Source: Pseudanabaena mucicola str. Chao 1806 (lineage in GTDB: Bacteria > Cyanobacteriota > Cyanobacteriia > Pseudanabaenales > Pseudanabaenaceae). Taken from it: DNA of 64,000 bases. Position numbers and translations under genes: made by a program. The stretch lies in contig NZ_CP097329.1 in NCBI RefSeq assembly GCF_030323025.1, forward strand, positions 775,001 to 839,000, read 5' to 3'. This document shows positions 1 through 64,000 of the stretch, one piece after another. Position 1 is the stretch's first letter. The number at the start of each line of letters is the position of its first letter. The notes below the pieces were generated by a model. It saw only the letters and a list, made by a program, of their open reading frames with translations, did not search any database and was not told the origin of the DNA.

Positions 1-775
1 ATCTACAACTGCCAATACCCTCACGGCTCCCTACAATGACCTTGAAACAGTCAAACAGTTATTCGCGGAAAATCCCGATCAAATTTCTGGTGTGATCATC
101 GAGCCAGTGGTCGGTAATGCGGGATGTATCGTACCTAAGGACGGATTCTTGCAAGGCTTAAAGGATCTCTGTCATGCCAATGGCGCATTATTAGTATTTG
201 ATGAAGTGATGACAGGCTTCCGTCTTTCCTATGGTGGTGCACAGGCGCGTTTCGGCATTACGCCCGACTTGACGACAATGGGTAAAGTCATCGGTGGGGG
301 GCTACCTGTGGGCGCATATGGTGGTCGCAAAGAGATTATGTCCCTAGTTGCTCCTGCGGGTCCTATGTATCAGGCTGGCACATTATCAGGGAATCCTTTG
401 GCAATGACAGCAGGAATCAAGACGATGGAAATCCTCAAGCGCGCTGGCTCCTATGAATATCTTGAGCAGATCACGAAAAAACTCGCCGACGGTATGTTGG
501 CGATCGCCCATGAAACTGGTCATGCTGCTACAGGCAACATTGTTGGTGCGATGTTCTGTATGTTCTTTACCAATCAAAAGGTGTACAGCTACGAAGACGC
601 AAAAACTAGCGATACTGCCAAGTTTGCTAAATTCCATCGTGCCATGTTAGAGCATGGTGTTTACCTTGCTCCATCACAGTTTGAGGCTGGTTTTACCTCT
701 CTTGCCCATACTGATGCTGATATTGAGGCAACCCTCACTGCAGCCCGTACTGTATTGTCACAAATCTCTGCCTAG
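1..775 (+). CDS. hemL: Glutamate-1-semialdehyde 2,1-aminomutase, 3' part
   Basis: PLP-dependent enzyme that converts glutamate-1-semialdehyde to 5-aminolevulinate, the committed C5 step toward heme, chlorophyll and bilins in the cytoplasm. The reading frame is open from base 2, so the gene begins outside the window. Visible are the class III aminotransferase stretch with [10 protein letters not shown] (about positions 197-226) and the PLP-binding lysine in [10 protein letters not shown] (Lys codon about 284-286), followed by [14 protein letters not shown], typical of HemL. The C-terminus is intact and ends at the TAG. No oddities in the visible part. Identity is essentially certain from these motifs; only the N-terminus is missing. 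Confidence 0.95.
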
Positions 776-781
776 ACTAGG

Positions 782-814
782 TTTGATGAGATGAGCAATG
801 CTCATCTCATCAAA
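782..814. other. Stem-loop downstream of hemL
   Basis: A perfect 16-bp inverted repeat (TTTGATGAGATGAGCA and its complement) lies a few bases after the hemL stop. It is followed by a run of A rather than T on the plus strand, so it is not a classical intrinsic terminator for hemL. It may act as an mRNA 3' end stabiliser. Confidence 0.5.
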
Positions 815-957
815 AAAAATACATTCAGTGGCGGCTTTCGCAAAAATTCATTTACAATATTCATTAAACTTTCTAAGTTTGTCTGCTAGCGAACTACGCC
901 AGTTTGATTTATATCCTTAGAATATCGAGGCATTGAACTTTCCCTTAACTAAACCCG

Positions 958-1584
958 ATGCTGACAGAAAATTCAACTGCTAGTACAAAATCTAATAATG
1001 GTAATTACAACAGCTCGATCGCACCTGTACAAAGGGCTGATTATTATATGAGCTTGCACAAAGAATTAGACCATCTTGAAGAAATGGTGCTAGAGAGCGG
1101 TCCCCGTGTGATGGGTCATACAGTTATAGATGAAGAAAAGTTATGTCAGCAAATTGATCGCGTTAGGTTATCAGTACCTGAATCGATCGCGAAGGCAGAA
1201 GAGATCCTCCTATACAAACAAGATCTCATTGCGGAAGCGCAACAATATGCTGAAGATTTGATTAAATCTGCTGAGCTTCGAGCTAGTCAACTACTCGAAG
1301 AATCATTGATTATCCGTCAAGCTGAGCAAGAGGCAAGTCAAATCCGCCGCGAAACACAAGAAGAATGTGAACAAATGCGATTGCAAGCCCTAAATGAGGT
1401 TAACCAAATGCGTCGGCAAGCCCAAAAAGATCTTGATAATCTACATCAAATCGTATCTAGCGAAGTCCAAGACATGCAACGTGGAGCAGATGAATATAGC
1501 GATCGCGTATTAGGCAATCTTGAATCACAGCTCATTGACATGATCAAGATTGTTCAAAACGGCCGCAAAGAGTTACGACTTTAA
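958..1584 (+). CDS. Coiled-coil protein, DivIVA/AtpF-like, function unknown
   Basis: Predicted cytoplasmic protein of 208 aa. After a polar N-terminal 20 residues, a segment beginning QRADYYMSLHKELDHLEEMV (about residues 25-44) is followed by a continuous charged helix of roughly residues 75-185, rich in Glu, Gln, Arg and Ala with heptad spacing. This is typical of cyanobacterial coiled-coil proteins annotated as DivIVA-domain or ATP-synthase-b-like. No membrane segment or signal peptide is seen. It stands alone, co-directional with hemL and the RRM gene but separated from both by long gaps. A structural or cell-division-scaffold role is plausible from the family type only; the sequence shows no catalytic motif. 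Confidence 0.6.
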   Translation: MLTENSTASTKSNNGNYNSSIAPVQRADYYMSLHKELDHLEEMVLESGPRVMGHTVIDEEKLCQQIDRVRLSVPESIAKAEEILLYKQDLIAEAQQYAEDLIKSAELRASQLLEESLIIRQAEQEASQIRRETQEECEQMRLQALNEVNQMRRQAQKDLDNLHQIVSSEVQDMQRGADEYSDRVLGNLESQLIDMIKIVQNGRKELRL

Positions 1585-1957
1585 AGATTTTTCTGTCTTA
1601 CACCAAAACATCCAAAGTAAATGCAGGTTAAGACATAGATGACTATTTTTTCTCATCTTGAACGTCATAAAAAAGCTTATGTCTAGACCTTAGGTAACTG
1701 TAAAATCAATGTAAATTGATCAAGTTTTGATACTTTCATTACATTTCATTTGGAAGATGAGCATTTTGTATGCTATGTTTTTACATGGCGCAAGAGTGCC
1801 ACTTCAAACATTAAATTAAACTGATCGCAGGTAGCACGTAATCAATAGCTCCAATTTAAGCTAGCAAGTAGCAAACAAGTTTTTTAAACAAGTTTTTTTG
1901 TAGCGGATGCTCTAGTCACCTGCTGAAGATTTCATAGCGTAGAGGTTTTCTATTATC
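1585..1957. other. Intergenic stretch, probable leader of the RRM gene
   Basis: 373 AT-rich bases without a convincing ORF, RNA gene or repeat. Cyanobacterial rbp genes often have long cold-responsive leaders, so part of this may be transcribed 5' UTR, but nothing in the sequence proves it. Confidence 0.3.
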
Positions 1958-2467
1958 ATGTCCATCCGCCTTTATGTTGGCAACCTGCCAGCAGAATTAG
2001 ATCGCCAAGCTCTAGAAAAAATTTTCAATGAATCAGGTGATTCAGTATCTTTGAAAGTTATAACTGATCGCAAAACAGGCAAATGCCGAGGTTTTGGATT
2101 TGTGACCGTCGGATCTGATGAAGTTGCCGATACAGTCATTGAGAAATTTAATGGTTATGACTTCAATGGTGCTGTATTAAAACTGGAAAAAGCTCTTCCT
2201 CGCACTAAAGGTAAGGGAGAAGAAAGTTCTAATGAGGAAGGAACTGATGAATCTGTAAAATCAGATGTTGAATCTTCGTCATCAGTTGCTGCACCAGTTA
2301 AAGCTGCCGCTAAACGCAAAAAACGTAATAACAACAAAAAATCTACTGGAAGTTCATCTTCTAGCTCCGCTAGTTCGACTGAAGCACATCAGCCCGATCC
2401 ACGATGGGCTTCTGATCTTGAGCGCCTCAAGCAACAGCTACTAGAAGCACAAGGTGCAGCTAAGTAG
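1958..2467 (+). CDS. RRM-type RNA-binding protein
   Basis: Small RNA-binding protein of 169 aa. One RNA recognition motif fills residues 1-80, with RNP2 LYVGNL (residues 5-10) and RNP1 KCRGFGFV (42-49). In the family these bind single-stranded RNA and are often cold- or stress-induced. The C-terminal half is unusual: an acidic/serine stretch, then a basic KRKKRNNNKK-like patch (about residues 120-130), a polyserine run, and an amphipathic tail ending LKQQLLEAQGAAK, instead of the short or glycine-rich tail of common cyanobacterial Rbps. The long upstream gap would allow leader-based regulation. A strong terminator follows directly. Family assignment is firm; the RNA targets are unknown. Confidence 0.9.
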   Translation: MSIRLYVGNLPAELDRQALEKIFNESGDSVSLKVITDRKTGKCRGFGFVTVGSDEVADTVIEKFNGYDFNGAVLKLEKALPRTKGKGEESSNEEGTDESVKSDVESSSSVAAPVKAAAKRKKRNNNKKSTGSSSSSSASSTEAHQPDPRWASDLERLKQQLLEAQGAAK

Positions 2468-2515
2468 AAAGTCATAAAAAAGCCCTTGCTTAGCAAGGGC
2501 TTTTTTATGACTTTT
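2468..2515. terminator. Bidirectional terminator between the RRM gene and the YdcF-like gene
   Basis: A perfect 22-bp stem around a TTA loop, with A-rich and T-rich arms on both sides, lies between two convergent genes. It has the form of an intrinsic terminator usable from both strands. Confidence 0.85.
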
Positions 2516-3854
2516 ATTTGGTGGTAGGAGTTTTTTCAACTACTGGCTTCGGGTAGTAAGGACTTTCATCGGTTAAGGGTGGGCGTAGCCAGAATCTCAA
2601 AGTGTAAAAAATTAGTTCTTTAAGTTCTGTCCATGCACGTTCTGATCGTACAAAAGATGTGGCACTAAATAGAAAATATTGATGTCGAATCTGAAACTGC
2701 TTACCAATTGGCCATGGACATTGCTTGGCTAAATCTGTATGACTATCCGAGGGATAGGCGGCAGTGGTTAGAGAAGTATTAAGCTCTTGATTTCTAAATG
2801 ATAAAAATGCTCGGGTTGCTTCGATTGGAGAAGTAATAAGTAAAATTCTTGAACTATTTCGCTTATCTTCTCGTAATAACTTATTTTTTTCTAAGGTTTT
2901 AATAAGTTTAGTGATTTCATCGCCACTACTCCGTATGGTCATTCCAAATGGCTCAATAATGATAAATGGACGAATTCCTGAAAAATTAGGCAAGTTAGTT
3001 AGAGCTGCACACATTTGATCAGCCTCGGTTAAATCAATTTGAGGTAGAGCATCGCTAGGACTGGCAGAATTCGTAAAAAAGACTTCATAGCGAGGATCGT
3101 AACGTAATCCAATGTTAGTTACTTCAGATCGACTAGCGATCTCATTTCTAACATTTTCTTTAGTACGAATTGGTGGAGATTCTGGAGATGTGAGGCAGGG
3201 ATAACCTTTAGTTGGAGGACGAGTTGTGTGTCTACCACCACTTAGGAGAATGTAGGGCTTTTGTTGAGCATTAGCAGCATTCCAAAGTTTGCTCGCTTCT
3301 TGAAGACGTGGCTCATAGGGAGGATTTTCAGCAAGTACCACAATGAGATCGTAAACACCACGCTTAAAATTTACTAGTTCTCTTTCTAATAAATTGCGTA
3401 TTGGACGACGATAAGATTGCTCGATCACGTTAGCGCCTTGCTGCTCAAAGTAACAAGTAAATAGTTCTGATGTTGCATTATTTGTAGATACAGCAAAAAG
3501 AATTAGAACGATTAATATCTCCTTAGAGACAATAGCTAATTTATCTGCAGCGCCTTTGTTATCAACCTTATCCCCACTTTTGATTTTTAAATCTTTTAGC
3601 CTTAACCAAAAATTGAAAAATATTAATAGTAAGATGATCCCAGTTAATGTAAAGGGGAAAGATAGAAACTCAACAACAATCTTGGGGATTGGATCTTCAA
3701 CAAATCTAAAACTTGCGAAAATAATAACAACTAATGCTGTAAATACAACCAAGCCAAAGATGCGAAACCAATCTTTGGGAATAGCCCTAAACAGAATAAT
3801 AAAGACTGGGATAGCAATAATCCAAATTAGAATATTGGTTAATAGATCGAACAC
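2514..3854 (-). CDS. Membrane-anchored YdcF/ElyC-like (DUF218) protein
   Basis: 446-aa protein with several hydrophobic segments in residues 1-90 and another near 110-125, followed by a soluble domain. That domain shows the DUF218 pattern: a strand ending IVVLAENPP, a helix with PRLQEASKLW, then ILLSGGR (about residues 170-210), later RILLITSPIEATRAFLSFR (about 340-360), and a C-terminal helix SERAWTELKELIFYTLRF. In this family (SanA/ElyC/YdcF) such proteins act at the envelope, some in peptidoglycan or antigen precursor metabolism. The spacing between the two core motifs is longer than usual, so it is a divergent member. It converges on the RRM gene with a shared terminator. Family call is by motif recognition only. 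Confidence 0.55.
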   Translation of the reverse strand: MFDLLTNILIWIIAIPVFIILFRAIPKDWFRIFGLVVFTALVVIIFASFRFVEDPIPKIVVEFLSFPFTLTGIILLLIFFNFWLRLKDLKIKSGDKVDNKGAADKLAIVSKEILIVLILFAVSTNNATSELFTCYFEQQGANVIEQSYRRPIRNLLERELVNFKRGVYDLIVVLAENPPYEPRLQEASKLWNAANAQQKPYILLSGGRHTTRPPTKGYPCLTSPESPPIRTKENVRNEIASRSEVTNIGLRYDPRYEVFFTNSASPSDALPQIDLTEADQMCAALTNLPNFSGIRPFIIIEPFGMTIRSSGDEITKLIKTLEKNKLLREDKRNSSRILLITSPIEATRAFLSFRNQELNTSLTTAAYPSDSHTDLAKQCPWPIGKQFQIRHQYFLFSATSFVRSERAWTELKELIFYTLRFWLRPPLTDESPYYPKPVVEKTPTTK

Positions 3855-4012
3855 GATCCCTCCAAAATTCTCTAGTAGTCCTCGTGCTGGACTGACGATA
3901 AATGTGTCAGTGCAATATGCTAGTCAATAGAGTCACATCTGTAAAGAGTTTTATCGAGTTTTATCTGACTTTTTCTGACAAATTTATGACTATTTTTTAA
4001 GACTCAAACTAT

Positions 4013-4873
4013 ATGTCCGCGCAAAAAGAATTACGTTTACCCAATTGGTTGCGCCCCAAAATTGGCAATGCCAGTGAAATCTCCGAAGTTCAGAAAATTA
4101 TTAAACAACGTGGGATTCATACCATTTGTGAGGAGGGGCGCTGTCCCAATCGGGCGGAGTGCTATTCCGAGAAGACAGCAACTTTTTTGTTGATGGGACC
4201 AACCTGTACTCGTGCCTGTGGCTTTTGCCAAGTAGACAAGGGGCATCAGCCTATGCCCCTTGATCCTGAGGAGGCAACTAAGGTTGCTGAGGCAGTTGAG
4301 CTAATGGGTTTAAATTATGTAGTACTGACTTCTGTAGCACGGGATGATTTAGCAGATCAGGGGGCTAGCTGCTTTGTAAAAGCAATGCAAGCAATTCGCC
4401 GATCGCGCCCAAATGTAAAAATCGAAGTATTAACGCCAGACTTTCGGGGCGATCGCCATTGCATCGAAACAGTGGTTGCGGCTGAGCCTATTTGCTACAA
4501 CCACAATATCGAGACCGTGCGGCGTTTGCAGGGTAAAGTGCGACGGGGAGCAAAATATGAGCGATCGCTCTCGGTTTTACGACTAGTCAAAGAACTTAAT
4601 CCCTGCATTGTTACTAAGTCGGGCTTGATGGTGGGGCATGGGGAAACGGAGGAGGAGCTAACCGAGGCAATGCGAGATTTATATGCAGTGGGTTGCAGTT
4701 CGATCACCATTGGGCAGTATTTGCGCCCATCCCTTGAGCATTTGGCTGTCCAGAAATATTGGACTCCCGAAGAGTTTGACCAATTAGGGGCGATCGCTCG
4801 GCAAATTGGATTTATCCATGTGCGATCAGGAGCCTTGGTGCGGAGTTCCTATCATGCTAGCCAAAATTCGTAA
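4013..4873 (+). CDS. lipA: Lipoyl synthase
   Basis: Radical SAM enzyme inserting two sulfurs into protein-bound octanoyl groups to make lipoyl cofactors for 2-oxoacid dehydrogenases and glycine cleavage. The 286-aa length is normal. The auxiliary 4Fe-4S cluster cysteines are at 39, 44 and 50 ([12 protein letters not shown]), and the radical-SAM CxxxCxxC cysteines at 65, 69 and 72 (CTRACGFC). The C-terminal RSSYHA carries the conserved serine ligand. Start ATG 4013 fits the family N-terminus (LPNWLRPKI). Monocistronic, with its own terminator. Identity is certain at family level; cyanobacteria often carry two LipA paralogs and which one this is cannot be told. Confidence 0.96.
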
Positions 4874-4900
4874 AACCGCTCCCTATGGGAGCAGTTTTAC
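4870..4900 (+). terminator. Intrinsic terminator of lipA
   Basis: Short hairpin (CCGCTCCC/GGGAGCAG with A- and T-rich arms) overlapping the lipA stop region and ending in a T-rich arm. Confidence 0.7.
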
Positions 4901-5090
4901 AAAAAAATAGCGGGTAATGGCAACGTCAGTAAATCCATTTCCCGCTAACTCTTGTTCAATGAAACAATTGAGACGCATCTATAAGTTCCCATGAAGCGAA
5001 AAGGGTTTTCATCAGCAAAAGCGCTTATTTGAAATGCTTTCTATATCAGCATTTTGGCTTGATCCATCTAATTAGAAATATCGCTACCCA

Positions 5091-5139
5091 AACCCCAAAG
5101 AGAGTTACGGCGCTACACGCCGTAACTCTCTTTGGGGTT
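5091..5139. repeat. Perfect 22-bp-stem palindrome overlapping the purK 3' end
   Basis: A 22-bp perfect inverted repeat with a 5-base loop. The purK stop codon lies in the loop (5113-5115), so one arm encodes the last residues of PurK. It may also serve as the purK terminator. Confidence 0.8.
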
Positions 5140-6321
5140 TTTATTACCGTACCAGATGCTTTCAATGCGATCACTAAGATCAATGGCAAGATCATGACTC
5201 TCTGCCAAAATTGTGACATGACCGAGTTTGCGCCCAACCGAAGAACTAGTTTTATTGTACCAATGAATGTGAGTATTTGGGAAATTGGCGATCGCCTTGA
5301 GTTTCTCTGCATAGCGAGAATACTCAATAGACTTATCAGAACATGTCCAAGTTGCCTTTTCATATCCCAAGAGATTGACCATCACCGCAACGTTCGCAAC
5401 CATTGCGACATCGCCTAAATCCATTCCACTAACTACACGGAGTAACTGCTCAAATTGGGAAGTATGACAGCCTTCAATCGTGTAATGTCCTGAATTGTGT
5501 GTGCGGGGAGCAATTTCATTCACACTAATTTCGCCTGATGCGGTTAAGAAGAACTCGATCCCAAATACGCCGATCGCATCCAGTGTCGTCACAATTTGGG
5601 TAGCAATAGTTTCCACCTGTTCGCGAATGCTTGGTGCAATCCGAGCAGGAGCAACTGTACGGCGACAAACTTGATTGGTTTGTAGAGTCTCGACTACAGG
5701 ATAAATAGAAATTGCGCCAGATTCCGAGCGAGCGGCTATGACCGCCAGTTCACTTTCAAAGGGAATGAATTTTTCAGCGATCGCAGAGGCTTTGTGCATA
5801 GTTTCCCAAGCAGATTGTAGTTCTACTTCATTGGCGATTACCCAAGTCCCCTTGCCATCATAACCATGTCTTCTCGCTTTGAGTACCAAGGGATAACTTA
5901 GATTTGTCGCTGCGGCTAAAAGTTCCGTTTCTGTCTCTACACTATAAAATTCAGGTGTGGGAATATGGTGATCGCGAAAATGTTGGCGTTGGTTCAGCTT
6001 ATCAACGGAAATAGCTAAGGTTTCTAATTTTGGTAAAAATAATAATTGGCGATCAACTTGATGATCGAGCAATTCTTGTAAAGCTACGAGATCAACGAAT
6101 TCATTCTCAAAGGTAATTACCTGACAATGTTCCGCAAGCTGAGCAGTGGCGATCTTATCGGCAACTTTGCCATAAATTACGCGATCGGCTACAGTTATTG
6201 CCGAATCGCCAGGATTGGCGGTTTGCACTGTGAGATGAAGTCCCAAACGTTTGGCAGCGATCGCCATCATCCAAGCAAGTTGACCACCACCAATCACCCC
6301 GATTTGTTGTCGAGTAACCAC
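5113..6321 (-). CDS. purK: 5-(carboxyamino)imidazole ribonucleotide synthase
   Basis: ATP-grasp enzyme of de novo purine synthesis: AIR + ATP + bicarbonate gives N5-CAIR in the cytoplasm. N-terminal GVIGGGQLAWM (residues 8-18), ATP-grasp core PLVLKARRHGYDGKGTW, and NEIAPRTHNSGHYTIEGC near residue 265 are diagnostic. The 402-aa length is normal for cyanobacteria. The start is GTG at 6321 with an AGGA ribosome site about 8 bases upstream. The last nine residues (NKNPKESYGV region) and the stop come from a palindromic repeat, so the native C-terminus may have been replaced. A probable 6S RNA gene lies divergently upstream. Identity is firm. Confidence 0.95.
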   Translation of the reverse strand: MVTRQQIGVIGGGQLAWMMAIAAKRLGLHLTVQTANPGDSAITVADRVIYGKVADKIATAQLAEHCQVITFENEFVDLVALQELLDHQVDRQLLFLPKLETLAISVDKLNQRQHFRDHHIPTPEFYSVETETELLAAATNLSYPLVLKARRHGYDGKGTWVIANEVELQSAWETMHKASAIAEKFIPFESELAVIAARSESGAISIYPVVETLQTNQVCRRTVAPARIAPSIREQVETIATQIVTTLDAIGVFGIEFFLTASGEISVNEIAPRTHNSGHYTIEGCHTSQFEQLLRVVSGMDLGDVAMVANVAVMVNLLGYEKATWTCSDKSIEYSRYAEKLKAIANFPNTHIHWYNKTSSSVGRKLGHVTILAESHDLAIDLSDRIESIWYGNKNPKESYGV

Positions 6322-6566
6322 TACAAAATTCCTGAATTAATCTATACAATTGCCAAATAGCAATACATTATAAGGCATTCATAATACTCAAATCACTGAG
6401 CAAATTTTCACCACCTCAGTTCCTTCATAAAACGAGAGAAAAGCTAACTTGCTTGCCTAAAAAGGAATGCCCTAATAAAGTTACAAAATATTTCCATAAA
6501 TCACATTCCAAAAATCACAAATAATACAGATTAATTTACAAAAATACTTCTAAAAATCGATAATCA

Positions 6567-6597
6567 TTGCATCTAGCCATTGAGACGAAAATATAGT
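6567..6597 (+). promoter_or_regulatory. Candidate promoter for the putative 6S RNA
   Basis: TTGCAT at 6567-6572 and TATAGT at 6592-6597, separated by 19 bases, resemble a sigma-70-type -35/-10 pair. They would start transcription near 6603. Prediction by eye only. Confidence 0.35.
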
Positions 6598-6602
6598 GAA
6601 TA

Positions 6603-6784
6603 GAGGGAATAACGATATGAACGCCCTATGTGATAGCGAGGTGAGCCTATAGCAGATAACTTTGAGAGTGAATGGTGACTGTAAAGGTTTGGAAGAACGC
6701 CAACATTATTATAAGCATTATCAGCCTGTGAAATTTTTGCCTAAGCAACACACAAAAAGCACTGCTATACAGTGCTTTTTATAA
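6603..6784 (+). ncRNA. ssaA: Candidate 6S RNA (ssaA-like)
   Basis: A protein-free segment with a promoter-like pair upstream (TATAGT at 6592) and a strong intrinsic terminator at its end (6754-6784) would give a transcript of about 180 nt. That is the size of cyanobacterial 6S RNA, which inhibits the housekeeping RNA polymerase holoenzyme. In several cyanobacteria the 6S gene sits beside purK, as here. An internal hairpin (AACTTT/AAAGGTT, about 6657-6701) could be the apical stem. I could not fold the full rod structure by eye, so the assignment rests on location, size and signals. A different small RNA is possible. Confidence 0.45.
6754..6784 (+). terminator. Intrinsic terminator of the putative 6S RNA
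   Basis: Hairpin AAAAAGCACTG-CTATA-CAGTGCTTTTT ending in T residues, immediately before the tRNA-Thr gene on the opposite strand. Confidence 0.7.
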
Positions 6785-6790
6785 AACTAA

Positions 6791-6862
6791 GCTGGGGACG
6801 AGACTCGAACTCGTGACCTACTGATTACAAATCAGTTGCTCTACCAACTGAGCTACACCAGC
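6791..6862 (-). tRNA. tRNA-Thr (anticodon TGT)
   Basis: A 72-nt cloverleaf on the minus strand. The anticodon loop TTTGTAA gives TGT (reads ACA, Thr), the D-arm is AGCTCAGTTGGTAGAGC-like and the T-arm ACGAG-TTCGAGT-CTCGT. CCA is not encoded. The acceptor stem has one mismatch (position 6 T opposite position 67 C), where most cyanobacterial tRNA-Thr have a pair. Otherwise normal. Confidence 0.95.
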
Positions 6863-6920
6863 AAATTTAGCCATAAAGCATAATAACAGAAGTGCGATCG
6901 CTTTAGCAATATTTAGAAAT

Positions 6921-6963
6921 CAGATAATTGAGCCGCCTGCGTAGCAGGCGGCTCAATTATCTG
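6921..6963. repeat. Palindromic repeat, 20-bp stem
   Basis: Perfect inverted repeat around a GTA loop (CAGATAATTGAGCCGCCTGC and complement). One of many hairpin-type intergenic repeats in this genome, in the gap between tRNA-Thr and the J-domain gene. Confidence 0.75.
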
Positions 6964-7075
6964 GAAGTGAGAGCCTAGACTAAAATTAGCCTTGTTTTTG
7001 CTTGTCAAGTGGTTGACTCTAATGGAATATCCCTACAAAATGCTTAATAAGCAAGTTTTTGGCTACATAGAAAAG

Positions 7076-7128
7076 CGAAGTACAGGTTTGTCTCCCCGCA
7101 TTTGGCGGGGAGACAAACCTGTACTTCG
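7076..7128. repeat. Palindromic repeat, 23-bp stem
   Basis: Near-perfect inverted repeat with the core GTTTGTCTCCCCGC. It is followed by AGACTGGTAAGC, which resembles the flank of the hairpin element at 30527-30621 (ACTAGACTGGTAGACGC), so the two are probably one family. Confidence 0.7.
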
Positions 7129-7213
7129 ATAGACTGGTAAGCTCTATATCGAGATTCTAAAAATTTGGCATAAAAACATAAACAGTTAGCTTAAACATAG
7201 ATTTCATAAGGAT

Positions 7214-7930
7214 ATGGCTAGGACAAGCGATCGCACAACAAATACCCAACAGGTAAATCACTACAAAACTCTGCGAATTAGCTATAACGCGAATCCTGCT
7301 GAGGTCAAAAGCGCTTATCGTGGACTAGTCAAAGAATTCCATCCCGATTGCAATCACCATCTTGATAATCATGATGATATTGCCTCGATCAATCTCGCCT
7401 ACGAAGTCCTCAGCAACCCTCAAGCTCGCGCCCATTACGATCGCAGTTTAGGGATTAGGCATAGTCCGAGTAGTAGCTCTCAAGGAGTTAAGCGATCTCC
7501 CACCAAGCGCGAAACCCATCTCAATGAAGATCAAAAAATTGATCGCTGGTGTAAACAGGTCTACGAGCCAATTATTGATCTTCTAGAAGGAATCCTTGAT
7601 AGCTTAGATGAACAGATTGATGCCCTTGCCAATGATCCCTACGACGATGGACTGATGGAAGATTTTGAGGACTACATCGATGAATGTCGAGGCTCCTATG
7701 CCAAGGCTCAGATTTTCTTTAGGGCGATTCCAAATCCTGCCTCCGCCGCAGGAATAGCCAGCTATCTTTATCACTGCCTCAATGCCATTAGTGACGGTAT
7801 CGAGGAATTAAATTATTTCACCTTAAATTATGATGATCAGCATTTGCATACAGGGCAAGAGCTATGGCGCAGGGCAGAAGAGATGCGTTACTACGCGCAA
7901 AGGGCAATGCAAAATTTGCAAACAAGTTAA
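7214..7930 (+). CDS. J-domain (DnaJ-like) co-chaperone
   Basis: 238-aa protein. Residues 15-80 form a J domain with the HPD motif at 43-45 (EFHPDCNHH), which stimulates Hsp70 ATPase. The rest is an acidic helical region with no G/F-rich, zinc-finger or CTD segments, so this is a type III J protein, not canonical DnaJ. It lies 248 bases upstream of dnaK on the same strand, so it may target that DnaK. Start ATG 7214 has an AAGGA ribosome site just upstream (7208-7212). What the C-terminal 150 residues bind is unknown. Confidence 0.85.
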   Translation: MARTSDRTTNTQQVNHYKTLRISYNANPAEVKSAYRGLVKEFHPDCNHHLDNHDDIASINLAYEVLSNPQARAHYDRSLGIRHSPSSSSQGVKRSPTKRETHLNEDQKIDRWCKQVYEPIIDLLEGILDSLDEQIDALANDPYDDGLMEDFEDYIDECRGSYAKAQIFFRAIPNPASAAGIASYLYHCLNAISDGIEELNYFTLNYDDQHLHTGQELWRRAEEMRYYAQRAMQNLQTS

Positions 7931-7964
7931 TTACAGCTACAGCAATTTTTAATTAAATTAACCA

Positions 7965-8015
7965 CCAGAATTTTTTTGAAAGTGTTGCGAAGCAACACTT
8001 TCAAAAAAATTCTGG
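7965..8015. repeat. Palindromic repeat, GAAAGTG family
   Basis: Perfect 24-bp stem around GAA (core TTTTTGAAAGTGTTGC), followed by GGGTTTGGG. Related copies with the same core and downstream flank lie at 21522-21575, 24510-24590 and 36549-36602. Confidence 0.75.
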
Positions 8016-8178
8016 GTTTGGGCTTGAGCGCAAAGCGCTACAGAGTACGGTAAACCCTACAGAATTAGGTAGAGTACCCCTGATGTGCTAATCGGGAAAA
8101 GTAGTTAATCTGGTATGAGATTAAAAGGATTAACACAAAAGTTAACTTAAGAAGTAGAGATTAGGAGTAGGAAGCCTT

Positions 8179-10080
8179 ATGGCTAAAGTAGTTGGAATCG
8201 ACTTAGGTACGACAAACTCAGTCGTCGCCGTCATGGAAGGGGGCAAGCCAACGGTGATTGCAAACGCCGAAGGCTTCCGTACCACACCATCGGTAGTTGC
8301 TTACGCAAAGAATGGCGATCGCTTGGTTGGACAAATTGCTAAGCGCCAAGCCGTCATGAACACTGAAAACACCTTTTATTCAGTAAAGCGCTTCATCGGC
8401 AGACGTTATGACGAAGTTAGCGGCGAATCTAAGCAAGTCGCTTACAAGGTAATGAAGGTAGGCGAAAACGTCAAAATCGACGCACCTGCTGCTAGCAAGC
8501 AATTTGCACCCGAAGAAATCTCGGCTCAAGTACTGCGTAAACTAGTTGACGATGCTAGCAAATATTTAGGCGAGACTGTCACTCAAGCAGTTATCACTGT
8601 TCCTGCATATTTCAACGACTCTCAGCGACAAGCTACTAAAGACGCTGGTAAGATTGCAGGAGTGGAAGTGCTACGGATCATTAACGAGCCAACCGCAGCT
8701 GCATTGGCTTATGGGCTTGATAGTAAAACTAACGAAACTATCCTCGTATTTGACCTCGGCGGTGGTACATTCGACGTATCAATCCTTGAAGTTGGCGATG
8801 GTGTATTTGAAGTAATGTCAACTAGTGGTGACACTCACCTCGGCGGTGATGACTTCGACAAGAAAATTGTGGACTTTCTAGCCAATCAGTTCCAATCGGC
8901 TGAAGGCATCGACCTGCGTAAGGACAAACAAGCTTTACAACGTTTGACCGAATCGGCGGAAAAGGCAAAAATCGAGCTTTCTAGTGTCACGCAAACTGAA
9001 ATTAACCTGCCCTTTATCACCGCTACTCAAGATGGTCCTAAGCACTTAGACACTACATTGACCCGGGCCAAGTTTGAAGAGCTCTGCTCTGACCTGATTG
9101 ATCGCTGCCGCATTCCTGTTGAGCAAGCGATCCGTGATGCCAAGATCGATAAGGCGAAGATCGATGAAGTAGTTCTCGTTGGTGGTTCTACTCGTATTCC
9201 AGCTGTGCAAGAAGTTGTTAAAAAGATTCTGGGCAAAGAGCCTAATCAAAGCGTTAACCCCGATGAGGTTGTAGCGATTGGTGCAGCTGTGCAAGCTGGT
9301 GTTCTAGCTGGTGAAGTTAAGGACATTCTCTTGCTTGATGTTACTCCTCTCTCCCTCGGTGTGGAAACATTGGGCGGCGTAATGACCAAGATTATTCCTA
9401 GAAACACAACTGTCCCCACTAAGAAATCGGAAGTCTTCTCTACGGCGGTTGATGGACAAAGCAATGTGGAAATCCACGTTCTTCAAGGTGAGCGTGAAAT
9501 GGCGAATGATAACAAGAGCCTTGGCACTTTCCGTCTCGATGGTATTCCTCCTGCTCCTCGTGGCGTGCCTCAAATCGAAGTTACATTCGACATTGATGCT
9601 AACGGTTTGCTCTCCGTAACAGCTAAGGATAAGGGAACTGGCAAAGTCCAAACTATCTCCATCTCTGGTGCTTCTACCTTGCCTAAGGATGAGGTAGAAC
9701 GTATGGTTAATGAAGCAGAACGCAATGCGGCAACGGACAAAGAGAAACGCGATCGCATTGAAGCAAAAAACCAAGCTGACTCGCTCGCCTACCAAGCTGA
9801 GAAGCAAATCAAGGATCTCGGTGACAAGGTTCCCAATGCCGACAAGACCAAGATCGAAGGTTTGGTCAAGACTCTCCGTGAATCCATTGCCAAGGATGAC
9901 CACGAGGCGATCACTGCTCAAGCTGAAGAGTTGAAACAAGCCCTCTATGCTCTTAGCTCCTCCGTCTATCAACAGGGTGGTGCAGATACAGCAACTGGTT
10001 CGGCTCCTGATGATGCAACTCGTGATGCCGCCAGTGGCGATGACAATGTAATTGATGCTGACTTCACTGAGTCTAAGTAA
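8179..10080 (+). CDS. dnaK: Molecular chaperone DnaK (Hsp70)
   Basis: ATP-driven cytosolic chaperone for folding and heat tolerance. 633 aa. Phosphate-binding motif [11 protein letters not shown] (residues 6-16), [22 protein letters not shown], and the connect motif [11 protein letters not shown] are all present, as is the substrate domain starting [13 protein letters not shown] (about residue 388). The C-terminal tail is short and acidic and ends [10 protein letters not shown], typical of the main housekeeping cyanobacterial DnaK2 type rather than the long-tailed paralogs. No CIRCE operator is visible upstream. A J-domain gene precedes it and a strong terminator follows. Cyanobacteria carry several DnaKs; this assignment to the DnaK2 group is by tail only. 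Confidence 0.97.
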
Positions 10081-10103
10081 GCATTAGATAATAATTTTTG
10101 ATA

Positions 10104-10138
10104 AAGAAAGGAGTGCCTATGTCAGGCACTCCTTTCTT
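10104..10138 (+). terminator. Intrinsic terminator of dnaK
   Basis: 15-bp perfect stem (AAGAAAGGAGTGCCT and complement) with a 5-base loop, 24 bases after the stop, ending TTTCTT. Confidence 0.8.
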
Positions 10139-10394
10139 GTGAAATTGCTCGATATTTCACCTGATGGAACAAATGTAGATAATTCAAATAAAAAATCTAA
10201 AACTGTGACTTTGCTCGGATAGCTTAAACCGAGGGCTGAGTGAAGTCGAAGCTCCTCAAAAGTCCTCAAAAGTTATTCAAAACTTACTGTTGGTTTCTGA
10301 CTTTGAGAGAGTTCTCTTGCTAAGCAAACCCTCTTTTTAGAATCATAATTTTAAAAAAGTAAGGTACACGTTGTGTACCTTACTTTTAGTTAAA

Positions 10395-10466
10395 CTCCCC
10401 AGGCGGGATTCGAACCTGCGACCGATCGGTTAACAGCCGATTGCTCTACCGCTGAGCTACTGAGGA
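10395..10466 (-). tRNA. tRNA-Asn (anticodon GTT)
   Basis: A 72-nt cloverleaf on the minus strand. Acceptor stem TCCTCAG pairs with CTGGGGA, anticodon loop CTGTTAA gives GTT (Asn), T-arm GCAGG-TTCGAAT-CCCGC has one mismatch-free wobble pattern. CCA is not encoded. Confidence 0.95.
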
Positions 10467-10782
10467 ATGTAGCTTTTTACTGTGTCATTTACTTCAGCGT
10501 TAATAACTATAGCGTATAAAGGTGGTAATTGTGCAACCCCTTTTGAAGATTTTTTGCAAAATATTTGATTTTCTATAGAGATTTTTGCTTACTTAAAACC
10601 CCAAAATATTTTTGCATTACTCAAATCCTCAATAGGTTGTACAACCTGTTTAATATGAGTTGATACCGTAACGCTTCGTACTGCGGGATCGAACTCATAT
10701 TAAACAAAACCATAAAAAACTTTGACATAGCAGCAAACCTATGCTGCCAAAGTTTTCTGAGGTTTGCAAGTCATTCCCATAT
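10467..10782. other. Gap holding a 14-bp inverted repeat
   Basis: No gene seen. It contains an inverted repeat at 10648-10705 (arms GTTTAATATGAGTT and complement, with a 30-base middle), of the same general kind as the other hairpin repeats in the window. Confidence 0.5.
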
Positions 10783-12294
10783 CTAAATATGCCCGATTAA
10801 TAGATATGTTGACATTTCTCCCTTACCTTTAATATTGATCATACCCCGCTGTTCAAAGTAATATTTATCTTTTAAAAGCTGATAGGTTGCCTCAGTTACT
10901 TGAATGCAGCCAGCGATACCATAGGACTCCATACGGCTCGCAACATTGACTGTATCGCCCCATAGGTCATAGATGAATTTTTTGGTGCCAATTACCCCTG
11001 CGATCGCATGCCCTGTGTGGATGCCAATACGAAGTGAGAACTGACTATCATCTCCTCGCTTAAATTTCTTGATTGACGATTGCATTTCTAAAGCCATTTC
11101 GGCGATCGATTCTGCATGATCGTTACTAGGTAAAGGCAAGCCTCCAACCACCATATAGGAATCTCCAACAGTCTTGATTTTTTCGAGACTATATTGTTCA
11201 GCGAGATAATCAAATTCAGAAAATATCTCATTCAAGATATTCACTAACTCACTTGCTGAAATTGCTGCGGCATATTCCGTAAAGTTGACAATATCTGCAA
11301 ATAGCACCGTCACTTCATCAAAGGAATCCGCAATTATTGTGCCACTAGTTTTTAAATTTAGGTTCCTATCGATCTTAAATTGCAGAGACTTTAACCGTTC
11401 GGCAATTTCTGGTGGTAATACATTTAGTAATAAACGTTCTGATTTTTTCTGCTCAACTCGTAAATTCTCTTCGACCCTTCTGCGTTCCTGAGCTTCCATT
11501 GCTAGTGCTATAAAATCAGATAAAGAGTTCGCAAAGCTGATCTCTTCTTCTACCCATAGGTGTTGAATATCCGTATGCTCAAAAGCAAGGATACCCATGA
11601 TTTCACCACCAACTTCAAACCTTGATATTAAAGCAGAGACAATATCTAAAGGGAGATAATAGGATAGAAATAGTTCCTGAAAAATTTCAGACTCTTGGAT
11701 ATCTTCAACTGCGATCACCCGACTTTTGAGAATTGCTTTAAATAAACTAGGGTATTTTTCAACAGTTAAAATATCAACTTCAGTATGTGCCTTGAGGCTT
11801 TTTTGATATAGATCAAGGCAATGTAGAATAGTCTTATTCTTATCGAATAGCCAAATACTAACCCGCTCGACATTGAGCGCGTAGCTACCCGTCCGCGTAA
11901 TATTTTGCACAGAGACAATAAAATCACCCTGTGTAATAGCTTTGTCTTTAGTTAATGCAAATAAAACATTTTGCTGTTTTCTAAGTTGCTGTTCACGCCG
12001 ATCTAAAATAAAGTTAGAGCGTTGTAGAGAAGATTTTGATGCTTCGAGTTCGTTAGTTCTTCGCTGGACTAGAATCTCAAGATCCTGATTTGCTTTTTGT
12101 AAATTTTGAAGTTTTAAATTTAGTGATCGCTTATTGACAACTATCAATATCAATGCAGTCGCAAACATTCCCCAACCCAATAATGTAAGCAATATCGACT
12201 CAATAGTATTGCCAATAGGGGGAACATTGCTAAACAGATTGGTCAGATAATGAGTAATCAGATTTCTAGACGTGCAAAATACAAATACTGACAA
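10783..12294 (-). CDS. GAF-domain class III adenylate cyclase
   Basis: 503 aa: one membrane helix (about residues 32-54), a coiled coil (55-115), a GAF sensor domain (about 115-270) and a C-terminal class III nucleotidyl cyclase domain. Metal-binding aspartates are in FADIVNFT and VGDSYMVVGG, the transition-state Asn/Arg in WGDTVNVASRM. The purine-selecting pair looks like Lys (EKIKTVGD) and Asp (YDLWGDT), which in the family means ATP, hence cAMP. The protein is probably anchored in the membrane, with the GAF domain as ligand or redox sensor. The start is a TTG and no in-frame ATG lies nearby upstream, so the N-terminus is uncertain. Stands alone. Confidence 0.88.
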   Translation of the reverse strand: MSVFVFCTSRNLITHYLTNLFSNVPPIGNTIESILLTLLGWGMFATALILIVVNKRSLNLKLQNLQKANQDLEILVQRRTNELEASKSSLQRSNFILDRREQQLRKQQNVLFALTKDKAITQGDFIVSVQNITRTGSYALNVERVSIWLFDKNKTILHCLDLYQKSLKAHTEVDILTVEKYPSLFKAILKSRVIAVEDIQESEIFQELFLSYYLPLDIVSALISRFEVGGEIMGILAFEHTDIQHLWVEEEISFANSLSDFIALAMEAQERRRVEENLRVEQKKSERLLLNVLPPEIAERLKSLQFKIDRNLNLKTSGTIIADSFDEVTVLFADIVNFTEYAAAISASELVNILNEIFSEFDYLAEQYSLEKIKTVGDSYMVVGGLPLPSNDHAESIAEMALEMQSSIKKFKRGDDSQFSLRIGIHTGHAIAGVIGTKKFIYDLWGDTVNVASRMESYGIAGCIQVTEATYQLLKDKYYFEQRGMINIKGKGEMSTYLLIGHI

Positions 12295-12539
12295 TTTACT
12301 AATACTATTCTATTCTGCGATCTAATAGAGGTCAATTCGCACAATTGCTGAACTCATAGTTTATGTAGGATTAAACCTCTATTAATGACTGAGTAACAGT
12401 ACTTCTAGTCGCCACTTATCTTTTGGTTTTATACGATAAGCAAAACTTACATTACTTACAACCTATTGAACCTCGAAGGAATATTGAAAAAAGTATTGCT
12501 TCGTTATACTTTCAACATTCCTTAAAGCTATGCTTGAGT

Positions 12540-12770
12540 TTACCGAAGAGCAACTACATGAATCGTAAAGCCATCGCCACTTACCTTTTGTCCAGCACGT
12601 ACTTTACAGCCTTTACGCAACTCAGTCCGACCATCTACTTCCACCTCACCATCAATAATCATCAACTTGGCTGCGCCACCTGTATCTGCAACCCCGCTAA
12701 CCTTTAATAAATTACACAAAGTAATATATTCACCAGCTAATTCAAAGACTTCCTGAAAATTTTCTTGCAT
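12540..12770 (-). CDS. S4-domain RNA-binding protein, YbcJ-like
   Basis: 76-aa cytoplasmic protein consisting of one S4 RNA-binding domain (about residues 10-60): ITLCNLLKVSGVADTGGAAK followed by the DGEVEVDGRTELRKGCKVR loop characteristic of the YbcJ/YaaA small S4 proteins. These are linked to ribosome or structured-RNA binding; the exact target is unknown. It is divergent from prfC with only about 97 bases between, so the two probably share a promoter region. Length is typical of the family. Confidence 0.9.
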   Translation of the reverse strand: MQENFQEVFELAGEYITLCNLLKVSGVADTGGAAKLMIIDGEVEVDGRTELRKGCKVRAGQKVSGDGFTIHVVALR

Positions 12771-12867
12771 TGTGTTTTTATTAGGTTAATTTGCGCTAAA
12801 AAGTAAGCATAATAGATGCAGTATCGCGAAATCTCGATCCAGCTAAAATTAGTTCTTTAAAATTTTC

Positions 12868-14493
12868 ATGAGTCAACTGTGGCAAGAGTTAGAGCGCGAA
12901 GTCGTAAGACGACGCACCTTTGCAATTATTTCTCATCCCGATGCGGGTAAAACTACCCTTACGGAAAAGCTATTGCTGTATGGAGGTGCAATCCACCTTG
13001 CGGGCGCAGTTAAGGCTAGGGCGGCTCAGCGCCATGCTACATCAGACTGGATGGAATTGGAAAAGCAACGCGGGATTTCGATTACCTCAACGGTGCTGCA
13101 ATTTGACTATATGGGCTATTGCATTAATTTGTTGGATACCCCAGGTCACAAAGATTTTAGTGAAGACACCTATCGTACCCTTGCGGCGGCAGACAATGCA
13201 GTGATGCTAGTTGATGGCGCAAAGGGCTTAGAGCCACAAACTCGGAAATTATTTGAAGTTTGTCGGATGCGATCGCTGCCAATTTTTACTTTCATCAATA
13301 AAATGGATCGTCCCACCCGTGAGCCATTGGAACTATTAGATGAAATCGAAAAGGAGTTAGGCATCACTCCCTATGTGATGAATTGGGCGATTGGCACAGG
13401 TGATCAGTTCAAAGGCGTATATGATCGCGCCACGAAGACAGTACATTTGTTTCAACGCAGCGCTCATGGACAACGCGAGGCAAATGTTGATATCTATCCC
13501 TATGACGATCCCCAAGCCATCAAATTTATTGGTCACAACCTCTATAACCAACTGCTCGAAGACCTAGAGGTGCTCGATTCTCTTGGCGCAGAATGGAATA
13601 CGCAGGACTTACATCGCGGTAAGCTCACCCCGATTTTCTTTGGTAGTGCCATGACCAACTTTGGAGTAGAGCTATTCTTGAAGTCTTTTTTAGAATATGG
13701 CATGACTCCCACTGTCCATGAAAGTTCAAATGGTGAAGTCCCACCAACAGATGAAGATTTCTCTGCTTTTGTCTTCAAACTGCAAGCAAATATGGACCCA
13801 CGTCATCGCGATCGCATTGCCTTTGTGCGGGTTTGCTCTGGCAAGTTTGAAAAAGACATGAGCGTGACCCATTTGCGTAGTGGTAAAACCATTCGCCTGT
13901 CTCATGCCCAAAAACTCTTCGGACAGGATCGGGAAGCGATCGATGTAGCCTATGCGGGTGATGTGATTGGCTTAAATAACCCTGGTATGTTTGCGATTGG
14001 CGACACGATTTATCTTGGGAAAAAGCGTCAATATGCTGGTATTCCTTGCTTCTCCCCAGAACTCTTCTGTACACTCCGTAATCCTAATCCTTCAAAGTTC
14101 AAGCAATTCCGTAAAGGGATTTCGGAACTACAGGAGGAAGGCGCAATTCAAATCATGTATTCTGTAGATGAATCAAAGCGTGATCCGATTTTGGCTGCTG
14201 TCGGGCAATTACAATTTGAAGTCGCTCAATACCGACTCCAAAGTGAGTACAACGTCGAGACCATTCTTGAATCGATGCCCTATTCCGTCGCTCGATGGGT
14301 GGAGGATGGCTGGGATGCGATCGAAACTGTGGGTAGACTCTTTAATACAATGGTGGTCAAAGATAGCTGGAATCGTCCTGTACTCCTCTTTAAGAACCTA
14401 TGGAACTTAAATCAAGTGGAATCTGACCATCCTAAGTTGAGATTAAAAGCGATCGCCCCAATTGCTGAACTAACTACTGCCGATACTAAGTAA
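12868..14493 (+). CDS. prfC: Peptide chain release factor 3
   Basis: Translational GTPase that removes RF1/RF2 from the ribosome after termination. 541 aa, normal. G1 SHPDAGKTT (residues 22-30), G2 [10 protein letters not shown]3 [15 protein letters not shown]4 NKMD are intact, and domains II and III follow with the RF3-specific [17 protein letters not shown] segment. Start ATG 12868 matches the family N-terminus. An ISKra4-derived miniature element begins 22 bases after the stop. Identity is firm. Confidence 0.96.
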
Positions 14494-14515
14494 GGGACAT
14501 TCCATGGGAGCATCT

Positions 14516-14690
14516 CACTTTGGTGCTAAGCATAAATACTTATAACAAAAACTCGGCGTTTCAGGCTTAGACAATAAAGAAAATATCGCAAATTTCATTT
14601 ATTTGTCGTATATTCACGATATCAAAAACGCCTAAAATCGTTACTTTTGGTGCTAAGCATAATTACTCAGCGCCAAATTGAGATGCTCCC
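14516..14690. mobile_element. 175-bp miniature element related to the ISKra4-like IS at 59298
   Basis: Ends are inverted repeats GGGAGCATCTCACTTTGG... and ...CAAATTGAGATGCTCCC. The outer 37 bases match the left end of the IS remnant at 59298-60075 (same GGGAGCATCTCA, then a TAAG-rich stretch leading to AAATACTTA), and the right ends match too. It carries no transposase, so it looks like a non-autonomous derivative. No clear target duplication is visible. Confidence 0.7.
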
Positions 14691-14696
14691 GTTTGC

Positions 14697-15428
14697 TTTG
14701 GTGGATTGGGTTGGGCTTTCTATTATCTCAGTGATTCAGTTAATTCCTTTGACTACTTCCAGAAGCAGTTGAACCTTGCTCGCCAAATCAATAACCACCA
14801 AGCAGAATTGTAAGCATTAAATAATTTAGGAGCTTTAAAATTTCGTCAGTTTGATCATTTAGAAGCTATTTCCTGTTGCCAGCAACAACTAGAAATCGTT
14901 CATAAAATCGATAACCATTTACAGCAAGGATATGCAGTGCAAGGGCTTGGTTCTACTCTATTCGATCTAGGTATTGCAAAAGGTAATAATTCCCATAAAA
15001 AAGCAGCATTAAATTACTTAGATCAATCTCTAGAATCGCGCTAAGACTTAACGATTATGAACTAGAAGGATTATCTCTTAATAGTATTTCTTGCATATAT
15101 TTTCACAAAGGTCTATACAATCAGGCTTGGGGATCGAATTTCTGAGCTATATCTTGGGATGGCAAAATCTATTGTCAAAGATTTAGATTGTTTAGAAACA
15201 AAAGGCAAAGTAGCGATAGCCTTGGCAAGTGCTTACTGGAATCGAGATAACATCTTGCACAAATTATTCGGTCTATTGTTAGTAGTCAAAGGCTTGATGA
15301 TGATGTCACCTTGGCAAAATGCTAATGGTCGTATAGTAATGAAACAAACGATCTCAGTTTTAAACAAGTCTGCACAAGTTTTACTGATGTCAGCGATCAA
15401 AAACATGAAAAACTTCCTAAAGGTATAG
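14697..15428 (+). pseudogene. Decayed tetratricopeptide-repeat (TPR) gene
   Basis: Translation gives recognisable TPR helices such as YFQKQLNLARQINNHQAEL, ALNNLGALKF and GYAVQGLGSTLFDLG. They are interrupted by an in-frame TAA (about 14811), another TAA near 15042, and at least two frame changes, after which LEGLSLNSISCIYF and LGMAKSIVKDLDCLETKGKV continue. The composition resembles the TPR arrays of cyanobacterial TPR/CHAT-type proteins. No intact start is visible; the ISKra4-type miniature element lies at its 5' edge and may have truncated it. The open stretch 15159-15428 is part of this remnant, not a gene of its own. Confidence 0.65.
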
Positions 15429-15592
15429 TTAGGATAATTGCGTATAGTCAAGATAACTATTTAAGGCATCCTGTTTTGGTAGAGACGATAATAACTGTCC
15501 CCTTTGCTGTCATAATGCTTAAGAGCGCCAAAAGCCTTATATAAGAGGGTTTCTCTGAGCTAGTAGTGCTATAGGATACAAAAAAGCAATCT

Positions 15593-16147
15593 ATGGAAGG
15601 ATCGACGATTGTACTCACGGATGAAACAGGTAAGAGCTTGCCTTGCACTGTCGAAACCAAGTTTAAAGTGGACAGCACCGAATACTTGTTGCTGCAACCA
15701 GTTGACTTTTCTGTGCAAATCTTTGCATGGCAAGAAACCGATGATGATGATGAAACTGAATTAGTCGATGTCACCGAAGAAGAAATTGATTTAATTTTTT
15801 CAACTGCTCAAGCTGTTCTGTCAGAACAAAACCTTACTTTACGGCGCTCTGCTTACACATTAACAGTTTCAGGTGAATTACCTGAGCCAACTGAAGAAGA
15901 TATCATCGAAATTGATACTGAAGAAGAAGGTAATTGTGGTGAGTTCCAAGAGCTAGCTCTCTTTTACTACGAAGAGCAGGCTTTTTCTGTATTTACAGCC
16001 CTTGACCCTCTAATGTTTATTGCCAAAGTGGGAGATAGTGGACAAGCTGAAGTTCTCACCCCTGCGGAAATGGCAGCCCTTGAACCTTATGTGGAGAAGT
16101 ATCTAGACCATGTCCTCAGCACAGAAGATGCCGAAGAAGAATTCTAA
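15593..16147 (+). CDS. DUF3727 domain protein
   Basis: 184-aa acidic cytoplasmic protein of the cyanobacteria/plastid family DUF3727 (related to DUF1292). The N-terminal half begins with IVLTDETGKSLPC and YLLLQPVDFSVQIFAW (about residues 5-50); the C-terminal half repeats the fold with FQELALFYYEEQAFSVF and PLMFIAKV. Many Asp/Glu runs. It overlaps the start of mltG by 38 bases, so the two are translated from one message; this gene order is common in cyanobacteria. Biochemical function is not known. Confidence 0.85.
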   Translation: MEGSTIVLTDETGKSLPCTVETKFKVDSTEYLLLQPVDFSVQIFAWQETDDDDETELVDVTEEEIDLIFSTAQAVLSEQNLTLRRSAYTLTVSGELPEPTEEDIIEIDTEEEGNCGEFQELALFYYEEQAFSVFTALDPLMFIAKVGDSGQAEVLTPAEMAALEPYVEKYLDHVLSTEDAEEEF

Positions 16148-17201
16148 TTGGTTGTTTTATGGTGTTGCTTTCCCCCTAACGGTTTTATTTACTAGTCTAG
16201 TCAGTAGCTCTTGGTGGATTTGGGCGAGTTCTGCTCCTAGCACTTTTGGGGCAAAAGTTAGGTTTACAATACCTGACGGGATGCCAACACAAATTATCGC
16301 CCAAGAGCTAGAATCCGCAGGTATAATTCGCTCTAGTTTGGCGTTACGCCTGTGGCTACAATGGCAGTCCTTGCGAGGTGGTGAAGCAGCCTTCTTGAAA
16401 TCAGGAACATACGACTTCTCCACTAACCAATCTTTGCCAGAAGTTGTTGCCCAAATTCAAACAGCAAAATTGACGGAAGTTCGCTTTACTATTCCTGAGG
16501 GTTGGTCAATTGCTCAGATGGCGGATCTATTTGAGAAGCAGGGATTTTTTGCAGCAAAGGACTTTGCGGCAGCCGCACAACGTACTAGCCCTAAGCGTCG
16601 CCCTTGGCTACCTGAGGATATCCCCAGTCTAGAAGGATTTTTATTTCCTGATACCTATCAAATTTTGCCATCGGAAGCAACTCCAGATCGCATTATTGAT
16701 TTGATGCTCGATCGCTTTGAGCAAATGGCTCTGCCTGTTTACAAAGAGAATCAATCAGGTAAGCCTAAGGTTAAAGTTAGCCTCAAAGATTGGGTGACTC
16801 TGGCTAGTATTGTTGAAAAAGAAGCAGTTATAGAAGCCGAGCGTCGTCTCATATCGGGGGTTTTCTGGAATCGACTGAAAAAGAATATGCGTCTAGAGTC
16901 AGATCCCACCGTGGAGTATGGCTTAAATATTAAGCAGACACCTGAAAATCCACTGACTCTAGATCAGGTGCGGACTTCTTCACCATATAACACTTATCTC
17001 AATGAAGGTTTACCTCCAGGGGCGATCGCTTCAGTGGGATTAGCGAGCCTCAAGGCAACACTTGATCCTGCTAGCACTGAGTATCTGTTTTTTGTGGCTA
17101 AATATGATGGTAGTCATATATTTAGCCGTAATTTAGAAGATCATGAAAAAGCTATGCAGGCAATCGACAAAAAGTTTCAGCAAAAAACACCTAAGCAATA
17201 A
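16110..17201 (+). CDS. mltG: Endolytic murein transglycosylase MltG
   Basis: Inner-membrane lytic transglycosylase that cuts nascent glycan strands and sets their length. 363 aa with one N-terminal membrane helix (about residues 14-38), LysM-like segment (about 50-120), and the YceG catalytic domain. The catalytic Glu is in SIVEKEAVIEAERRLISGVF, followed by LESDPTVEYGL and SPYNTYLNEGLPPGAI, all hallmark motifs. The start at 16110 overlaps DUF3727 by 38 bases; an alternative ATG at 16128 would also give a complete protein. Ends in an intrinsic terminator. Confidence 0.95.
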   Translation: MSSAQKMPKKNSNWLFYGVAFPLTVLFTSLVSSSWWIWASSAPSTFGAKVRFTIPDGMPTQIIAQELESAGIIRSSLALRLWLQWQSLRGGEAAFLKSGTYDFSTNQSLPEVVAQIQTAKLTEVRFTIPEGWSIAQMADLFEKQGFFAAKDFAAAAQRTSPKRRPWLPEDIPSLEGFLFPDTYQILPSEATPDRIIDLMLDRFEQMALPVYKENQSGKPKVKVSLKDWVTLASIVEKEAVIEAERRLISGVFWNRLKKNMRLESDPTVEYGLNIKQTPENPLTLDQVRTSSPYNTYLNEGLPPGAIASVGLASLKATLDPASTEYLFFVAKYDGSHIFSRNLEDHEKAMQAIDKKFQQKTPKQ

Positions 17202-17203
17202 CT

Positions 17204-17228
17204 AAAAAGCGGGCAATACCCGCTTTTT
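17204..17228 (+). terminator. Intrinsic terminator of the DUF3727-mltG operon
   Basis: AAAAAGCGGG-CAATA-CCCGCTTTTT, three bases after the mltG stop. Confidence 0.85.
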
Positions 17229-17299
17229 ACGCATTTTAATTTTATGGAGATTGTGGGTTAAAATACTCTTAATTATTTAATTAAAACACTAAATTATTT

Positions 17300-17836
17300 G
17301 TGAAACCTTGGCGACTTATTGTTCCTGATTTAATTTTATCAGCACCAATTTACACGATTACTCCGCAGTTAATGCAAAAACATGGATTAAGTGGTCTCAT
17401 TTTGGATGTTGATAATACCCTCATCGGTGATGATGAATCCGATGTTTCAGAAGAGATTCATCAATGGGTAGAACTGATGCGCCAGCAATATCCCATTTGG
17501 TTAGCAAGTAATAACTTTAGCGATCGCCGGATTCAAAAGGTCGCCGACAGCCTTAATCTTCCCTATCGTAGTCGTGCAGGTAAGCCATCGCGTCGCGTTG
17601 TGCGTCAAGTGCTCGAAGCAATGGAACTACCACCTGCTCAAGTTGCTATGGTGGGCGATCGCCTATTTACCGATACGATAGTAGGTAATCGTCTGGGCTT
17701 GTTCACGATTTTGGTGCAACCTCTTAGCGAAGAGATCCTGTTTAAACCAAATATTGCAACTATTTTTAAAGCGCGATCAAACTTCCTCCGCAATTGGGAA
17801 ATTTGGATTGCTCGCAAATCGGGGGTCAAGATTTAA
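17300..17836 (+). CDS. YqeG-family HAD phosphatase
   Basis: 178-aa HAD-superfamily (subfamily IIIA) phosphatase. Catalytic motif I LILDVDNTLIGDDESD (about residues 33-48), motif II threonine/serine position in WLASNNFSDRR, and motif III/IV MVGDRLFTDTIVGNRLGL are present. YqeG homologs include the mitochondrial/plastid phosphatidylglycerophosphate phosphatase (PTPMT-like GEP4), so a role in phosphatidylglycerol synthesis, important for thylakoids, is plausible. Starts with GTG at 17300. It lies just downstream of mltG but behind a terminator, so it is probably transcribed separately. Confidence 0.88.
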   Translation: MKPWRLIVPDLILSAPIYTITPQLMQKHGLSGLILDVDNTLIGDDESDVSEEIHQWVELMRQQYPIWLASNNFSDRRIQKVADSLNLPYRSRAGKPSRRVVRQVLEAMELPPAQVAMVGDRLFTDTIVGNRLGLFTILVQPLSEEILFKPNIATIFKARSNFLRNWEIWIARKSGVKI

Positions 17837-17866
17837 ATAAAGAAAGGGGTATTTCTTTATTTAAAT
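17833..17866. terminator. Palindromic terminator-like hairpin after the YqeG gene
   Basis: TTTAAATAAAGAAA and its complement around GGGGTA, overlapping the stop codon of the YqeG gene. Confidence 0.6.
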
Positions 17867-17950
17867 CTTGACATTATTGAACAGTTATTTTTCTTATTGC
17901 TCGGTAACTTATAATCTCAGATCAATTCTTCACAAGCTTATTTAACAACA

Positions 17951-18862
17951 ATGGGAAATCTTCAGGGACGCGATCTACTTAGTCTGGCAGACTTACAACC
18001 CAACGAGATTCAAGAATTACTGACCCTTGCTCGAAAGCTCAAGACAGGAGAAGTAAAGTTTGACTTTCAGCGCAAAACCCTTGGTTTGCTGTTCCGCAAA
18101 GCCTCGACCCGAACTCGTGTGAGCTTCACCGTTGCCATGCACCAGTTGGGGGGACATGTGATTGATCTCGATCCAAATGTAACCCAAGTCAGCCGTGGTG
18201 AACCAATCAAAGATACTGCCAGAGTTCTCGATCGCTACTTGGATGTTCTCGCCATTCGCACCTTTGAGCAAGCGGAGTTAGAGACATTTGCCAAATTTTC
18301 CAAGATCCCGATTATTAATGCTTTGAGTGATTTAGAGCATCCTTGCCAAGTATTAGCGGATTTGCTTACTGTATTAGAAAATTTCGGTACGCTCAAGGGG
18401 CTGACTCTGACCTATCTCGGTGATGGTAATAATATGGCGCATTCCCTGATGATTGGTTGTGCCCTCGTTGGTATGAATGTGCGAATTGCCTCTCCGAAAA
18501 ACTTTATGCCAGATCCTACAGTAGTTGCTCAGGCAAAGGCTTTAGCGACTAATTCGGAAGTTATTGTCACCGATGATCCTAAACTAGCTTCCCAAGCGGC
18601 TCATGTGTTGTACACCGATGTTTGGGCAAGCATGGGTCAGGAATCGGAAGCCGAAGATCGCATTCCTATTTTCCAACCCTATCAACTGAATTCTGAACTT
18701 ATGACTTTAGCCGATCGCGAGGCGATTGCTTTGCATTGTTTACCAGCCCATCGAGGTGAAGAGATTACCGATGAAGTGATGGAAGGTGATCAGTCGCGTA
18801 TTTGGGATGAAGCGGAAAATCGTCTCCATGCTCAAAAAGCTTTACTAGCTAGTGTTTTATAG
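17951..18862 (+). CDS. argF: Ornithine carbamoyltransferase
   Basis: Arginine biosynthesis enzyme: ornithine + carbamoyl phosphate gives citrulline. 303 aa. Carbamoyl-phosphate site STRTR at residues 52-56, HPCQ at 130-133, and the ornithine/catalytic motif HCLPAHRGEEI near residue 258 are intact. A canonical biosynthetic trimeric OTC by length. Start ATG at 17951 matches the family. A terminator follows. Identity is firm. Confidence 0.96.
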   Translation: MGNLQGRDLLSLADLQPNEIQELLTLARKLKTGEVKFDFQRKTLGLLFRKASTRTRVSFTVAMHQLGGHVIDLDPNVTQVSRGEPIKDTARVLDRYLDVLAIRTFEQAELETFAKFSKIPIINALSDLEHPCQVLADLLTVLENFGTLKGLTLTYLGDGNNMAHSLMIGCALVGMNVRIASPKNFMPDPTVVAQAKALATNSEVIVTDDPKLASQAAHVLYTDVWASMGQESEAEDRIPIFQPYQLNSELMTLADREAIALHCLPAHRGEEITDEVMEGDQSRIWDEAENRLHAQKALLASVL

Positions 18863-18866
18863 TCAC

Positions 18867-18890
18867 AAGCCTCACATTGCGAGGCTTTTA
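18867..18890 (+). terminator. Intrinsic terminator of argF
   Basis: AAGCCTC-ACATTGC-GAGGCTT followed by TTA; seven-base stem shortly after the stop. Confidence 0.65.
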
Positions 18891-18894
18891 CTTT

Positions 18895-18997
18895 ATACCA
18901 AATAAAGAAATGGCGTAGCTATTTCTTTATTTCAAAATCCATACTGGGTTTGTTTTCCAAATCAAAAAAGTGTAGTTACACTTTTTTGATTTGGTAT
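18895..18997. repeat. Compound palindromic repeat
   Basis: Outer inverted ends ATACCAAAT/ATTTGGTAT enclose two hairpins (AAATAAAGAAAT... and AAATCAAAAAAGTG...). It lies between the convergent argF and coaD and touches the coaD stop codon. Confidence 0.6.
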
Positions 18998-19479
18998 TAG
19001 AGAAATTTTTGTCTGAGGGCGATCGCTACTTCGGGCGTAACTAGATGCTCGATTACGCCGCCAAATCTGGCAATTTCCCGAACCACACTACTGCTTAAGT
19101 AACTATATTCATTAGAAGTAGATAAAAATACAGTTTCAATGTCATTAGCCAAGGTTTTATTGGTGTGCGCCATCTGCAATTCCATTTCAAAATCAGAAAC
19201 TGCGCGTAAACCCCGAATTAAAACTTGTGCTTTCATGAGATGGGCATAGGTGACGGTTAATCCCGTAAACGTATCGACATCAACATTATCTAAATGCCGC
19301 GTTGCCTCTCGAATTTGTGTCATCCGTTCCTCCATCGTAAAGAGAGGCGTTTTATTAGGATTGCGTAATACGGCAACAATCACACGCTCAAAGAGATGAC
19401 TGCCGCGCTTAATAATATCAAGATGACCAAAGGTAATGGGGTCGAAACTACCAGGATAAATGGCAATCAATGCAGTCAC
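18997..19479 (-). CDS. coaD: Phosphopantetheine adenylyltransferase
   Basis: Fourth step of coenzyme A synthesis: 4'-phosphopantetheine + ATP gives dephospho-CoA. 160 aa, normal. N-terminal nucleotidyltransferase motif [16 protein letters not shown] (residues 8-23) with the GH of HxGH type, [19 protein letters not shown] in the middle, and the C-terminal [14 protein letters not shown]. Converges on argF. Start ATG 19479 fits. Identity is firm. Confidence 0.96.
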
Positions 19480-19566
19480 CGACTCGCTACAACGCGATTA
19501 TATAGCGCTACTGCGCCTAAAAAACGAAGTACATTTTGTGCGCTTCATTTTAAGCTAAAAACGGCG

Positions 19567-19647
19567 GTAGTGCTGCACAGTAATTTTTTGAGTAATTGTG
19601 TTGCGGGCGGCTTCGCGCCCACAACACAATTACATTGCATAACTACC
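19567..19647. repeat. 80-bp palindromic element, family GTAGT...ACTACC, copy 1
   Basis: Imperfect terminal inverted repeats of about 19 bases (GTAGTGCTGCACAGTAAT... and ...ATTACATTGCATAACTACC) with an inner hairpin GTGTTGCGGGCG. Further copies lie at 21440-21519, 36603-36683 and 57919-57998. Non-coding. Confidence 0.75.
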
Positions 19648-19677
19648 AAAATGGCTACGCCATTTTTAGCTTTGGGA

Positions 19678-20298
19678 TTAGAGACTACTTGAACCGAGAT
19701 ATTTACCTATCGCTGGTGAATAAATTTCATAGAGCATGGTGATTGGCTCACCTCCATGCCATAGCAGATAATGTCTTGCCCAGTATTCCTGATTCTCTGG
19801 ATAGCCAAAGGGTTGTGCTAATTGAGGACAAGCGCCCTTGTAAATACCTTTGAGATCGCGATAAAGCTCTGTGTACTTTTGATTGAGGCTGACCCAGATC
19901 GGCAGAGAAGGATCTTTTAAATATTTTTGCATCGCATCTTCTGACCACCATGAAGTTGCATGGGAAAAAATCTCTCCTGTTTTTTGCGATCGCAAAAAGA
20001 TTTGGCGACGAATTCGTGGTGCAGCAATTAAGGAAATATCTGATGGGGCATTATCGTCATCATCACCAATATTAGTCATGGCAAGCACATCGACCGAAAT
20101 GTCAGATTGGGTTAATAGCTGCAGATGTCGCGTAGGTGCTCCATCGCCCATTAAAAACATCTGCCAAGTCGGAGATAGCAGATTAAAGGGCAAGCCTTTA
20201 CGAATATCATCTTCGCTACCCTGCCACATGGGTTCTTCGATCCGATTCCAAGTTTGAGCAGTAGTACTTTGGATACTTTGAACTGAGGTGAGGGTCAT
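19678..20298 (-). CDS. Chorismate lyase, cyanobacterial (DUF98) type
   Basis: 206-aa cytoplasmic protein of the DUF98/UbiC-like family that converts chorismate to 4-hydroxybenzoate plus pyruvate, the head-group precursor of plastoquinone in cyanobacteria. Family features: LSPTWQMFLMGDGAPTRHLQ (about residues 41-60), VDVLAM, and APRIRRQIFLRS followed by ATSWW (about residues 105-135). Monocistronic, with the YaaW-like gene upstream separated by a hairpin. Assignment is by motif similarity to the Synechocystis enzyme family; substrate is inferred from that. Confidence 0.85.
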   Translation of the reverse strand: MTLTSVQSIQSTTAQTWNRIEEPMWQGSEDDIRKGLPFNLLSPTWQMFLMGDGAPTRHLQLLTQSDISVDVLAMTNIGDDDDNAPSDISLIAAPRIRRQIFLRSQKTGEIFSHATSWWSEDAMQKYLKDPSLPIWVSLNQKYTELYRDLKGIYKGACPQLAQPFGYPENQEYWARHYLLWHGGEPITMLYEIYSPAIGKYLGSSSL

Positions 20299-20342
20299 AC
20301 AGGATTTCTCTTAACAATCCGTAACATATTCTCTATTGTAGT

Positions 20343-20387
20343 GCAAATAAAAAAGGAAATTGCTACGCAATTTCCTTTTTTATTTGC
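20343..20387. terminator. Terminator-like hairpin between the YaaW-like and chorismate lyase genes
   Basis: Perfect 21-bp stem (GCAAATAAAAAAGGAAATTGC and complement, loop TAC) 16 bases after the YaaW-like stop on the minus strand. Confidence 0.65.
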
Positions 20388-20402
20388 ATCTAACCCCAAG
20401 AA

Positions 20403-21242
20403 TTAAGACATTCTCAGTAATCTGATTTGGGCAATAATAAAAATTGCAGGAATGATACGTCCGTAATTTGTAGCGATCGCCCGCCAACCCAAATCCGCAA
20501 AAAACAAACCCCATAGCGCAGGGGTAATTACTGAAAAAACGGTTCTCGCCGCAGTATATTGAGTTGCTGCAACTGCCATCCCGCGTTTTGCTAAATAGGT
20601 GGAGACATAGGCATTTAACCTCGTAGCGAGTGCCGTGCCACCTGCCTTCAAAACTTCATAGCCAACTTGGTAAGATGCAAAGTGCCATGCCATTTGGCGG
20701 GCGATCGCATTTAATACTGCTGAACGAATAACGGTACTCACGGCGATCGCGCTACCACCTTTGAGCAACAAACTCATGGGGTTACGCTGAGCATCAAGTG
20801 GCAAGGATTTTTTTAAGTCCGACTCTGTAAGGGCAGCTTGCAGAGAATCATCAAGGTCAGAGCGTTCTTGTGGGGAGAGCTTTTTCCAAGAATTGCTAAT
20901 TAAATTTAGAAATAACTCGGATTCGATTTCCTCAACACTTTGGTTTTTAGAATATTTAATATTGAGGTGCTGACAGACACGCTCTAGGACTTCACGGTAG
21001 CTGACATTACTAGTTTTGCGGCGGAGCACCGTCAAACCATCGGCAGCCAAAAATCGAAAACGCTTAGCGATCGCCTCAATGAGTTCATCGCGATCCCAGC
21101 TTTGCAATTCTTTGACAGGAGGGGTAGCTACATAATCAATGGGGTTGAACTTGCGCCGAAACAGTATATCCGCAATTTGATATAGCTCCTCATCAGTTGC
21201 CAATGCTAGAACATTGCTTAACTCGTCCATTGTCCCATCCAT
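20403..21242 (-). CDS. YaaW-family (DUF3944-type) protein
   Basis: 279 aa. The N-terminal region starts ELSNVLALATDEELYQIADI (residues 6-25), with WDRDELIEAIAKRFRF further on. A later basic helix leads to a hydrophobic C-terminal half (about residues 165-275) with GGSAIAVSTVIRSAVL and TPALWGLFFADLGWRAIA, matching YaaW/UPF0174-like proteins. The C-terminus probably sits in or on the membrane. Function is not established. An ATG four codons in is an equally possible start. Confidence 0.65.
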   Translation of the reverse strand: MDGTMDELSNVLALATDEELYQIADILFRRKFNPIDYVATPPVKELQSWDRDELIEAIAKRFRFLAADGLTVLRRKTSNVSYREVLERVCQHLNIKYSKNQSVEEIESELFLNLISNSWKKLSPQERSDLDDSLQAALTESDLKKSLPLDAQRNPMSLLLKGGSAIAVSTVIRSAVLNAIARQMAWHFASYQVGYEVLKAGGTALATRLNAYVSTYLAKRGMAVAATQYTAARTVFSVITPALWGLFFADLGWRAIATNYGRIIPAIFIIAQIRLLRMS

Positions 21243-21439
21243 TGCCCTATCTATTGATTTGTTAACGAATAGTATCTCAAGCTTTCTTTAGCTTAAAAGA
21301 TTCTAGTACTAATTACTCAAATGACAAAGCTATTAAAGTTGCTTATCCTTAGATTACATTCTCAGCCTGAAAAATCTGATTTACTGTCAGGCTCAATTCA
21401 GGAAAAATCAGAAAATAATTTGTTGATCATCACAAAACG

Positions 21440-21519
21440 GTAGTCATGCAATGTAACTGTGTTGCGGGCGCTTCGCGCCCGCAACACAGTTACTAAAAAA
21501 ATTACTTTGCAGCACTACC
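21440..21519. repeat. 80-bp palindromic element, family GTAGT...ACTACC, copy 2
   Basis: Same ends and inner hairpin as copy 1 (GTGTTGCGGGCG-CTTCG-CGCCCGCAACAC), ending ATTACTTTGCAGCACTACC. Confidence 0.75.
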
Positions 21520-21521
21520 TA

Positions 21522-21575
21522 TTTTTGAAAGTGGCGATTCGCACCACTTTCAAAAATATTTCTGGGGTTTCAGTA
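21522..21575. repeat. Palindromic repeat, GAAAGTG family
   Basis: TTTTTGAAAGTGG-CGATTCG-CCACTTTCAAAAA-type hairpin followed by TTTCTGGGGTTTCAGTA, directly adjoining copy 2 of the 80-bp element. Confidence 0.65.
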
Positions 21576-21756
21576 AGCCCAATGCGCTGTACTTTTGGTA
21601 AATAGCCAGAATTCCTACCATCTGGTCTCACGAGTGTTTGATTGGGAATGCTATAAGGCAATCTAAGTCGTTTAATTTCAAAGGAAATTTCTACGTACCT
21701 AACTTGCTTGAAAAACGCTATAAGAAGCGATCGCGAAATTTGACTATGAAGTTTGA

Positions 21757-23031
21757 CTACTTAGAGGTTTTGGGAGATTTAGGTTTATTGAAACCATGCC
21801 CCGACTTACTATCGGTTTTCGATTTTTTCAGTTTCGCTAATGGTGTTGCTGCTTCAACTGGAGGCATAGATGCAAAGATAGTTTCTGTAGCGATCGCATG
21901 TATATCTTCGACTATCGGCTCTAATGTGTCGTGAATATCCGTCTGGATTAGTTCAAGAAGAGATTCTGGGATAGGTTCTTTATGGTGAAATTGCTCGTTA
22001 ACGACAGCATTAACATTAATTTCTAAAGCTTCTTCTGTAACTGCAATAACTGTTTCATCAATTTCTAGATTATTCTCTAAAGCCGCAGGAATAATTGTTT
22101 CCGCAGCAACCGTATTAGAAATTACGGATTCTGAAAATACAGGAGCAGTTTCTATTGCCAATTCGAGGATTATATCCTGCTCAGAAACCTTTTGATCAGC
22201 GATAGAGACACTAGCTTGCTCTACAGATTCCACAGATACATCAGGATTAATTTCAACAACCTGTTGTATTAAATGCTCAGATTCTTTCCCTAGAGATAGA
22301 GCAACATTGTGATGAGAAGAATCAATTGCATCTACAAAGATCGGTTTATGAGTTGTAGGTTTAGACTCACGTTTATTAAATCCATGACTTTTTGCTGAAG
22401 CTCTAGATTTTTTAAGTTTTTCTGTTAATGCGATCGGCTTAGATTTTTGTGAATTAATTAGTTTATTGTCTGTAACTACTTGTGTAACTACAGAATTGAT
22501 TTCAATATGTTCGGATTTAGACTCATTAGTCTCAATCTTTGTAGAAACAGTTTTAGGTGTTTCAGGTATATTTACAGTTTCAACTGTGGTTTCTACAATT
22601 TTTTCAGGTGTAAGTTCGGTCTCGGCAAGATTATTTGAAATTTCTTCAGGAGTGGTCGCAGAGACTACCTCAGAAATAGGTTCAAGTTTAATATTAACCT
22701 CAACTGGATGTTCAAGACTTTGGGCGATCGCAGTAATGTTTTCAGACGTGTCAGAGGCAGTATGCTTTGTATCAATATGTTCGGCATGAAATCGAGAAAT
22801 AGATACATTGACAATTTTGCCACCTAGTCGATGAATTGATTGCAATTTACTTGAAAGAGAACTATAGGCAACGGTAACTGACTGAATCGGTCTCTGCGTT
22901 CTACCTTTCTTAAGACCACCCGTAAACTCAATTTTGAATGGCTGATTTCTGTAATCATCTGAGCCAGCATTTACAGAATCAATATCTACACTTTTCATTA
23001 AACCCATCCTAGCGATCACATTTTCTAGCAA
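21757..23031 (-). CDS. CpcD-like linker domain fused to a long low-complexity region
   Basis: 424 aa. Residues 30-80 match the CpcD-like fold of phycobilisome rod-capping linkers and of cyanobacterial FNR: FKIEFTGGL, then a basic turn, SVTVAYSSLSSKLQSIHRLGGKIVNVSI, with the signature RLGGKIVNV at 68-76. The remaining 340 residues are low-complexity (Glu, Val, Ile, Ser, Thr, Ala) with many ETxxxxE spacings. Two short basic blocks share a SHGFNK/GHGFNK core (about residue 215 and at the C-terminus). No signal peptide or membrane helix. It may attach to phycobilisomes through the CpcD domain; the tail's job is unknown. Monocistronic, AT-richer and faster evolving in look than its neighbours. Confidence 0.7.
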   Translation of the reverse strand: MLENVIARMGLMKSVDIDSVNAGSDDYRNQPFKIEFTGGLKKGRTQRPIQSVTVAYSSLSSKLQSIHRLGGKIVNVSISRFHAEHIDTKHTASDTSENITAIAQSLEHPVEVNIKLEPISEVVSATTPEEISNNLAETELTPEKIVETTVETVNIPETPKTVSTKIETNESKSEHIEINSVVTQVVTDNKLINSQKSKPIALTEKLKKSRASAKSHGFNKRESKPTTHKPIFVDAIDSSHHNVALSLGKESEHLIQQVVEINPDVSVESVEQASVSIADQKVSEQDIILELAIETAPVFSESVISNTVAAETIIPAALENNLEIDETVIAVTEEALEINVNAVVNEQFHHKEPIPESLLELIQTDIHDTLEPIVEDIHAIATETIFASMPPVEAATPLAKLKKSKTDSKSGHGFNKPKSPKTSK

Positions 23032-23086
23032 TGTTTAGTTAACAAACTCATATATAGCAATCTTAAATCAGTTTTAGAAATCATTA

Positions 23087-23139
23087 GCTTCGACTTCGCT
23101 CAGCCATCTAATAAACGATAGCTGAGCGAAGTCGAGGCT
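23087..23139. repeat. Inverted repeat with CGACTTCGCTCAGC arms
   Basis: Arms AGCTTCGACTTCGCTCAGC and complement. The same arm sequence forms a perfect palindrome at 35722-35763 and appears as a single arm near 10230-10250. Confidence 0.65.
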
Positions 23140-23182
23140 ACTTACATCTCATTTAGGTCTGCTATAGAACTCATTTGGTATC

Positions 23183-23339
23183 TTAGGAAGCTTTAGCAAT
23201 GCGCTTAAGCATAAGCCTGATAAAGCAAAGAAGAATTCTAGCATTAGCATTATCTAAAGTTCTGTCTAAGTTTTTGATGAGACTTTTACAATGCTCCATC
23301 CATGCATTGGAACGTTCTACAATCCAACGCATCGGAATG
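23183..23339 (-). pseudogene. IS5-family transposase, C-terminal fragment
   Basis: Minus-strand translation gives MRWIVERSNAWMEHCKSL (the conserved RWIVER motif with the catalytic Glu) and NARILLCFIRLMLKRIAKAS before a stop. This is the C-terminal end of an IS5-type DDE transposase. The rest of the gene is missing and a degenerate repeat follows at 23360. Confidence 0.75.
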
Positions 23340-23458
23340 ACCCCAAAATTCAGATATCCCCAAAACCTGGCATAACAAGGATTTTACTTTTAGACTTTGA
23401 GATAGGGGGTCACGCCCCCCTCTCAAATCCCGTGTAAATGATCCCGAACTCGCATTAA

Positions 23459-24337
23459 TTAGCGGAAACGCGATCGCCAAATTCTTTGATATTCAGTATC
23501 GTTCAAGCCGCCTGAAGTATTAAAGTTATTGGCTTGAATTGCTTTATTAAGAGCATTAATACGATCATTTGTTGCAGGGTGAGTACTCAAAAATGCAGGA
23601 GCATTACCACCATTGCTAGCACTAGCGAGTTTTTGCATGAAAGCAGGCATCGCTCTTGCTGCAAATCCTGCTCTGGTAATATTCATCAAACCTCGACGGT
23701 CAGCATCAAATTCGGCTTCACGGCTATTGGGTAAGCGTAGTGCTAAATCTACACCAATACCAACTAAACGATCATCAGCCACCCCAGCAATTGTGGCAAT
23801 ACCTTGAGCGATCGCCATTTGTTTCATTTGCTCTAGGGCGTGACGACCCGCAATATGTCCCATTTCATGACCGATGACACTGGCTAGTTGCGCTACGTTG
23901 TCGGAAGCAGCGATCGTCCCTGTATTAATATAAACAAAGCCCCCCATAGTCGCGAATGCATTAAGATTTTTATCATCTACTACACGAAATGTATAAGGAA
24001 TATTTGGGCGATCGCTCCTTGGTGCGAGGATCTTTCCTAAACGATTAACTAGAGCATTTGCTGCGGGATCTCGACTGATTCTTACCTCTTGTTGAATTTG
24101 AGCATCAATTTGTCTCCCAAGAGCAATTTCATCATTATCACCAATACTAGAAAGCCGAATAATTTGAATGGCTGATGGCAAAATACGAAATAGATCAGAG
24201 AGATCAAAGGCACTAACTACAAAGGGATTGAGAGTAACTGCCAAAATTAGAGACATCAAGGAAGGGATGACAAATTTCCAGTAGCGCTGAAATTTTTGGC
24301 TAATTAATTTTGACAATTGGGAAATTGATATTTTCAT
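23459..24337 (-). CDS. M48-family zinc metalloprotease
   Basis: 292 aa, secreted or membrane-attached: an N-terminal hydrophobic segment (about residues 22-44, FVIPSLMSLILAVTLNPFVV) suggests a signal anchor. Zinc motif HEMGH is at 157-161 and the third ligand Glu is in NSREAEFDADRRG. FATMGGFVYINTG precedes it, as in BepA/LoiP-type M48C peptidases that act in periplasmic protein quality control. There are no C-terminal TPRs, so it is closer to LoiP than BepA. Monocistronic. Confidence 0.9.
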   Translation of the reverse strand: MKISISQLSKLISQKFQRYWKFVIPSLMSLILAVTLNPFVVSAFDLSDLFRILPSAIQIIRLSSIGDNDEIALGRQIDAQIQQEVRISRDPAANALVNRLGKILAPRSDRPNIPYTFRVVDDKNLNAFATMGGFVYINTGTIAASDNVAQLASVIGHEMGHIAGRHALEQMKQMAIAQGIATIAGVADDRLVGIGVDLALRLPNSREAEFDADRRGLMNITRAGFAARAMPAFMQKLASASNGGNAPAFLSTHPATNDRINALNKAIQANNFNTSGGLNDTEYQRIWRSRFR

Positions 24338-24827
24338 ATTTACAATTACTTCATCTATTTATTGGCTAGTAATCGTCAAATGCAAATATAATATTCAGGA
24401 TATATTCCAATCGCCTGATTACCAATCACCAAGCATTTAGAGTTACTAGGTTGAGAGTTATCAAAAAAATACAGCTTAAGTTTAAATTTACAGTCTATTG
24501 AGGCTTTGAGTAGTACTGAAATATTTTGAAAGTGTTGCTTTGCGACACTTTCAAAAATATTTTCTGGGTTTTAGTACAAAGCACTGTAACTAAATGATGT
24601 AATACTGAGCAATGACGGGAAAGTGAGAGAAAAAGTTGCAAGAAATTGCAGGATGTTGGTGTTTATAGCTTGGCAAGCAAACTAAACTATATCTAGTTTT
24701 TTTACTGCCGAAGATAAGGAAACAACTCTATCTATAAAAAAATACTTTAAATATGAATAAATATTTTGGTAGGTTCTACTATAATTGTGTGTATTGAATA
24801 AACAGTTTTACGATAAAACTGCAAACT
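24338..24827. other. Gap upstream of nadA with a GAAAGTG-family hairpin
   Basis: The hairpin repeat and its flanks (GTAGTACTGAAATATTTTGA... to ...GTTTTAGTACAAAGCACTGTAAC) occupy about 24510-24590. The rest is AT-rich and shows no gene. The last 100 bases are presumably the nadA promoter. Confidence 0.5.
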
Positions 24828-25805
24828 ATGTTTCTCACTGCTCCACAAATCAAATACCAACAAAATTCTCCTGATGCAATTTCTCAGGACATATTTGCAG
24901 CGATCGCTGATCTCAAAAAGGAACTAAACGCAGTTATTTTGGCACACTATTACCAAGATCCTGATCTTCAAGATATTGCAGACTACATCGGTGATTCCCT
25001 TGGACTATCTCAAGCAGCAGTCAATTGCCAAGCTGATGTGATTGTATTTTTGGGTGTACATTTCATGGCAGAAACTGCCAAAATTTTGAACCCTAACAAA
25101 TTAGTTTTGCTACCTGATCTTGATGCAGGTTGCTCCCTTGCTGATAGTTGTCCCCCTGTTCGCTTTGCAGCCTTTAAAGCTGAGTATCCCGATCATTTGG
25201 TGATTTCCTATATAAATTGCTCCGCAGAAATCAAAGCCTTGAGCGATATCATCTGCACTAGCTCCAATGCTGTGGCGATCATTAATCAAATTCCTAAAGA
25301 TCAGCCAATTATTTTTGCGCCTGATCGCAATCTAGGACGTTATGTCAGCGAACAAACTGGGCGAGACCTCGTGCTATGGGACGGAGCTTGCATAGTGCAT
25401 GAAATCTTCTCTGAGCGTAAGTTAGTTGAACTAAAGCTAAGTTATCCCCAAGCGGATATCATTGCCCATCCTGAATGCGAAGCGAATGTATTACGACATG
25501 CGGATTTTATTGGTTCTACTACGGGATTATTGAAATATGTTCAGAAAAGTGATCGCCAAGAATTCATCGTAGTTACCGAATCTGGTGTAATTCACCAAAT
25601 GCAAAAGGCAACTCCGTTGAAAAAATTTATTCCTGCACCTCCAACTAGTAATTGTGCCTGTAATGAGTGTCCTTACATGCGCCTTAATACACTAGAGAAG
25701 GTATATCTCACGATGAAAAACCGTTCTCCCGAAATCATTCTTGATGAAAATATTCGTCAAGCAGCATTAAAACCCATGCAACGAATGTTAGAAATGTCAA
25801 TTTAA
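24828..25805 (+). CDS. nadA: Quinolinate synthase
   Basis: 4Fe-4S enzyme condensing iminoaspartate with dihydroxyacetone phosphate to quinolinate in NAD synthesis. 325 aa. Motifs: [22 protein letters not shown] near residue 37, [39 protein letters not shown] and the C-terminal CACNECPYM, supplying the cluster cysteines. Start ATG 24828. Stands alone. Identity is firm. Confidence 0.96.
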
Positions 25806-25851
25806 ACAGGTAATCCTTGAGATGTGAGGATTTTTCTGTCTAGAAAGGCTT

Positions 25852-26025
25852 TCAATTATAGAGACTAAGATTTTCTTTGAGGGCAAACTGCTTATATTGA
25901 TTATGGTTTTCCATTAACTCATCCAATAACTTTTGCACCAAGTTCCAATCTGCAAAGCCATGGCTAGTTTCAGCAATAATTTGTTGACGGAGGATTCTAA
26001 CTCTTTGAAGGTTATCTTGCGTCAT
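25852..26025 (-). CDS. Small conserved-looking protein of 57 aa
   Basis: A short minus-strand ORF with ATG at 26023-26025: it starts MTQDNLQRVRILRQQIIAE, continues SHGFADWNLVQKLLDELME and ends KENLSLYN. The sequence is helical, charged and free of rare-codon oddities, and it fills most of the gap after nadA, with which it converges. I do not recognise a family. It resembles the small helical hypothetical proteins common in cyanobacteria. Moderate confidence that it is a real gene. Confidence 0.45.
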   Translation of the reverse strand: MTQDNLQRVRILRQQIIAETSHGFADWNLVQKLLDELMENHNQYKQFALKENLSLYN

Positions 26026-26401
26026 ATTTTTGTCTCAAACTATCAATCTTTAATTTATCCCTCTTGCAAGATAATGCTTAGTATCGTAGAACTCAAAAAC
26101 TAAAATACATATACAAATTATGATATAAAAATTTTTCTATCGCATACATTAAATTTATAAGTTGCAGCAAATGATTCACATAGCAGTCCTAAATCATTTA
26201 TAGATTTATGGGTTTGTGGAAGCGCACTCCGAAGGTATACGCTTCCACAAACCAATGATTGCTACATACAAGTTGTGGGGGCTATACGGGATGCCCTACT
26301 ACAAACATCACCCTGCTTGCCGATGCAATGGCATACTGAGAAAAGACAAGCATTTATTTTGATCTCATTTTATTTCTAGGCAGGAAACCTTATTAATGCT
26401 G
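26026..26401. other. Gap with one hairpin repeat
   Basis: Holds an inverted repeat at 26211-26253 (GGTTTGTGGAAGCG and complement). No further gene seen. The segment just before 26396 carries AGGAAACC, a usable ribosome site. Confidence 0.5.
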
Positions 26402-26659
26402 ATGTACACAGTCGAAATCACTCTCAAAAATAATCCAATCGCTTTGTCCGTACAGCGTAAGGAGCAAGAAACAGCCGATTCACTTTATCGTGATATTGTC
26501 AATGCGATCGCCAATGATCATCCCAAGGTTTTGGAATTAACCTGTGAAAAACAAGAAGGCAAAAAGGTCTCGGTACTTGTGAGCGAGATCTCAGCCGTAC
26601 AGGTTTCCGAAAAATCAGGATCCTCGGCAAATCTCGGTGCAGGTTTTGTACGCGGCTAA
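26402..26659 (+). CDS. UPF0367 family protein
   Basis: Small cytoplasmic protein of about 85 aa in the cyanobacterial UPF0367 family: MYTVEITLKNNPIALSVQRK at the N-terminus, VLELTCEKQEGKKVSVLVSEISAVQV in the middle, and a Gly-rich end GAGFVRG. The family normally starts at MY, so ATG 26402 is preferred over ATG 26396. Function is not known. It precedes the ABC ATPase gene by about 90 bases with a hairpin between. Confidence 0.88.
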   Translation: MYTVEITLKNNPIALSVQRKEQETADSLYRDIVNAIANDHPKVLELTCEKQEGKKVSVLVSEISAVQVSEKSGSSANLGAGFVRG

Positions 26660-26745
26660 CCTTTAAACTAGAGGGGGGTGCTTTGCGCTCCCCCATCAAC
26701 ATTTTCTTAATTTGCATATTTGTTGCACTATCAGCAATTTAACCA

Positions 26746-27429
26746 ATGCCCATTGACCAATCCGTTACCACTGCTGCCATAAGTGTTCGCGAACTTTCCT
26801 TTGCGTGGGCATCGGGCGAAACCGTTCTTGATCGTTGTACCTTGTCCGTTCCTAAGGGGGAATTTTGGATGTTGTTAGGGACTAATGGCAGTGGTAAGTC
26901 AACTTTGCTGAGGCTATTAGCAGGATTGCTAAAACCAAAGTCGGGGGATATTGAAATTAGCGATCGCATTGGGTTTGTCTTTCAAAATCCTGATCATCAA
27001 TTGGTCATGCCCACAGTCGGTGCAGATATTGCCTTCGGTCTAGTATCTGAGAAACTTTCCTACATCGAAACTCTCCATCGAGTAAAAGAATCTCTCAGTG
27101 CGGTAAATCTCTCGCAAATGCTACGCCGCCCTATCTATGCACTTAGTGGTGGTCAAAAACAACGAGTTGCGATCGCTGGAGCGATCGCTCGTCATGCAGA
27201 AGTTTTATTACTAGATGAGCCAACAGCCCTATTAGATGGCGATAATCAAACGGATCTAGTTGCTTCTGTGCGTGAATTAGTCAAACAAAAGAATCTTACT
27301 GCTCTATGGGTAACGCATCGATTAAATGAACTTGACTATGCCGATGGTGCATTCCTATTAGAGCGGGGTCAAGTCATCGATAAAGGTGATCCGATGCGTT
27401 TAAAGCAAGTCTTGCTAGACCGCAGTTAA
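26746..27429 (+). CDS. ABC transporter ATP-binding protein, ECF/CbiO-like
   Basis: 227-aa ATPase subunit. Walker A GTNGSGKST (about residues 45-53), Q-loop with the CbiO/EcfA-type FQNPDHQLVMPTVGADIAFGL, signature LSGGQKQRVAIAGAI, Walker B VLLLDEPTALLD and switch His in VTHRL are all present. This Q-loop type marks ATPases of energy-coupling-factor transporters for metals or vitamins. No partner T or S component is adjacent. Cyanobacterial and plastid single-gene members exist (NAP14/ABCI11-like, linked to metal homeostasis), so that is the likeliest group; the substrate is unknown. Confidence 0.88.
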   Translation: MPIDQSVTTAAISVRELSFAWASGETVLDRCTLSVPKGEFWMLLGTNGSGKSTLLRLLAGLLKPKSGDIEISDRIGFVFQNPDHQLVMPTVGADIAFGLVSEKLSYIETLHRVKESLSAVNLSQMLRRPIYALSGGQKQRVAIAGAIARHAEVLLLDEPTALLDGDNQTDLVASVRELVKQKNLTALWVTHRLNELDYADGAFLLERGQVIDKGDPMRLKQVLLDRS

Positions 27430-27694
27430 ACTTTTGAGCAAAAGTGTGAAAGACCAGCAAAATTTTCTTTATGGATGGACAAAGTTTTGTCTTGAGAATG
27501 CTCAGCATGGAGTTGAAACCTTGGGAACTAAACTCTCTTGTGTGATGGAAAATAGCTGCACTGAATTTTAGTATTTTACGAAAGGGAATGGTTACATCGG
27601 GATTTGGGATTGTGATCGCAACTTTTGCAACTACTGATGCTTTTTTCATGGCAGTATCAGGTAAGTAAGATCGCCTAAGTTTGATCAATAGTCT

Positions 27695-29107
27695 ATGTTA
27701 TCAGCTTTTTTAATATCGTTATTGACGAATCCCGCAGCGTTGCATAGCGACCATGCGGTAAAAACTAATTCAGTTCACCCAGTTAACAAAATTGCCCAAA
27801 CTGCAAATCAACGCCAAATTATTTTGGATCGTCAAGAAATGCGTCCTCTCATGGGTCGTCTCGACGAAGTGCCGATGTTTAATAGCAATAGTCCTGAAAT
27901 TGTGCAAACAGAGGGAATTTTGCTATCAGCATTTCCCCCTGAAGGGATGACGCATCCCAAGGCGCATTTAAACTTTCCCTTCCAAGGTCGCTTTGATGTC
28001 TTTACTCACCATATTTCCAAAGCGCCACCACCAGAGGATTTAAGAACTTTATATATTGGTGCGATCGCTTTTAACCCCACCGATAAGCCTGTAACCATTG
28101 ATGTATTGCAAGGGGCGAGTTATCTCAGTCAACCCGATGCTCCTTTTTATGACGCACCCAACTATTCATTGAATAATAATGGTGCAACCTATCGCGGTCC
28201 TGGCGATCGCGCCATGCTCGATATTTTGCGCGGTCGTCGTCAGGACATCTTTCCTGCTCAAATCATAATTCCGCCAAAGCAAAGCCGCATGTTGATGAAT
28301 GTGCCAATTCCCGTTAAGGAATTAGATCCTCCCTTAAATGGGCGATCAGGACTATCACGATTGCGAAGCGATGGCAAAGTTTATATCGCGACGCTCTCTC
28401 TCTATGCACGTCTTAATCCTGATGGAACAGAACGCGCTCCCAATCTTGCCGAATGGGAAAATATTCTCAAAAATGGTGAACTTGCTAAGCCGCGTGATGT
28501 TGTGCCAACGCCACCAGATTTAACGAAAGGATCCTTTGAATATAGCCGTGTAGCAGGTGTTCAGCTTGGTTCGCAATGGTTCGGGAACTTAACTGATAAG
28601 GATAGTAATGATCTAGCCATTCCTAAACGGGGGGAATCCTATTCCTATGGTTTGAGTCTTTTGCAATATGGCACGATGGGAACAGGGCAAGTACAGACTG
28701 CGCCGCTAAAGGTGCGGTATCCTGACACAGCATATTCGGCTCATGGCAATTACGGTGTGCAGTATAACCTAACCATGCCTCTGCATAATCCGACTAGCGA
28801 GATTCAAACCGTTGTTCTCTCTTTCCAGAATCCAATTAAATACGATAAGCCTGTTGGTGGTTTGCAGTTTTTTGAGCCATTACCCGATGATGTCTTTTTC
28901 CGAGGTTCAGTACGGGTCAGATTTCGGGATGACAAGGGCTTCGCACAAACTCGCTATGTACATTTGATGATGCGTCGTGGCGAGCGTGGCAAACCTTTGG
29001 TTATGCTCAAGATGCCACCAAGCGATCGCCGTGTTGTCCAATTTGATTTTCTCTATCCTGCGGATGCGACACCTCCACAGGTTTTGACAGTGACAACTAC
29101 ACAATAA
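27695..29107 (+). CDS. DUF3370 family protein
   Basis: 470 aa. Cyanobacterial DUF3370 family: EMRPLMGRLDEVPMFNSNSP (about residues 50-70), PFQGRFDVFTHH, LYIGAIAFNPTDKPVTIDVL, APNYSLNNNGATYRGPGDR and later YGVQYNLTMPLHNP. The N-terminus MLSAFLISLLTNPAALHSDHA is hydrophobic and short, consistent with a signal peptide and a periplasmic or outer location. Function is unknown. Ends in a strong terminator. Confidence 0.85.
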   Translation: MLSAFLISLLTNPAALHSDHAVKTNSVHPVNKIAQTANQRQIILDRQEMRPLMGRLDEVPMFNSNSPEIVQTEGILLSAFPPEGMTHPKAHLNFPFQGRFDVFTHHISKAPPPEDLRTLYIGAIAFNPTDKPVTIDVLQGASYLSQPDAPFYDAPNYSLNNNGATYRGPGDRAMLDILRGRRQDIFPAQIIIPPKQSRMLMNVPIPVKELDPPLNGRSGLSRLRSDGKVYIATLSLYARLNPDGTERAPNLAEWENILKNGELAKPRDVVPTPPDLTKGSFEYSRVAGVQLGSQWFGNLTDKDSNDLAIPKRGESYSYGLSLLQYGTMGTGQVQTAPLKVRYPDTAYSAHGNYGVQYNLTMPLHNPTSEIQTVVLSFQNPIKYDKPVGGLQFFEPLPDDVFFRGSVRVRFRDDKGFAQTRYVHLMMRRGERGKPLVMLKMPPSDRRVVQFDFLYPADATPPQVLTVTTTQ

Positions 29108-29137
29108 AATAGCGGCGCTTTGCGCCGCTATTTTATT
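29103..29137 (+). terminator. Intrinsic terminator of the DUF3370 gene
   Basis: AATAAAATAGCGGCG-CTTTG-CGCCGCTATTTTATT, overlapping the stop codon. Confidence 0.8.
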
Positions 29138-29157
29138 GGATATAAAATGATAAATTG

Positions 29158-29913
29158 ATGACTACGCAGTATTTGGAGATATTAATTTTGCGTCAGTTTA
29201 GTGTGCTTGGTCTGCCCGTGCATATTCATGAAAATTATCGTGACTGGCTTGCTCAAAGATTGCAAACCAATCAAGGTACGCATGTAGTCACCATCAACGC
29301 CGAAATGACAATGCAGGCGCAAAAAAATCCTGCTTTGGCAAACGTGATTAAGCAGGCGGAATTAGTTGTGCCAGATGGTTCAGGAATTGTGCTTTATCTT
29401 CGATCTCAGGGTGAAAAAATCAACCGATGTCCAGGCATTGAGTTATCGCAACAGATTGTGCAAATTGCGGCGGAGAAACAATGGCGGATTTTTTTGATAG
29501 GGGGTGCGCCCAAAGTAGTCGATTCAGTGGCGGAAATTTGGCGTAATAAATGGGCAGATATCGCGATCACGGGAATGCACCATGGCTATTTTGACGCAGT
29601 GACCGAACAGCAAATCTGTGAACAGTTACAAAGTTCTCAACCAAACTTGATTCTGGTGGGATTAGGAGTTCCGCGCCAAGAACTATGGATTCAGAAATAT
29701 CGTTATCTTTGCCCTGATGCTGTGTGGATTGGCGTGGGGGGCAGTTTCGATATTTGGTCTGGCATCAAAACTCGCGCCCCTGAATGGTTCAGCAATAATA
29801 ACCTAGAGTGGCTTTACCGACTCTATCAAGAACCTTGGCGTTGGCGGAGAATGCTCTCACTTCCTCATTTTGTTTGGTGTGTCACAAAAGAATCTTTATT
29901 CAAAAAGAAGTGA
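29158..29913 (+). CDS. WecB/TagA/CpsF family glycosyltransferase
   Basis: 251-aa GT26 enzyme that transfers a sugar (in the family N-acetylmannosamine or glucose type) to a lipid-linked acceptor on the cytoplasmic membrane face. Motifs: VVTINAEMTMQAQKNPALAN (about residues 42-61), VVPDGSGIVLYLRSQGE, CPGIELSQQIV, the RIFLIGGAPKVVDSVAEI Rossmann segment, LILVGLGVPRQELWIQKY, and IGVGGSFDIWSGIKTRAPEW. ATG 29158 is preferred over the TTG one codon upstream. No sugar gene cluster nearby, so the glycan is unknown. Confidence 0.9.
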   Translation: MTTQYLEILILRQFSVLGLPVHIHENYRDWLAQRLQTNQGTHVVTINAEMTMQAQKNPALANVIKQAELVVPDGSGIVLYLRSQGEKINRCPGIELSQQIVQIAAEKQWRIFLIGGAPKVVDSVAEIWRNKWADIAITGMHHGYFDAVTEQQICEQLQSSQPNLILVGLGVPRQELWIQKYRYLCPDAVWIGVGGSFDIWSGIKTRAPEWFSNNNLEWLYRLYQEPWRWRRMLSLPHFVWCVTKESLFKKK

Positions 29914-29950
29914 TGATGTCCCGCACTCCACAAGGGACATCATCACTTCT
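29906..29950 (+). terminator. Intrinsic terminator of the glycosyltransferase gene
   Basis: 17-bp perfect stem AGAAGTGATGATGTCCC with an 11-base loop, covering the stop codon. Confidence 0.75.
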
Positions 29951-30709
29951 AATCTGACTGAAATCGCCAGGATTTTTTCATCATAAACTCTTAATATTGC
30001 TTAACTTCTCAAATACGCTCTAAGTAAATGTACAAAATCGCTGCGATCGCTAGGTTACTCGCTTTGGAGACTTAGATCACTGGCACAAATTTTGAAGTCT
30101 TAGTCGAACTATCCAAATTATAAGATGAGTGAAGTGCGGGTTTGTTTCCCTGCCTTCTGAAGGCAGGGACTTCAATGGCTTGAAAAACGATGTGAGCAAA
30201 AAGAGAACAGTGATTAAAAGTACTACTATTATTTTTTCGCTGGCTTTGCAGGGCAGGATGTGACATCAAAGTGTATTTAGTAAAACACAAGTAAAAGTTG
30301 CGTCGCCTATAATCATGAATGCCCTATTTAAAATGTTTAATTTGAAAACTTACATAAAATACTATTTTAGACCCTATGCACTGGTCTAAGTAAAGAGCTA
30401 TGCTTTAAGATCTGCTTTCAAAAATTCCTGAATGCAAGCTTAAATTTATGTGGCGAACGAAATTCTATCAAGCACATACTAGCAGCTATCCTGCTGTTAC
30501 TAAAAAGCTTTATTTAGAATTAACAATATAGCGTTTTTCAAGCCAGCGAGGTACATCGGTATGTTTCCCCGCTTTTGACGAGGAAACATACCTGTAATTT
30601 ACTAGACTGGTAGACGCTATACGCTGAAACAGTTGTGAGGCAGCGATCGCTTTATAAATCCCAAAATCTCATAATTTCAACCTATTTTTTGATAGCAATA
30701 AATAATCCG
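29914..30709. other. Long gap before the glutamate synthase gene
   Basis: About 800 bases. It contains the terminator above, a partial palindrome near 30135-30175 (TTTGTTTCCCTGCCTT... type) and a TATAGCG-ended hairpin element at 30527-30621. No coding signal is convincing. Confidence 0.5.
30527..30621. repeat. 95-bp palindromic element with TATAGCG ends
   Basis: Terminal inverted repeats TATAGCG.../...CGCTATA with an inner hairpin GGTATGTTTCCCCG (30558-30592). Core and right flank resemble the hairpin at 7076-7128. Confidence 0.65.
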
Positions 30710-33700
30710 ATGGAAGTGAGCCGCGTGAATACAAGTCAGTCTTATCAGTCTAGTCAGTCTGGAACTGCTAATCTTATCCAAGGTCCCTCTTGGCTAGTTG
30801 AAGAGCGTGATGCCTGTGGAGTAGGCTTTATTGCTGACAAGGAAGGTCGAGCTAGCCATAAAATTATCAGCAATGCGCTCAAAGCTTTGACTTGTATGGA
30901 ACATCGCGGTGGGTGTAGTGCAGACCAAGATTCGGGCGACGGTGCTGGGATCATGACCGCAATTCCTTGGGCTTTGTTGCAGAAGGAAATTTCCGAAATC
31001 GATCCTGCCCATACTGCCGTAGGAATGTTTTTCTTCCCACAGGAACGCGAGCGCACCGCCACTTGTCGCGAAATTACTGAAAGAATTGCAGCGCAGGAAG
31101 GACTAAAACTTTTAAAATGGCGCGTTGTACCTGTCAATCCAGAGGTATTAGGAATTCAGGCTCGTGAAAATCAGCCCCATATTGAGCAAGCTGCCTTTAT
31201 TGCCGATGCCGATCATCAGAATACCGATCAGATTGAACGCGCCATTTATATCACCCGTCGTCGGATTAAGCTGGAAATTGAAAAGCTTTTCCCCACTGGT
31301 GGTAGTAACTTCTACATTGCGTCGCTATCAAATACCACGATTATCTATAAGGGGATGGTGCGATCGGCGATTCTGGACAAATTTTATGCTGATCTCCAAA
31401 ATCCTGAGTATGTCTCGGCTTTCGCTATCTATCACCGTCGCTTTAGCACCAATACTTTACCCAAATGGCCACTAGCTCAGCCAATGCGTTTCCTCGGTCA
31501 TAATGGCGAAATTAACACGATGCAGGGGAATACCAATTGGTTCTTAGCGCGTCAGGGCGATCTCTCCCATCCCAATTGGGTTGATGCTAAAGGTGATCGC
31601 ATTAAAGATCTCTTACCAGTTCTCAAACCCAATGAGAGCGATTCCGCAACTTTGGATCACGTTTTTGAGTTGCTGATTGAGACGGGGCACAGTCCCCTCG
31701 AAGCAATCATGATCCTTGTGCCAGAGGCTTATGAGAACCAGCCAGATTTAAGAGATCGCCCCGAAATTGTTGATTTCTATGAATATTACAGTGGCTTACA
31801 AGAAGCATGGGATGGTCCCGCCCTGCTCGCCTTTAGTGATGGCAAAATCGTCGGTGCAGCGCTTGATCGCAATGGTTTACGTCCTGCCCGTTATGTAATT
31901 ACTAACGATGGCATGGTAATTGTTAGCTCTGAGGCAGGTACGGTTGATATTCCTGAAGTGGATATTGTCGAGAAGGGTCGCCTCGGTCCTGGACAAACGA
32001 TCGCAGTTGATCTGCAAACCCATGAAATTTTGCATAACTGGGATATTAAGCAACGGGTCGCAACTGCCCATCCCTACGGTGAATGGATTAAGCAGTACCG
32101 CAAGAATTTGAAAGCCAAGCCCTTTGCAGAATCCCCTACCCTTGACGAGCAAACTGTACTCACTCACCAAACTGCTTTCGGTTACACCCTTGAAGATGTA
32201 GAAATGGTAATCGAAGCAATGGCTCAAGATGGTAAGGAGCCAGTGTTCTGCATGGGTGATGATGTACCACTTGCCTTTCTATCGCAACGTCCTCACCTGC
32301 TCTATGACTACTTCAAACAGCGCTTTGCACAGGTGACGAATCCACCGATCGATCCTCTGCGAGAAGGAACGGTCATGTCCTTGTCTATGTGTTTGGGTGA
32401 AAGAGCGAATTTACTGCTTGCTACTCCTGAAGCAGCCAATCAAATTAAGATCAGCAGTCCTGTCATTAATGAAACCGAGTTAGAGGAATTGCAGAACTTC
32501 GGTTTTGATACTGCCAAACTAGATATGCTCTTTCCAGTCGCTGCGGGGGCAAATGGACTCAAAGACGCGATCGCTAAGTTGACGAGTAGTGCCATTGCCG
32601 CAGTGCGTAGTGGCGCAAAATTGCTGATTTTAAGTGATCGCAACTTGAGCGCCGAACATGCCTATATTCCACCATTGCTAGCTGTGGGATCTGTGCATCA
32701 TCGCCTTTGTGATCAAGGTATTCGCATGAAAGCTTCGATTGTGGTGGATACGGCTCAATGCTGGAGTACCCATCATTTTGCTTGTCTGATTGGTTACGGA
32801 GCCAGTGCGATTTGTCCTTATATGGCTTTGGAAACTACGCGCCAATGGTGGGGCAAAGCTAAGACCCAAACCCAGATGCAAACTGGCAAAATCAAGTCTT
32901 TGACCATTACCCAAGTTCAAGACAGCTATCGTAAGGCGGTTGAAGGTGGCTTGTTGAAGATTCTCTCAAAAATGGGGATTTCGCTATTGTCTAGCTATAG
33001 TGGCGCACAAATTTTTGAAGCGATCGGTATTGGAGCAGAAGTTGTCGATACTTGCTTCAAGGGAACTGTATCCCGTGTCGGTGGAGTCAATTTTACAGAT
33101 ATTGCTTCGGAATTGCTCAACTTCCATGCTCAAGCCTTCCCTGAACTAAAACAGAAGAAGCTTGAAAATTATGGCTTTGTGCAGTATCGCCCCACAGGGG
33201 AATACCACATGAATAGCCCTGAAATGGCAAAAGCCCTACATAAAGCGGTTACTGGTGATGGTTATGACCATTATGAAATTTATCGAACTCAGCTACAAAA
33301 TCGCACTCCTACGGCATTGCGTGACCTGCTCGAATTTAAGAGCGATCGCCATAGCATCCCCCTTTCAGAAGTAGAAGATGTTTCGGAAATCCTGAAACGA
33401 TTCTGTACAGGAGCTATGTCCCTCGGAGCCTTGAGTCGAGAAGCCCATGAAGTATTGGCGATCGCCATGAATCGTGTTGGCGGTAAATCTAATTGTGGCG
33501 AAGGTGGCGAAGATCCGATCCGTTATCTGCCCATCAACGATGTGGATGCTAATGGTATTTCCGCAACCTTCCCCCACCTCAAGGGCTTGAAGAATGGTGA
33601 TACAGCGAACTCCGCAATTAAACAGATTGCATCGGGACGCTTTGGGGTCACTCCTTCCTATTTAGTCAGTTCTGACCAATTAGAAATTAAGGTTGCTCAA

Positions 33701-35350
33701 GGCGCAAAGCCAGGAGAAGGCGGACAACTTCCAGGTCCGAAGGTTAGTAGCTATATTGCGATGTTACGAAACTCCAAACCAGGGGTATCGCTAATCTCAC
33801 CTCCTCCCCACCATGACATCTATTCCATCGAAGATCTTGCACAGCTAATTTACGATCTGCACCAGATCAATCCCACTGCTAAGGTTTCCGTCAAACTAGT
33901 ATCGGAAATTGGCATCGGCACGATCGCTGCGGGTGTGGCTAAAGCTAATGCGGACATCATTCAAATTTCTGGCTATGACGGTGGTACAGGTGCATCCCCC
34001 TTGAGTTCGATTAAGCACGCAGGCTCACCTTGGGAATTAGGCTTAGCGGAAGTACATACATCGCTGATGATGAACAAGTTGCGTGATCGCGTCTTACTGC
34101 GAGTTGATGGTGGCTTTAAAACTGGTTGGGATGTGGCGATCGCAGCGCTCCTTGGTGGTGAAGAGTACGGCTTTGGTACGGCGGCTATGATTGCTGAGGG
34201 TTGTATCATGGCTCGCGTTTGCCATACAAACAAATGTCCTGTGGGCGTAACTTCTCAATTAGAACAGTTCCGTAAGCGCTTCCCTGGCACTCCTGAAAAT
34301 GTTGTCAACTTCCTCTATTTCGTTGCTGAAGAAGTTCGCCAAATCCTTGCCAAACTGGGTTATAAATCCCTCAAAGAGATTATCGGACGCTCTGATCTAC
34401 TCACTAAGCGGCAGGATTTGAAACTGGTGAAACTCGATCTTAACCAAGTTGATCTCGGCTGTTTGATTAATCTGCCTGACACAAAGAGCGATCGCAGTTG
34501 GTTAGAACATTCTCCCACTTCCCACAGTAATGGTGCGGTGCTTGATGACGAAATCTTGGCGGATTTAGAGGTACAGCAGGCGATCGCCAATCAAACTGAC
34601 CTCAACAAAACCTACAAGATTGTCAATACTGATCGCTCCGTTGGTGCAAGAGTATCGGGGGCGATCGCTAAAAAATATGGTAATTCTGGGCTGGCAAGTC
34701 ACCTCAATCTTGAATTTGTGGGCGCAGCAGGTCAGAGTTTTGGTGCATTCAACATCAATGGCGTAAATCTGTCAGTCATCGGGGAAGCCAACGATTATGT
34801 CGGCAAAGGACTCAACGGTGGCGTGATTAGCATCAAACCCAGCCCTGAAAGCACCTTTAATCCTGCTGATAATTCCATCGTCGGGAATACCTGTCTCTAT
34901 GGCGCAACAGGTGGTTATCTATTCGTCAATGGGCGTGCTGGTGAACGTTTTGGTGTTCGGAACTCTGGGGCAAAGGCAGTTGTCGAAGGCACAGGCGATC
35001 ACTGTTGCGAATATATGACAGGCGGCGTAATCGTAGTGCTAGGAACTACAGGGCGCAATGTTGGTGCAGGGATGACAGGCGGTATTGCTTACTTCCTCGA
35101 TCTTGACGATAAATTCCAAGAGCGTCTCAGCCAAGAAGTTCTTAAAGTCCAAAGAGTTAGCACTATCGCAGGTGAAAATCAGCTTAGGGAACTGATTCAA
35201 TCAAGCTATGATTATACTGGTAGTCCTAGAGCCAAGGAAATTGTCGATAATTGGTCAACCTATCTACCTAAGTTTTGGCAAGTTGTGCCCCCTTCAGAAC
35301 AAAATAGCCCTGAAGCGATCGATGTATTTCCTATAGCAGCAACGGTTTAG
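30710..35350 (+). CDS. glsF: Ferredoxin-dependent glutamate synthase
   Basis: GOGAT enzyme making two glutamates from glutamine and 2-oxoglutarate with reduced ferredoxin; with glutamine synthetase it is the main route of ammonium assimilation. About 1,546 aa. The amidotransferase nucleophile is Cys36 (DACGVGF) after a 35-residue propeptide that is presumably cleaved. GSTGHSPLE-like and [10 protein letters not shown] motifs follow, then the FMN domain [16 protein letters not shown], the 3Fe-4S site [11 protein letters not shown], and the C-terminal beta-helix ([20 protein letters not shown]). ATG 30710 is chosen over in-frame codons back to 30635 because it gives a propeptide of normal length. 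No NADPH-type small subunit is adjacent. Confidence 0.95.
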
Positions 35351-35362
35351 CTCATGTAATTA

Positions 35363-35462
35363 AGTAGCTAGACATAAGTAAACTAAAAACCGAGAAGTTT
35401 GTTCCGCCCGCTACGCGGGCGGAACAAACTCTGGTTTTAGGTTTTAGTCAAGTTGAGCTACT
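35363..35462. mobile_element. 100-bp TA-inserting miniature element, copy A
   Basis: Ends AGTAGCTAGACATAAG.../...GTTGAGCTACT with the central hairpin GTTTGTTCCGCCCGC-TAC-GCGGGCGGAACAAAC. TA precedes the left end; the right flank has lost TA where another palindrome begins. Same family as copies at 42161, 54322 and 57523. Confidence 0.8.
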
Positions 35463-35505
35463 AAAAACCTGTGGCACACGCTGCGCGTATGTCACAGGTT
35501 TTTAG
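35461..35505. repeat. Palindromic repeat with CTAAAAACCTGTG arms
   Basis: Imperfect hairpin abutting and overlapping the right end of the 100-bp element. Confidence 0.6.
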
Positions 35506-35559
35506 TATTTATTTCAAAACATAGGTAGTCATTTCCCCTTTCCTTGTGGATGGCAAACG

Positions 35560-35668
35560 TATAGCGGTTTTCATTTTGCCGTAGGCAAAATGAAAACTCA
35601 AAACTCTTAATGGGACTGATTTTTTGTTTTCAAATGAGTACACACTCATTTGAAAACCGCTATAGCTA
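35560..35668. repeat. Palindromic element with ATAGCGGTTTTCA ends
   Basis: Ends are inverted repeats ATAGCGGTTTTCA.../...TGAAAACCGCTAT with two inner hairpins. About 110 bp, non-coding. The ATAGCG ends resemble the element at 30527. Confidence 0.65.
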
Positions 35669-35721
35669 CTTAGTTGAATTAGGGACTTGACGAGAAAAAA
35701 GGTTCCACCGATTTTGTATTG

Positions 35722-35763
35722 CTACGACTTCGCTCAGCCAACGTTGGCTGAGCGAAGTCGTAG
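35722..35763. repeat. Perfect 42-bp palindrome
   Basis: CTACGACTTCGCTCAGCCAA and complement meet at AACGTT. Same arms as at 23087-23139. Confidence 0.75.
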
Positions 35764-35905
35764 ATACTTTAATTAATCACAAGTTCCTTAAGAGTTTGTA
35801 ATTTGGTATTGCTAAATAGGTAAGTATGGGCGGAAAACACATCCTTACCACAAAAAATCTTTTCCTTTTTAGGACTACCTGTAATTTGTCGTAAGCTGGA
35901 GAAGA

Positions 35906-36415
35906 TTGCTTGTAAGACAAATCGTGAATTCATATAAATCTCAACCTTGGTTGCAGCCCGAACTAGTGCAACATATTCAGTGCCTTTGCTATAGCTTTCA
36001 GCATTGGACTGGCACTCCATTAATCTCAACACCTAGCAATAATTCATCCCTAGAACTCGCCAATTTACTATTTAATGCTGATTTTGTCGTGGTTTCTCAT
36101 GGTACTCAAGCCGATCCCATTCTGAACTATGGTAATCAAAAGGCTCTCGATCTCTGGAAAATGGATTGGCAAACTTTCACATCTACACCATCTCGATATA
36201 CAGCTGAGCCTGTAGAACGGAGTGAAAGAGAAAAACTTTTAGCACAAGCAAAATCACAAGGTTACATAAGTAACTATCGCGGTATTCGGGTTGCTAATAA
36301 TGGCGATCGTTTTTATATTGATCAAGCAATTATCTGGAATGTCGTTGATCAAGAAGCCAAACTCTGTGGACAAGCCGCAACTTTTCAAAATTGGGAAGCA
36401 ATCACGAAACAATAG
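35906..36415 (+). CDS. MEKHLA domain protein
   Basis: 169-aa protein of the MEKHLA family, a PAS-like domain also found at the C-terminus of plant HD-ZIP III proteins. Diagnostic: VVSHGTQADPILNYGNQKAL (about residues 67-86), LWKMDWQTFTSTPSRYTAEP, and GIRVANNGDRFYIDQAIIWN near the end. Family members are thought to sense small ligands or redox state. No ATG lies in frame before the domain; TTG 35906 or GTG 35924 are possible starts. No operon partners. Confidence 0.88.
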   Translation: MLVRQIVNSYKSQPWLQPELVQHIQCLCYSFQHWTGTPLISTPSNNSSLELANLLFNADFVVVSHGTQADPILNYGNQKALDLWKMDWQTFTSTPSRYTAEPVERSEREKLLAQAKSQGYISNYRGIRVANNGDRFYIDQAIIWNVVDQEAKLCGQAATFQNWEAITKQ

Positions 36416-36930
36416 TTTCGCAAATTCAAATTTAGCTCACAAGCAGGCAGCCCCGTACTCTATCCGTTTACAGGATGAGTGACGGGATGAAAGCATGACA
36501 ATGAAGAGTCTATCCCCCTCATGTTGAAGATACAGACTATTAAGGCTTTTAGTAGTACAGAAACATTTTTGAAAGTGAAGCTTTGCGCTACTTTCATAAT
36601 TTGGTAGTCATACAATGTAATTGTGTTGCGGATGCTTCGCGCCCACAACACAATTACTAAAAAAATTACTTTGCAGCACTACCATTTTATCAAGCTTTCA
36701 AATCAAGCTTGATAAAGCAACGTTCTCAAAATGTTATTGCAGCACAATGAGCTTTAATTGGCGAAAATGGCTGACCAATTTTTAAAGAAAGGGGCTAAGA
36801 TTGAAGTAAACTTAATCCTTTGTGTTTTTTTAGCTTAACAGCACAACTTAACAATATGACAATATGAATTAAGAGCATTTCTATTGTTACCTTTTCACAT
36901 TAACTATAACTATTCATGAATTAACGCATT
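36416..36930. other. Gap upstream of leuA with two hairpin repeats
   Basis: A GAAAGTG-family hairpin (36549-36602) abuts copy 3 of the GTAGT...ACTACC element (36603-36683). The remaining 250 bases before leuA are AT-rich, with no gene seen; they presumably include the leuA promoter. Confidence 0.5.
36603..36683. repeat. 80-bp palindromic element, family GTAGT...ACTACC, copy 3
   Basis: GGTAGTCATACAATGTAAT... to ...ATTACTTTGCAGCACTACC with the inner GTGTTGCGGATG hairpin. Confidence 0.75.
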
Positions 36931-38580
36931 ATGTCTACATCAGTAACATCATTAGAGTCTAAAAATGCTCAGGATCGTATTATCTTTTTTGACACCACAC
37001 TACGCGACGGTGAACAGTCCCCAGGCGCAACCCTGAACGTGGAGCAAAAACTGCTAATCGCCCAGCAACTGGCTCGACTTGGTGTAGACATTATCGAGGC
37101 AGGTTTTCCGTTTGCTAGCAAGGGTGATTTTCATGCAGTTCAAGAAATCGCTAAGCTCGTTGGTACGGAAAATGGTCCTACGATTTGCGGTTTAGCGCGT
37201 GCTACTAAAGGCGACATTGAAGCTGCCGCCGAGGCTGTCAAACCTGCGGCAAAAGGAAGGATTCATACCTTCCTTGCAACTTCTGATATTCACCTAGAAT
37301 ACAAACTCCGCAAGACTCGCGCTGAAGTTTTGGCGATCGTTCCTGAGATGGTTGCCTATGCTAAATCTAAAGTTGCCGATGTCGAATTTTCGCCAGAAGA
37401 TGCAGGTCGATCCGATCCTGAATTTCTCTACCAAGTATTAGAAGTCGCGATCGCCGCTGGTGCATCAACGGTGAATATCCCCGATACAGTTGGTTATTTG
37501 ACTCCTTCAGAATTTGGAGACTTGATCAAGGGCATTAAAGATAATGTCCGCAATATTGATCAAGCGATTATTTCCGTACATGGACACAACGATCTTGGTT
37601 TAGCAGTTGCTAATTTCCTTGAAGCTGCGAAGCATGGTGCACGGCAAATGGAATGCACCATCAATGGTATCGGCGAACGTGCAGGTAATGCCGCCCTCGA
37701 AGAATTGGTCATGGCGTTACATGTCCGTCGCGCTTATTTCAATACCTATCTCGGTCGTCCTGCGGAATCAACAACTCCTCTCTGCAATATTGACACTAAG
37801 CAGATTTACAAGACTTCGCGCCTTGTGTCCAATCTCACAGGAATGTTGGTACAGCCAAATAAGGCGATCGTTGGTGCAAATGCCTTTGCCCATGAGTCAG
37901 GGATTCACCAAGATGGTGTTTTGAAAAATCGTCTAACCTACGAAATCATGGATGCTCAGTCCATTGGCTTGACTGATAACCTAATCGTTCTTGGTAAGCT
38001 TTCAGGACGCAATGCTTTGAGTTCGCGATTGAAAGAACTTGGCTTTGAACTATCAGAACAAGAACTTAATGCTGCCTTTGTGCGCTTTAAAGAACTTGCT
38101 GATAAAAAACGCGAAATTAGCGATCGCGACATCGAAGCGATCGTCAATGATGAAATTCGCCATGCTCCCGAAGCCTTCAAACTCGATCATGTCCAAGTAA
38201 GCTGTGGTGATCGTGCTATCCCAACAGCAACTGTCACTGTAGTCATGCCCGATGGTCAGGAAATTACTGATGCTTCCGTAGGTACTGGTCCTGTAGATGC
38301 TATTTACAAAGCCATCAATCGCATTGTGAATGTACCAAATCAGTTGATTGAGTACTCAGTGCAATCAGTTACCGCAGGGATCGATGCCCTTGGTGAAGTC
38401 ACCATTCGTCTCAAGCATCCTGATGCAGGTACGCTCTCTGGTCATTCGGCAAACACAGATATTATTGTTGCTTCAGCTAGAGCCTATCTCAGTGCTTTGA
38501 ATAAGCTCTACTTCGCACTTCAGACTCCTAGTACAAAGATCAGCGATCGCGATAATCTTAAGAAAGAAGCTGTTTTATAA
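36931..38580 (+). CDS. leuA: 2-isopropylmalate synthase
   Basis: First committed step of leucine synthesis: 2-oxoisovalerate + acetyl-CoA gives 2-isopropylmalate. 549 aa with the HMGL-like TIM barrel ([12 protein letters not shown] at residues 21-32, metal ligands HGHNDLG) and the C-terminal regulatory domain for leucine feedback (about residues 400-530). N-terminal and linker motifs ([17 protein letters not shown]) are intact. Ends in a strong hairpin overlapping the stop. Identity is firm. Confidence 0.96.
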
Positions 38581-38654
38581 AAACTAAAGAGCATCGCTTA
38601 GCGATGCTCTTTAGTTTTTATAAAAGTAGCACTGCTCAGCAACGCTACTTTTAT
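38577..38654 (+). terminator. Tandem terminator hairpins of leuA
   Basis: Perfect 21-bp stem ATAAAAACTAAAGAGCATCGC (loop TTA) to 38621, then a second hairpin ATAAAAGTAGC...GCTACTTTTAT. Confidence 0.8.
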
Positions 38655-38670
38655 TTTTTCTGTTATCAAT

Positions 38671-39012
38671 TTAAGCTTTGTTAAGGCTCATTCCATTTGC
38701 TTCAGCATAGCGATTCATAAATCTCAAAAAACGTTCCCATTCTGACTGTCCATTGAGTTTATGAATTGCTTCAATTCCCGCCGACTTTCCATTAATGAAT
38801 TTGGCATTGACATTGCGTGTCACCATTTGCCCCTCTTCATCAATCATATACATCCCTAGAATTTCATTGTTGCCAGCATCCGCGCCAGACATACAGTTAG
38901 GTGATTCAAAGAAAAACACAGCAACGCTGGTATCTCCATCCTTCGATCTCGTGATTTTTACATCAGAAGCTTCCTCATCAATGCCGATCGCTAACTGTAT
39001 TTTCGCTGTCAT
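38671..39012 (-). CDS. psb28: Photosystem II assembly factor Psb28
   Basis: 113-aa soluble protein that binds PSII assembly intermediates (CP47/RC47) on the cytoplasmic side of the thylakoid. Family features: IQLAIGIDEEASDVKITRSK at the N-terminus, AVFFFESPN, GMYMIDEEGQMVTR (about residues 53-66), AKFINGKSAGIEA and WERFLRFMNRYAEANGMSLN. Length is normal. Psb28-1 and Psb28-2 paralogs exist; I cannot say which. Monocistronic. Confidence 0.93.
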   Translation of the reverse strand: MTAKIQLAIGIDEEASDVKITRSKDGDTSVAVFFFESPNCMSGADAGNNEILGMYMIDEEGQMVTRNVNAKFINGKSAGIEAIHKLNGQSEWERFLRFMNRYAEANGMSLNKA

Positions 39013-39134
39013 TTCTTAAACCTTGAATAAAAATTGTTAAAATTTGTAATGCTATTAACATAACCTAAAAACAGCAACCATGCAGATTAAATCTGTTGAT
39101 AATCACACTCAGTTTTCAGGTTTTAACTTTTCGT

Positions 39135-40007
39135 CTAATCAAATACTACAGTCCTTAGTCCCAATCCTGAGCTAGCAGATTGACCATAAACTAATACTCG
39201 GTTTTGTAAATGTTGTCTGACAGCCCTAGCTAACACAATTCTTTCAAGGTCTTTACCTTTACGAATAAGATCAGTAACAGAATCGCGATGGGAAACCCGT
39301 ATCACATCCTGCTCAATAATAGGGCCCTCATCAAGTTCATCGGTTACATAGTGAGCCGTTGCCCCGATAATCTTTACACCACGCTTATAGGCTCTTTGAT
39401 AGGGATTCGCCCCCGCAAAGGCTGGCAAAAATGAATGGTGGATATTAATCACTTGCGAAAATTGCGATAGAAAATCTGGGCTAAGCACCTGCATATATTT
39501 CGCCAGAACCACTAAGTCAATTTTGTATTGGTTGAGTAGTTCGAGTTGCTTTTTCTCCTGCTCCAACTTATTTTCAGGATTGATCGGAATGTGATGATAA
39601 TTAATTCCAAAGTTATGGGCAACCTTTTCTAAATCAGGGTGATTGCTAATGACTACGGGAATCACGGCATTGAGTTCATATGATCGCTGCCTCAGGATCA
39701 AATCATATAGACAGTGATCCTGCTTTGAGACAAAAATGGCTATACGGCGTACATAGTCAGAAAAGTGAATATTCCATTTAGCATGAATATCAATCGCTAA
39801 TTTGTCAAAAGTCAGTGAGATCTCTTCTCGTACTAGATCAAAGCCATCTAACTCCCACTCAACCCGCATCAAAAATAGTCCTGCCGTACTATCAGAATGC
39901 TGATCGGCGTGGAGAATATTGCCACCGTGAGAAAACACCCAGTCCGAGATTTTTGCGACTAACCCTTTTTGATCTGGACAAGAAACTAGTAAAGTTGCAG
40001 TTGTCAT
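39135..40007 (-). CDS. purU: Formyltetrahydrofolate deformylase
   Basis: Hydrolyses 10-formyl-THF to formate and THF, balancing one-carbon pools. 290 aa: N-terminal ACT domain (about residues 5-80; SCPDQKGLVAKISDW) and C-terminal formyltransferase domain with INIHHSFLPAFAGANPYQRA (catalytic His), HYVTDELDEGPIIEQD (catalytic Asp) and VVISNHPDL. Start ATG 40007. The neighbouring alkyltransferase-like gene lies upstream on the same strand, 38 bases away, so they may form an operon. Confidence 0.94.
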   Translation of the reverse strand: MTTATLLVSCPDQKGLVAKISDWVFSHGGNILHADQHSDSTAGLFLMRVEWELDGFDLVREEISLTFDKLAIDIHAKWNIHFSDYVRRIAIFVSKQDHCLYDLILRQRSYELNAVIPVVISNHPDLEKVAHNFGINYHHIPINPENKLEQEKKQLELLNQYKIDLVVLAKYMQVLSPDFLSQFSQVINIHHSFLPAFAGANPYQRAYKRGVKIIGATAHYVTDELDEGPIIEQDVIRVSHRDSVTDLIRKGKDLERIVLARAVRQHLQNRVLVYGQSASSGLGLRTVVFD

Positions 40008-40045
40008 AGTTATTTGGTATTAGGATGGTCAGCGCTTCTGACAGA

Positions 40046-40378
40046 TCACCCTAAATCAGGTTTCCATAAATATTTGCGTAGATCGATTCTACCTGTGGGG
40101 CTAAAAATAATTCCTTCCGACTCCAGAAGCGATCGCTGTAAATAGTCAGTTCCAAAGCGTAAAGGCGAAAGAGAAATTTCTCCCTTAGCATTTACCACTC
40201 GCTGCCAAGGTACATCTAAAGTTTGCATATCCACACGATAGAGGGCATAGCCAACTACACGCGCTTTTCTTGCTAAATTGGCAAGCTCAGCAATCTGTCC
40301 ATAGGTAGCCACATAACCACGTGGAATTTGTCGCACAATTTCATAAATTTGATCATAACTTGTTGCTATTTTGGTCAT
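40046..40378 (-). CDS. Alkyltransferase-like (ATL, MGMT-family) DNA repair protein
   Basis: About 110 aa, the DNA-binding domain of O6-alkylguanine-DNA alkyltransferase: IVRQIPRGYVATYGQIAELA, ARVVGYALYR, VPWQRVVNAKGEIS. The catalytic PCHR Cys is replaced by Trp (PWQRV), which defines ATL proteins that flag O6-alkylguanine for nucleotide excision repair. ATG at 40378 (MTKIATSYDQIY) is preferred; the longer frame to 40447 runs into a repeat element. uvrB is elsewhere in the window. Co-directional with purU. Confidence 0.88.
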   Translation of the reverse strand: MTKIATSYDQIYEIVRQIPRGYVATYGQIAELANLARKARVVGYALYRVDMQTLDVPWQRVVNAKGEISLSPLRFGTDYLQRSLLESEGIIFSPTGRIDLRKYLWKPDLG

Positions 40379-40533
40379 AACTAACACGAGTTCGAGATGA
40401 TTTAAAACAGGCTTTGAGGGAGGTTTTGCTAGCAAGCTCTCTCTCAAAAGATCAGAAGCAAAAGCCTTACTTAGTAAGGCTTTTGCTTGACATATAAAAT
40501 TTGCAAGTTTAACCCGAACTGAATGTACTGGAG
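40379..40533. repeat. Approx. 150-bp palindromic repeat, family GTTCGGGATGATTT, copy 1
   Basis: Shares with 46923-47075 and 60078-60207 the order: GAGTTCGRGATGATTT, a CTTTGAG hairpin, AAAAGCCTT...AAGGCTTTT hairpin, AAAATTTGC and CCCGAACTGA. It begins immediately beside the ATL start codon, so it holds that gene's leader. Confidence 0.65.
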
Positions 40534-40722
40534 ATTAATTTATGATTTTTCAATGATTACATACCCATTGAAAAACTGATACTATGCATTACCTAAATTT
40601 CTAGATAGTAAAAATTTATACTATTTTATCGATTTGGTGACTTAAATCACTTCCATTTCTGTAAAAATTTAGCTATCATAGCTATGTCAAAATATTAAGA
40701 CATTCGCACTGGAGAAATTTCA

Positions 40723-41034
40723 ATGCTAGCGGCGGAATGCATCGATTCCAGAGCTACCGTAAATATAGAGGAAAAGCGACGGACAACTACATGCATAGCT
40801 ATGCGCGTACCGAGAAGTTGCTACGGAGAGCCAATTATCTCTCGCCTATCCTGTGAACACGGGCTGACTGTGACTATCATTGCTGCACTTCTTGGAGAAA
40901 ACCCTGAAGATGACGGCTGGTTCACTTTAGAATTAACTGGAACAACTCAACAAATACAAAGTGGCATTATTTATCTAGAAGAGCTAGATTTAGAAATTTG
41001 GGATAAAACGGCTGTCGAAGACGAAAGCTGGTAA
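40723..41034 (+). CDS. NIL-domain protein
   Basis: 103-aa cytoplasmic protein. The C-terminal 75 residues form a NIL domain (ferredoxin-like fold found on methionine-importer ATPases): AMRVPRSCYGEPIISRLSCE, LTVTIIAALLGENPEDDGWF, LELTGTTQQIQSGIIYLEEL. Stand-alone NIL proteins are typical of cyanobacteria and are thought to sense or bind methionine or metals; the role is not established here. The N-terminal 25 residues are unusual and basic, so a later start (ATG at 40801, giving about 77 aa) is possible. A terminator follows. Confidence 0.85.
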   Translation: MLAAECIDSRATVNIEEKRRTTTCIAMRVPRSCYGEPIISRLSCEHGLTVTIIAALLGENPEDDGWFTLELTGTTQQIQSGIIYLEELDLEIWDKTAVEDESW

Positions 41035-41038
41035 ACAT

Positions 41039-41070
41039 ATAAAAAGGCTTGCTTAAGCAAGCCTTTTTAT
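41039..41070 (+). terminator. Intrinsic terminator of the NIL gene
   Basis: ATAAAAAGGCTTGCTT-AAGCAAGCCTTTTTAT, a perfect palindrome just after the stop. Confidence 0.8.
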
Positions 41071-41118
41071 CTATCTAGACAAGAGGGATTCAGCCTCTTG
41101 CATGTAGTGATATTTGAT

Positions 41119-41760
41119 TTATCTGTTAGGCTGAGGGGTGAGGCGTAGGTATGGTTTTACAGGATTGAAGCCTTTAGGAAATTTAGTCTTGGCTTCCTCA
41201 TCGGAAACAGAAGGGACGATTACCACATCTTCGCCATCTTTCCAGTTAGCTGGTGTTGCAACGCTGTAGTTGTCGGTTAATTGAAGTGAGTCAATTACGC
41301 GCAAAATTTCATCGAAGTTGCGACCTGTGCTAGCAGGATAGGTCAAGGTAAGGCGAAGTTTCTTATTGGAATCAATGATAAATACTGATCTAACAGTCAA
41401 AGTATTCCCCGTGGAAGAGTTAGGGTGAATCATTCCGTAAAGTTCAGAAACTTTTTTGTCTTCGTCAGCAAGGATAGGGTAGTTTAGCTTGGTGTTTTGG
41501 GTTTCTTCAATATCGCCAACCCATCCCTTGTGAGATTCAACACCATCAACACTTAAGGCGATTGCTTTAATGCTGCGCTTATCAAATTCCGACTTGAGCT
41601 TGGCAACAGTTCCTAGCTCAGTGGTGCAAACAGGGGTGAAATCTTTGGGGTGCGAAAATAGAATTGCCCAGCTATCACCGATCCACTCATGAAAGTTAAT
41701 CACGCCATCAGTAGAGTCTTGAGTAAAATCGGGTACGATATCGCCTAAACGCAGTGTCAT
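41119..41760 (-). CDS. 1-Cys peroxiredoxin (Prx6 type)
   Basis: 213-aa cytoplasmic peroxidase reducing H2O2 and organic or phospholipid peroxides. The peroxidatic Cys lies in PKDFTPVCTTELG (about residues 37-49), with Thr and Arg partners (TVRSVFIIDSNKKLRL). The C-terminal dimerisation domain has WKDGEDVVIVPSVSDEEA and FPKGFNPVKPYLR, typical of Prx6. No resolving Cys. Start ATG 41760. Monocistronic. Confidence 0.94.
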   Translation of the reverse strand: MTLRLGDIVPDFTQDSTDGVINFHEWIGDSWAILFSHPKDFTPVCTTELGTVAKLKSEFDKRSIKAIALSVDGVESHKGWVGDIEETQNTKLNYPILADEDKKVSELYGMIHPNSSTGNTLTVRSVFIIDSNKKLRLTLTYPASTGRNFDEILRVIDSLQLTDNYSVATPANWKDGEDVVIVPSVSDEEAKTKFPKGFNPVKPYLRLTPQPNR

Positions 41761-42065
41761 AGTTTTAATTCAGTCTTCGTTATTACAAATCTAAGATACA
41801 AGATTAATAGGAAAATCGCCAGTCTTATAATGCGGTATTCCCATCGCTTTACTGTAGATTATGCCATAAAAACTATAAATTAGATTTAGGCTTAACTTTA
41901 CTTTATGGGTTTTGATCATTAACTGATTATTAACTGATTCAAGAAGAACTTTTGGGTGGCAATCGAGAACCCACGTTCCGCTCTTTTTTACTGAAAAAAG
42001 TATTTGGAAAACGCGATGTGCAACTAAGAAGTAGCAAAAAAACTCACATCTGAAAGTGTTAGGAA

Positions 42066-42428
42066 AAAGAAATAACAACCGAGCAACGGGTCAGAGCCAA
42101 AGGATTTGCACCAGTCCTAAGTGACAGCGAAGTGATGACAATGGAAATCGTCGCTGCGTAAGTAGCTAGACATAAGTAAACTAAAAACCGAGAAGTTTGT
42201 TCCGCCCGCTACGCGGGCGGAACAAACTCTCGGTTTGGGTTTTAATTAAGTTGAGCTACTTATCAGGGTATTGAGACTGACATAGGGATCTAGAAATATT
42301 TTCGTAAGCATTGGAGAGAATGGTTTCCAGCCTTAAAAAGTCGTACCACCTTTGTCCGACAAGCCGCAAATCTGTGGCAGTACAAAGCGATACTGCAACA
42401 AAATCTAGTTGAACAGTTAGGTGCTTAA
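42066..42428 (+). pseudogene. DDE transposase N-terminal fragment (IS982-like), split by copy B
   Basis: The plus-strand frame reads RVRAKGFAPVLSDSEVMTME then EIVAA, is broken by the 100-bp element, and resumes YQGIETDIGI, an in-frame TAG, then KYFRKHWREWFPALKSRTTF and VRQAANLWQYKAILQQNL before a TAA. Such LSDSEV...FVRQAANLW sequences are the N-terminal regions of a transposase group I associate with IS982; the family name is tentative. The catalytic domain is absent. Removing the element with one TA copy rejoins the frame exactly. Confidence 0.6.
42161..42260. mobile_element. 100-bp TA-inserting miniature element, copy B
   Basis: AGTAGCTAGACATAAG... to ...GTTGAGCTACT, central hairpin GTTTGTTCCGCCCGC. 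Flanked by TA at 42159-42160 and 42261-42262, i.e. a TA target duplication, inside the transposase remnant. Confidence 0.88.
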
Positions 42429-42444
42429 GAGCATGCTTGAGAAG

Positions 42445-42835
42445 TTAAGCAAGACGTTTGAGGAGGATCTGGATCAAGCCGACATAGAAAAAAGCCTCAG
42501 AAGTTTCAGGTAAAAGTCCGTAATCTCTGTTCAAACGGCGAAAGCGAGAAAACCAAGCAAAAGAACGCTCAACCACCCACCGCTTTTGTTGAACAGCAAA
42601 GCCTTTTTGCCCCGCAAGATGGACAACAACAAGTAAACACCAGAAAAAAGTATGCAGAATTGCCAGAATGAAGACCTTACCGTTATCACCACGATCTACC
42701 CAAATTGTTGACAGACGTGGGAATCGGTCACGAATTAGGTTAAATTTTTTCAAAACCAAGGTTGCACCCTTGCGGTCATTAAGATTTGCGGCAGTGACAA
42801 TCACCATCATTAGTAAACCGAGTGTGTGATGATTT
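42445..42835 (-). pseudogene. IS5-family transposase, C-terminal part
   Basis: Minus-strand frame of about 125 codons: LGLLMMVIVTAANLNDRKGA, IWVDRGDNGKVF, KRWVVERSFAWFSRFRRLNR (catalytic Glu motif) and LPETSEAFFYVGLIQILL. These are IS5-type C-terminal motifs. The N-terminal half is missing; the frame loses similarity near 42830. The Tyr/Gly expected after the second Asp is Asp (DRGDNG), another sign of decay. Confidence 0.8.
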
Positions 42836-42964
42836 GTCTCCTAGATTACTTGACTTTCTATTATTGATTCACCATAATCTACTGCAAATACTAAAAAATA
42901 CCGTAGATTAATTTTTGATAATTATATTTGATTGTGACTTCAACCTTAGAGGTTGCCAATAACT

Positions 42965-44251
42965 ATGTTTAAAGATGCTCAAGGACTTGATATAACTACT
43001 GTTTCTGAAATAGCGATCGCCTCGATTAATCAATATACAGAACAATGTTTATGCTACGGCAATCAAGCTGAATCGAGCATCTTGGCAGCAGTTGCAGCAG
43101 ATTCACAATCTGTTTTGGCAAATACCTTTGCGGCGGATTATTATCTCACCCAAGAAAATGCAAATGATGCTCAGAAAGCAATTCCCTATTTTGAACAAGC
43201 GCGAAACAATATTGCAAATGCCAATGAACGGGAAAGACTACATTTTTTAGCAACGGAAGCATGGGTCCAGAAAAAAATTAATCTGGCGATTACCTATTGT
43301 GAAGAAATAGTTACTCGTTATCCTCAAGATCTTTTAGCTGTGCAGCAGGGACAATATCATTACTTTTATATGGGTGACAAATCTGGATTAACTTGCATTG
43401 CTGGTAGCGTACTCAATGCTAATGAGGGTAATCATTATCTAATGGGAATGCTTGCCTTTGGGCTTGAACAAAGCGATCGCCTTAATGAAGCAGAACGCCT
43501 TGCAAGATTTGCCCTAGATATCAACCGCCATGATCCTTGGGCACAACACGCCGTTGCCCATGTGATGGAAACTCGCGGACGTTATCAAGAGGGTATTGAA
43601 TGGATGGAAAGTTTTGCTGATACTTGGGAAAATTGCAATTCGATGCTTTATACCCATAATTGGTGGCATATTGCGCTTTTCTATCTATCGCGAGGTGAGA
43701 TTAATCAAGTTTTATCCATTTATGATCATCATGTCTGGGGTAAAGCACGTAAATCGACTCCCAAGGATCAAGTAGGAGCTATTTCCCTATTACTGCGTTT
43801 AGAACTATTAGGAATTGATGTCGGTCAGCGCTGGCAACAAATTGCTCCATACCTACGCGATCGCCTCCATGAACATGCACTTCCATTTCAAGATTTGCAC
43901 TATATCTATGCTCTTGCTCGTGCTAATCGTCTTGACTTTGCAAGAGAAATGCTCTTTAGCATGGAAGCATATGCCCATAGAGTCCCACCCTATTTACAAA
44001 AGACTTGGCAGGAAGTGGCTCTACCTGCTGCTAGGGGGCTAATTGCCCATGCACTCTATGACTGGAGAAAAACTACTAAAGAGTTAAAGCCCGTGCTACA
44101 TCGTTTGCATGAAGTAGGCGGTAGCAATACTCAAAGGAAATTGTTCTTGCAAATTTATGAGGATGCTCATCGGGAAGCCTTGATCCAGCAGGATCGCTAC
44201 TCTCGCGCTATCACCATTCTCAAGCGATCGCCTCATAGCCTAACTGCATAG
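42965..44251 (+). CDS. TTC38-like tetratricopeptide-repeat protein
   Basis: 428-aa helical-repeat protein resembling tetratricopeptide repeat protein 38: MFKDAQGLDITTVSEIAIAS opens the first helical unit, DPWAQHAVAHVMETRGRYQE and MLYTHNWWHIALFYLSRGEI (about residues 180-240) are characteristic, with KDQVGAISLLLRLELLGIDV later. Soluble, no signal peptide. ATG 42965 is preferred over TTG 42953. Its 3' end overlaps the convergent PhnD-like gene by 32 bases. Molecular partner unknown. Confidence 0.82.
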   Translation: MFKDAQGLDITTVSEIAIASINQYTEQCLCYGNQAESSILAAVAADSQSVLANTFAADYYLTQENANDAQKAIPYFEQARNNIANANERERLHFLATEAWVQKKINLAITYCEEIVTRYPQDLLAVQQGQYHYFYMGDKSGLTCIAGSVLNANEGNHYLMGMLAFGLEQSDRLNEAERLARFALDINRHDPWAQHAVAHVMETRGRYQEGIEWMESFADTWENCNSMLYTHNWWHIALFYLSRGEINQVLSIYDHHVWGKARKSTPKDQVGAISLLLRLELLGIDVGQRWQQIAPYLRDRLHEHALPFQDLHYIYALARANRLDFAREMLFSMEAYAHRVPPYLQKTWQEVALPAARGLIAHALYDWRKTTKELKPVLHRLHEVGGSNTQRKLFLQIYEDAHREALIQQDRYSRAITILKRSPHSLTA

Positions 44252-45023
44252 CTGCATCAAAAGTAACAGCAATAGGTTTATAATCCTGTACTGTTACTTT
44301 TGCATATCTCTTTACTTGAGCCATTGTCATAGCTGCTTGCAGTTCTGGATCGGGATTGAATAAGATATCTTGCATCTGTTTGGCTAAACTTGGTTCTAAG
44401 TATGATGATATAACGATAGGAGGCATAGGCGACCGCATTGATTCAATTACTCGTAAGGATTTTGCTAATTCTGGAAATTGCCGTAATTCTGCCTCCATCA
44501 CAACGCTATCAATAGCAGCACAGTCAGCTAATCCATTTGTAATCCACTGAAGCGATCGTTGATGGGAACCAGATTGCTGTACATGACTAAAGTAAGAAGT
44601 TTCTTTATGATGTACGTGTTGTAATAAGCGATAACGCAACAGATTATATCCGCTATTAGAACCCTGATCGTTATAACAAAATCTTGTTCCTTCCAAATCC
44701 TCAAATCGCTTAAAATTACTAGCTGCATTCACAACGATATCTGCGAAGTAAATGGGCTGATTTTCATAGCGATCGCCTAACATCACTGGAGCAGCCAATA
44801 ACTGCAATGGTTTTACTGCTATGCGATTATGGCGAACTAGGGGCAGTCCACAGATAAATATGAGATCCCATTGATCATTTTGTAGTAGTTGGTCATCAAG
44901 TGGATCAGTTGTTGCTTCTATTAATTCTATTGTTAGTTTACAATTACGCGAAATAGCTTCGGAAATTGCTTGGTAATACCAAAATAGATTTGGTGATAGA
45001 TATGAAACGGCTTTGAGAATCAT
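44220..45023 (-). CDS. PhnD-like substrate-binding protein without signal peptide
   Basis: 267 aa of the phosphate/phosphonate-binding PhnD fold: LTIELIEATTDPLDDQLL, WDLIFICGLPLVRH, YFADIVVNAASNFKRFEDLE, YNDQGSNSGYNLLRYRLLQH, and GLADCAAIDSVVMEAEL. In canonical transporters this binds oxyanions in the periplasm, but no signal peptide or lipobox is seen and no permease or ATPase is adjacent. It may be a cytoplasmic sensor or orphan binding protein. The C-terminus overlaps the TPR gene across a GCGATCGC site. Confidence 0.8.
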   Translation of the reverse strand: MILKAVSYLSPNLFWYYQAISEAISRNCKLTIELIEATTDPLDDQLLQNDQWDLIFICGLPLVRHNRIAVKPLQLLAAPVMLGDRYENQPIYFADIVVNAASNFKRFEDLEGTRFCYNDQGSNSGYNLLRYRLLQHVHHKETSYFSHVQQSGSHQRSLQWITNGLADCAAIDSVVMEAELRQFPELAKSLRVIESMRSPMPPIVISSYLEPSLAKQMQDILFNPDPELQAAMTMAQVKRYAKVTVQDYKPIAVTFDAAMQLGYEAIA

Positions 45024-45141
45024 AGATTGTCACAAAATTACTTTTGCAGTGATGCTGTTAGCCTATTGAAGCATGGGGAGCAGACGACACATGCGACACA
45101 TGCTCTTGCTTGTAGCTTTAAATATACATAGCTACCAGTGT

Positions 45142-45258
45142 ATGTGGGGCTCAAATTCCTGAATCAAAGAAAGGTAAAGACTTATTACCTGTTTTAGATA
45201 TATTAAGGGAACGACAAATAAGGGTAGATGATCGGATCAATCTCCAGAGTTTACAATA
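45142..45258 (+). pseudogene. Possible C-terminal remnant of a DUF3368-type PIN toxin
   Basis: A short open frame reads CGAQIPESKKGKDLLPVLDI then LRERQIRVDDRI before TAG. The pattern of Gly, two Lys, Leu-Pro-Val-Leu-Asp and Leu-Arg resembles the DUF3368 C-terminus. No start or upstream domain can be seen. Low confidence. Confidence 0.22.
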
Positions 45259-45317
45259 GATAGATGGTGGGGCTCTAAGCGTACTGCCTATCAAAGAGTA
45301 ATTATCAGTTATCAAAA

Positions 45318-45608
45318 ATGAGTACTACAGAACATATTGAACAGTTAGCTGCGGCGATCGCTGAAGATGTCTACATTGACATCGCAAAGTGGCATTTATA
45401 TTTGAATGATGCCCATTTGCATCGTCCCCTTGCTGAGAAATTTTATCCCATGATTGTAGCTGGGATTAAGGCATCAGACGTGAGCCAAGTCCTAGCTGAG
45501 ACAAAGATTGCTATTGGTGGTGGTAAACGCGAGATTCCTCTAAGCGATTTAATTCCTAATTCCTGCCAAAATCGATTGTTAACTATTTTAGAAGAGTTTG
45601 ACTACTAA
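45318..45608 (+). CDS. DUF3181 family protein
   Basis: 96-aa cyanobacterial DUF3181 protein: EQLAAAIAEDVYIDIAKWHL (residues 8-27), HLHRPLAEKFYPMI, and the terminal IGGGKREIPLSDLIP region. Soluble and helical; function unknown. It overlaps the histidine kinase start by 11 bases if that gene begins at TTG 45598, so the pair is probably co-transcribed. Confidence 0.85.
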   Translation: MSTTEHIEQLAAAIAEDVYIDIAKWHLYLNDAHLHRPLAEKFYPMIVAGIKASDVSQVLAETKIAIGGGKREIPLSDLIPNSCQNRLLTILEEFDY

Positions 45609-46923
45609 TCCTGCTCCCAATCCAGTATTCCAAGCCATGCGCCGTCGTTTGGCTCTGTGGTATGCGATCGTCACGGCAATTTTGTTGATTGTATTTGCAA
45701 CGGGATTCTATCTCTATGTGCAGTCTACTTTGATCGATCGCATTGATGACACGATTGATCATGTTGCCGAAGTTATAGAGCGATCGCTAATTCGTTCTAA
45801 TTTAATTGACTTAGAGTCAGATTTCAGCCATAACTTTTCAGCAAACGCTCAAGAAATTGATGCCGATCATATTGATATTGACTGGTTCAGTCCTAGCGGA
45901 GAGATTCTCTGGACAACTAATGGTAATTCTGATTCTTTGCAACAGAGAGAACGTGGAATTTTACAACCAGTTTATCGCACAGTGCATTTATCGGAAGTAG
46001 AACCTTTGAGACAAATGACTGAACCGATTGTGATTAATGGCAAATTGCTTGGATATTTGCGAATTAGTCATCCTTGGTTTGAAGTCACTAAGCCCGTAAA
46101 GCAGCTATTTCTCGATCTTGCAGTGGGGACAACGCTTATGGTGGGCGTAGTTTTGCTATGCGGTTGGTGGTTAGCAGGTATTGCCATGGAACCTGTGCGC
46201 GAATCTTACCAACGACTGAAACAATTCACTGCTGATGCTTCCCATGAATTGCGGAACCCAATCGCTGTGATTCAAACCAATGTCCAAGTAGCTCTTTCTG
46301 ACCCCAATCCCGATCTAGAGTTTCAGAAGTCTCAATTGGAAACCATTGAAAGAATCACAAGGCGTTTAGGAAGATTGATTGAAGATTTGCTCTTTTTGGC
46401 ACGACATGATGGCGGTATTACGAATCAGAAGTGCGAGACTTGCAATTTGTCGCAAATTCTCTACGAGGTGGGCGAGGAACAGCAGGCGATCGCCCTGCAA
46501 AAACAAATTATGCTCGAATTACCTAATGAGTCTAAAAATCTTTTGATATCAGGTGATCGCGATCGCTTAGGACGATTGTTTACCAATCTAGTTAGCAATG
46601 CGATCGCCTATACGTCTAAGGGCGGCAAAGTGCAGATAATTACCCAGCTACTTCATTCTGCAAATCAAGTACAGGTTCAGGTTAAAGATACAGGCATTGG
46701 TATTCCTGAAGCAGAGCTATCCCAAATTTTTGAAAGGTTCTATCGCTATCAACCGCAAAAGAGTAGCAAGTCGAGTTCTAAATCGGGAAATTCGGCTACC
46801 AGTGAATCAGGGCTAGGTCTAGCAATCGCTAAAGCGATCGCCGAAAGCCATCATGGACAAATCAAGGTTGAAAGTAAAGTTGGACAAGGAACTACTTTTA
46901 CGGTAAATTTACCAACACAATAA
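45598..46923 (+). CDS. Two-component sensor histidine kinase
   Basis: Up to 441 aa: TM1 about residues 18-40, a periplasmic sensor segment (about 45-175), TM2 about 178-200, a HAMP-like linker, H-box FTADASHELRNPIAVIQTNV, N-box LFTNLVSNAIAYTSKGG, G1 VKDTGIGIPEAE, G2 GLGLAIAKAIAESHHG. All catalytic parts are intact. The start is either TTG 45598, overlapping DUF3181, or ATG 45637 (MRRRLALWY). No response regulator is adjacent, so it is an orphan kinase; the input is unknown. Confidence 0.9.
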   Translation: MTTNPAPNPVFQAMRRRLALWYAIVTAILLIVFATGFYLYVQSTLIDRIDDTIDHVAEVIERSLIRSNLIDLESDFSHNFSANAQEIDADHIDIDWFSPSGEILWTTNGNSDSLQQRERGILQPVYRTVHLSEVEPLRQMTEPIVINGKLLGYLRISHPWFEVTKPVKQLFLDLAVGTTLMVGVVLLCGWWLAGIAMEPVRESYQRLKQFTADASHELRNPIAVIQTNVQVALSDPNPDLEFQKSQLETIERITRRLGRLIEDLLFLARHDGGITNQKCETCNLSQILYEVGEEQQAIALQKQIMLELPNESKNLLISGDRDRLGRLFTNLVSNAIAYTSKGGKVQIITQLLHSANQVQVQVKDTGIGIPEAELSQIFERFYRYQPQKSSKSSSKSGNSATSESGLGLAIAKAIAESHHGQIKVESKVGQGTTFTVNLPTQ

Positions 46924-47075
46924 CTAACGTGAGTTCGGGATGATTTGAAACGAGCTTTGAGAGAAGGTTTGCTACGCAAATCCTCTCTCAAAGCCCAAAA
47001 GTAAAAGCCTTGCGAAGCAAGGCTTTTACTTTTGGGCTTTTAAAATTTGCCAACTTACCCCGAACTGACATTAAT
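46923..47075. repeat. Approx. 150-bp palindromic repeat, family GTTCGGGATGATTT, copy 2
   Basis: GTGAGTTCGGGATGATTTGA, a CTTTGAGAGA hairpin, the AAAAGCCTTGC/GCAAGGCTTTT hairpin, then AAAATTTGCC and CCCCGAACTGACATTAA. The outer parts TTCGGG/CCCGAA are also inverted. Lies between the kinase and the STAND gene. Confidence 0.7.
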
Positions 47076-47089
47076 TCAAGTCTGCTGCC

Positions 47090-47132
47090 ATAAGAAGTTG
47101 CATTTTGTCTAAGACAAAATGCAACTTCTTAT
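47090..47132. terminator. Terminator-like palindrome after the STAND gene
   Basis: ATAAGAAGTTGCATTTTGTC and complement meeting at TAA, just beyond the stop of the minus-strand STAND gene. Confidence 0.6.
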
Positions 47133-47148
47133 GAACTAAACAAGTCTT

Positions 47149-49215
47149 TTAGAACGATTTGCTTGCATTTCTTGCTTGCATTTCTTGCTTGCTTTTACGG
47201 GCTTGAGCGCGACGCTCGGCAGGTGTCGCTATATTCGCAGGAGGCTCAACAATATTCACCTCATTGATAAACACCAGTCTGGCATCAACAGGCTGATTAA
47301 GCGTATCCGTAATTTTGACAGCTTCAAAATCTGCATCGATTACAGCAAATTCAGTTTCATTCAACCATGCATAGTACTTCTTCCGAAGTTTAGGTTGTTG
47401 CTTGAGTTCTTGTTTCAACTGTTCAAGTGAGCCTTCTATCCATTGGTAGTAGAGATTCTTGCTACGGATTCGGGTTTTCGTTTCTGAGGTCTGTTGGGCA
47501 AGGGGATTGTTTGCCCATGGAATGCGATGATCCCATGTAGCTAGACCACCAGCACGATCACTTTCTAATAATCTTTCCAGAAGTAGTAAATCGGAATGCT
47601 CTGTTACATGTTCGGGAAAGCGACAAAAGCTCTTCGTGCGATCCTGTTGGGAAGCTCGCAACAAATTCATGATATTGCTCTTTGCATAACCAGTTGCAGT
47701 TTGGCGATCGTGGAGAGTTTCTAACAAACTACGCAATTCGCGTTGCAAAGTGTCGGTACTAACGTAATGCGCCAAGAGTCGGTCAGTGAGAGGTTGTAAA
47801 ATTTGCCGCATCTGGGTTTCGCGAATGTCGTCTTCGGCACGATGCTGGACGAGGGCATATTTCATCAAAAATTCGGGATCGCCTTCCGTGGCTGCTTGAT
47901 ATGCCATATCCACCAATCGCTCAGTCATATATTCCATAACCACGGGCTGTTGTGTGAAGCTATTTGCCTTCTTCTCAATTAGCGATCGCCAACGCAGGGA
48001 AATCACCGATTCGAGAATTTGGGATTTAGACACCATCGGCACAATGTCTTTACGCAGATTGTCAGTAGTGATTGGTTCGCGCTCGATTGCCAGCCAGTAC
48101 ATTATCTGCTTCTCCAAATCGGAAAGACGCGCATATTGTTGATCGATAAGATTGCGAATATCACCAAATACATTTGTCTCTTGATCGAGAAATTCCTGCA
48201 CATTGCCGTCAAATATACTGTTGATGGAACGGGATACTAAGGTTAGTGCGAGAGGATTACCACAATAAAAGTCAATCAACTTAAGAGTTTCAGGAGCGAT
48301 CGCCAATTCTTCGCGAAACATTTGTCTGGCTTCCTCCTTGAGTCCTGTTAGTTGCAAAGATCGCACCATGCGATCACAACTATCAGGAGGTAATACATCT
48401 GATGGCTTTTCGCGACTAGTCAAAATTACACAACTTTGATGGCGAATTTGCCCCACTTGCCGAAATAGCTCGCCATAGCCTTCGTAACCTTCAGAGTAAT
48501 GACCTGAAGTTTCGCCACTGCGGAGAATTGATTCCACATTGTCTAGCACAATCAAGCAACGCGATTGCTTCAAGGCTTGGATGAACATTAATAACAAACT
48601 ATTAAAATCTTGGGGCAAAGTAGAGATCGATTGATTAGTCAAAAAGCTGACTAATTCCGACAAGGTTGATTCTACTGAGGGGGCATTGCGGAGCGATCGC
48701 CATGCAATTAGATTAAATTCACTCTGCACCTGTTCTGCCAGTTTCGTCGCGAAGGCAGTCTTGCCGATGCCACCGATCCCAAATATACCCAGTAAACGGC
48801 AGCGATCACTGACAACCCATTTTTTTACCTGCGCCAACTCCTCAGTACGACCATAAAAAATCGAAGTATCGATCGCATTGCCCCAGTCGCAACGTTTAGA
48901 ACTGATATTCGTAGTCAGCATCTCCTGAGGGTCGAGATTTTCGACACCTCTGCTGACAAAGCGATGGGCGTGACTCCTTAACACTACTTGTAAATTATGT
49001 TTAGTAACGCGCTCACCAAAGCATTTAGTCAAAATTTGCCATAGGCGATAACCAACATCACGAATATAGGAAGCATCGTAACCACAGGCTTCAGCAATCT
49101 CAGAATAGGTCTTACCCTCCCAAGTTTGACGGAACAATTGTTCTTGAATGTTGCTGAGGCGCTTGCCGCCCTTTAAGGCCACATCAATAATTGTGATCGC
49201 TTCTTCAACGGTCAT
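47149..49215 (-). CDS. STAND/NB-ARC ATPase with N-terminal HTH and unrecognised C-terminus
   Basis: 688 aa. Residues 1-85 resemble the helix-turn-helix that opens many cyanobacterial NB-ARC/WD40 proteins (vMAP-type; TYSEIAEACGYDASYIRDVG). NB-ARC ATPase follows: IFYGRTEELAQVKKW, P-loop GIGGIGKTA (146-154), Walker B CLIVLDNVESI, sensor VILTSRE, and CGNPLALTLV (GxP motif). A winged-helix and linker region ends near TATGYAKSNIMNLLRA, where the usual family continues into a WD40 propeller. Here it continues into about 160 unrecognised residues (RAGGLATWDHRIPWANNPLA; IEGSLEQLKQELKQQPKLRK) and a basic tail. STAND proteins act as ligand-triggered switches in signalling or defence. No partner gene is adjacent. 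Confidence 0.75.
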   Translation of the reverse strand: MTVEEAITIIDVALKGGKRLSNIQEQLFRQTWEGKTYSEIAEACGYDASYIRDVGYRLWQILTKCFGERVTKHNLQVVLRSHAHRFVSRGVENLDPQEMLTTNISSKRCDWGNAIDTSIFYGRTEELAQVKKWVVSDRCRLLGIFGIGGIGKTAFATKLAEQVQSEFNLIAWRSLRNAPSVESTLSELVSFLTNQSISTLPQDFNSLLLMFIQALKQSRCLIVLDNVESILRSGETSGHYSEGYEGYGELFRQVGQIRHQSCVILTSREKPSDVLPPDSCDRMVRSLQLTGLKEEARQMFREELAIAPETLKLIDFYCGNPLALTLVSRSINSIFDGNVQEFLDQETNVFGDIRNLIDQQYARLSDLEKQIMYWLAIEREPITTDNLRKDIVPMVSKSQILESVISLRWRSLIEKKANSFTQQPVVMEYMTERLVDMAYQAATEGDPEFLMKYALVQHRAEDDIRETQMRQILQPLTDRLLAHYVSTDTLQRELRSLLETLHDRQTATGYAKSNIMNLLRASQQDRTKSFCRFPEHVTEHSDLLLLERLLESDRAGGLATWDHRIPWANNPLAQQTSETKTRIRSKNLYYQWIEGSLEQLKQELKQQPKLRKKYYAWLNETEFAVIDADFEAVKITDTLNQPVDARLVFINEVNIVEPPANIATPAERRAQARKSKQEMQARNASKSF

Positions 49216-49742
49216 GGTCGTAATTCCTCTTTATTAATCAATGTCTCGGGAAATGTCTCGGTCGGGGATTATTAACATCGGGATAAAGTCGATGATTCTG
49301 AATTTAAATAAAGGGTATTTATTTAAATATTCTTGAAAATTCCTGTTGTCAAATTGATCTATTCATATATTTCCATGCTTTACGAGAGATTTATTGCTGC
49401 AATATATGATGATTTAATCAACATATTCTTGTTTTTTCCGTAAGATAAATAGCATATTTTTCTGCCTTTGCAATGAATTTGTCTGAATTTTACCTAGATA
49501 CTGATTTAATCTGACATTTACAAGCAAATAAAGTGATTTTTTCTTGTCTTTTTGGCACTGGTCAGTTAATTAGTGAGGGCATAAAAGTCCCTTGGCAATA
49601 GTAACTTCAGCATAGAAACGGGAAGAAGACAAAGACTCCTACGATAGTGAACAGGTTATATCATCAACAGATTTCGACATTGGATGTGCTGTCATTACGA
49701 GGCTTTTCTTCTCTCACGCCTTAACTGACCAGTGCCAGTGAT
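49216..49742. other. Gap containing a 183-bp inverted-repeat element
   Basis: The first 340 bases are AT-rich, with no gene. The element 49554-49736 fills the end, up to the stop of the CBS gene. Confidence 0.5.
49554..49736. mobile_element. 183-bp element with perfect 16-bp terminal inverted repeats
   Basis: Left GGCACTGGTCAGTTAA and right TTAACTGACCAGTGCC are exact inverted repeats; the 150 bases between have no ORF. The shape is that of a miniature transposable element or an internally deleted IS. No target duplication is obvious. It marks the edge of the accessory region that follows. Confidence 0.6.
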
Positions 49743-50945
49743 CTAAGAACTAATTTCACGATTGAGTTGCTCAATCGTCCATAAAACAGATTGGAGCAGA
49801 GATCGTCGCTGCTCGACCGAAATACCTAAGTTAGCCAACATATACTTTACGTTTTTGTAAGCATTGTCTATCAAAGTAAATAGGAATTTGCGATCACCCG
49901 CGATCTCATTGTGTGATGGGGTAGTTCGTTGGAGTAATGAGTCCGTAGAACTGGACTGGGGAGGCAGAGAATCGTGCGGAGCAGAAGGATAGGAGGGCGA
50001 TGATCGCTCGGACTCTAGCTGTTGAATCGTTTGCTGTAAATTTTCAATCACCCCATACATTTCCATCGGATCAAAAACCCGTAACAGACTGGTTTGTGTG
50101 ACAATACCCAACCCCTGACCCCAGTTCCAAGAAACAACCAAACGCCCAACCCGCCGTTTTTGCATTTCCTGATGGGCTGTCCACAAGGAATCCTCGGGGC
50201 TGAGGAGAAATAAAGGCGTACTCATCACAATCTGGGCTTTCGTTTTGTGCAGATCGATTTGAACTGCTTGAAACTGGACTATATCTCGCTCTGTCACAAT
50301 GCCAACGGGGCAGTCATTGTCTTCCGAATCTCGTTGGGTGATCACCACACAACTCACACGATGTTCAGTCATTAACTGAGCCAATTGCAAGACTGTAGCA
50401 GTGAGTGGGGCTTGTACCACTTGAGTGGTCATCACATCCGATACACGACGAAACCGCAATAGATTGGCTGGACGCAAAATCTGGCGAATACTTTCATGGG
50501 AGATCACCCCGATTAAGTGTCCTTGGTCATCGACAATCGGCAAATGGCGAATTCGATAGCGACGAAACAAAAACAGGGCGGCAAAAATGTCTTGAACGGA
50601 TTGCTGGGGCAATGCGATCAGGGGATGTACCATCACATCGGCAACAGTTGTCTCAGTCAGGTTAATCCCTTGAGCAGTAAGTCGCACCACATCACGTTCT
50701 GTCAAAATTCCCAATAGCTCTTGTCCCTGCACCACCAGCAAGCAGCTAGCACGCATCTCTTCCGTTGGAGGAGCCAGATAGGATAATTCATCCGTGAGTA
50801 CACATAGATGGCTATGAGCCTGACCGATTAGGGCGATCGCCTCCGTCAGAGAAGTCGTTGGCGGCACTGTCAATGGATGCCGATCAATCGCCTTTTCTAG
50901 ATCGGGAGCCCAACTCAGAGGAGTATCGAGGGACATCAGCACCAT
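49743..50945 (-). CDS. Protein with four CBS domains
   Basis: 400 aa with two CBS pairs (about residues 20-165 and 165-300). Recurring elements: LLGILTERDVVRL, HLIGVISHESIRQI, PVGIVTERDIVQF, GLGIVTQTSLLRVF. CBS pairs bind adenosine nucleotides and regulate partner domains. The remainder is a short coiled coil (YGVIENLQQTIQQLESE), a Ser/Pro-rich linker and a helical end (ILFTLIDNAYKNV-like, residues 350-400). In cyanobacteria similar CBS arrays often precede PAS/kinase modules, absent here. Divergent in arrangement from the ferredoxin-thioredoxin set; probably an energy-status sensor. Confidence 0.88.
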   Translation of the reverse strand: MVLMSLDTPLSWAPDLEKAIDRHPLTVPPTTSLTEAIALIGQAHSHLCVLTDELSYLAPPTEEMRASCLLVVQGQELLGILTERDVVRLTAQGINLTETTVADVMVHPLIALPQQSVQDIFAALFLFRRYRIRHLPIVDDQGHLIGVISHESIRQILRPANLLRFRRVSDVMTTQVVQAPLTATVLQLAQLMTEHRVSCVVITQRDSEDNDCPVGIVTERDIVQFQAVQIDLHKTKAQIVMSTPLFLLSPEDSLWTAHQEMQKRRVGRLVVSWNWGQGLGIVTQTSLLRVFDPMEMYGVIENLQQTIQQLESERSSPSYPSAPHDSLPPQSSSTDSLLQRTTPSHNEIAGDRKFLFTLIDNAYKNVKYMLANLGISVEQRRSLLQSVLWTIEQLNREISS

Positions 50946-51165
50946 CCTGCAATCTCAAAAGCCAATAGGCAGACTAGCCATCGGGCAAAGAACTCATGCT
51001 CTCAGAGTTGCCAAAACCCATTCTAAAGCTATCTCAAAATCTAGTACCATTAAGCTTTCCCCAAAAGATGTAACGTTTTATTACAATTTTTATAAAACTC
51101 GCAAAGATTTTCGACCCACTTCGGTGTATTATAGAGGGATGTAACAGGATAAAGCCTAAAACTCT

Positions 51166-51588
51166 TTATTTAAAGGTTATTGAACCTCTAATGGTTTTAA
51201 GATCGTCATCACCAGACGCTGGGGTGAGTACTTCCGAGTTCTGCTCTATCTGAAGGGTTACTCCAGAAATTCTGGATAATTTTCCATATAGTCGATCAAG
51301 CACTCGCTTTACGGAAATACGCTGCCATGGTTGACCGCGTTTGGTGGTGTAGTTATGTTCATTAAGCCAATCGGCGATCTTCTGCAAGGATTTCCCTGAT
51401 TTGTGATGGCGACGAATCAGTTCAATGATCTGGCACTCTTCTGGATCATCCACTAATTCACCATCGATTGATCGTTGTCCAAACGCAGGGGAGCCGTAGC
51501 CCGCATAACCACCGTTGCTTGCTTTTGCTTGTCTACCTTGTTCTAGCCGCTCCCAGGCAGATAAATCGTTTGAAGGAACTGCTGTCAT
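51166..51588 (-). CDS. Recombinase-derived DNA-binding protein lacking the catalytic domain
   Basis: About 140 aa starting at ATG 51588 (MTAVPSNDLSAWERLEQGRQ). Residues 25-50 have the GGYAGYGSPAFGQRS linker seen after the catalytic domain of large serine recombinases. Then EECQIIELIRRHHKSGKSLQ and ADWLNEHNYTTKRGQPW (about 55-95) match the recombinase/HTH domain. There is no N-terminal resolvase catalytic serine domain. The longer frame to 51675 overlaps the ferredoxin start and is rejected. Its position, divergent to the ferredoxin gene with 80 bases between, suits a local regulator; that is inference. Confidence 0.7.
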   Translation of the reverse strand: MTAVPSNDLSAWERLEQGRQAKASNGGYAGYGSPAFGQRSIDGELVDDPEECQIIELIRRHHKSGKSLQKIADWLNEHNYTTKRGQPWQRISVKRVLDRLYGKLSRISGVTLQIEQNSEVLTPASGDDDLKTIRGSITFK

Positions 51589-51668
51589 GGTGGTGTCTAT
51601 TTCAATGACTTGCAAGAACACTATATCCCAACTTAACGCCTTAAATTTGTTTTGATTAGGAGTACCCC

Positions 51669-51965
51669 ATGGCAACTTACAAAGTAAAACTCGTGAATGA
51701 CGAGGGATTAGATGTCACCATCGATGTCCCAGACGATCAAACCGTTTACGAAGCCGCAGCCGAAGCGGACATTGACTTACCAATTTCTTGTCGGGCAGGG
51801 TCTTGTTCTAGCTGTGCTGGCAAACTGATTTCTGGGGAAGTGGATCAGTCGGATCAATCATTTTTAGATGATGACCAAGTGAATGCGGGGTTTGTGCTGA
51901 CCTGTGTTACTTATCCCCGCTCCAACTGCACGATTAAAACGCACCAAGAAGAAAATTTGTACTAA
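51669..51965 (+). CDS. Plant-type [2Fe-2S] ferredoxin
   Basis: 98-aa electron carrier. Cluster cysteines are in [13 protein letters not shown] (about residues 40-52) plus the distal Cys in LTCVTYP (about 78-84), the standard spacing. It is acidic, with a typical C-terminal [11 protein letters not shown]. Ribosome site TAGGAG is 7 bases before ATG 51669. It heads a co-directional run with thioredoxin 60 bases downstream. It is probably one of several paralogs, not necessarily the main photosynthetic PetF. Confidence 0.95.
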
Positions 51966-52025
51966 ATCACACAGTACAAGTCACACAGTACTTAAGTCAC
52001 ACATCATCAATCTGGAGATATAAAC

Positions 52026-52349
52026 ATGGGTAAGGCTACATTTATTCAAGATGAAACTGAATTTGATTTCCTCTTAAAGAGTGAATCACTGTTGGTGGTG
52101 GATTGCACGGCAACTTGGTGTGGACCTTGCAAACTGGTGGCACCGTTGATTGATCGATTAGCCGATGACTATAGCGATCGCGCCAAAGTCTTCAAACTTG
52201 ACTTGGACAGTAACAAACCCGTAGCCAAACGCTTAGGGATTAGAAGTATTCCGGCTGTCATGGTGTTTAAACAGGGCAAATTGATGGAAACGTTAATCGG
52301 GATTAAACCCTATGAGGAGTTTACGGATGCGGTAGAAAGGCAATTATAG
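52026..52349 (+). CDS. Thioredoxin
   Basis: 107-aa dithiol oxidoreductase. Active site TWCGPCK (Cys about residues 32 and 35), conserved Asp (VVDCTATW) and cis-Pro (IRSIPAVMVFKQGK) are present. The length and GGAGATATAAAC leader are normal. It sits in the ferredoxin-thioredoxin-zinc ribbon-CBS set, suggesting a dedicated redox role. Which Trx class (m, x, y) cannot be decided by eye. Confidence 0.95.
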   Translation: MGKATFIQDETEFDFLLKSESLLVVDCTATWCGPCKLVAPLIDRLADDYSDRAKVFKLDLDSNKPVAKRLGIRSIPAVMVFKQGKLMETLIGIKPYEEFTDAVERQL

Positions 52350-52422
52350 TCTTTTGCCATGGGTAAACGCCCTGCGTTGTCCCTTTCCATATCACATTAT
52401 TATTCGGTTTTGAGGTGCGGTG

Positions 52423-52686
52423 ATGGACAAAATCATGACTATTCGATGTCCCAACTGTGGCAGCGTGGCTCAGCGGCTCTTGAGCGATCGCCTGCCCACA
52501 GGATGTAGATGTCCAGCCCAGCAAGTTGCTCAGACGGAGTGTCCAGAGTGTGATTATTTCATCGCTATGTGTTGGCAAAACGGTGCTGTGCTTGAAGCCT
52601 ATGCACCGGGCATTCGGGAGAACACAACTGCCGCTACCCCGCACCCACCAATCAGCGATCGACTTATTGTCTCTGCTATCTTGTGA
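52423..52686 (+). CDS. Small zinc-ribbon protein
   Basis: 87 aa. Two Cys pairs, CPNCGS (about residues 8-13) and CPECDY (about 40-45), plus CRCP between, form a zinc-ribbon-like fold. The rest is short and Ser/Ala/Pro-rich. ATG 52423 is taken over GTG 52420. Family unknown to me; related small proteins appear beside thioredoxin/CBS genes in cyanobacteria. It overlaps no other gene and is 94 bases before the CBS-pair gene. Confidence 0.65.
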   Translation: MDKIMTIRCPNCGSVAQRLLSDRLPTGCRCPAQQVAQTECPECDYFIAMCWQNGAVLEAYAPGIRENTTAATPHPPISDRLIVSAIL

Positions 52687-52779
52687 TGAAATTAGTACCC
52701 AGCACATTACTTTCTGGGAAATACTAGCCAATTTTTGAGCATATTCCACTTATCCCATTGAATAAAAATTTAAATTCCT

Positions 52780-53400
52780 ATGATGCAAGCTGAAGAAATT
52801 ATGACCTCAAACGTTGTCACCATTCGTGGCTCGGCAACGGTTGCAGATGCTGTGAAGTTGATGAAAGACAAACGCCTACGGGGACTGATAGTCGAACCAC
52901 GCCACGAACAAGATCCCTATGGGATGGTGACCGAAACCGACATTATCTACAAAGTGGCAGCCTTTGGTCTCGATCCCAAGAGCGTGCGGGTTTACGAAAT
53001 TATGGTCAAGCCATGTGTGGTCGTCAGTCCCGAACTGGGTGTGGAATATGTGGCTCGGTTATTTGCTCAAACCCACATTCGCCGAGCGCCAGTAGTTCAG
53101 GGCAAAACCTTGCTAGGTATTGTTTCTGTCAGTGACATTCTCTTTAAGAGTGACTTTGTAGAAAATCCGAAACGACTGTTTATTGAAGACGAAATCGAAA
53201 TTGCCCGCGAAGACGCGCGAAATATTTGTATAGCCAGGGGTACCACCTCTCCAGAGTGCGCTGCGGCTTGGGGTGTGGCTGAGGAACTCCAGGCGGAAGC
53301 CTCCCATCAACGGGTCAACAAAAAGGAACAGAAGAATTCACTCCAGACCTACTGCGAAGACAATCCTAATGCCGTGGAGTGCCGCATTTATGAAGATTAG
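52780..53400 (+). CDS. CBS-pair protein with Cys-rich C-terminus
   Basis: 206 aa. Residues 1-130 are one CBS pair: AEEIMTSNVVTIRGSATVAD, DPYGMVTETDIIYKV, MVKPCVVVSPELGVEYVARL, LLGIVSVSDILFKSDFV. The C-terminal part has GTTSPECAAAWGVAEELQAE, a CP12-like CxxxxxxWxxVEEL arrangement, and ends YCEDNPNAVECRIYED, which also matches the CP12 C-terminal pattern with paired Cys. CBS-CP12 fusions occur in cyanobacteria; CP12 binds GAPDH and PRK to gate the Calvin cycle by redox. This makes the protein a candidate energy- and redox-sensing carbon-metabolism switch. Next gene 18 bases away. Confidence 0.85.
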   Translation: MMQAEEIMTSNVVTIRGSATVADAVKLMKDKRLRGLIVEPRHEQDPYGMVTETDIIYKVAAFGLDPKSVRVYEIMVKPCVVVSPELGVEYVARLFAQTHIRRAPVVQGKTLLGIVSVSDILFKSDFVENPKRLFIEDEIEIAREDARNICIARGTTSPECAAAWGVAEELQAEASHQRVNKKEQKNSLQTYCEDNPNAVECRIYED

Positions 53401-53423
53401 ATCCTTCTCCCCCAAAAGTGTTT

Positions 53424-54257
53424 ATGAAGTTTTGTGATAAGTTGAGCGAGGCTATGACTCGCAATCAGAGTTTGCTCTCTGTTGAACTCTCTCCAAATCC
53501 TCAAATATGGTCCAAACACTTAGGTGGCTGGGAAGGATCTCATGCTCATATCTGGGAATTACTTAAATGGTTGCAATGCCTGATTGAAGAAACGGCTCAT
53601 TTAGTTTGCGCTTACAAGCTAACTTTGGAGTTCTATCGAGCGTTGGGGGCTTCGGGGCTAGGATTATTGCGACAGATCCTCTCATCTATCCCACGTCACA
53701 TTCCAGTTATTCTGAATGCTCAGCATTGTGACAGTCATACCAGCAGAGTTTTTGCCCAGATGATCTTTACAATCTGGGGGGTGGATGCGGTTACCCTAGA
53801 TCCATACATTGGTCAAGATGGGCTGACCCCCTTTCTTCTTTATCCAGACAAGGCTGTATTTATCTTGTGTGCCACGGTCAACCCCTCAACAGCAATATTG
53901 CAGCAATATCCGACCCATCACGCACCGTTCTATTTGAATTTAGTAGAGCAAGCCAAAACTTGGGGCATTGTAGAGCAGTTAGGATTAGAAGTGGGAGGGA
54001 GTCCTGATGTCTTTGCCCGCATTCGCACGATCGCGCCTGATCACTTGATATTAGCAAAAAACCTTTCATCTAAGCCAACAGAGTTGGAATCCTTTCTGAA
54101 GGCAGGGCTGATTTCTAGTGGTGATGGGCTGATTATTTCTACTCCTGAAGATTTGTTGGGTCATGAATCTCCCAGAAAAGCCATCCAATCACTACGGAAT
54201 GACATTAACCAGATGAGAGCGACCATGACTCAGGGAAATCCAAGCTGTTCAGTTTGA
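53424..54257 (+). pseudogene. Orotidine-5'-phosphate decarboxylase half of a decayed pyrF-pyrE fusion
   Basis: 277 codons of the type 2 OMP decarboxylase fold: RNQSLLSVELSPNPQIW (canonical LLCVGLDP...), AYKLTLEFYRALGASGL, HIPVILNAQHCDS, LDPYIGQDGLTPFL, VFILCATVNPS. The catalytic DAKRGD is NAQHCD: catalytic Asp to Asn and Lys to Gln; the upstream LDP Asp is Ser. It ends at TGA 54255, but the frame carries on as an OPRT linker (LPNVRLLQEHLHKDVILQLND) to the miniature element. Cyanobacterial pyrF-pyrE fusions exist; this one appears inactive. ATG 53424 preferred over GTG 53418. Close to the CBS-CP12 gene, so it may once have shared its operon. Confidence 0.8.
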
Positions 54258-54680
54258 TTGCCCAATGTACGCCTGCTGCAAGAGCATCTCCATAAAGATG
54301 TAATTTTGCAACTTAATGATGAGTAGCTCAACTTAATTAAAACCCAAACCAGAGTTTTGTTCCGCTCGCATAGCGAGCGGAACAAAACTCTCGGTTTTTA
54401 GTTTACTTATGTCTGGCTAATTATTGGCTGCATCCAGTTTGGGGAATTTGTGCAAGCGTCGGGGGCGACATCTCCCTTTTATATTGACCTGTGTACTATT
54501 ATTTCTCATCCTCATGTATTCGAGCAAGTCCACAATGCCTGTACCAATATTCTCCAAACTTTAACCTTTGATCGCATTGTAGGCATTCCCTGAGCACTGT
54601 CAGTAGAGCCACGCAGTGCAACTTCCCAACTATGCGTTGACGACTGTGCCAGTGATGCGTTATCAGGAAAAGGTGTGTCT
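54258..54680 (+). pseudogene. Orotate phosphoribosyltransferase half of the decayed fusion
   Basis: After the TGA, linker codons lead to the 100-bp element (54322-54421). Beyond it the frame reads IGCIQFGEFVQASGATSPFY then IDLCTIISHPHVFEQ and TFDRIVGIP (OPRT N-terminal region), then TGA near 54590. Further on, TVPVMRYQEKVC in another frame corresponds to the PMIYRRKEVK part. Frame changes and stops show it is dead, and it is truncated before the PRPP loop. Confidence 0.75.
54322..54421. mobile_element. 100-bp TA-inserting miniature element, copy C (inverted)
   Basis: AGTAGCTCAACTTAATT... to ...ATGTCTGGCTAAT, central hairpin GTTTTGTTCCGCTCGC. TG (mutated TA) precedes and TA (54422-54423) follows. 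Removal with one TA restores LNDIGCIQFG across the pyrF-pyrE linker. Confidence 0.88.
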
Positions 54681-54694
54681 AACCTTTGGAGAAT

Positions 54695-57439
54695 ATGATG
54701 CTTGTACAGCCTCACTCACGCTCTTATCATGCACTTCCTGAGTATGAAATCATCCAGGGTTTTGACAGCAGTGTAGAAACTGGGTTAACCTCTGAGGATG
54801 TGGCTCATCGCTATGCACAGTATGGCTGGAACGAATTGCAATTTAAGCCGGGAAAACCAGCATGGTTAAGGTTTTTATTGCAATTTCATCAGCCACTCCT
54901 TTATATTTTACTATTGGCTGGAATGGTGAAGGCGTTTCTAGGTTCTTGGACTAATGCAACCGTGATCTGGGGGGTTACACTGATCAATGCCATTATTAGC
55001 TATGTGCAAGAAGCCAAGGCTGAAGGAGCGATCGCCTCCCTTACCAAAGCTGTCGCCACTGAAACCACCGTATTACGAGAAGGACAACCCCTGAGGATTC
55101 CCTCACGAGACCTAGTTCCAGGAGACTTGATTTTGCTGGTATCTGGCGATAAGGTTCCAGCAGATTTACGGTTATTGCGGGTTCGCAACATGCAGGTGGA
55201 TGAATCAGCCCTAACGGGAGAATCCATTCCAGTTGATAAATCGATCCAAGCCTTGCCTGTAGATACACCACTTGCTGAACGTCGCAACATGGCTTATGCG
55301 GGTAGTTTTGTTACTTTTGGTCAAGGACAGGGCATTGTAGTGGCGACTGCCAATGCTACTGAAGTAGGACAGATTTCTCAATCGATGGAAGATCGAGTCA
55401 GTTTGAGCACGCCTTTGACCCGTAAGTTTGAGAAATTCAGCCAAACTTTGCTCTATGTCATTTTAACTCTGGCAACCTTCACCTTTTGGGTTGGGCTGGG
55501 ACAGGGAGAGTCATGGATTAGCATGTTTGAGGCAGCAGTGGCATTGGCAGTTAGTGCTATTCCCGAAGGGTTGCCCGCTGTTGTGACAATTACACTGGCT
55601 ATCGGGGTAAACCGCATGGCAAAACGTAATGCTATCATTCGTAAATTACCAGCGGTAGAAGCTTTGGGTAGTGCCACGGTGATTTGTTCCGACAAAACTG
55701 GGACGCTCACGGAAAACCAGATGACTGTCCAATCGATTTATGCAGGAGGCTACCACTATCATGCGAGTGGTGGTGGGTATAGTCCCAAGGGCAACATTAC
55801 TCCAGTCAATAGCAGAGATCAAAATGCCTTGGTGGTAGAGGAGTTTCCACCTGTTTTAATAGATTGTTTAATAGCAGGGGTTTTGTGCAATGACTCTCAA
55901 CTGAAACAAACAGGATCGGATTGGTTGGTGGTGGGCGATCCGACGGAAGGAGCCTTAATTACTGTAGCTGAAAAGGCAGGGTTGAGCCAAGTGAGGCTGG
56001 CGGCTGTAAAACCAAGATTGGATGCGATTCCGTTTGAGTCAGACTATCAATTCATGGCAACCTTGCATGATGCCGAGCCTCGGATGATTTATGTCAAAGG
56101 GTCGGTGGAAGCATTACTCAGTCGGTGTACCCAGATGCTTGATGCACAGGGACAAATAATCGACCTCGATGCTGCCCAAATTAAACAAGAGGTAGACTCA
56201 ATGGCAGGTCAGGGCTTACGAGTATTGGCGTTTGCCCAAAAAGCTGCAGCAATACATCAGCATGCGATTGACCATGAAGATATTGCAACCGATTTAGTCT
56301 TTCTAGGATTACAGGGCATGATCGATCCGCCTCGACCAGAGGCAATTGCTGCGGTTCATGCCTGTCAGTCAGCGGGTATTCAGGTCAAGATGATTACAGG
56401 TGATCATCTTGCCACAGCCCGAGCGATCGCTCAGCGGATGGGGATTCAAACTGCTGCTGGGGTGGTGGCATTTACAGGGCAACAATTAGCCGAAATGAAT
56501 GCTCAAGACATGAAGCAGGCAACGACGGAAGGTTCAGTCTTTGCTAGGGTTGCTCCATCGCAAAAGCTACAACTAGTCGAGGCACTCCAAGCCAATGGCG
56601 ACATTGTGGCAATGACGGGCGATGGGGTGAATGATGCCCCTGCGCTCAAACAAGCAGATATTGGTATTGCAATGGGCAAGGGTGGTACGGAAGTGGCACG
56701 GGAATCGGCTGCAATGTTGTTGACCGATGATAATTTTGCTTCTATCGAAGCCGCTGTCGAAGAAGGGCGAACTGTTTATCAAAATTTGCGGAAAGCGATC
56801 GCCTTTCTGCTACCTGTCAACGGTGGAGAATCCATGACGATTTTGATCAGTGCTCTGTTGGCACGTGAGTTACCAATTTTATCCCTGCAAGTTCTCTGGC
56901 TGAATATGATCAACTCCATCACAATGACGGTTCCTCTCGCCTTTGAGCCTAAATCTAAGGGAACGATGCAACAGCCTCCCCGCAAACCCAGTGAACCATT
57001 GCTAACCCTCAAACTGCTCCACCGCATTCTGGTGGTGTCGGTCTTCAATTGGATTTTAATTTTCGGGATGTTTGAATGGGCGAAGTCCACGACGGGAGAT
57101 GTTGCAGTGGCGCGGACAATGGCGATTCAAGCCCTAGTTGCAGCTCGAATTATCTACTTACTGAGCATTAGCCAATTGGGTGCAACTATTGCCCAATATG
57201 TTTGTGGGCAAGCCAATGCGATTACCAATGCCCCTATCCTTATAGTAGGAATTGCTACTGCAACAGTTCTACAAATCCTGTTTAGTCAATCGGGTGTGAT
57301 GAATGCCTTATTTGCCACGGCTCCGCTGACTTGGTCTCAATGGCTGATTTGCTTGCTCCCCATGCTGCCTATGCTCCCAACAGTACTTTGGGTTAATCGG
57401 ATTGATCCTTCCAATCCAGTACCACAAGAAAATTATTAG
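54695..57439 (+). CDS. P-type cation-transporting ATPase
   Basis: 914-aa P2-type ATPase. Cation_ATPase_N domain (LTSEDVAHRYAQYGWNEL), actuator loop ALTGESIPVDKS, membrane PEGLPAVVT, phosphorylation site DKTGT (Asp about 333; codon 55691), nucleotide site KGSVEALL, MITGDHLATARAIA and GDGVNDAPALKQADIG are intact. The TM6 region reads WLNMINSITMTVPLAFEP; the Ca-ATPase NxxTDxxP Asp is absent, so Ca2+ specificity is doubtful and Na+/K+ or another cation is possible. ATG 54695 or 54698 follow a GGAG ribosome site; TTG 54686 is less likely. It ends the co-directional redox set. Confidence 0.9.
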   Translation: MMLVQPHSRSYHALPEYEIIQGFDSSVETGLTSEDVAHRYAQYGWNELQFKPGKPAWLRFLLQFHQPLLYILLLAGMVKAFLGSWTNATVIWGVTLINAIISYVQEAKAEGAIASLTKAVATETTVLREGQPLRIPSRDLVPGDLILLVSGDKVPADLRLLRVRNMQVDESALTGESIPVDKSIQALPVDTPLAERRNMAYAGSFVTFGQGQGIVVATANATEVGQISQSMEDRVSLSTPLTRKFEKFSQTLLYVILTLATFTFWVGLGQGESWISMFEAAVALAVSAIPEGLPAVVTITLAIGVNRMAKRNAIIRKLPAVEALGSATVICSDKTGTLTENQMTVQSIYAGGYHYHASGGGYSPKGNITPVNSRDQNALVVEEFPPVLIDCLIAGVLCNDSQLKQTGSDWLVVGDPTEGALITVAEKAGLSQVRLAAVKPRLDAIPFESDYQFMATLHDAEPRMIYVKGSVEALLSRCTQMLDAQGQIIDLDAAQIKQEVDSMAGQGLRVLAFAQKAAAIHQHAIDHEDIATDLVFLGLQGMIDPPRPEAIAAVHACQSAGIQVKMITGDHLATARAIAQRMGIQTAAGVVAFTGQQLAEMNAQDMKQATTEGSVFARVAPSQKLQLVEALQANGDIVAMTGDGVNDAPALKQADIGIAMGKGGTEVARESAAMLLTDDNFASIEAAVEEGRTVYQNLRKAIAFLLPVNGGESMTILISALLARELPILSLQVLWLNMINSITMTVPLAFEPKSKGTMQQPPRKPSEPLLTLKLLHRILVVSVFNWILIFGMFEWAKSTTGDVAVARTMAIQALVAARIIYLLSISQLGATIAQYVCGQANAITNAPILIVGIATATVLQILFSQSGVMNALFATAPLTWSQWLICLLPMLPMLPTVLWVNRIDPSNPVPQENY

Positions 57440-57522
57440 GGGGCAGTAACATAAAGGCTAACTAAAGTTATCAGGTGACGAAATGAATAAACAAAAATGG
57501 TTAACTACACTTAAATCTTTTA

Positions 57523-57780
57523 AGTAGCTCAACTTAATTACTGATGTTACGTGGAAGTTTCTAAGACCCTCACCCCTAGCCCCTCTCCCATTAAGGGAGA
57601 GGGGAACAAGAAATTAGTCTAGCTCCCCCTCTCCCATCAAGGGAGAGGGGGCAGGGGGGTGAGGGTGATATTTGTTCCACGTAACATCAGTTAATTAAAA
57701 CCTAAAACGAGAAGTTTGTTCCGCCCGCTTAGCGGGCGGAACAAACTTCTCGTTTTTTAGTTTACTTATGTCTAGCTACT
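57523..57780. mobile_element. 100-bp TA-inserting miniature element, copy D, carrying a nested element
   Basis: AGTAGCTCAACTTAATT... to ...ATGTCTAGCTACT with TA at 57521-57522 and 57781-57782. Interrupted by the 152-bp element at 57540-57691; without it and its 5-bp duplication it is about 101 bp, like copies A-C. Confidence 0.88.
57540..57691. mobile_element. 152-bp nested element with 16-bp perfect inverted repeats and TAATT duplication
   Basis: Left ACTGATGTTACGTGGA (57540-57555) and right TCCACGTAACATCAGT (57676-57691). Target TAATT at 57535-57539 is repeated at 57692-57696; uninterrupted copies of the host element have it once. The interior holds two CCCTCTCCCAT...GGGAGAGGGG hairpins, a motif of widely scattered cyanobacterial repeats. 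No ORF. Confidence 0.9.
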
Positions 57781-57918
57781 TATATAAGAAAAGTATCGAT
57801 GCAACCTGACCCCTCAGCAAAACACCCTCTCTATCGGCGAGGAATGGTATTGTCGCATCATTGGCTGGTATCAACATCATCTGAGAGATATTCTTGAAGA
57901 GCGTATAGCTTTATGAAG

Positions 57919-57998
57919 GTAGTCATGCAATGTAATTGTGTTGTGGGTGCGAAGCGCCCACAACACAATTACTAAAAAAATTACTTTGCAACACTACC
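57919..57998. repeat. 80-bp palindromic element, family GTAGT...ACTACC, copy 4
   Basis: GGTAGTCATGCAATGTAAT... to ...ATTACTTTGCAACACTACC with the hairpin GTGTTGTGGGTGC. Lies within the debris upstream of sdhB. Confidence 0.75.
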
Positions 57999-58001
57999 AA
58001 A

Positions 58002-58340
58002 CAATCTTAGTATTCACCACAGCAGTCTATGGATTGGTTGCAGCAAAAGAAATCATGCGGGCTCTCCCTGAAAATCTGGTTTACCTACCTCACTCCGAAT
58101 AGGAGTTATTTTCGATCAATCAAGAGCTACTTACTAAAGTATGTAAGCTCTATCCTAACGTCAATGCAGAGGAGGTTTCGCATTCACGCTAGTGGAGACT
58201 TGTGGGGAGAAATGTGTGGATTAGGTGATGGTTATCTGTGGCGATGGAATGGTCAGGAAATGGAGTTAATAGAAGAAGCTTTTGCAGATAATGAGTTAAA
58301 GTTAAACTTAATGCTCAAAGCCCGATCGCCAATATTATCT
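58002..58340. other. Protein-like debris upstream of sdhB
   Basis: The frame from 58002 reads TILVFTTAVYGLVAAKEIMR then ALPENLVYLPHSE before TAG (about 58100), which looks like the end of a former protein I cannot name. A second frame in line with sdhB is open from 58029 but shows no SdhB similarity before 58341. Confidence 0.3.
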
Positions 58341-59315
58341 ATGAATATTACCGTCAAGCTTCACCGCCAAACATCACGTACTACCGAACCGACCTATCAA
58401 ACCTTTGAAATTGAAACCGATCCTAATCGCACTACAGTATTAGACGTATTGATCAGAATTCAAAGTGAACAGGATGGCTCCGTTGGTTTTCGGCGAAACT
58501 GTCGCAATGCAATCTGTGGTTCCTGTGCAATGAGAATTAATGGACGTTCGGGCTTAGCTTGTCAAAAACATATAAGTGAAGTGATGGGCGAACATGATAC
58601 AGAATTAGTAATCGAACCGATGAAAAATCTGCCTGTGATTAAGGACTTAATTGTAGACATGACTAAATTTTGGGATAACATCCATAAAGTTGATCCCTAT
58701 GTTTCCACCGCATCACGACAAATTAGCAAAACTGAGTATCTACAAACCCCTGCTCAACGCGCTAAGCTCCAAGCTGCCGCTAACTGTATTCTCTGTGGTT
58801 CCTGCTATTCCGAATGTAACTCCGCAGCAGTTAGCGATCGCTTTGTTGGCCCCCATGCCCTAGCTAAGGCATATCGCGTCATGGCAGATAATCGTGATGA
58901 TCGCACTGAAGAACGAGTCAAAAAATATAATGATTCGGGTTTTGTTTGGGACTGCACTCGCTGCTACAACTGCAATGAAGTTTGTCCAGTAGAAGTCCAA
59001 CCACTAGATCGGATTTCCCAAATCAAGCATGAAATTCTCGCTAATCGCGATTTGCCAGAATCCATGCCACAACGTCATCGTCATACTCTGCTTGATTTAG
59101 TTAAAGAAGATGGCTGGATCGATGAAAGTAAATTTGCAGTACGACTGATCAGCGATGATTTCAAAGATTTAACAGCATTGCTAAGTATTTTCCCTGTTGG
59201 TATTCGGATGGTGCTAAGCGGCAAAATTCCCTATCCTTGGCAATTTAAAAAGTCAGAAGGTGCATCCGAAGCCAAAGCTTTAATAGAGGCAATTACTGGG
59301 AGCATCTCAGTTTGA
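58341..59315 (+). CDS. sdhB: Succinate dehydrogenase/fumarate reductase iron-sulfur subunit
   Basis: Electron-transfer subunit of respiratory complex II, peripheral on the thylakoid or plasma membrane. 324 aa. 2Fe-2S site CRNAICGSCAMRINGRSGLAC, then CILCGSCYSEC and CTRCYNCNEVCP for the 4Fe-4S and 3Fe-4S clusters, all intact. ATG 58341 starts exactly at the family N-terminus (MNITVKLHRQ); the frame open to 58029 is debris. The last codons and stop (GSISV, TGA) lie in the left end of the ISKra4-like remnant, so the native C-terminus is slightly altered. No flavoprotein subunit is adjacent, usual for cyanobacteria. Confidence 0.93.
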   Translation: MNITVKLHRQTSRTTEPTYQTFEIETDPNRTTVLDVLIRIQSEQDGSVGFRRNCRNAICGSCAMRINGRSGLACQKHISEVMGEHDTELVIEPMKNLPVIKDLIVDMTKFWDNIHKVDPYVSTASRQISKTEYLQTPAQRAKLQAAANCILCGSCYSECNSAAVSDRFVGPHALAKAYRVMADNRDDRTEERVKKYNDSGFVWDCTRCYNCNEVCPVEVQPLDRISQIKHEILANRDLPESMPQRHRHTLLDLVKEDGWIDESKFAVRLISDDFKDLTALLSIFPVGIRMVLSGKIPYPWQFKKSEGASEAKALIEAITGSISV

Positions 59316-60075
59316 CGTTAAGTACAAATACTTAGGAGAATAGAGATAAGATGATAGAAGCAAAATTCTGTCCCGAAGTAAATTACACCCGAAGACCAAC
59401 AAAAGCTAGAAGAATACTGCTAAGGAATTGCCGCAATACTGTATCGAAATGCAGAGGCAAAGAATATTGAGCAGCTAAAGACCTTGGAAGGCATAGAACT
59501 AGCAGTACAAGAGCAAATGCTAGAAAATGTTAGCCCCAAAATCGGTGTTTTTTTCCAGAGAAGCAGTGGAACAAAAGCAGGAAAAGAGAGCCATCTGAAA
59601 AGTTGTATTGGTGAATTGCCAATCACCAGCAAGCAAGCAAAACAACTAAAAGAAAGAGCAAGAACCCAGCTTAGTCCAAACATGGAAAAATGCTGCTTGC
59701 TCACCAGTGGCAATGAGTCCTAGGCAAGAGCAACGAAAAACATTCAAGTCCTAATTGAGCGTATACAGCAACAGCCATTAGCAGAGATTGTCTCTTGTCT
59801 GGGGGATGGACATGACGGTATTTAGAATGTGAGCTATTTACGCAAAAATTGTCTGTGGATTCCTGAATATAGTTACCTCCATCACCTTGGTTTAACTATT
59901 GTCTCTGGTGCTGTCGAATCTTCGATTAAGCAAATTGGGCGGCGCATTAAGATTTCTGGCGCTCAATGGAATCAAAAAAAAATCCCACAAGTTTTGACGC
60001 ATCGCTGTGCTTATCTCAATGGTTTGCTTGATTCTCCTATGTGTTCCTATTCAGTGCCAAACTAAGATGCTCCCA
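59298..60075 (+). mobile_element. ISKra4-like insertion sequence remnant
   Basis: Ends GGGAGCATCTCAGTTTG (59298) and CAAACTAAGATGCTCCC (60059-60075) form 17-bp imperfect inverted repeats. Inside, fragments of one transposase: ELAVQEQMLENVSPKIGVFF (about 59490-59570), KQLKERARTQLSPNMEKCCL, then after stops and frame changes YLHHLGLTIVSGAVESSIKQ and IGRRIKISGAQWNQ (about 59875-59970). These are ISKra4-type N- and C-terminal motifs. The middle with the catalytic core is lost. Its 5' end overlaps the sdhB stop. Confidence 0.75.
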
Positions 60076-60077
60076 TT

Positions 60078-60207
60078 TAAAACGGGCTTTGAGAGATGGT
60101 TTGAGTAGCAAATCATCTCTCAAAGCCCAAAAGTAAAAGCCTTACTTAGCAAGGCTTTTACTTTTGGACTTTTAAAATTTGCCAACTTAGCCCAAACTGA
60201 CGTTAAA
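60078..60207. repeat. Palindromic repeat, family GTTCGGGATGATTT, copy 3 (left end cut)
   Basis: TTTAAAACGGGCTTTGAGAG..., the AAAAGCCTTAC/GCAAGGCTTTT hairpin, AAAATTTGCC and CCCAAACTGACGTTAA. The left 15 bases present in the other copies are replaced by the IS end. Confidence 0.65.
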
Positions 60208-60230
60208 TTTTGTCTTGCTTTCTAAATTTA

Positions 60231-62234
60231 TTATGACTTACCCAATAAGCGATCGCGCAAAGCCTTGATCTTGTCACGCAAAGCCGCCGCCTGTTCAAAC
60301 TCTTGCTTTTTAGCGGCATCCTTCATTTGGGCTTCTAACTGCTCAATGATGGCGGGAATGTCATCTAGGGAAACTTCTTTTGCATTGTTGACTACATACT
60401 CAAGCTGACGCTCATTGAGTCGGCGTGACACTGAAAGGAAATCAAGAATTGCATTACCTTCAACTGACTTCACAATTGACCTTGGCGTAATTTGGTGATC
60501 TTTGTTGTATTTAATCTGAATGCATCGGCGACGTTCAGTTTCAGAAATTGCTTTTTCCATGCTGTTAGTTAGGCGATCGGCATACATAATCACCTGTCCC
60601 GATACATTTCTTGCGGCTCTACCGATAGTCTGGATCAACGATCTCTCAGCTCTTAAGAAACCTTCCTTATCAGCATCCAAAATCGCTACTAGTGATACCT
60701 CAGGTAGGTCTAGCCCTTCACGGAGAAGGTTTACGCCTATTAGAACATCAAATTCTCCTTTCCTCAGTGCTTGGAGAATTTCAATTCGTTCAATAGATTT
60801 AATGTCGGAATGGAGATAGCGGACAGAGAGATGTCTTTCTTGGAAATAGGTAGTTAAATCCTCTGCCATTTTCTTGGTTAGGGTGGTAATTAAGACCCGT
60901 TCTTTCTTCTTTAAACGTAATTGAATTTCATGATAGAGATCGTCAACTTGTCCATCCGTTGGACGAACAAAAATCTCAGGATCGACTACACCAGTTGGGC
61001 GAATAATCTGCTCGACTACCTGTTCCGACACTTCCATTTCCCAATCTCCTGGGGTTGCCGAAACAAATATGCATTGTTTGACTATATCCCAAAATTCATC
61101 AGATTTGAGAGGTCGATTATCCGCTGCGCTGGGCAAACGAAAGCCATGATCGATTAGAGTCATTTTCCTTGCGCGATCGCCATTATACATACCACGAATT
61201 TGAGGAATGGAAACATGAGACTCATCGACAATCAGTAACCAATCATCTTTGGGGAAATAGTCCACCAAACAAGCAGGCGGATCACCTGCTTCTCTTCCTG
61301 CGAGATGACGTGAATAGTTTTCTACGCCATTACAGAAGCCTACCTCTCGTAATAGTTCCAAATCATACTTGGTGCGTTGTTCTAGACGTTGTGCCTCTAG
61401 CAATTTACCAGCATTGGTTAATTCTTCTAATCTTTCCTCTAGTTCCTTTTTGATATCTGCACAGGCAATTTCAAGGCGCTCAGCAGGTGTGACAAAGTGC
61501 CTTGCGGGATAGATATTCAAGGCTTCCATGCTTTGCAAGATTTCACCTGTTACAGGATCAACATAGCGAATAGCTTCGATCTCATCGCCAAAAAATTCGA
61601 TACGAATAGTGCGATCTTCGTAGGCGGGACCAATCTCTAAAATGTCGCCTTTGACTCGGAATTTGCCGCGACCTAGTTCGATATCATTGCGCTCGTATTG
61701 AATATTGGTTAATGCTTTGAGCAATTCTCTTTGGTCATATTCCACGCCTACAGCAAGGGGAATTGAGGCTTTGAGATATTCTTCGGGAATCCCTAGACCA
61801 TAGATGCAACTTACTGAAGCAACCACAATGACATCTTTGCGCTCGAATAGCGATCGCGTGGCGGAGTGGCGTAGCATATCAATTTCATCGTTAATCGAGG
61901 CTGTTTTCTCGATGTATGTATCGGTGACGGGAATATAGGCTTCTGGCTGATAATAGTCGTAATAGCTGATGAAATATTCAACAGCATTATTAGGAAAGAA
62001 TTCACGCAATTCGTTACATAGCTGCGCTGCTAAGGTTTTGTTGTGTGCAAGTACAAGGGTAGGCTTTTGATATTTGGCGATCGCATTAGCGACAGTCATT
62101 GTTTTGCCAGTACCTGTAGCGCCAAGCAGAGTCTGATAGCGCATTCCTTTTTGCAAACCATCAAGCAGTTGAGTGATCGCTTTGGGTTGATCGGCAGTAG
62201 GCTGCCAAGGGGTACGAATGTCGAACAGAGCCAT
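60231..62234 (-). CDS. uvrB: Excinuclease ABC subunit B
   Basis: DNA damage recognition and helicase-like subunit of UvrABC. 667 aa. Walker A GATGTGKT (about residues 38-45), beta-hairpin region [36 protein letters not shown], helicase motifs [19 protein letters not shown] and QTIGRAARN, and a C-terminal UVR motif ([20 protein letters not shown], about 630-655) that binds UvrC. Start ATG 62234. Identity is firm. Confidence 0.97.
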
Positions 62235-62435
62235 GAGGTTAGAAATTGAGAGAGAACGCTATCAAGATTAAATGTCTCTATCATATCAAACCTTAATTTT
62301 ATCTATTTTAGTTTTATATAGTAACTACTCAGGCTAAAGATTTAATTCAAGCTAAAGATTTAATAATATTTTCCAAGAAGTAATCAAGGAAGAAGTAGGA
62401 TTTGAAGAATAAAGCCAGAGCGAATCGTAATCGAG

Positions 62436-63254
62436 ATGAAAGAGAGTCCACCAAAGCAAAGAATCAGTAGAGAAGAGATCCGAGGGATCTATCAACAAGG
62501 CGAAGAAGCTGTTATTGCTTTGGTGGAAGGACTATTGCACAAGATAGAGCAACTAGAAGAGCGATTAGAAGTATTAGAAAATCAGGCAAAGAAAGATAGT
62601 CAAAACAGTAGCAAACCACCATCAAGTGACGGATTTGGAAAGCGAACAAAAAGCTTGCGAGGAAAAAGTGAACGGCAAAGCGGAGGACAAATTGGGCATG
62701 AAGGCAACACCTTAGAGTGGCGAGAAGAAATCGATGAAACCATCGTGCATCGGGTAGACCAGTGCGAAAGTTGCGGAGCCTCGTTAGTAGGCACAGAGAT
62801 ATTAAATTGGGACTTGAGACAAGTGCATGATTTACCACCAATAGTCCTAAAAGTAACAGAACATCAAGCCGAAGTAAAATGCTGTAACCACTGCGGATTA
62901 TTAAATCGCGGAAAATTTCCAGCCGATGTGAGCAACGTAGTGCAGTATGGATCAGGACTAAAGGGATTAATAGTCTATCTGATGGAGGGACAATTACTGC
63001 CAACAGAGAGGGTGCGGGAACTAATCAGCGAAATATTTGACTGCAAACTATCGGAAGGGACAATCTACAACGCAAGAGAATATTGCTATGGGCAATTAGA
63101 AACCGTAGAACAGTATCTAAAAGAGGGGATACAAGCTGCCGAAGTAGGACATTTTGACGAAACAGGGATGCGGGTCAAAGGAAAACTGATGTGGTTGCAT
63201 GTGGCAAGTACATCAGGGTTAACTGAGATCTTGCACCATTCCCAAAAGCTTTAA
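62436..63254 (+). mobile_element. IS66-family transposase, 3' end cut by an IS4-type element
   Basis: About 268 native residues: leucine-zipper N-terminus (LLHKIEQLEERLEVLENQAK), the IS66 basic motif DSQNSSKPPSSDGFGKR, zinc finger CESCGA...CNHCG, and the start of the DDE core with DETGMRVKGKLMWLHVAST. A normal IS66 transposase is about 450-500 aa; here the last residues ILHHSQKL come from the neighbouring element and the frame stops. The left end of the IS is probably near 62320. Not functional as it stands, unless the rest lies beyond the IS4-type element. Confidence 0.85.
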
Positions 63255-64000
63255 GTAGGAATGGGTTTGAGAACAATTTTAAAACCATAACGAGCAGCAA
63301 TATCAGCATTAATTCGGATGTATCGGAGGAGTTTTAACCAAAGGACAGAAGGGAATAAAACAGAAAGTGTCAAATCAGAGGCAGCCTTCCAGTCCAAGAC
63401 AGGAGGTGGCGACCATTGAGTACTCCAGTGAGCCAAAAGATAAGCAATCAGAGATAGAATTAGCCAACGAAAAACTCCAAGTTTTGTAGACTGCCCAAAA
63501 CAATGTAAACCAAAGCGATGTTTAATGGTTTTGAAAAATCCCTCAATCGCCCAACGCTTACGACCCAACATCACCAGATAAGCACCCGAATAAGGATGAG
63601 AAGAAATCACAAAGCGTAACTCTCGTTTGCTATCAGCTCTTTTGAGCCAGAACCAAGAGATGGTAAATGTGGTACTTAGCCCTTCGAGTAAAACTTGTTG
63701 CCCCCGTTTGCCATGACGATAAAGTTGTTTGACCGAACGCCCATCTTGAAGCTTACGATTGCAGCGTATGCCCACAACAACTCGCCAAGCCTTTGCTCGG
63801 ACTGTATTTAAAAACTTGACTGTGCAAAACTCAGTATCAGCAAGAACAATTACTTTCCTGCCTTGGGTTAATCGCTTTGGCACTGTTCCCAACAATTTAC
63901 AAGCTAAGTCTGATGGACTCGCATATCCCTTGCCGCGCCACACTCTAAAACTCCATGGTATTCGCCACTCACCGTAGACTAGATAAAGTAAGACTAGATG
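63251..64000 (-). mobile_element. IS4-type transposase, N-terminus beyond the window
   Basis: The minus-strand frame is open through base 64000, so the N-terminus lies outside. Visible: LVYGEWRIPWSFRVWRGKGY, VIVLADTEFCTVKFLN (second Asp), and the YREK-like KRWAIEGFFKTIKHRFGL with catalytic Glu. The C-terminus KIVLKPIPT is complete. The right edge of the element lies near 63240, inside the IS66 transposase. Apparently intact where visible. Confidence 0.82.

Follow-up and report, generated by a model that had tools for sequence, protein, structure and literature searches.

The window analyzed here is a stretch of 64,000 bp, positions 775001-839000 of the single 4.53-Mb contig of Pseudanabaena mucicola str. 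Chao 1806. In the interval that separates a 917-codon reading frame (54686-57439) from another frame at 58029-59315, it contains one repeat nested within another (Table 1). The outer repeat, referred to below as the host, is palindromic, and the inner one is a short insert with inverted ends, a miniature inverted-repeat transposable element (MITE), whose interior consists of two hairpins in opposite orientation. Three further host copies in the window are unbroken and carry the target site of the insert once, as the original prediction described; in one of them it has a changed form. Genomes and loci used for comparison are denoted by G and L numbers.

Table 1. Coordinates of the nested repeats, their parts and related features. 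Positions refer to the window unless marked as genome positions.
Feature	Position	Strand	Remarks
Host repeat, 104-bp TA-type palindrome, split by the MITE	57521-57782	.	ends TAAGTAGCTNNACNTAA on both sides
Host repeat, unbroken copy	35361-35464	.	target site once, CTTGACTAAAACC; changed to TTGACTA
Host repeat, unbroken copy	42159-42262	.	target site once, CTTAATTAAAACC
Host repeat, unbroken copy	54320-54423	.	target site once, CTTAATTAAAACC
Left target-site duplication, TTAATTA, 7 bp	57534-57540	.	includes TAATT
MITE core, 150 bp	57541-57690	+	30 full-length copies, 95-100% identity; length 149-152 bp
Left terminal inverted repeat, CTGATGTTACGTGGAA	57541-57556	+	identical to ends of intact insertion sequences in relatives
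First triplex motif, CCCTCACCCC-TAG-CCCCTCTCCC-loop-GGGAGAGGGG	57567-57604	+	fits the published motif on the other strand
Second triplex motif	57626-57665	-	inverted relative to the first
Right terminal inverted repeat	57675-57690	-	identical to ends of intact insertion sequences in relatives
Right target-site duplication, TTAATTA, 7 bp	57691-57697	.	
One-hairpin MITE versions, 103-104 bp between ends	genome 2424903-2425008; 1844291-1844396; 4267467-4267572; 3990297-3990402; 3115771-3115875		the copy at 4267467 sits within a host repeat
Decayed transposase copies	genome 1385162-1385404; 1757779-1758021; 3758541-3758783; 398859-399101		

The host is an abundant repeat that starts and ends in TA. 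Its end pattern has 353 matches in the genome with at most two mismatches, as against one match for the control, and halving this count gives an estimate of about 175 copies. Paired ends were present in 28 of 30 loci that were read, at a spacing of 103-106 bp in 27 of these. Two other features of the window may be mentioned at this point, namely a remnant of a DDE transposase at 42520-42825 (genome 817520-817825), close to the intact host repeat at 42159-42262, and a second short palindromic repeat (GTAATTGTGTTGTGGGTGC) at 57932-57972, another copy of which contains MITE copy L003.

The MITE, its copies and its target sites

The insert was originally described as a 152-bp sequence at 57540-57691 with perfect 16-bp inverted ends, bordered by a duplicated TAATT. 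Inverted ends are indeed present, as perfect arms of 17 nt at 57540-57556 and 57675-57691, and the inverted-end pattern occurs twice in the window with at most three mismatches when 0.10 occurrences are expected by chance. A DNA search of the genome recovered 30 copies of the insert that are full length or lack a single base, at 95-100% identity, together with fragments, and the 17-nt end (at most two mismatches) was found 43 times in forward and 48 times in reverse orientation, the controls giving 1 and 0. The core between the 16-bp ends is exactly 150 bp long in 23 of the 30 copies, and at this size, its perfect 16-bp ends included, the MITE is too short to encode a transposase.

Similarity that continues past the ends, which the original prediction had named as evidence against a discrete element, was looked for in all 30 copies and was not seen. 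Pairs of copies are on average 94% identical in the first 60 bases inward from the ends, 42-44% identical in the 10 bases adjoining the core, and 28% identical farther out, in bases 11-40. This fall from 94% to 28% indicates that, the A+T-rich target apart, similarity stops at the ends. Direct repeats of 6-8 bp abut CTGAT...ATCAG exactly in 23 of the 30 copies (7 bp in 16, 6 bp in five and 8 bp in two), and the remaining seven have no 6-8 bp repeat; deliberate mispairing of left and right flanks produced such a repeat 17 times in 870 combinations. A and T predominate in the 16 targets of seven bases, where positions 1 and 5 are each T in 13 and position 7 is A in 15.

These repeats also bear on where the element ends. 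In six copies the base beside the core deviates from the usual A on the left or T on the right; in four of them the odd base falls inside a 7-bp repeat, and the other two (L011 and L029) lack any repeat. Because odd bases are thus part of the duplication in four of six deviating copies, we assign the outer A and T to the target, and the most likely arrangement is a 150-bp core with 16-bp ends and a 7-bp duplication. TAATT does flank the insert on both sides (57535-57539 and 57692-57696), as predicted, but as part of a longer duplication, TTAATTA, and the length of 152 bp gives way to the 150 bp listed in Table 1.

Besides the full-length copies there are one-hairpin versions (Table 1), shorter by about 46 bp. 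This loss equals the spacing of the two hairpins and suggests that they arose by deletion between the hairpins. A sequence with 609 bp between its ends (L073, 1337-1945) was set aside, as it is a MITE copy split by another repeat with inverted ends GGGTGGATTCATTTTCGGAAAGG.

The window copy, L006 and L016 are the three full-length copies, out of 30, that interrupt a 104-bp host repeat, while L003 lies in the other palindromic repeat mentioned above and L027 has a host end no more than 60 bp away. A one-hairpin copy of 104 bp (L076, 1469-1572) has the flanks CAACTTAATTA and TTAATTAAAAC and occupies the same host site. L006 likewise uses the host site of the window copy; there the MITE is turned the other way round and is flanked by an 8-bp duplication. 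The two are most simply explained as independent insertions, although later inversion of the MITE, end for end, could also account for the opposite orientation. In each case the MITE postdates the host copy that it interrupts, so the order of events originally proposed from the nesting, host first and insert later, holds.

The two junctions of the window insertion were also found in a second strain of this species, where they lie on two contigs that break off within the MITE or at its margin. This strain gave 89 end matches, and of 19 MITE sites that were compared 18 match the window genome at 98.7-99.8% identity; the remaining one (L540) has no counterpart among the window-genome loci compared. 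Since the window junctions and 18 of 19 sites are common to both strains, the window insertion predates their split, and no recent movement was seen directly among the sites compared. A clean empty site was sought in the relative G023, where the upstream gene is conserved and homology ends near the end of the gene, which amounts to absence of the insertion with no clean junction.

A candidate partner insertion sequence

The original prediction called for a transposase gene between ends matching those of the insert. In the window genome, solitary copies of the end led to four decayed DDE transposase copies (Table 1), whose frames end in the same inverted repeat and of which the longest has 169 open codons; only decayed copies, and no intact transposase with these ends, were found in this genome. 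A locus that combines an end with a 304-aa frame matching a transposase model (L078) was discarded as autonomous partner, as here a transposase gene flanked by different inverted ends has split a MITE.

A transposase search of named genomes returned 80 loci, and the ends were checked in 23, of which 22 are titled Pseudanabaena or uncultured cyanobacterium and one is a metagenome-assembled genome (MAG) titled Oscillatoriales. Here the sought transposase was found, intact and between identical 16-bp ends, in other Pseudanabaena. Six of the 23 loci carry a complete element with both ends and an open frame of 364-365 codons: those of P. biceps PCC 7429 and of strain SR411 (1134 bp each), strain lw0831 (1130 bp), the Oscillatoriales MAG (1131 bp) and two copies on a plasmid of P. 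biceps O153 (1121 bp). The other loci comprise a 907-bp copy with degraded ends, a 581-bp copy, and sequences with one end, no end or unpaired ends, several of them cut by the end of a contig. Eleven of the 12 ends of the six intact elements are identical to the 16 bp of the MITE, and a target duplication is visible in four of the six (TAATGA, TTAGTTA, TAATTCA and ATATTAA), with none seen in the other two. The last two codons and the stop of the transposase frame (TCC ACG TAA) lie inside the inverted repeat. Beyond the 16-bp ends, at most a base or two are common to the MITE and the partner element.

In terms of protein family, the transposase passes the cut-off of 250 bits for the NCBIfam model IS701_2 (353 and 349 bits) and exceeds the cut-offs for Pfam DDE_5, DDE_Tnp_1 and DDE_Tnp_2. 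The Y-(2)-R-(3)-E-(6)-K signature is complete, with Y283, R286, E290 and K297 invariant in all five aligned transposases. A sequence search for a solved structural relative gave none at E 0.01. Relatives that are 48-53% identical are encoded on plasmids of Acinetobacter schindleri, Stanieria and Cyanobacterium, that of Cyanobacterium sp. HL-69 being annotated as 'group ISAba11 transposase'; all three have the ends CTGATGTTACG, and one of them, from Acinetobacter schindleri, is flanked by the 7-bp duplication TTATTTA. ISAba11-like insertion sequences (NCBIfam NF049921, 'IS701 family transposase') resemble the partner in their transposase, their ends and, in one relative, their duplication; PMC7760358 reports an ISAba11 of 1101 bp. 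The MITE differs from ISAba11-like elements in having no transposase and in sharing with them essentially only the 16-bp ends.

Other groups fit less well. In the part of De Palmenaer 2008 (PMC2266710) that defines these groups, the IS4 family duplicates about 10 bp, with 8-13 bp in most subgroups; the partner agrees with it in YREK but differs in its duplication, which is 6-7 bp in four of six elements, and only the ISPepr1 subgroup comes near. The same account gives the IS701 family a 4-bp duplication and an incomplete YREK. IS701 proper, in the sense of 2008, is therefore ruled out, as the partner duplicates 6-7 bp in four of six elements and its YREK is complete. ISPepr1 elements, according to that source, have a length of 1500-1600 bp, ends in 5'-CT, A+T-rich duplications of 7-8 bp and a complete YREK. 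They resemble the partner in the first two end bases, the duplication and YREK but differ in the end consensus and in length, and at 1121-1134 bp the partner is excluded from this subgroup as described there. Judged by its sequence, the candidate partner is an ISAba11-like insertion sequence of 1.12-1.13 kb.

Some further relatives deserve mention. L074 (1533-2113) is a 581-bp deletion derivative of the partner that retains the end of the transposase and contains a AGGACTTACGCA-type palindrome. In G003, a genome of the same genus, at least nine places, several at contig ends, match only the last 34 residues of the transposase, and these short matches may stem from a second derivative of the partner, one with an internal deletion. 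Transposase relatives were also found in MAGs labelled Aenigmatarchaeota or Nanohalarchaeota (L160-L162, L171 and L199), with best segments 55-65% identical, which may reflect transfer or binning error.

The triplex motif inside and outside the MITE

The interior of the MITE corresponds to a motif known from the literature. The intrastrand triplex motif (TM) of Holder et al. 2015 has the plan CCCTCTCCC-loop-GGGAGAGGG-nnn-GGGTGAGGG in the table of motifs in that paper (PMC4666352), and by eye each MITE hairpin fits this plan on one strand, as CCCTCTCCC-loop-GGGAGAGGG-TTA-GGGTGAGGGG. By the same comparison with the tabulated motif, the hairpin is accompanied by the third, G-rich strand (GGGTGAGGG). 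The interior is thus, by its sequence pattern, an inverted pair of TM. As described in the parts of that paper used here, TM is present in high numbers in cyanobacteria and in inverted pairs in E. coli, where it was not found associated with transposons, phages or plasmids. Plan and inverted pairing are the same in our case; what differs from the motif as described there is that TM here makes up the inner part of MITEs, which have inverted ends and target duplications.

Folded with DNA parameters, the 152-nt strand reaches -54.5, as against -20.6 (sd 3.0) for 100 shuffled sequences (z = -11.2). Stem variants were counted in 117 TM units from 13 genomes, among the listed variants only. The two sides of the stem partly vary in step, as TTCTCCC stands opposite GGGAGAA in 19 of 19 matched hairpins, and TCTCC(C) or TCGCCC opposite GGGAGAA in two of 123. 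Counting against simple covariation, 29 first hairpins have GGCGA opposite TCTCCC and seven hairpins have TCGCCC opposite GGGAGA, with one broken pair in either case. On balance, these counts suggest that the TM fold may be under constraint. REP and REPIN repeats, which are RAYT-borne, are tagged with GTAG or CGTC on one side of their palindrome according to the title of PMC3733652; by eye, the unit described here starts with CCCTCA, ends with TGAGGG and has neither tag.

The hairpin pattern occurs at 64 places in the window genome. Of the 50 matches listed, a hand count assigns 45 to copies or fragments of the MITE and five to other sequence. Six places with TM outside the MITE were read; four hold pairs (L245, L246, L248 and L250) and two hold one complete hairpin (L247 and L249). 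The best match to the 16-bp end in these loci, each of 1.0-2.2 kb, has 4-7 mismatches, and in L246 about 8 nt outside TM are common to the MITE.

Across the class, the TM half (at most two mismatches) was found in 163 of 291 genomes and in 80 of 130 genera, lineages being counted by family and genus labels; the reversed-pattern control mostly gave 0, with exceptions such as G039 (91 and 95). The search for the 16-bp end among cyanobacteria that had been proposed earlier did return matches (at most one mismatch) in 31 of 291 genomes and seven of 130 genera, but these carriers are mostly Pseudanabaena and the ends are not widespread. They consist of all 25 sampled Pseudanabaena, G028 (another genus of the same family, 12 matches) and five genomes, from five genera, with one or two isolated matches; a separate search of the genus found the end in 26 of 26 genomes. 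TM-rich genomes without any such end include G041 (385 TM matches), G090 (157) and G260 (125).

The original prediction suggested that the insert might explain how the GGGAGAGGG hairpins of cyanobacteria spread. Because TM is present in 163 of 291 genomes and the ends in 31, and because bare TM units occur in the very same genome, this MITE was not what carried TM through the cyanobacteria; the simplest account is that it took TM up. The suggestion thus fails for this element on both the distribution among genera and the bare units. A broader form of it survives in that the same unit lies inside other inverted-ended repeats of other genera, which we describe in the following.

We took 120 stretches around listed TM places from 13 TM-rich genomes of 12 other genera, a non-random sample, and kept 117 units after dropping duplicates and units with fewer than 60 bases before or 100 after the motif. 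Families of at least three units with a common 24-bp left flank, which is no longer common 96-120 bp away, were found in eight of the 13 genomes. They include 48 of the 117 units (62 counting pairs), and a common left flank between genomes was seen in 19 of 6208 pairs. Inverted matches between the flanks (score of at least 12) occur in 19 of 117 units, whereas cross-genome controls gave 14 in 1170; at L471, two of these 19 are due to neighboring TM units that match each other.

Side-by-side reading, by which the ends were judged unrelated, distinguishes seven further families, or shells, with other inverted ends, and duplications of 7-9 bp are seen in four of them. The shell of G042 has the ends GGCATTAATATACT and a length of 160-161 bp, with an 8-bp duplication in eight of 10 units. 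That common to G127 and G267 (GGCGTTGCTGAAT) measures 110-148 bp where both ends were found and has 8-bp duplications in four of nine. In G053 (GGTAGTCGCCTGAG) the length is 148-149 bp in four of five units, one of the five having an 8-bp and one a 7-bp duplication, and in G057 (GTTGACTGACAAAA) it is 147-149 bp where both ends were found, with 9-bp duplications, CACTTCAAG and CAGTGTATT, recognized by eye in two of four. No clear duplication was found for the remaining shells, namely that of G041 (one end TATAGTC, the opposite one mostly TATGGTC, 107-108 bp, TA-type by its ends only), that of G098 (AGGACTGACGCA, 133-147 bp where both ends were found) and that of G285 and G269 (CTAAACC, 158-180 bp where both ends were found), for which a single 5-bp repeat was seen in G285. 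G039, with two units, has no shell family. In G260 all 14 units lack a common left flank and are bare TM pairs, and no MITE found in this analysis accounts for the 125 matches in that genome. Counting Pseudanabaena, TM thus resides in up to eight inverted-ended families with different ends, with duplications seen in five, and it is also found on its own. The simplest account would be repeated capture of a pre-existing TM between ends recognized by a transposase, followed by expansion of each family.

Origin and movement of the MITE

Taken together, the insert is very probably a non-autonomous MITE that is moved in trans by an ISAba11-like transposase, with captured TM as its interior, other shells having captured TM too. 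This reading draws on what can be read in the sequences themselves: ends, copies, duplications, a matching intact insertion sequence in relatives, bare TM and other shells. The ISAba11-like element of 1.12-1.13 kb, with its DDE transposase and Y-R-E-K signature, would supply the enzyme in trans, which would recognize the 16-bp ends and move the MITE by a cutting mechanism that we infer. The MITE would then be joined to an A+T-rich site, usually with duplication of 7 bp and a preference for T....A; in the window it would have jumped into TTAATTA near one end of the older 104-bp TA-type repeat. The interior would not derive from the insertion sequence, as it is an inverted TM pair that also stands alone and may have been captured between two ends; the direction of capture is what we infer from the distribution. 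In other genera the same unit would have been captured by repeat families with other ends. Some findings count against this reading, namely the lack of an intact transposase with these ends among the hits in the window genome, the absence of recent movement among the sites compared, the restriction of similarity between MITE and partner to the ends and at most a base or two, the seven of 30 MITE copies and two of six intact elements without a duplication, and the three shells for which no clear one was found.

Several other readings have to be weighed against this one. The 5-bp duplication of the original description would imply a 152-bp element with the ends ACTGAT...ATCAGT. TAATT on both sides in the window agrees with this, as do 5-bp matches at that boundary in 15 of 29 copies evaluated, but the repeat usually runs on to 7 bp, taking in the A and T that would then be terminal, and the odd base is part of it in four of the six deviating copies, the other two having no repeat. 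Moreover, the intact insertion sequences duplicate 6-7 bp in four of six cases, and TTATTTA flanks one of the three plasmid relatives, that of Acinetobacter schindleri, which leaves the 5-bp reading improbable. That the nesting arose by chance recombination or assembly error, with no transposition involved, is harder still to believe. Repeats are prone to misassembly, and in the second strain the junctions lie on separate contigs that end in or at the edge of the MITE. Both junctions are nevertheless present there, and two more full-length copies and a one-hairpin copy sit in host repeats, one of them in opposite orientation and with an 8-bp duplication, so that we consider error an extremely improbable explanation.

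The origin of TM itself allows for more than one account. If the MITE were the source of the hairpin, bare TM in cyanobacteria would be MITE copies minus their ends, and the predominance of MITE copies and fragments among the hairpins of the window genome (45 of the 50 matches listed, out of 64) fits this. The distribution speaks strongly against it, with TM in 80 of 130 genera and the 16-bp ends in seven, five of which have one or two isolated matches, with TM-rich genomes (385, 157 and 125 matches) that lack such an end, and with other ends around the same unit in other genera; we regard it as very unlikely. In principle, bare pairs might be old MITEs whose ends have eroded, and one of them, L246, has about 8 nt in common with the MITE outside TM. 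A more substantial alternative, which we consider possible but less likely than not, is that TM is itself mobile in the manner of REPINs, with an enzyme of its own, and enters a MITE as it would any other sequence, so that the shells would be incidental targets. The existence of bare pairs, including the 14 of 14 units of G260 without a common left flank, and the frequent start of the pair with CCCTCA and end with TGAGGG are consistent with such mobility. Against it stands the constant position of TM within a shell family, which implies that each capture preceded the expansion of the family, although capture by insertion of TM is still compatible with this pattern.

Under capture of TM by MITEs, the reading that we prefer, TM may be regarded as modular cargo taken up independently, in different lineages of cyanobacteria, by up to eight MITE families (five with duplications of 7, 8 or 9 bp, one more with TA-type ends), and hitch-hiking on MITEs could be a main route of its spread. 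The foldback may in turn help the MITE by bringing the ends together, by insulating transcription or through template switching that makes new MITEs. We give this wider proposal about an even chance of being correct.

The recurrence of TM as cargo of different MITEs is the novel part of these observations. Our literature search returned no paper that joins the intrastrand triplex motif with miniature inverted-repeat transposable elements. Among the matches listed, PMC4666352 is the only publication on TM, the search having covered titles and the beginnings of abstracts; two cyanobacterial papers that name the intrastrand triplex do so as a reference to Holder et al., with no mention of MITEs in the portions of text retrieved. 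The presence of TM inside several different MITEs offers a concrete route for its spread and raises the question of whether its structure helps small transposons to form or move. In addition, a cyanobacterial MITE is paired here with a candidate insertion sequence, and the length of its target duplication is corrected. In the sections of PMC3542288 devoted to them, the MITEs of Anabaena sp. 90 are short, multi-copy, mostly intergenic elements with inverted ends, called type II as their ends have no evident similarity to insertion sequences in that genome. Compared by description, some of them may contain TM; they are alike in build to the MITE of the window but differ from it in that for the latter a partner has been found.
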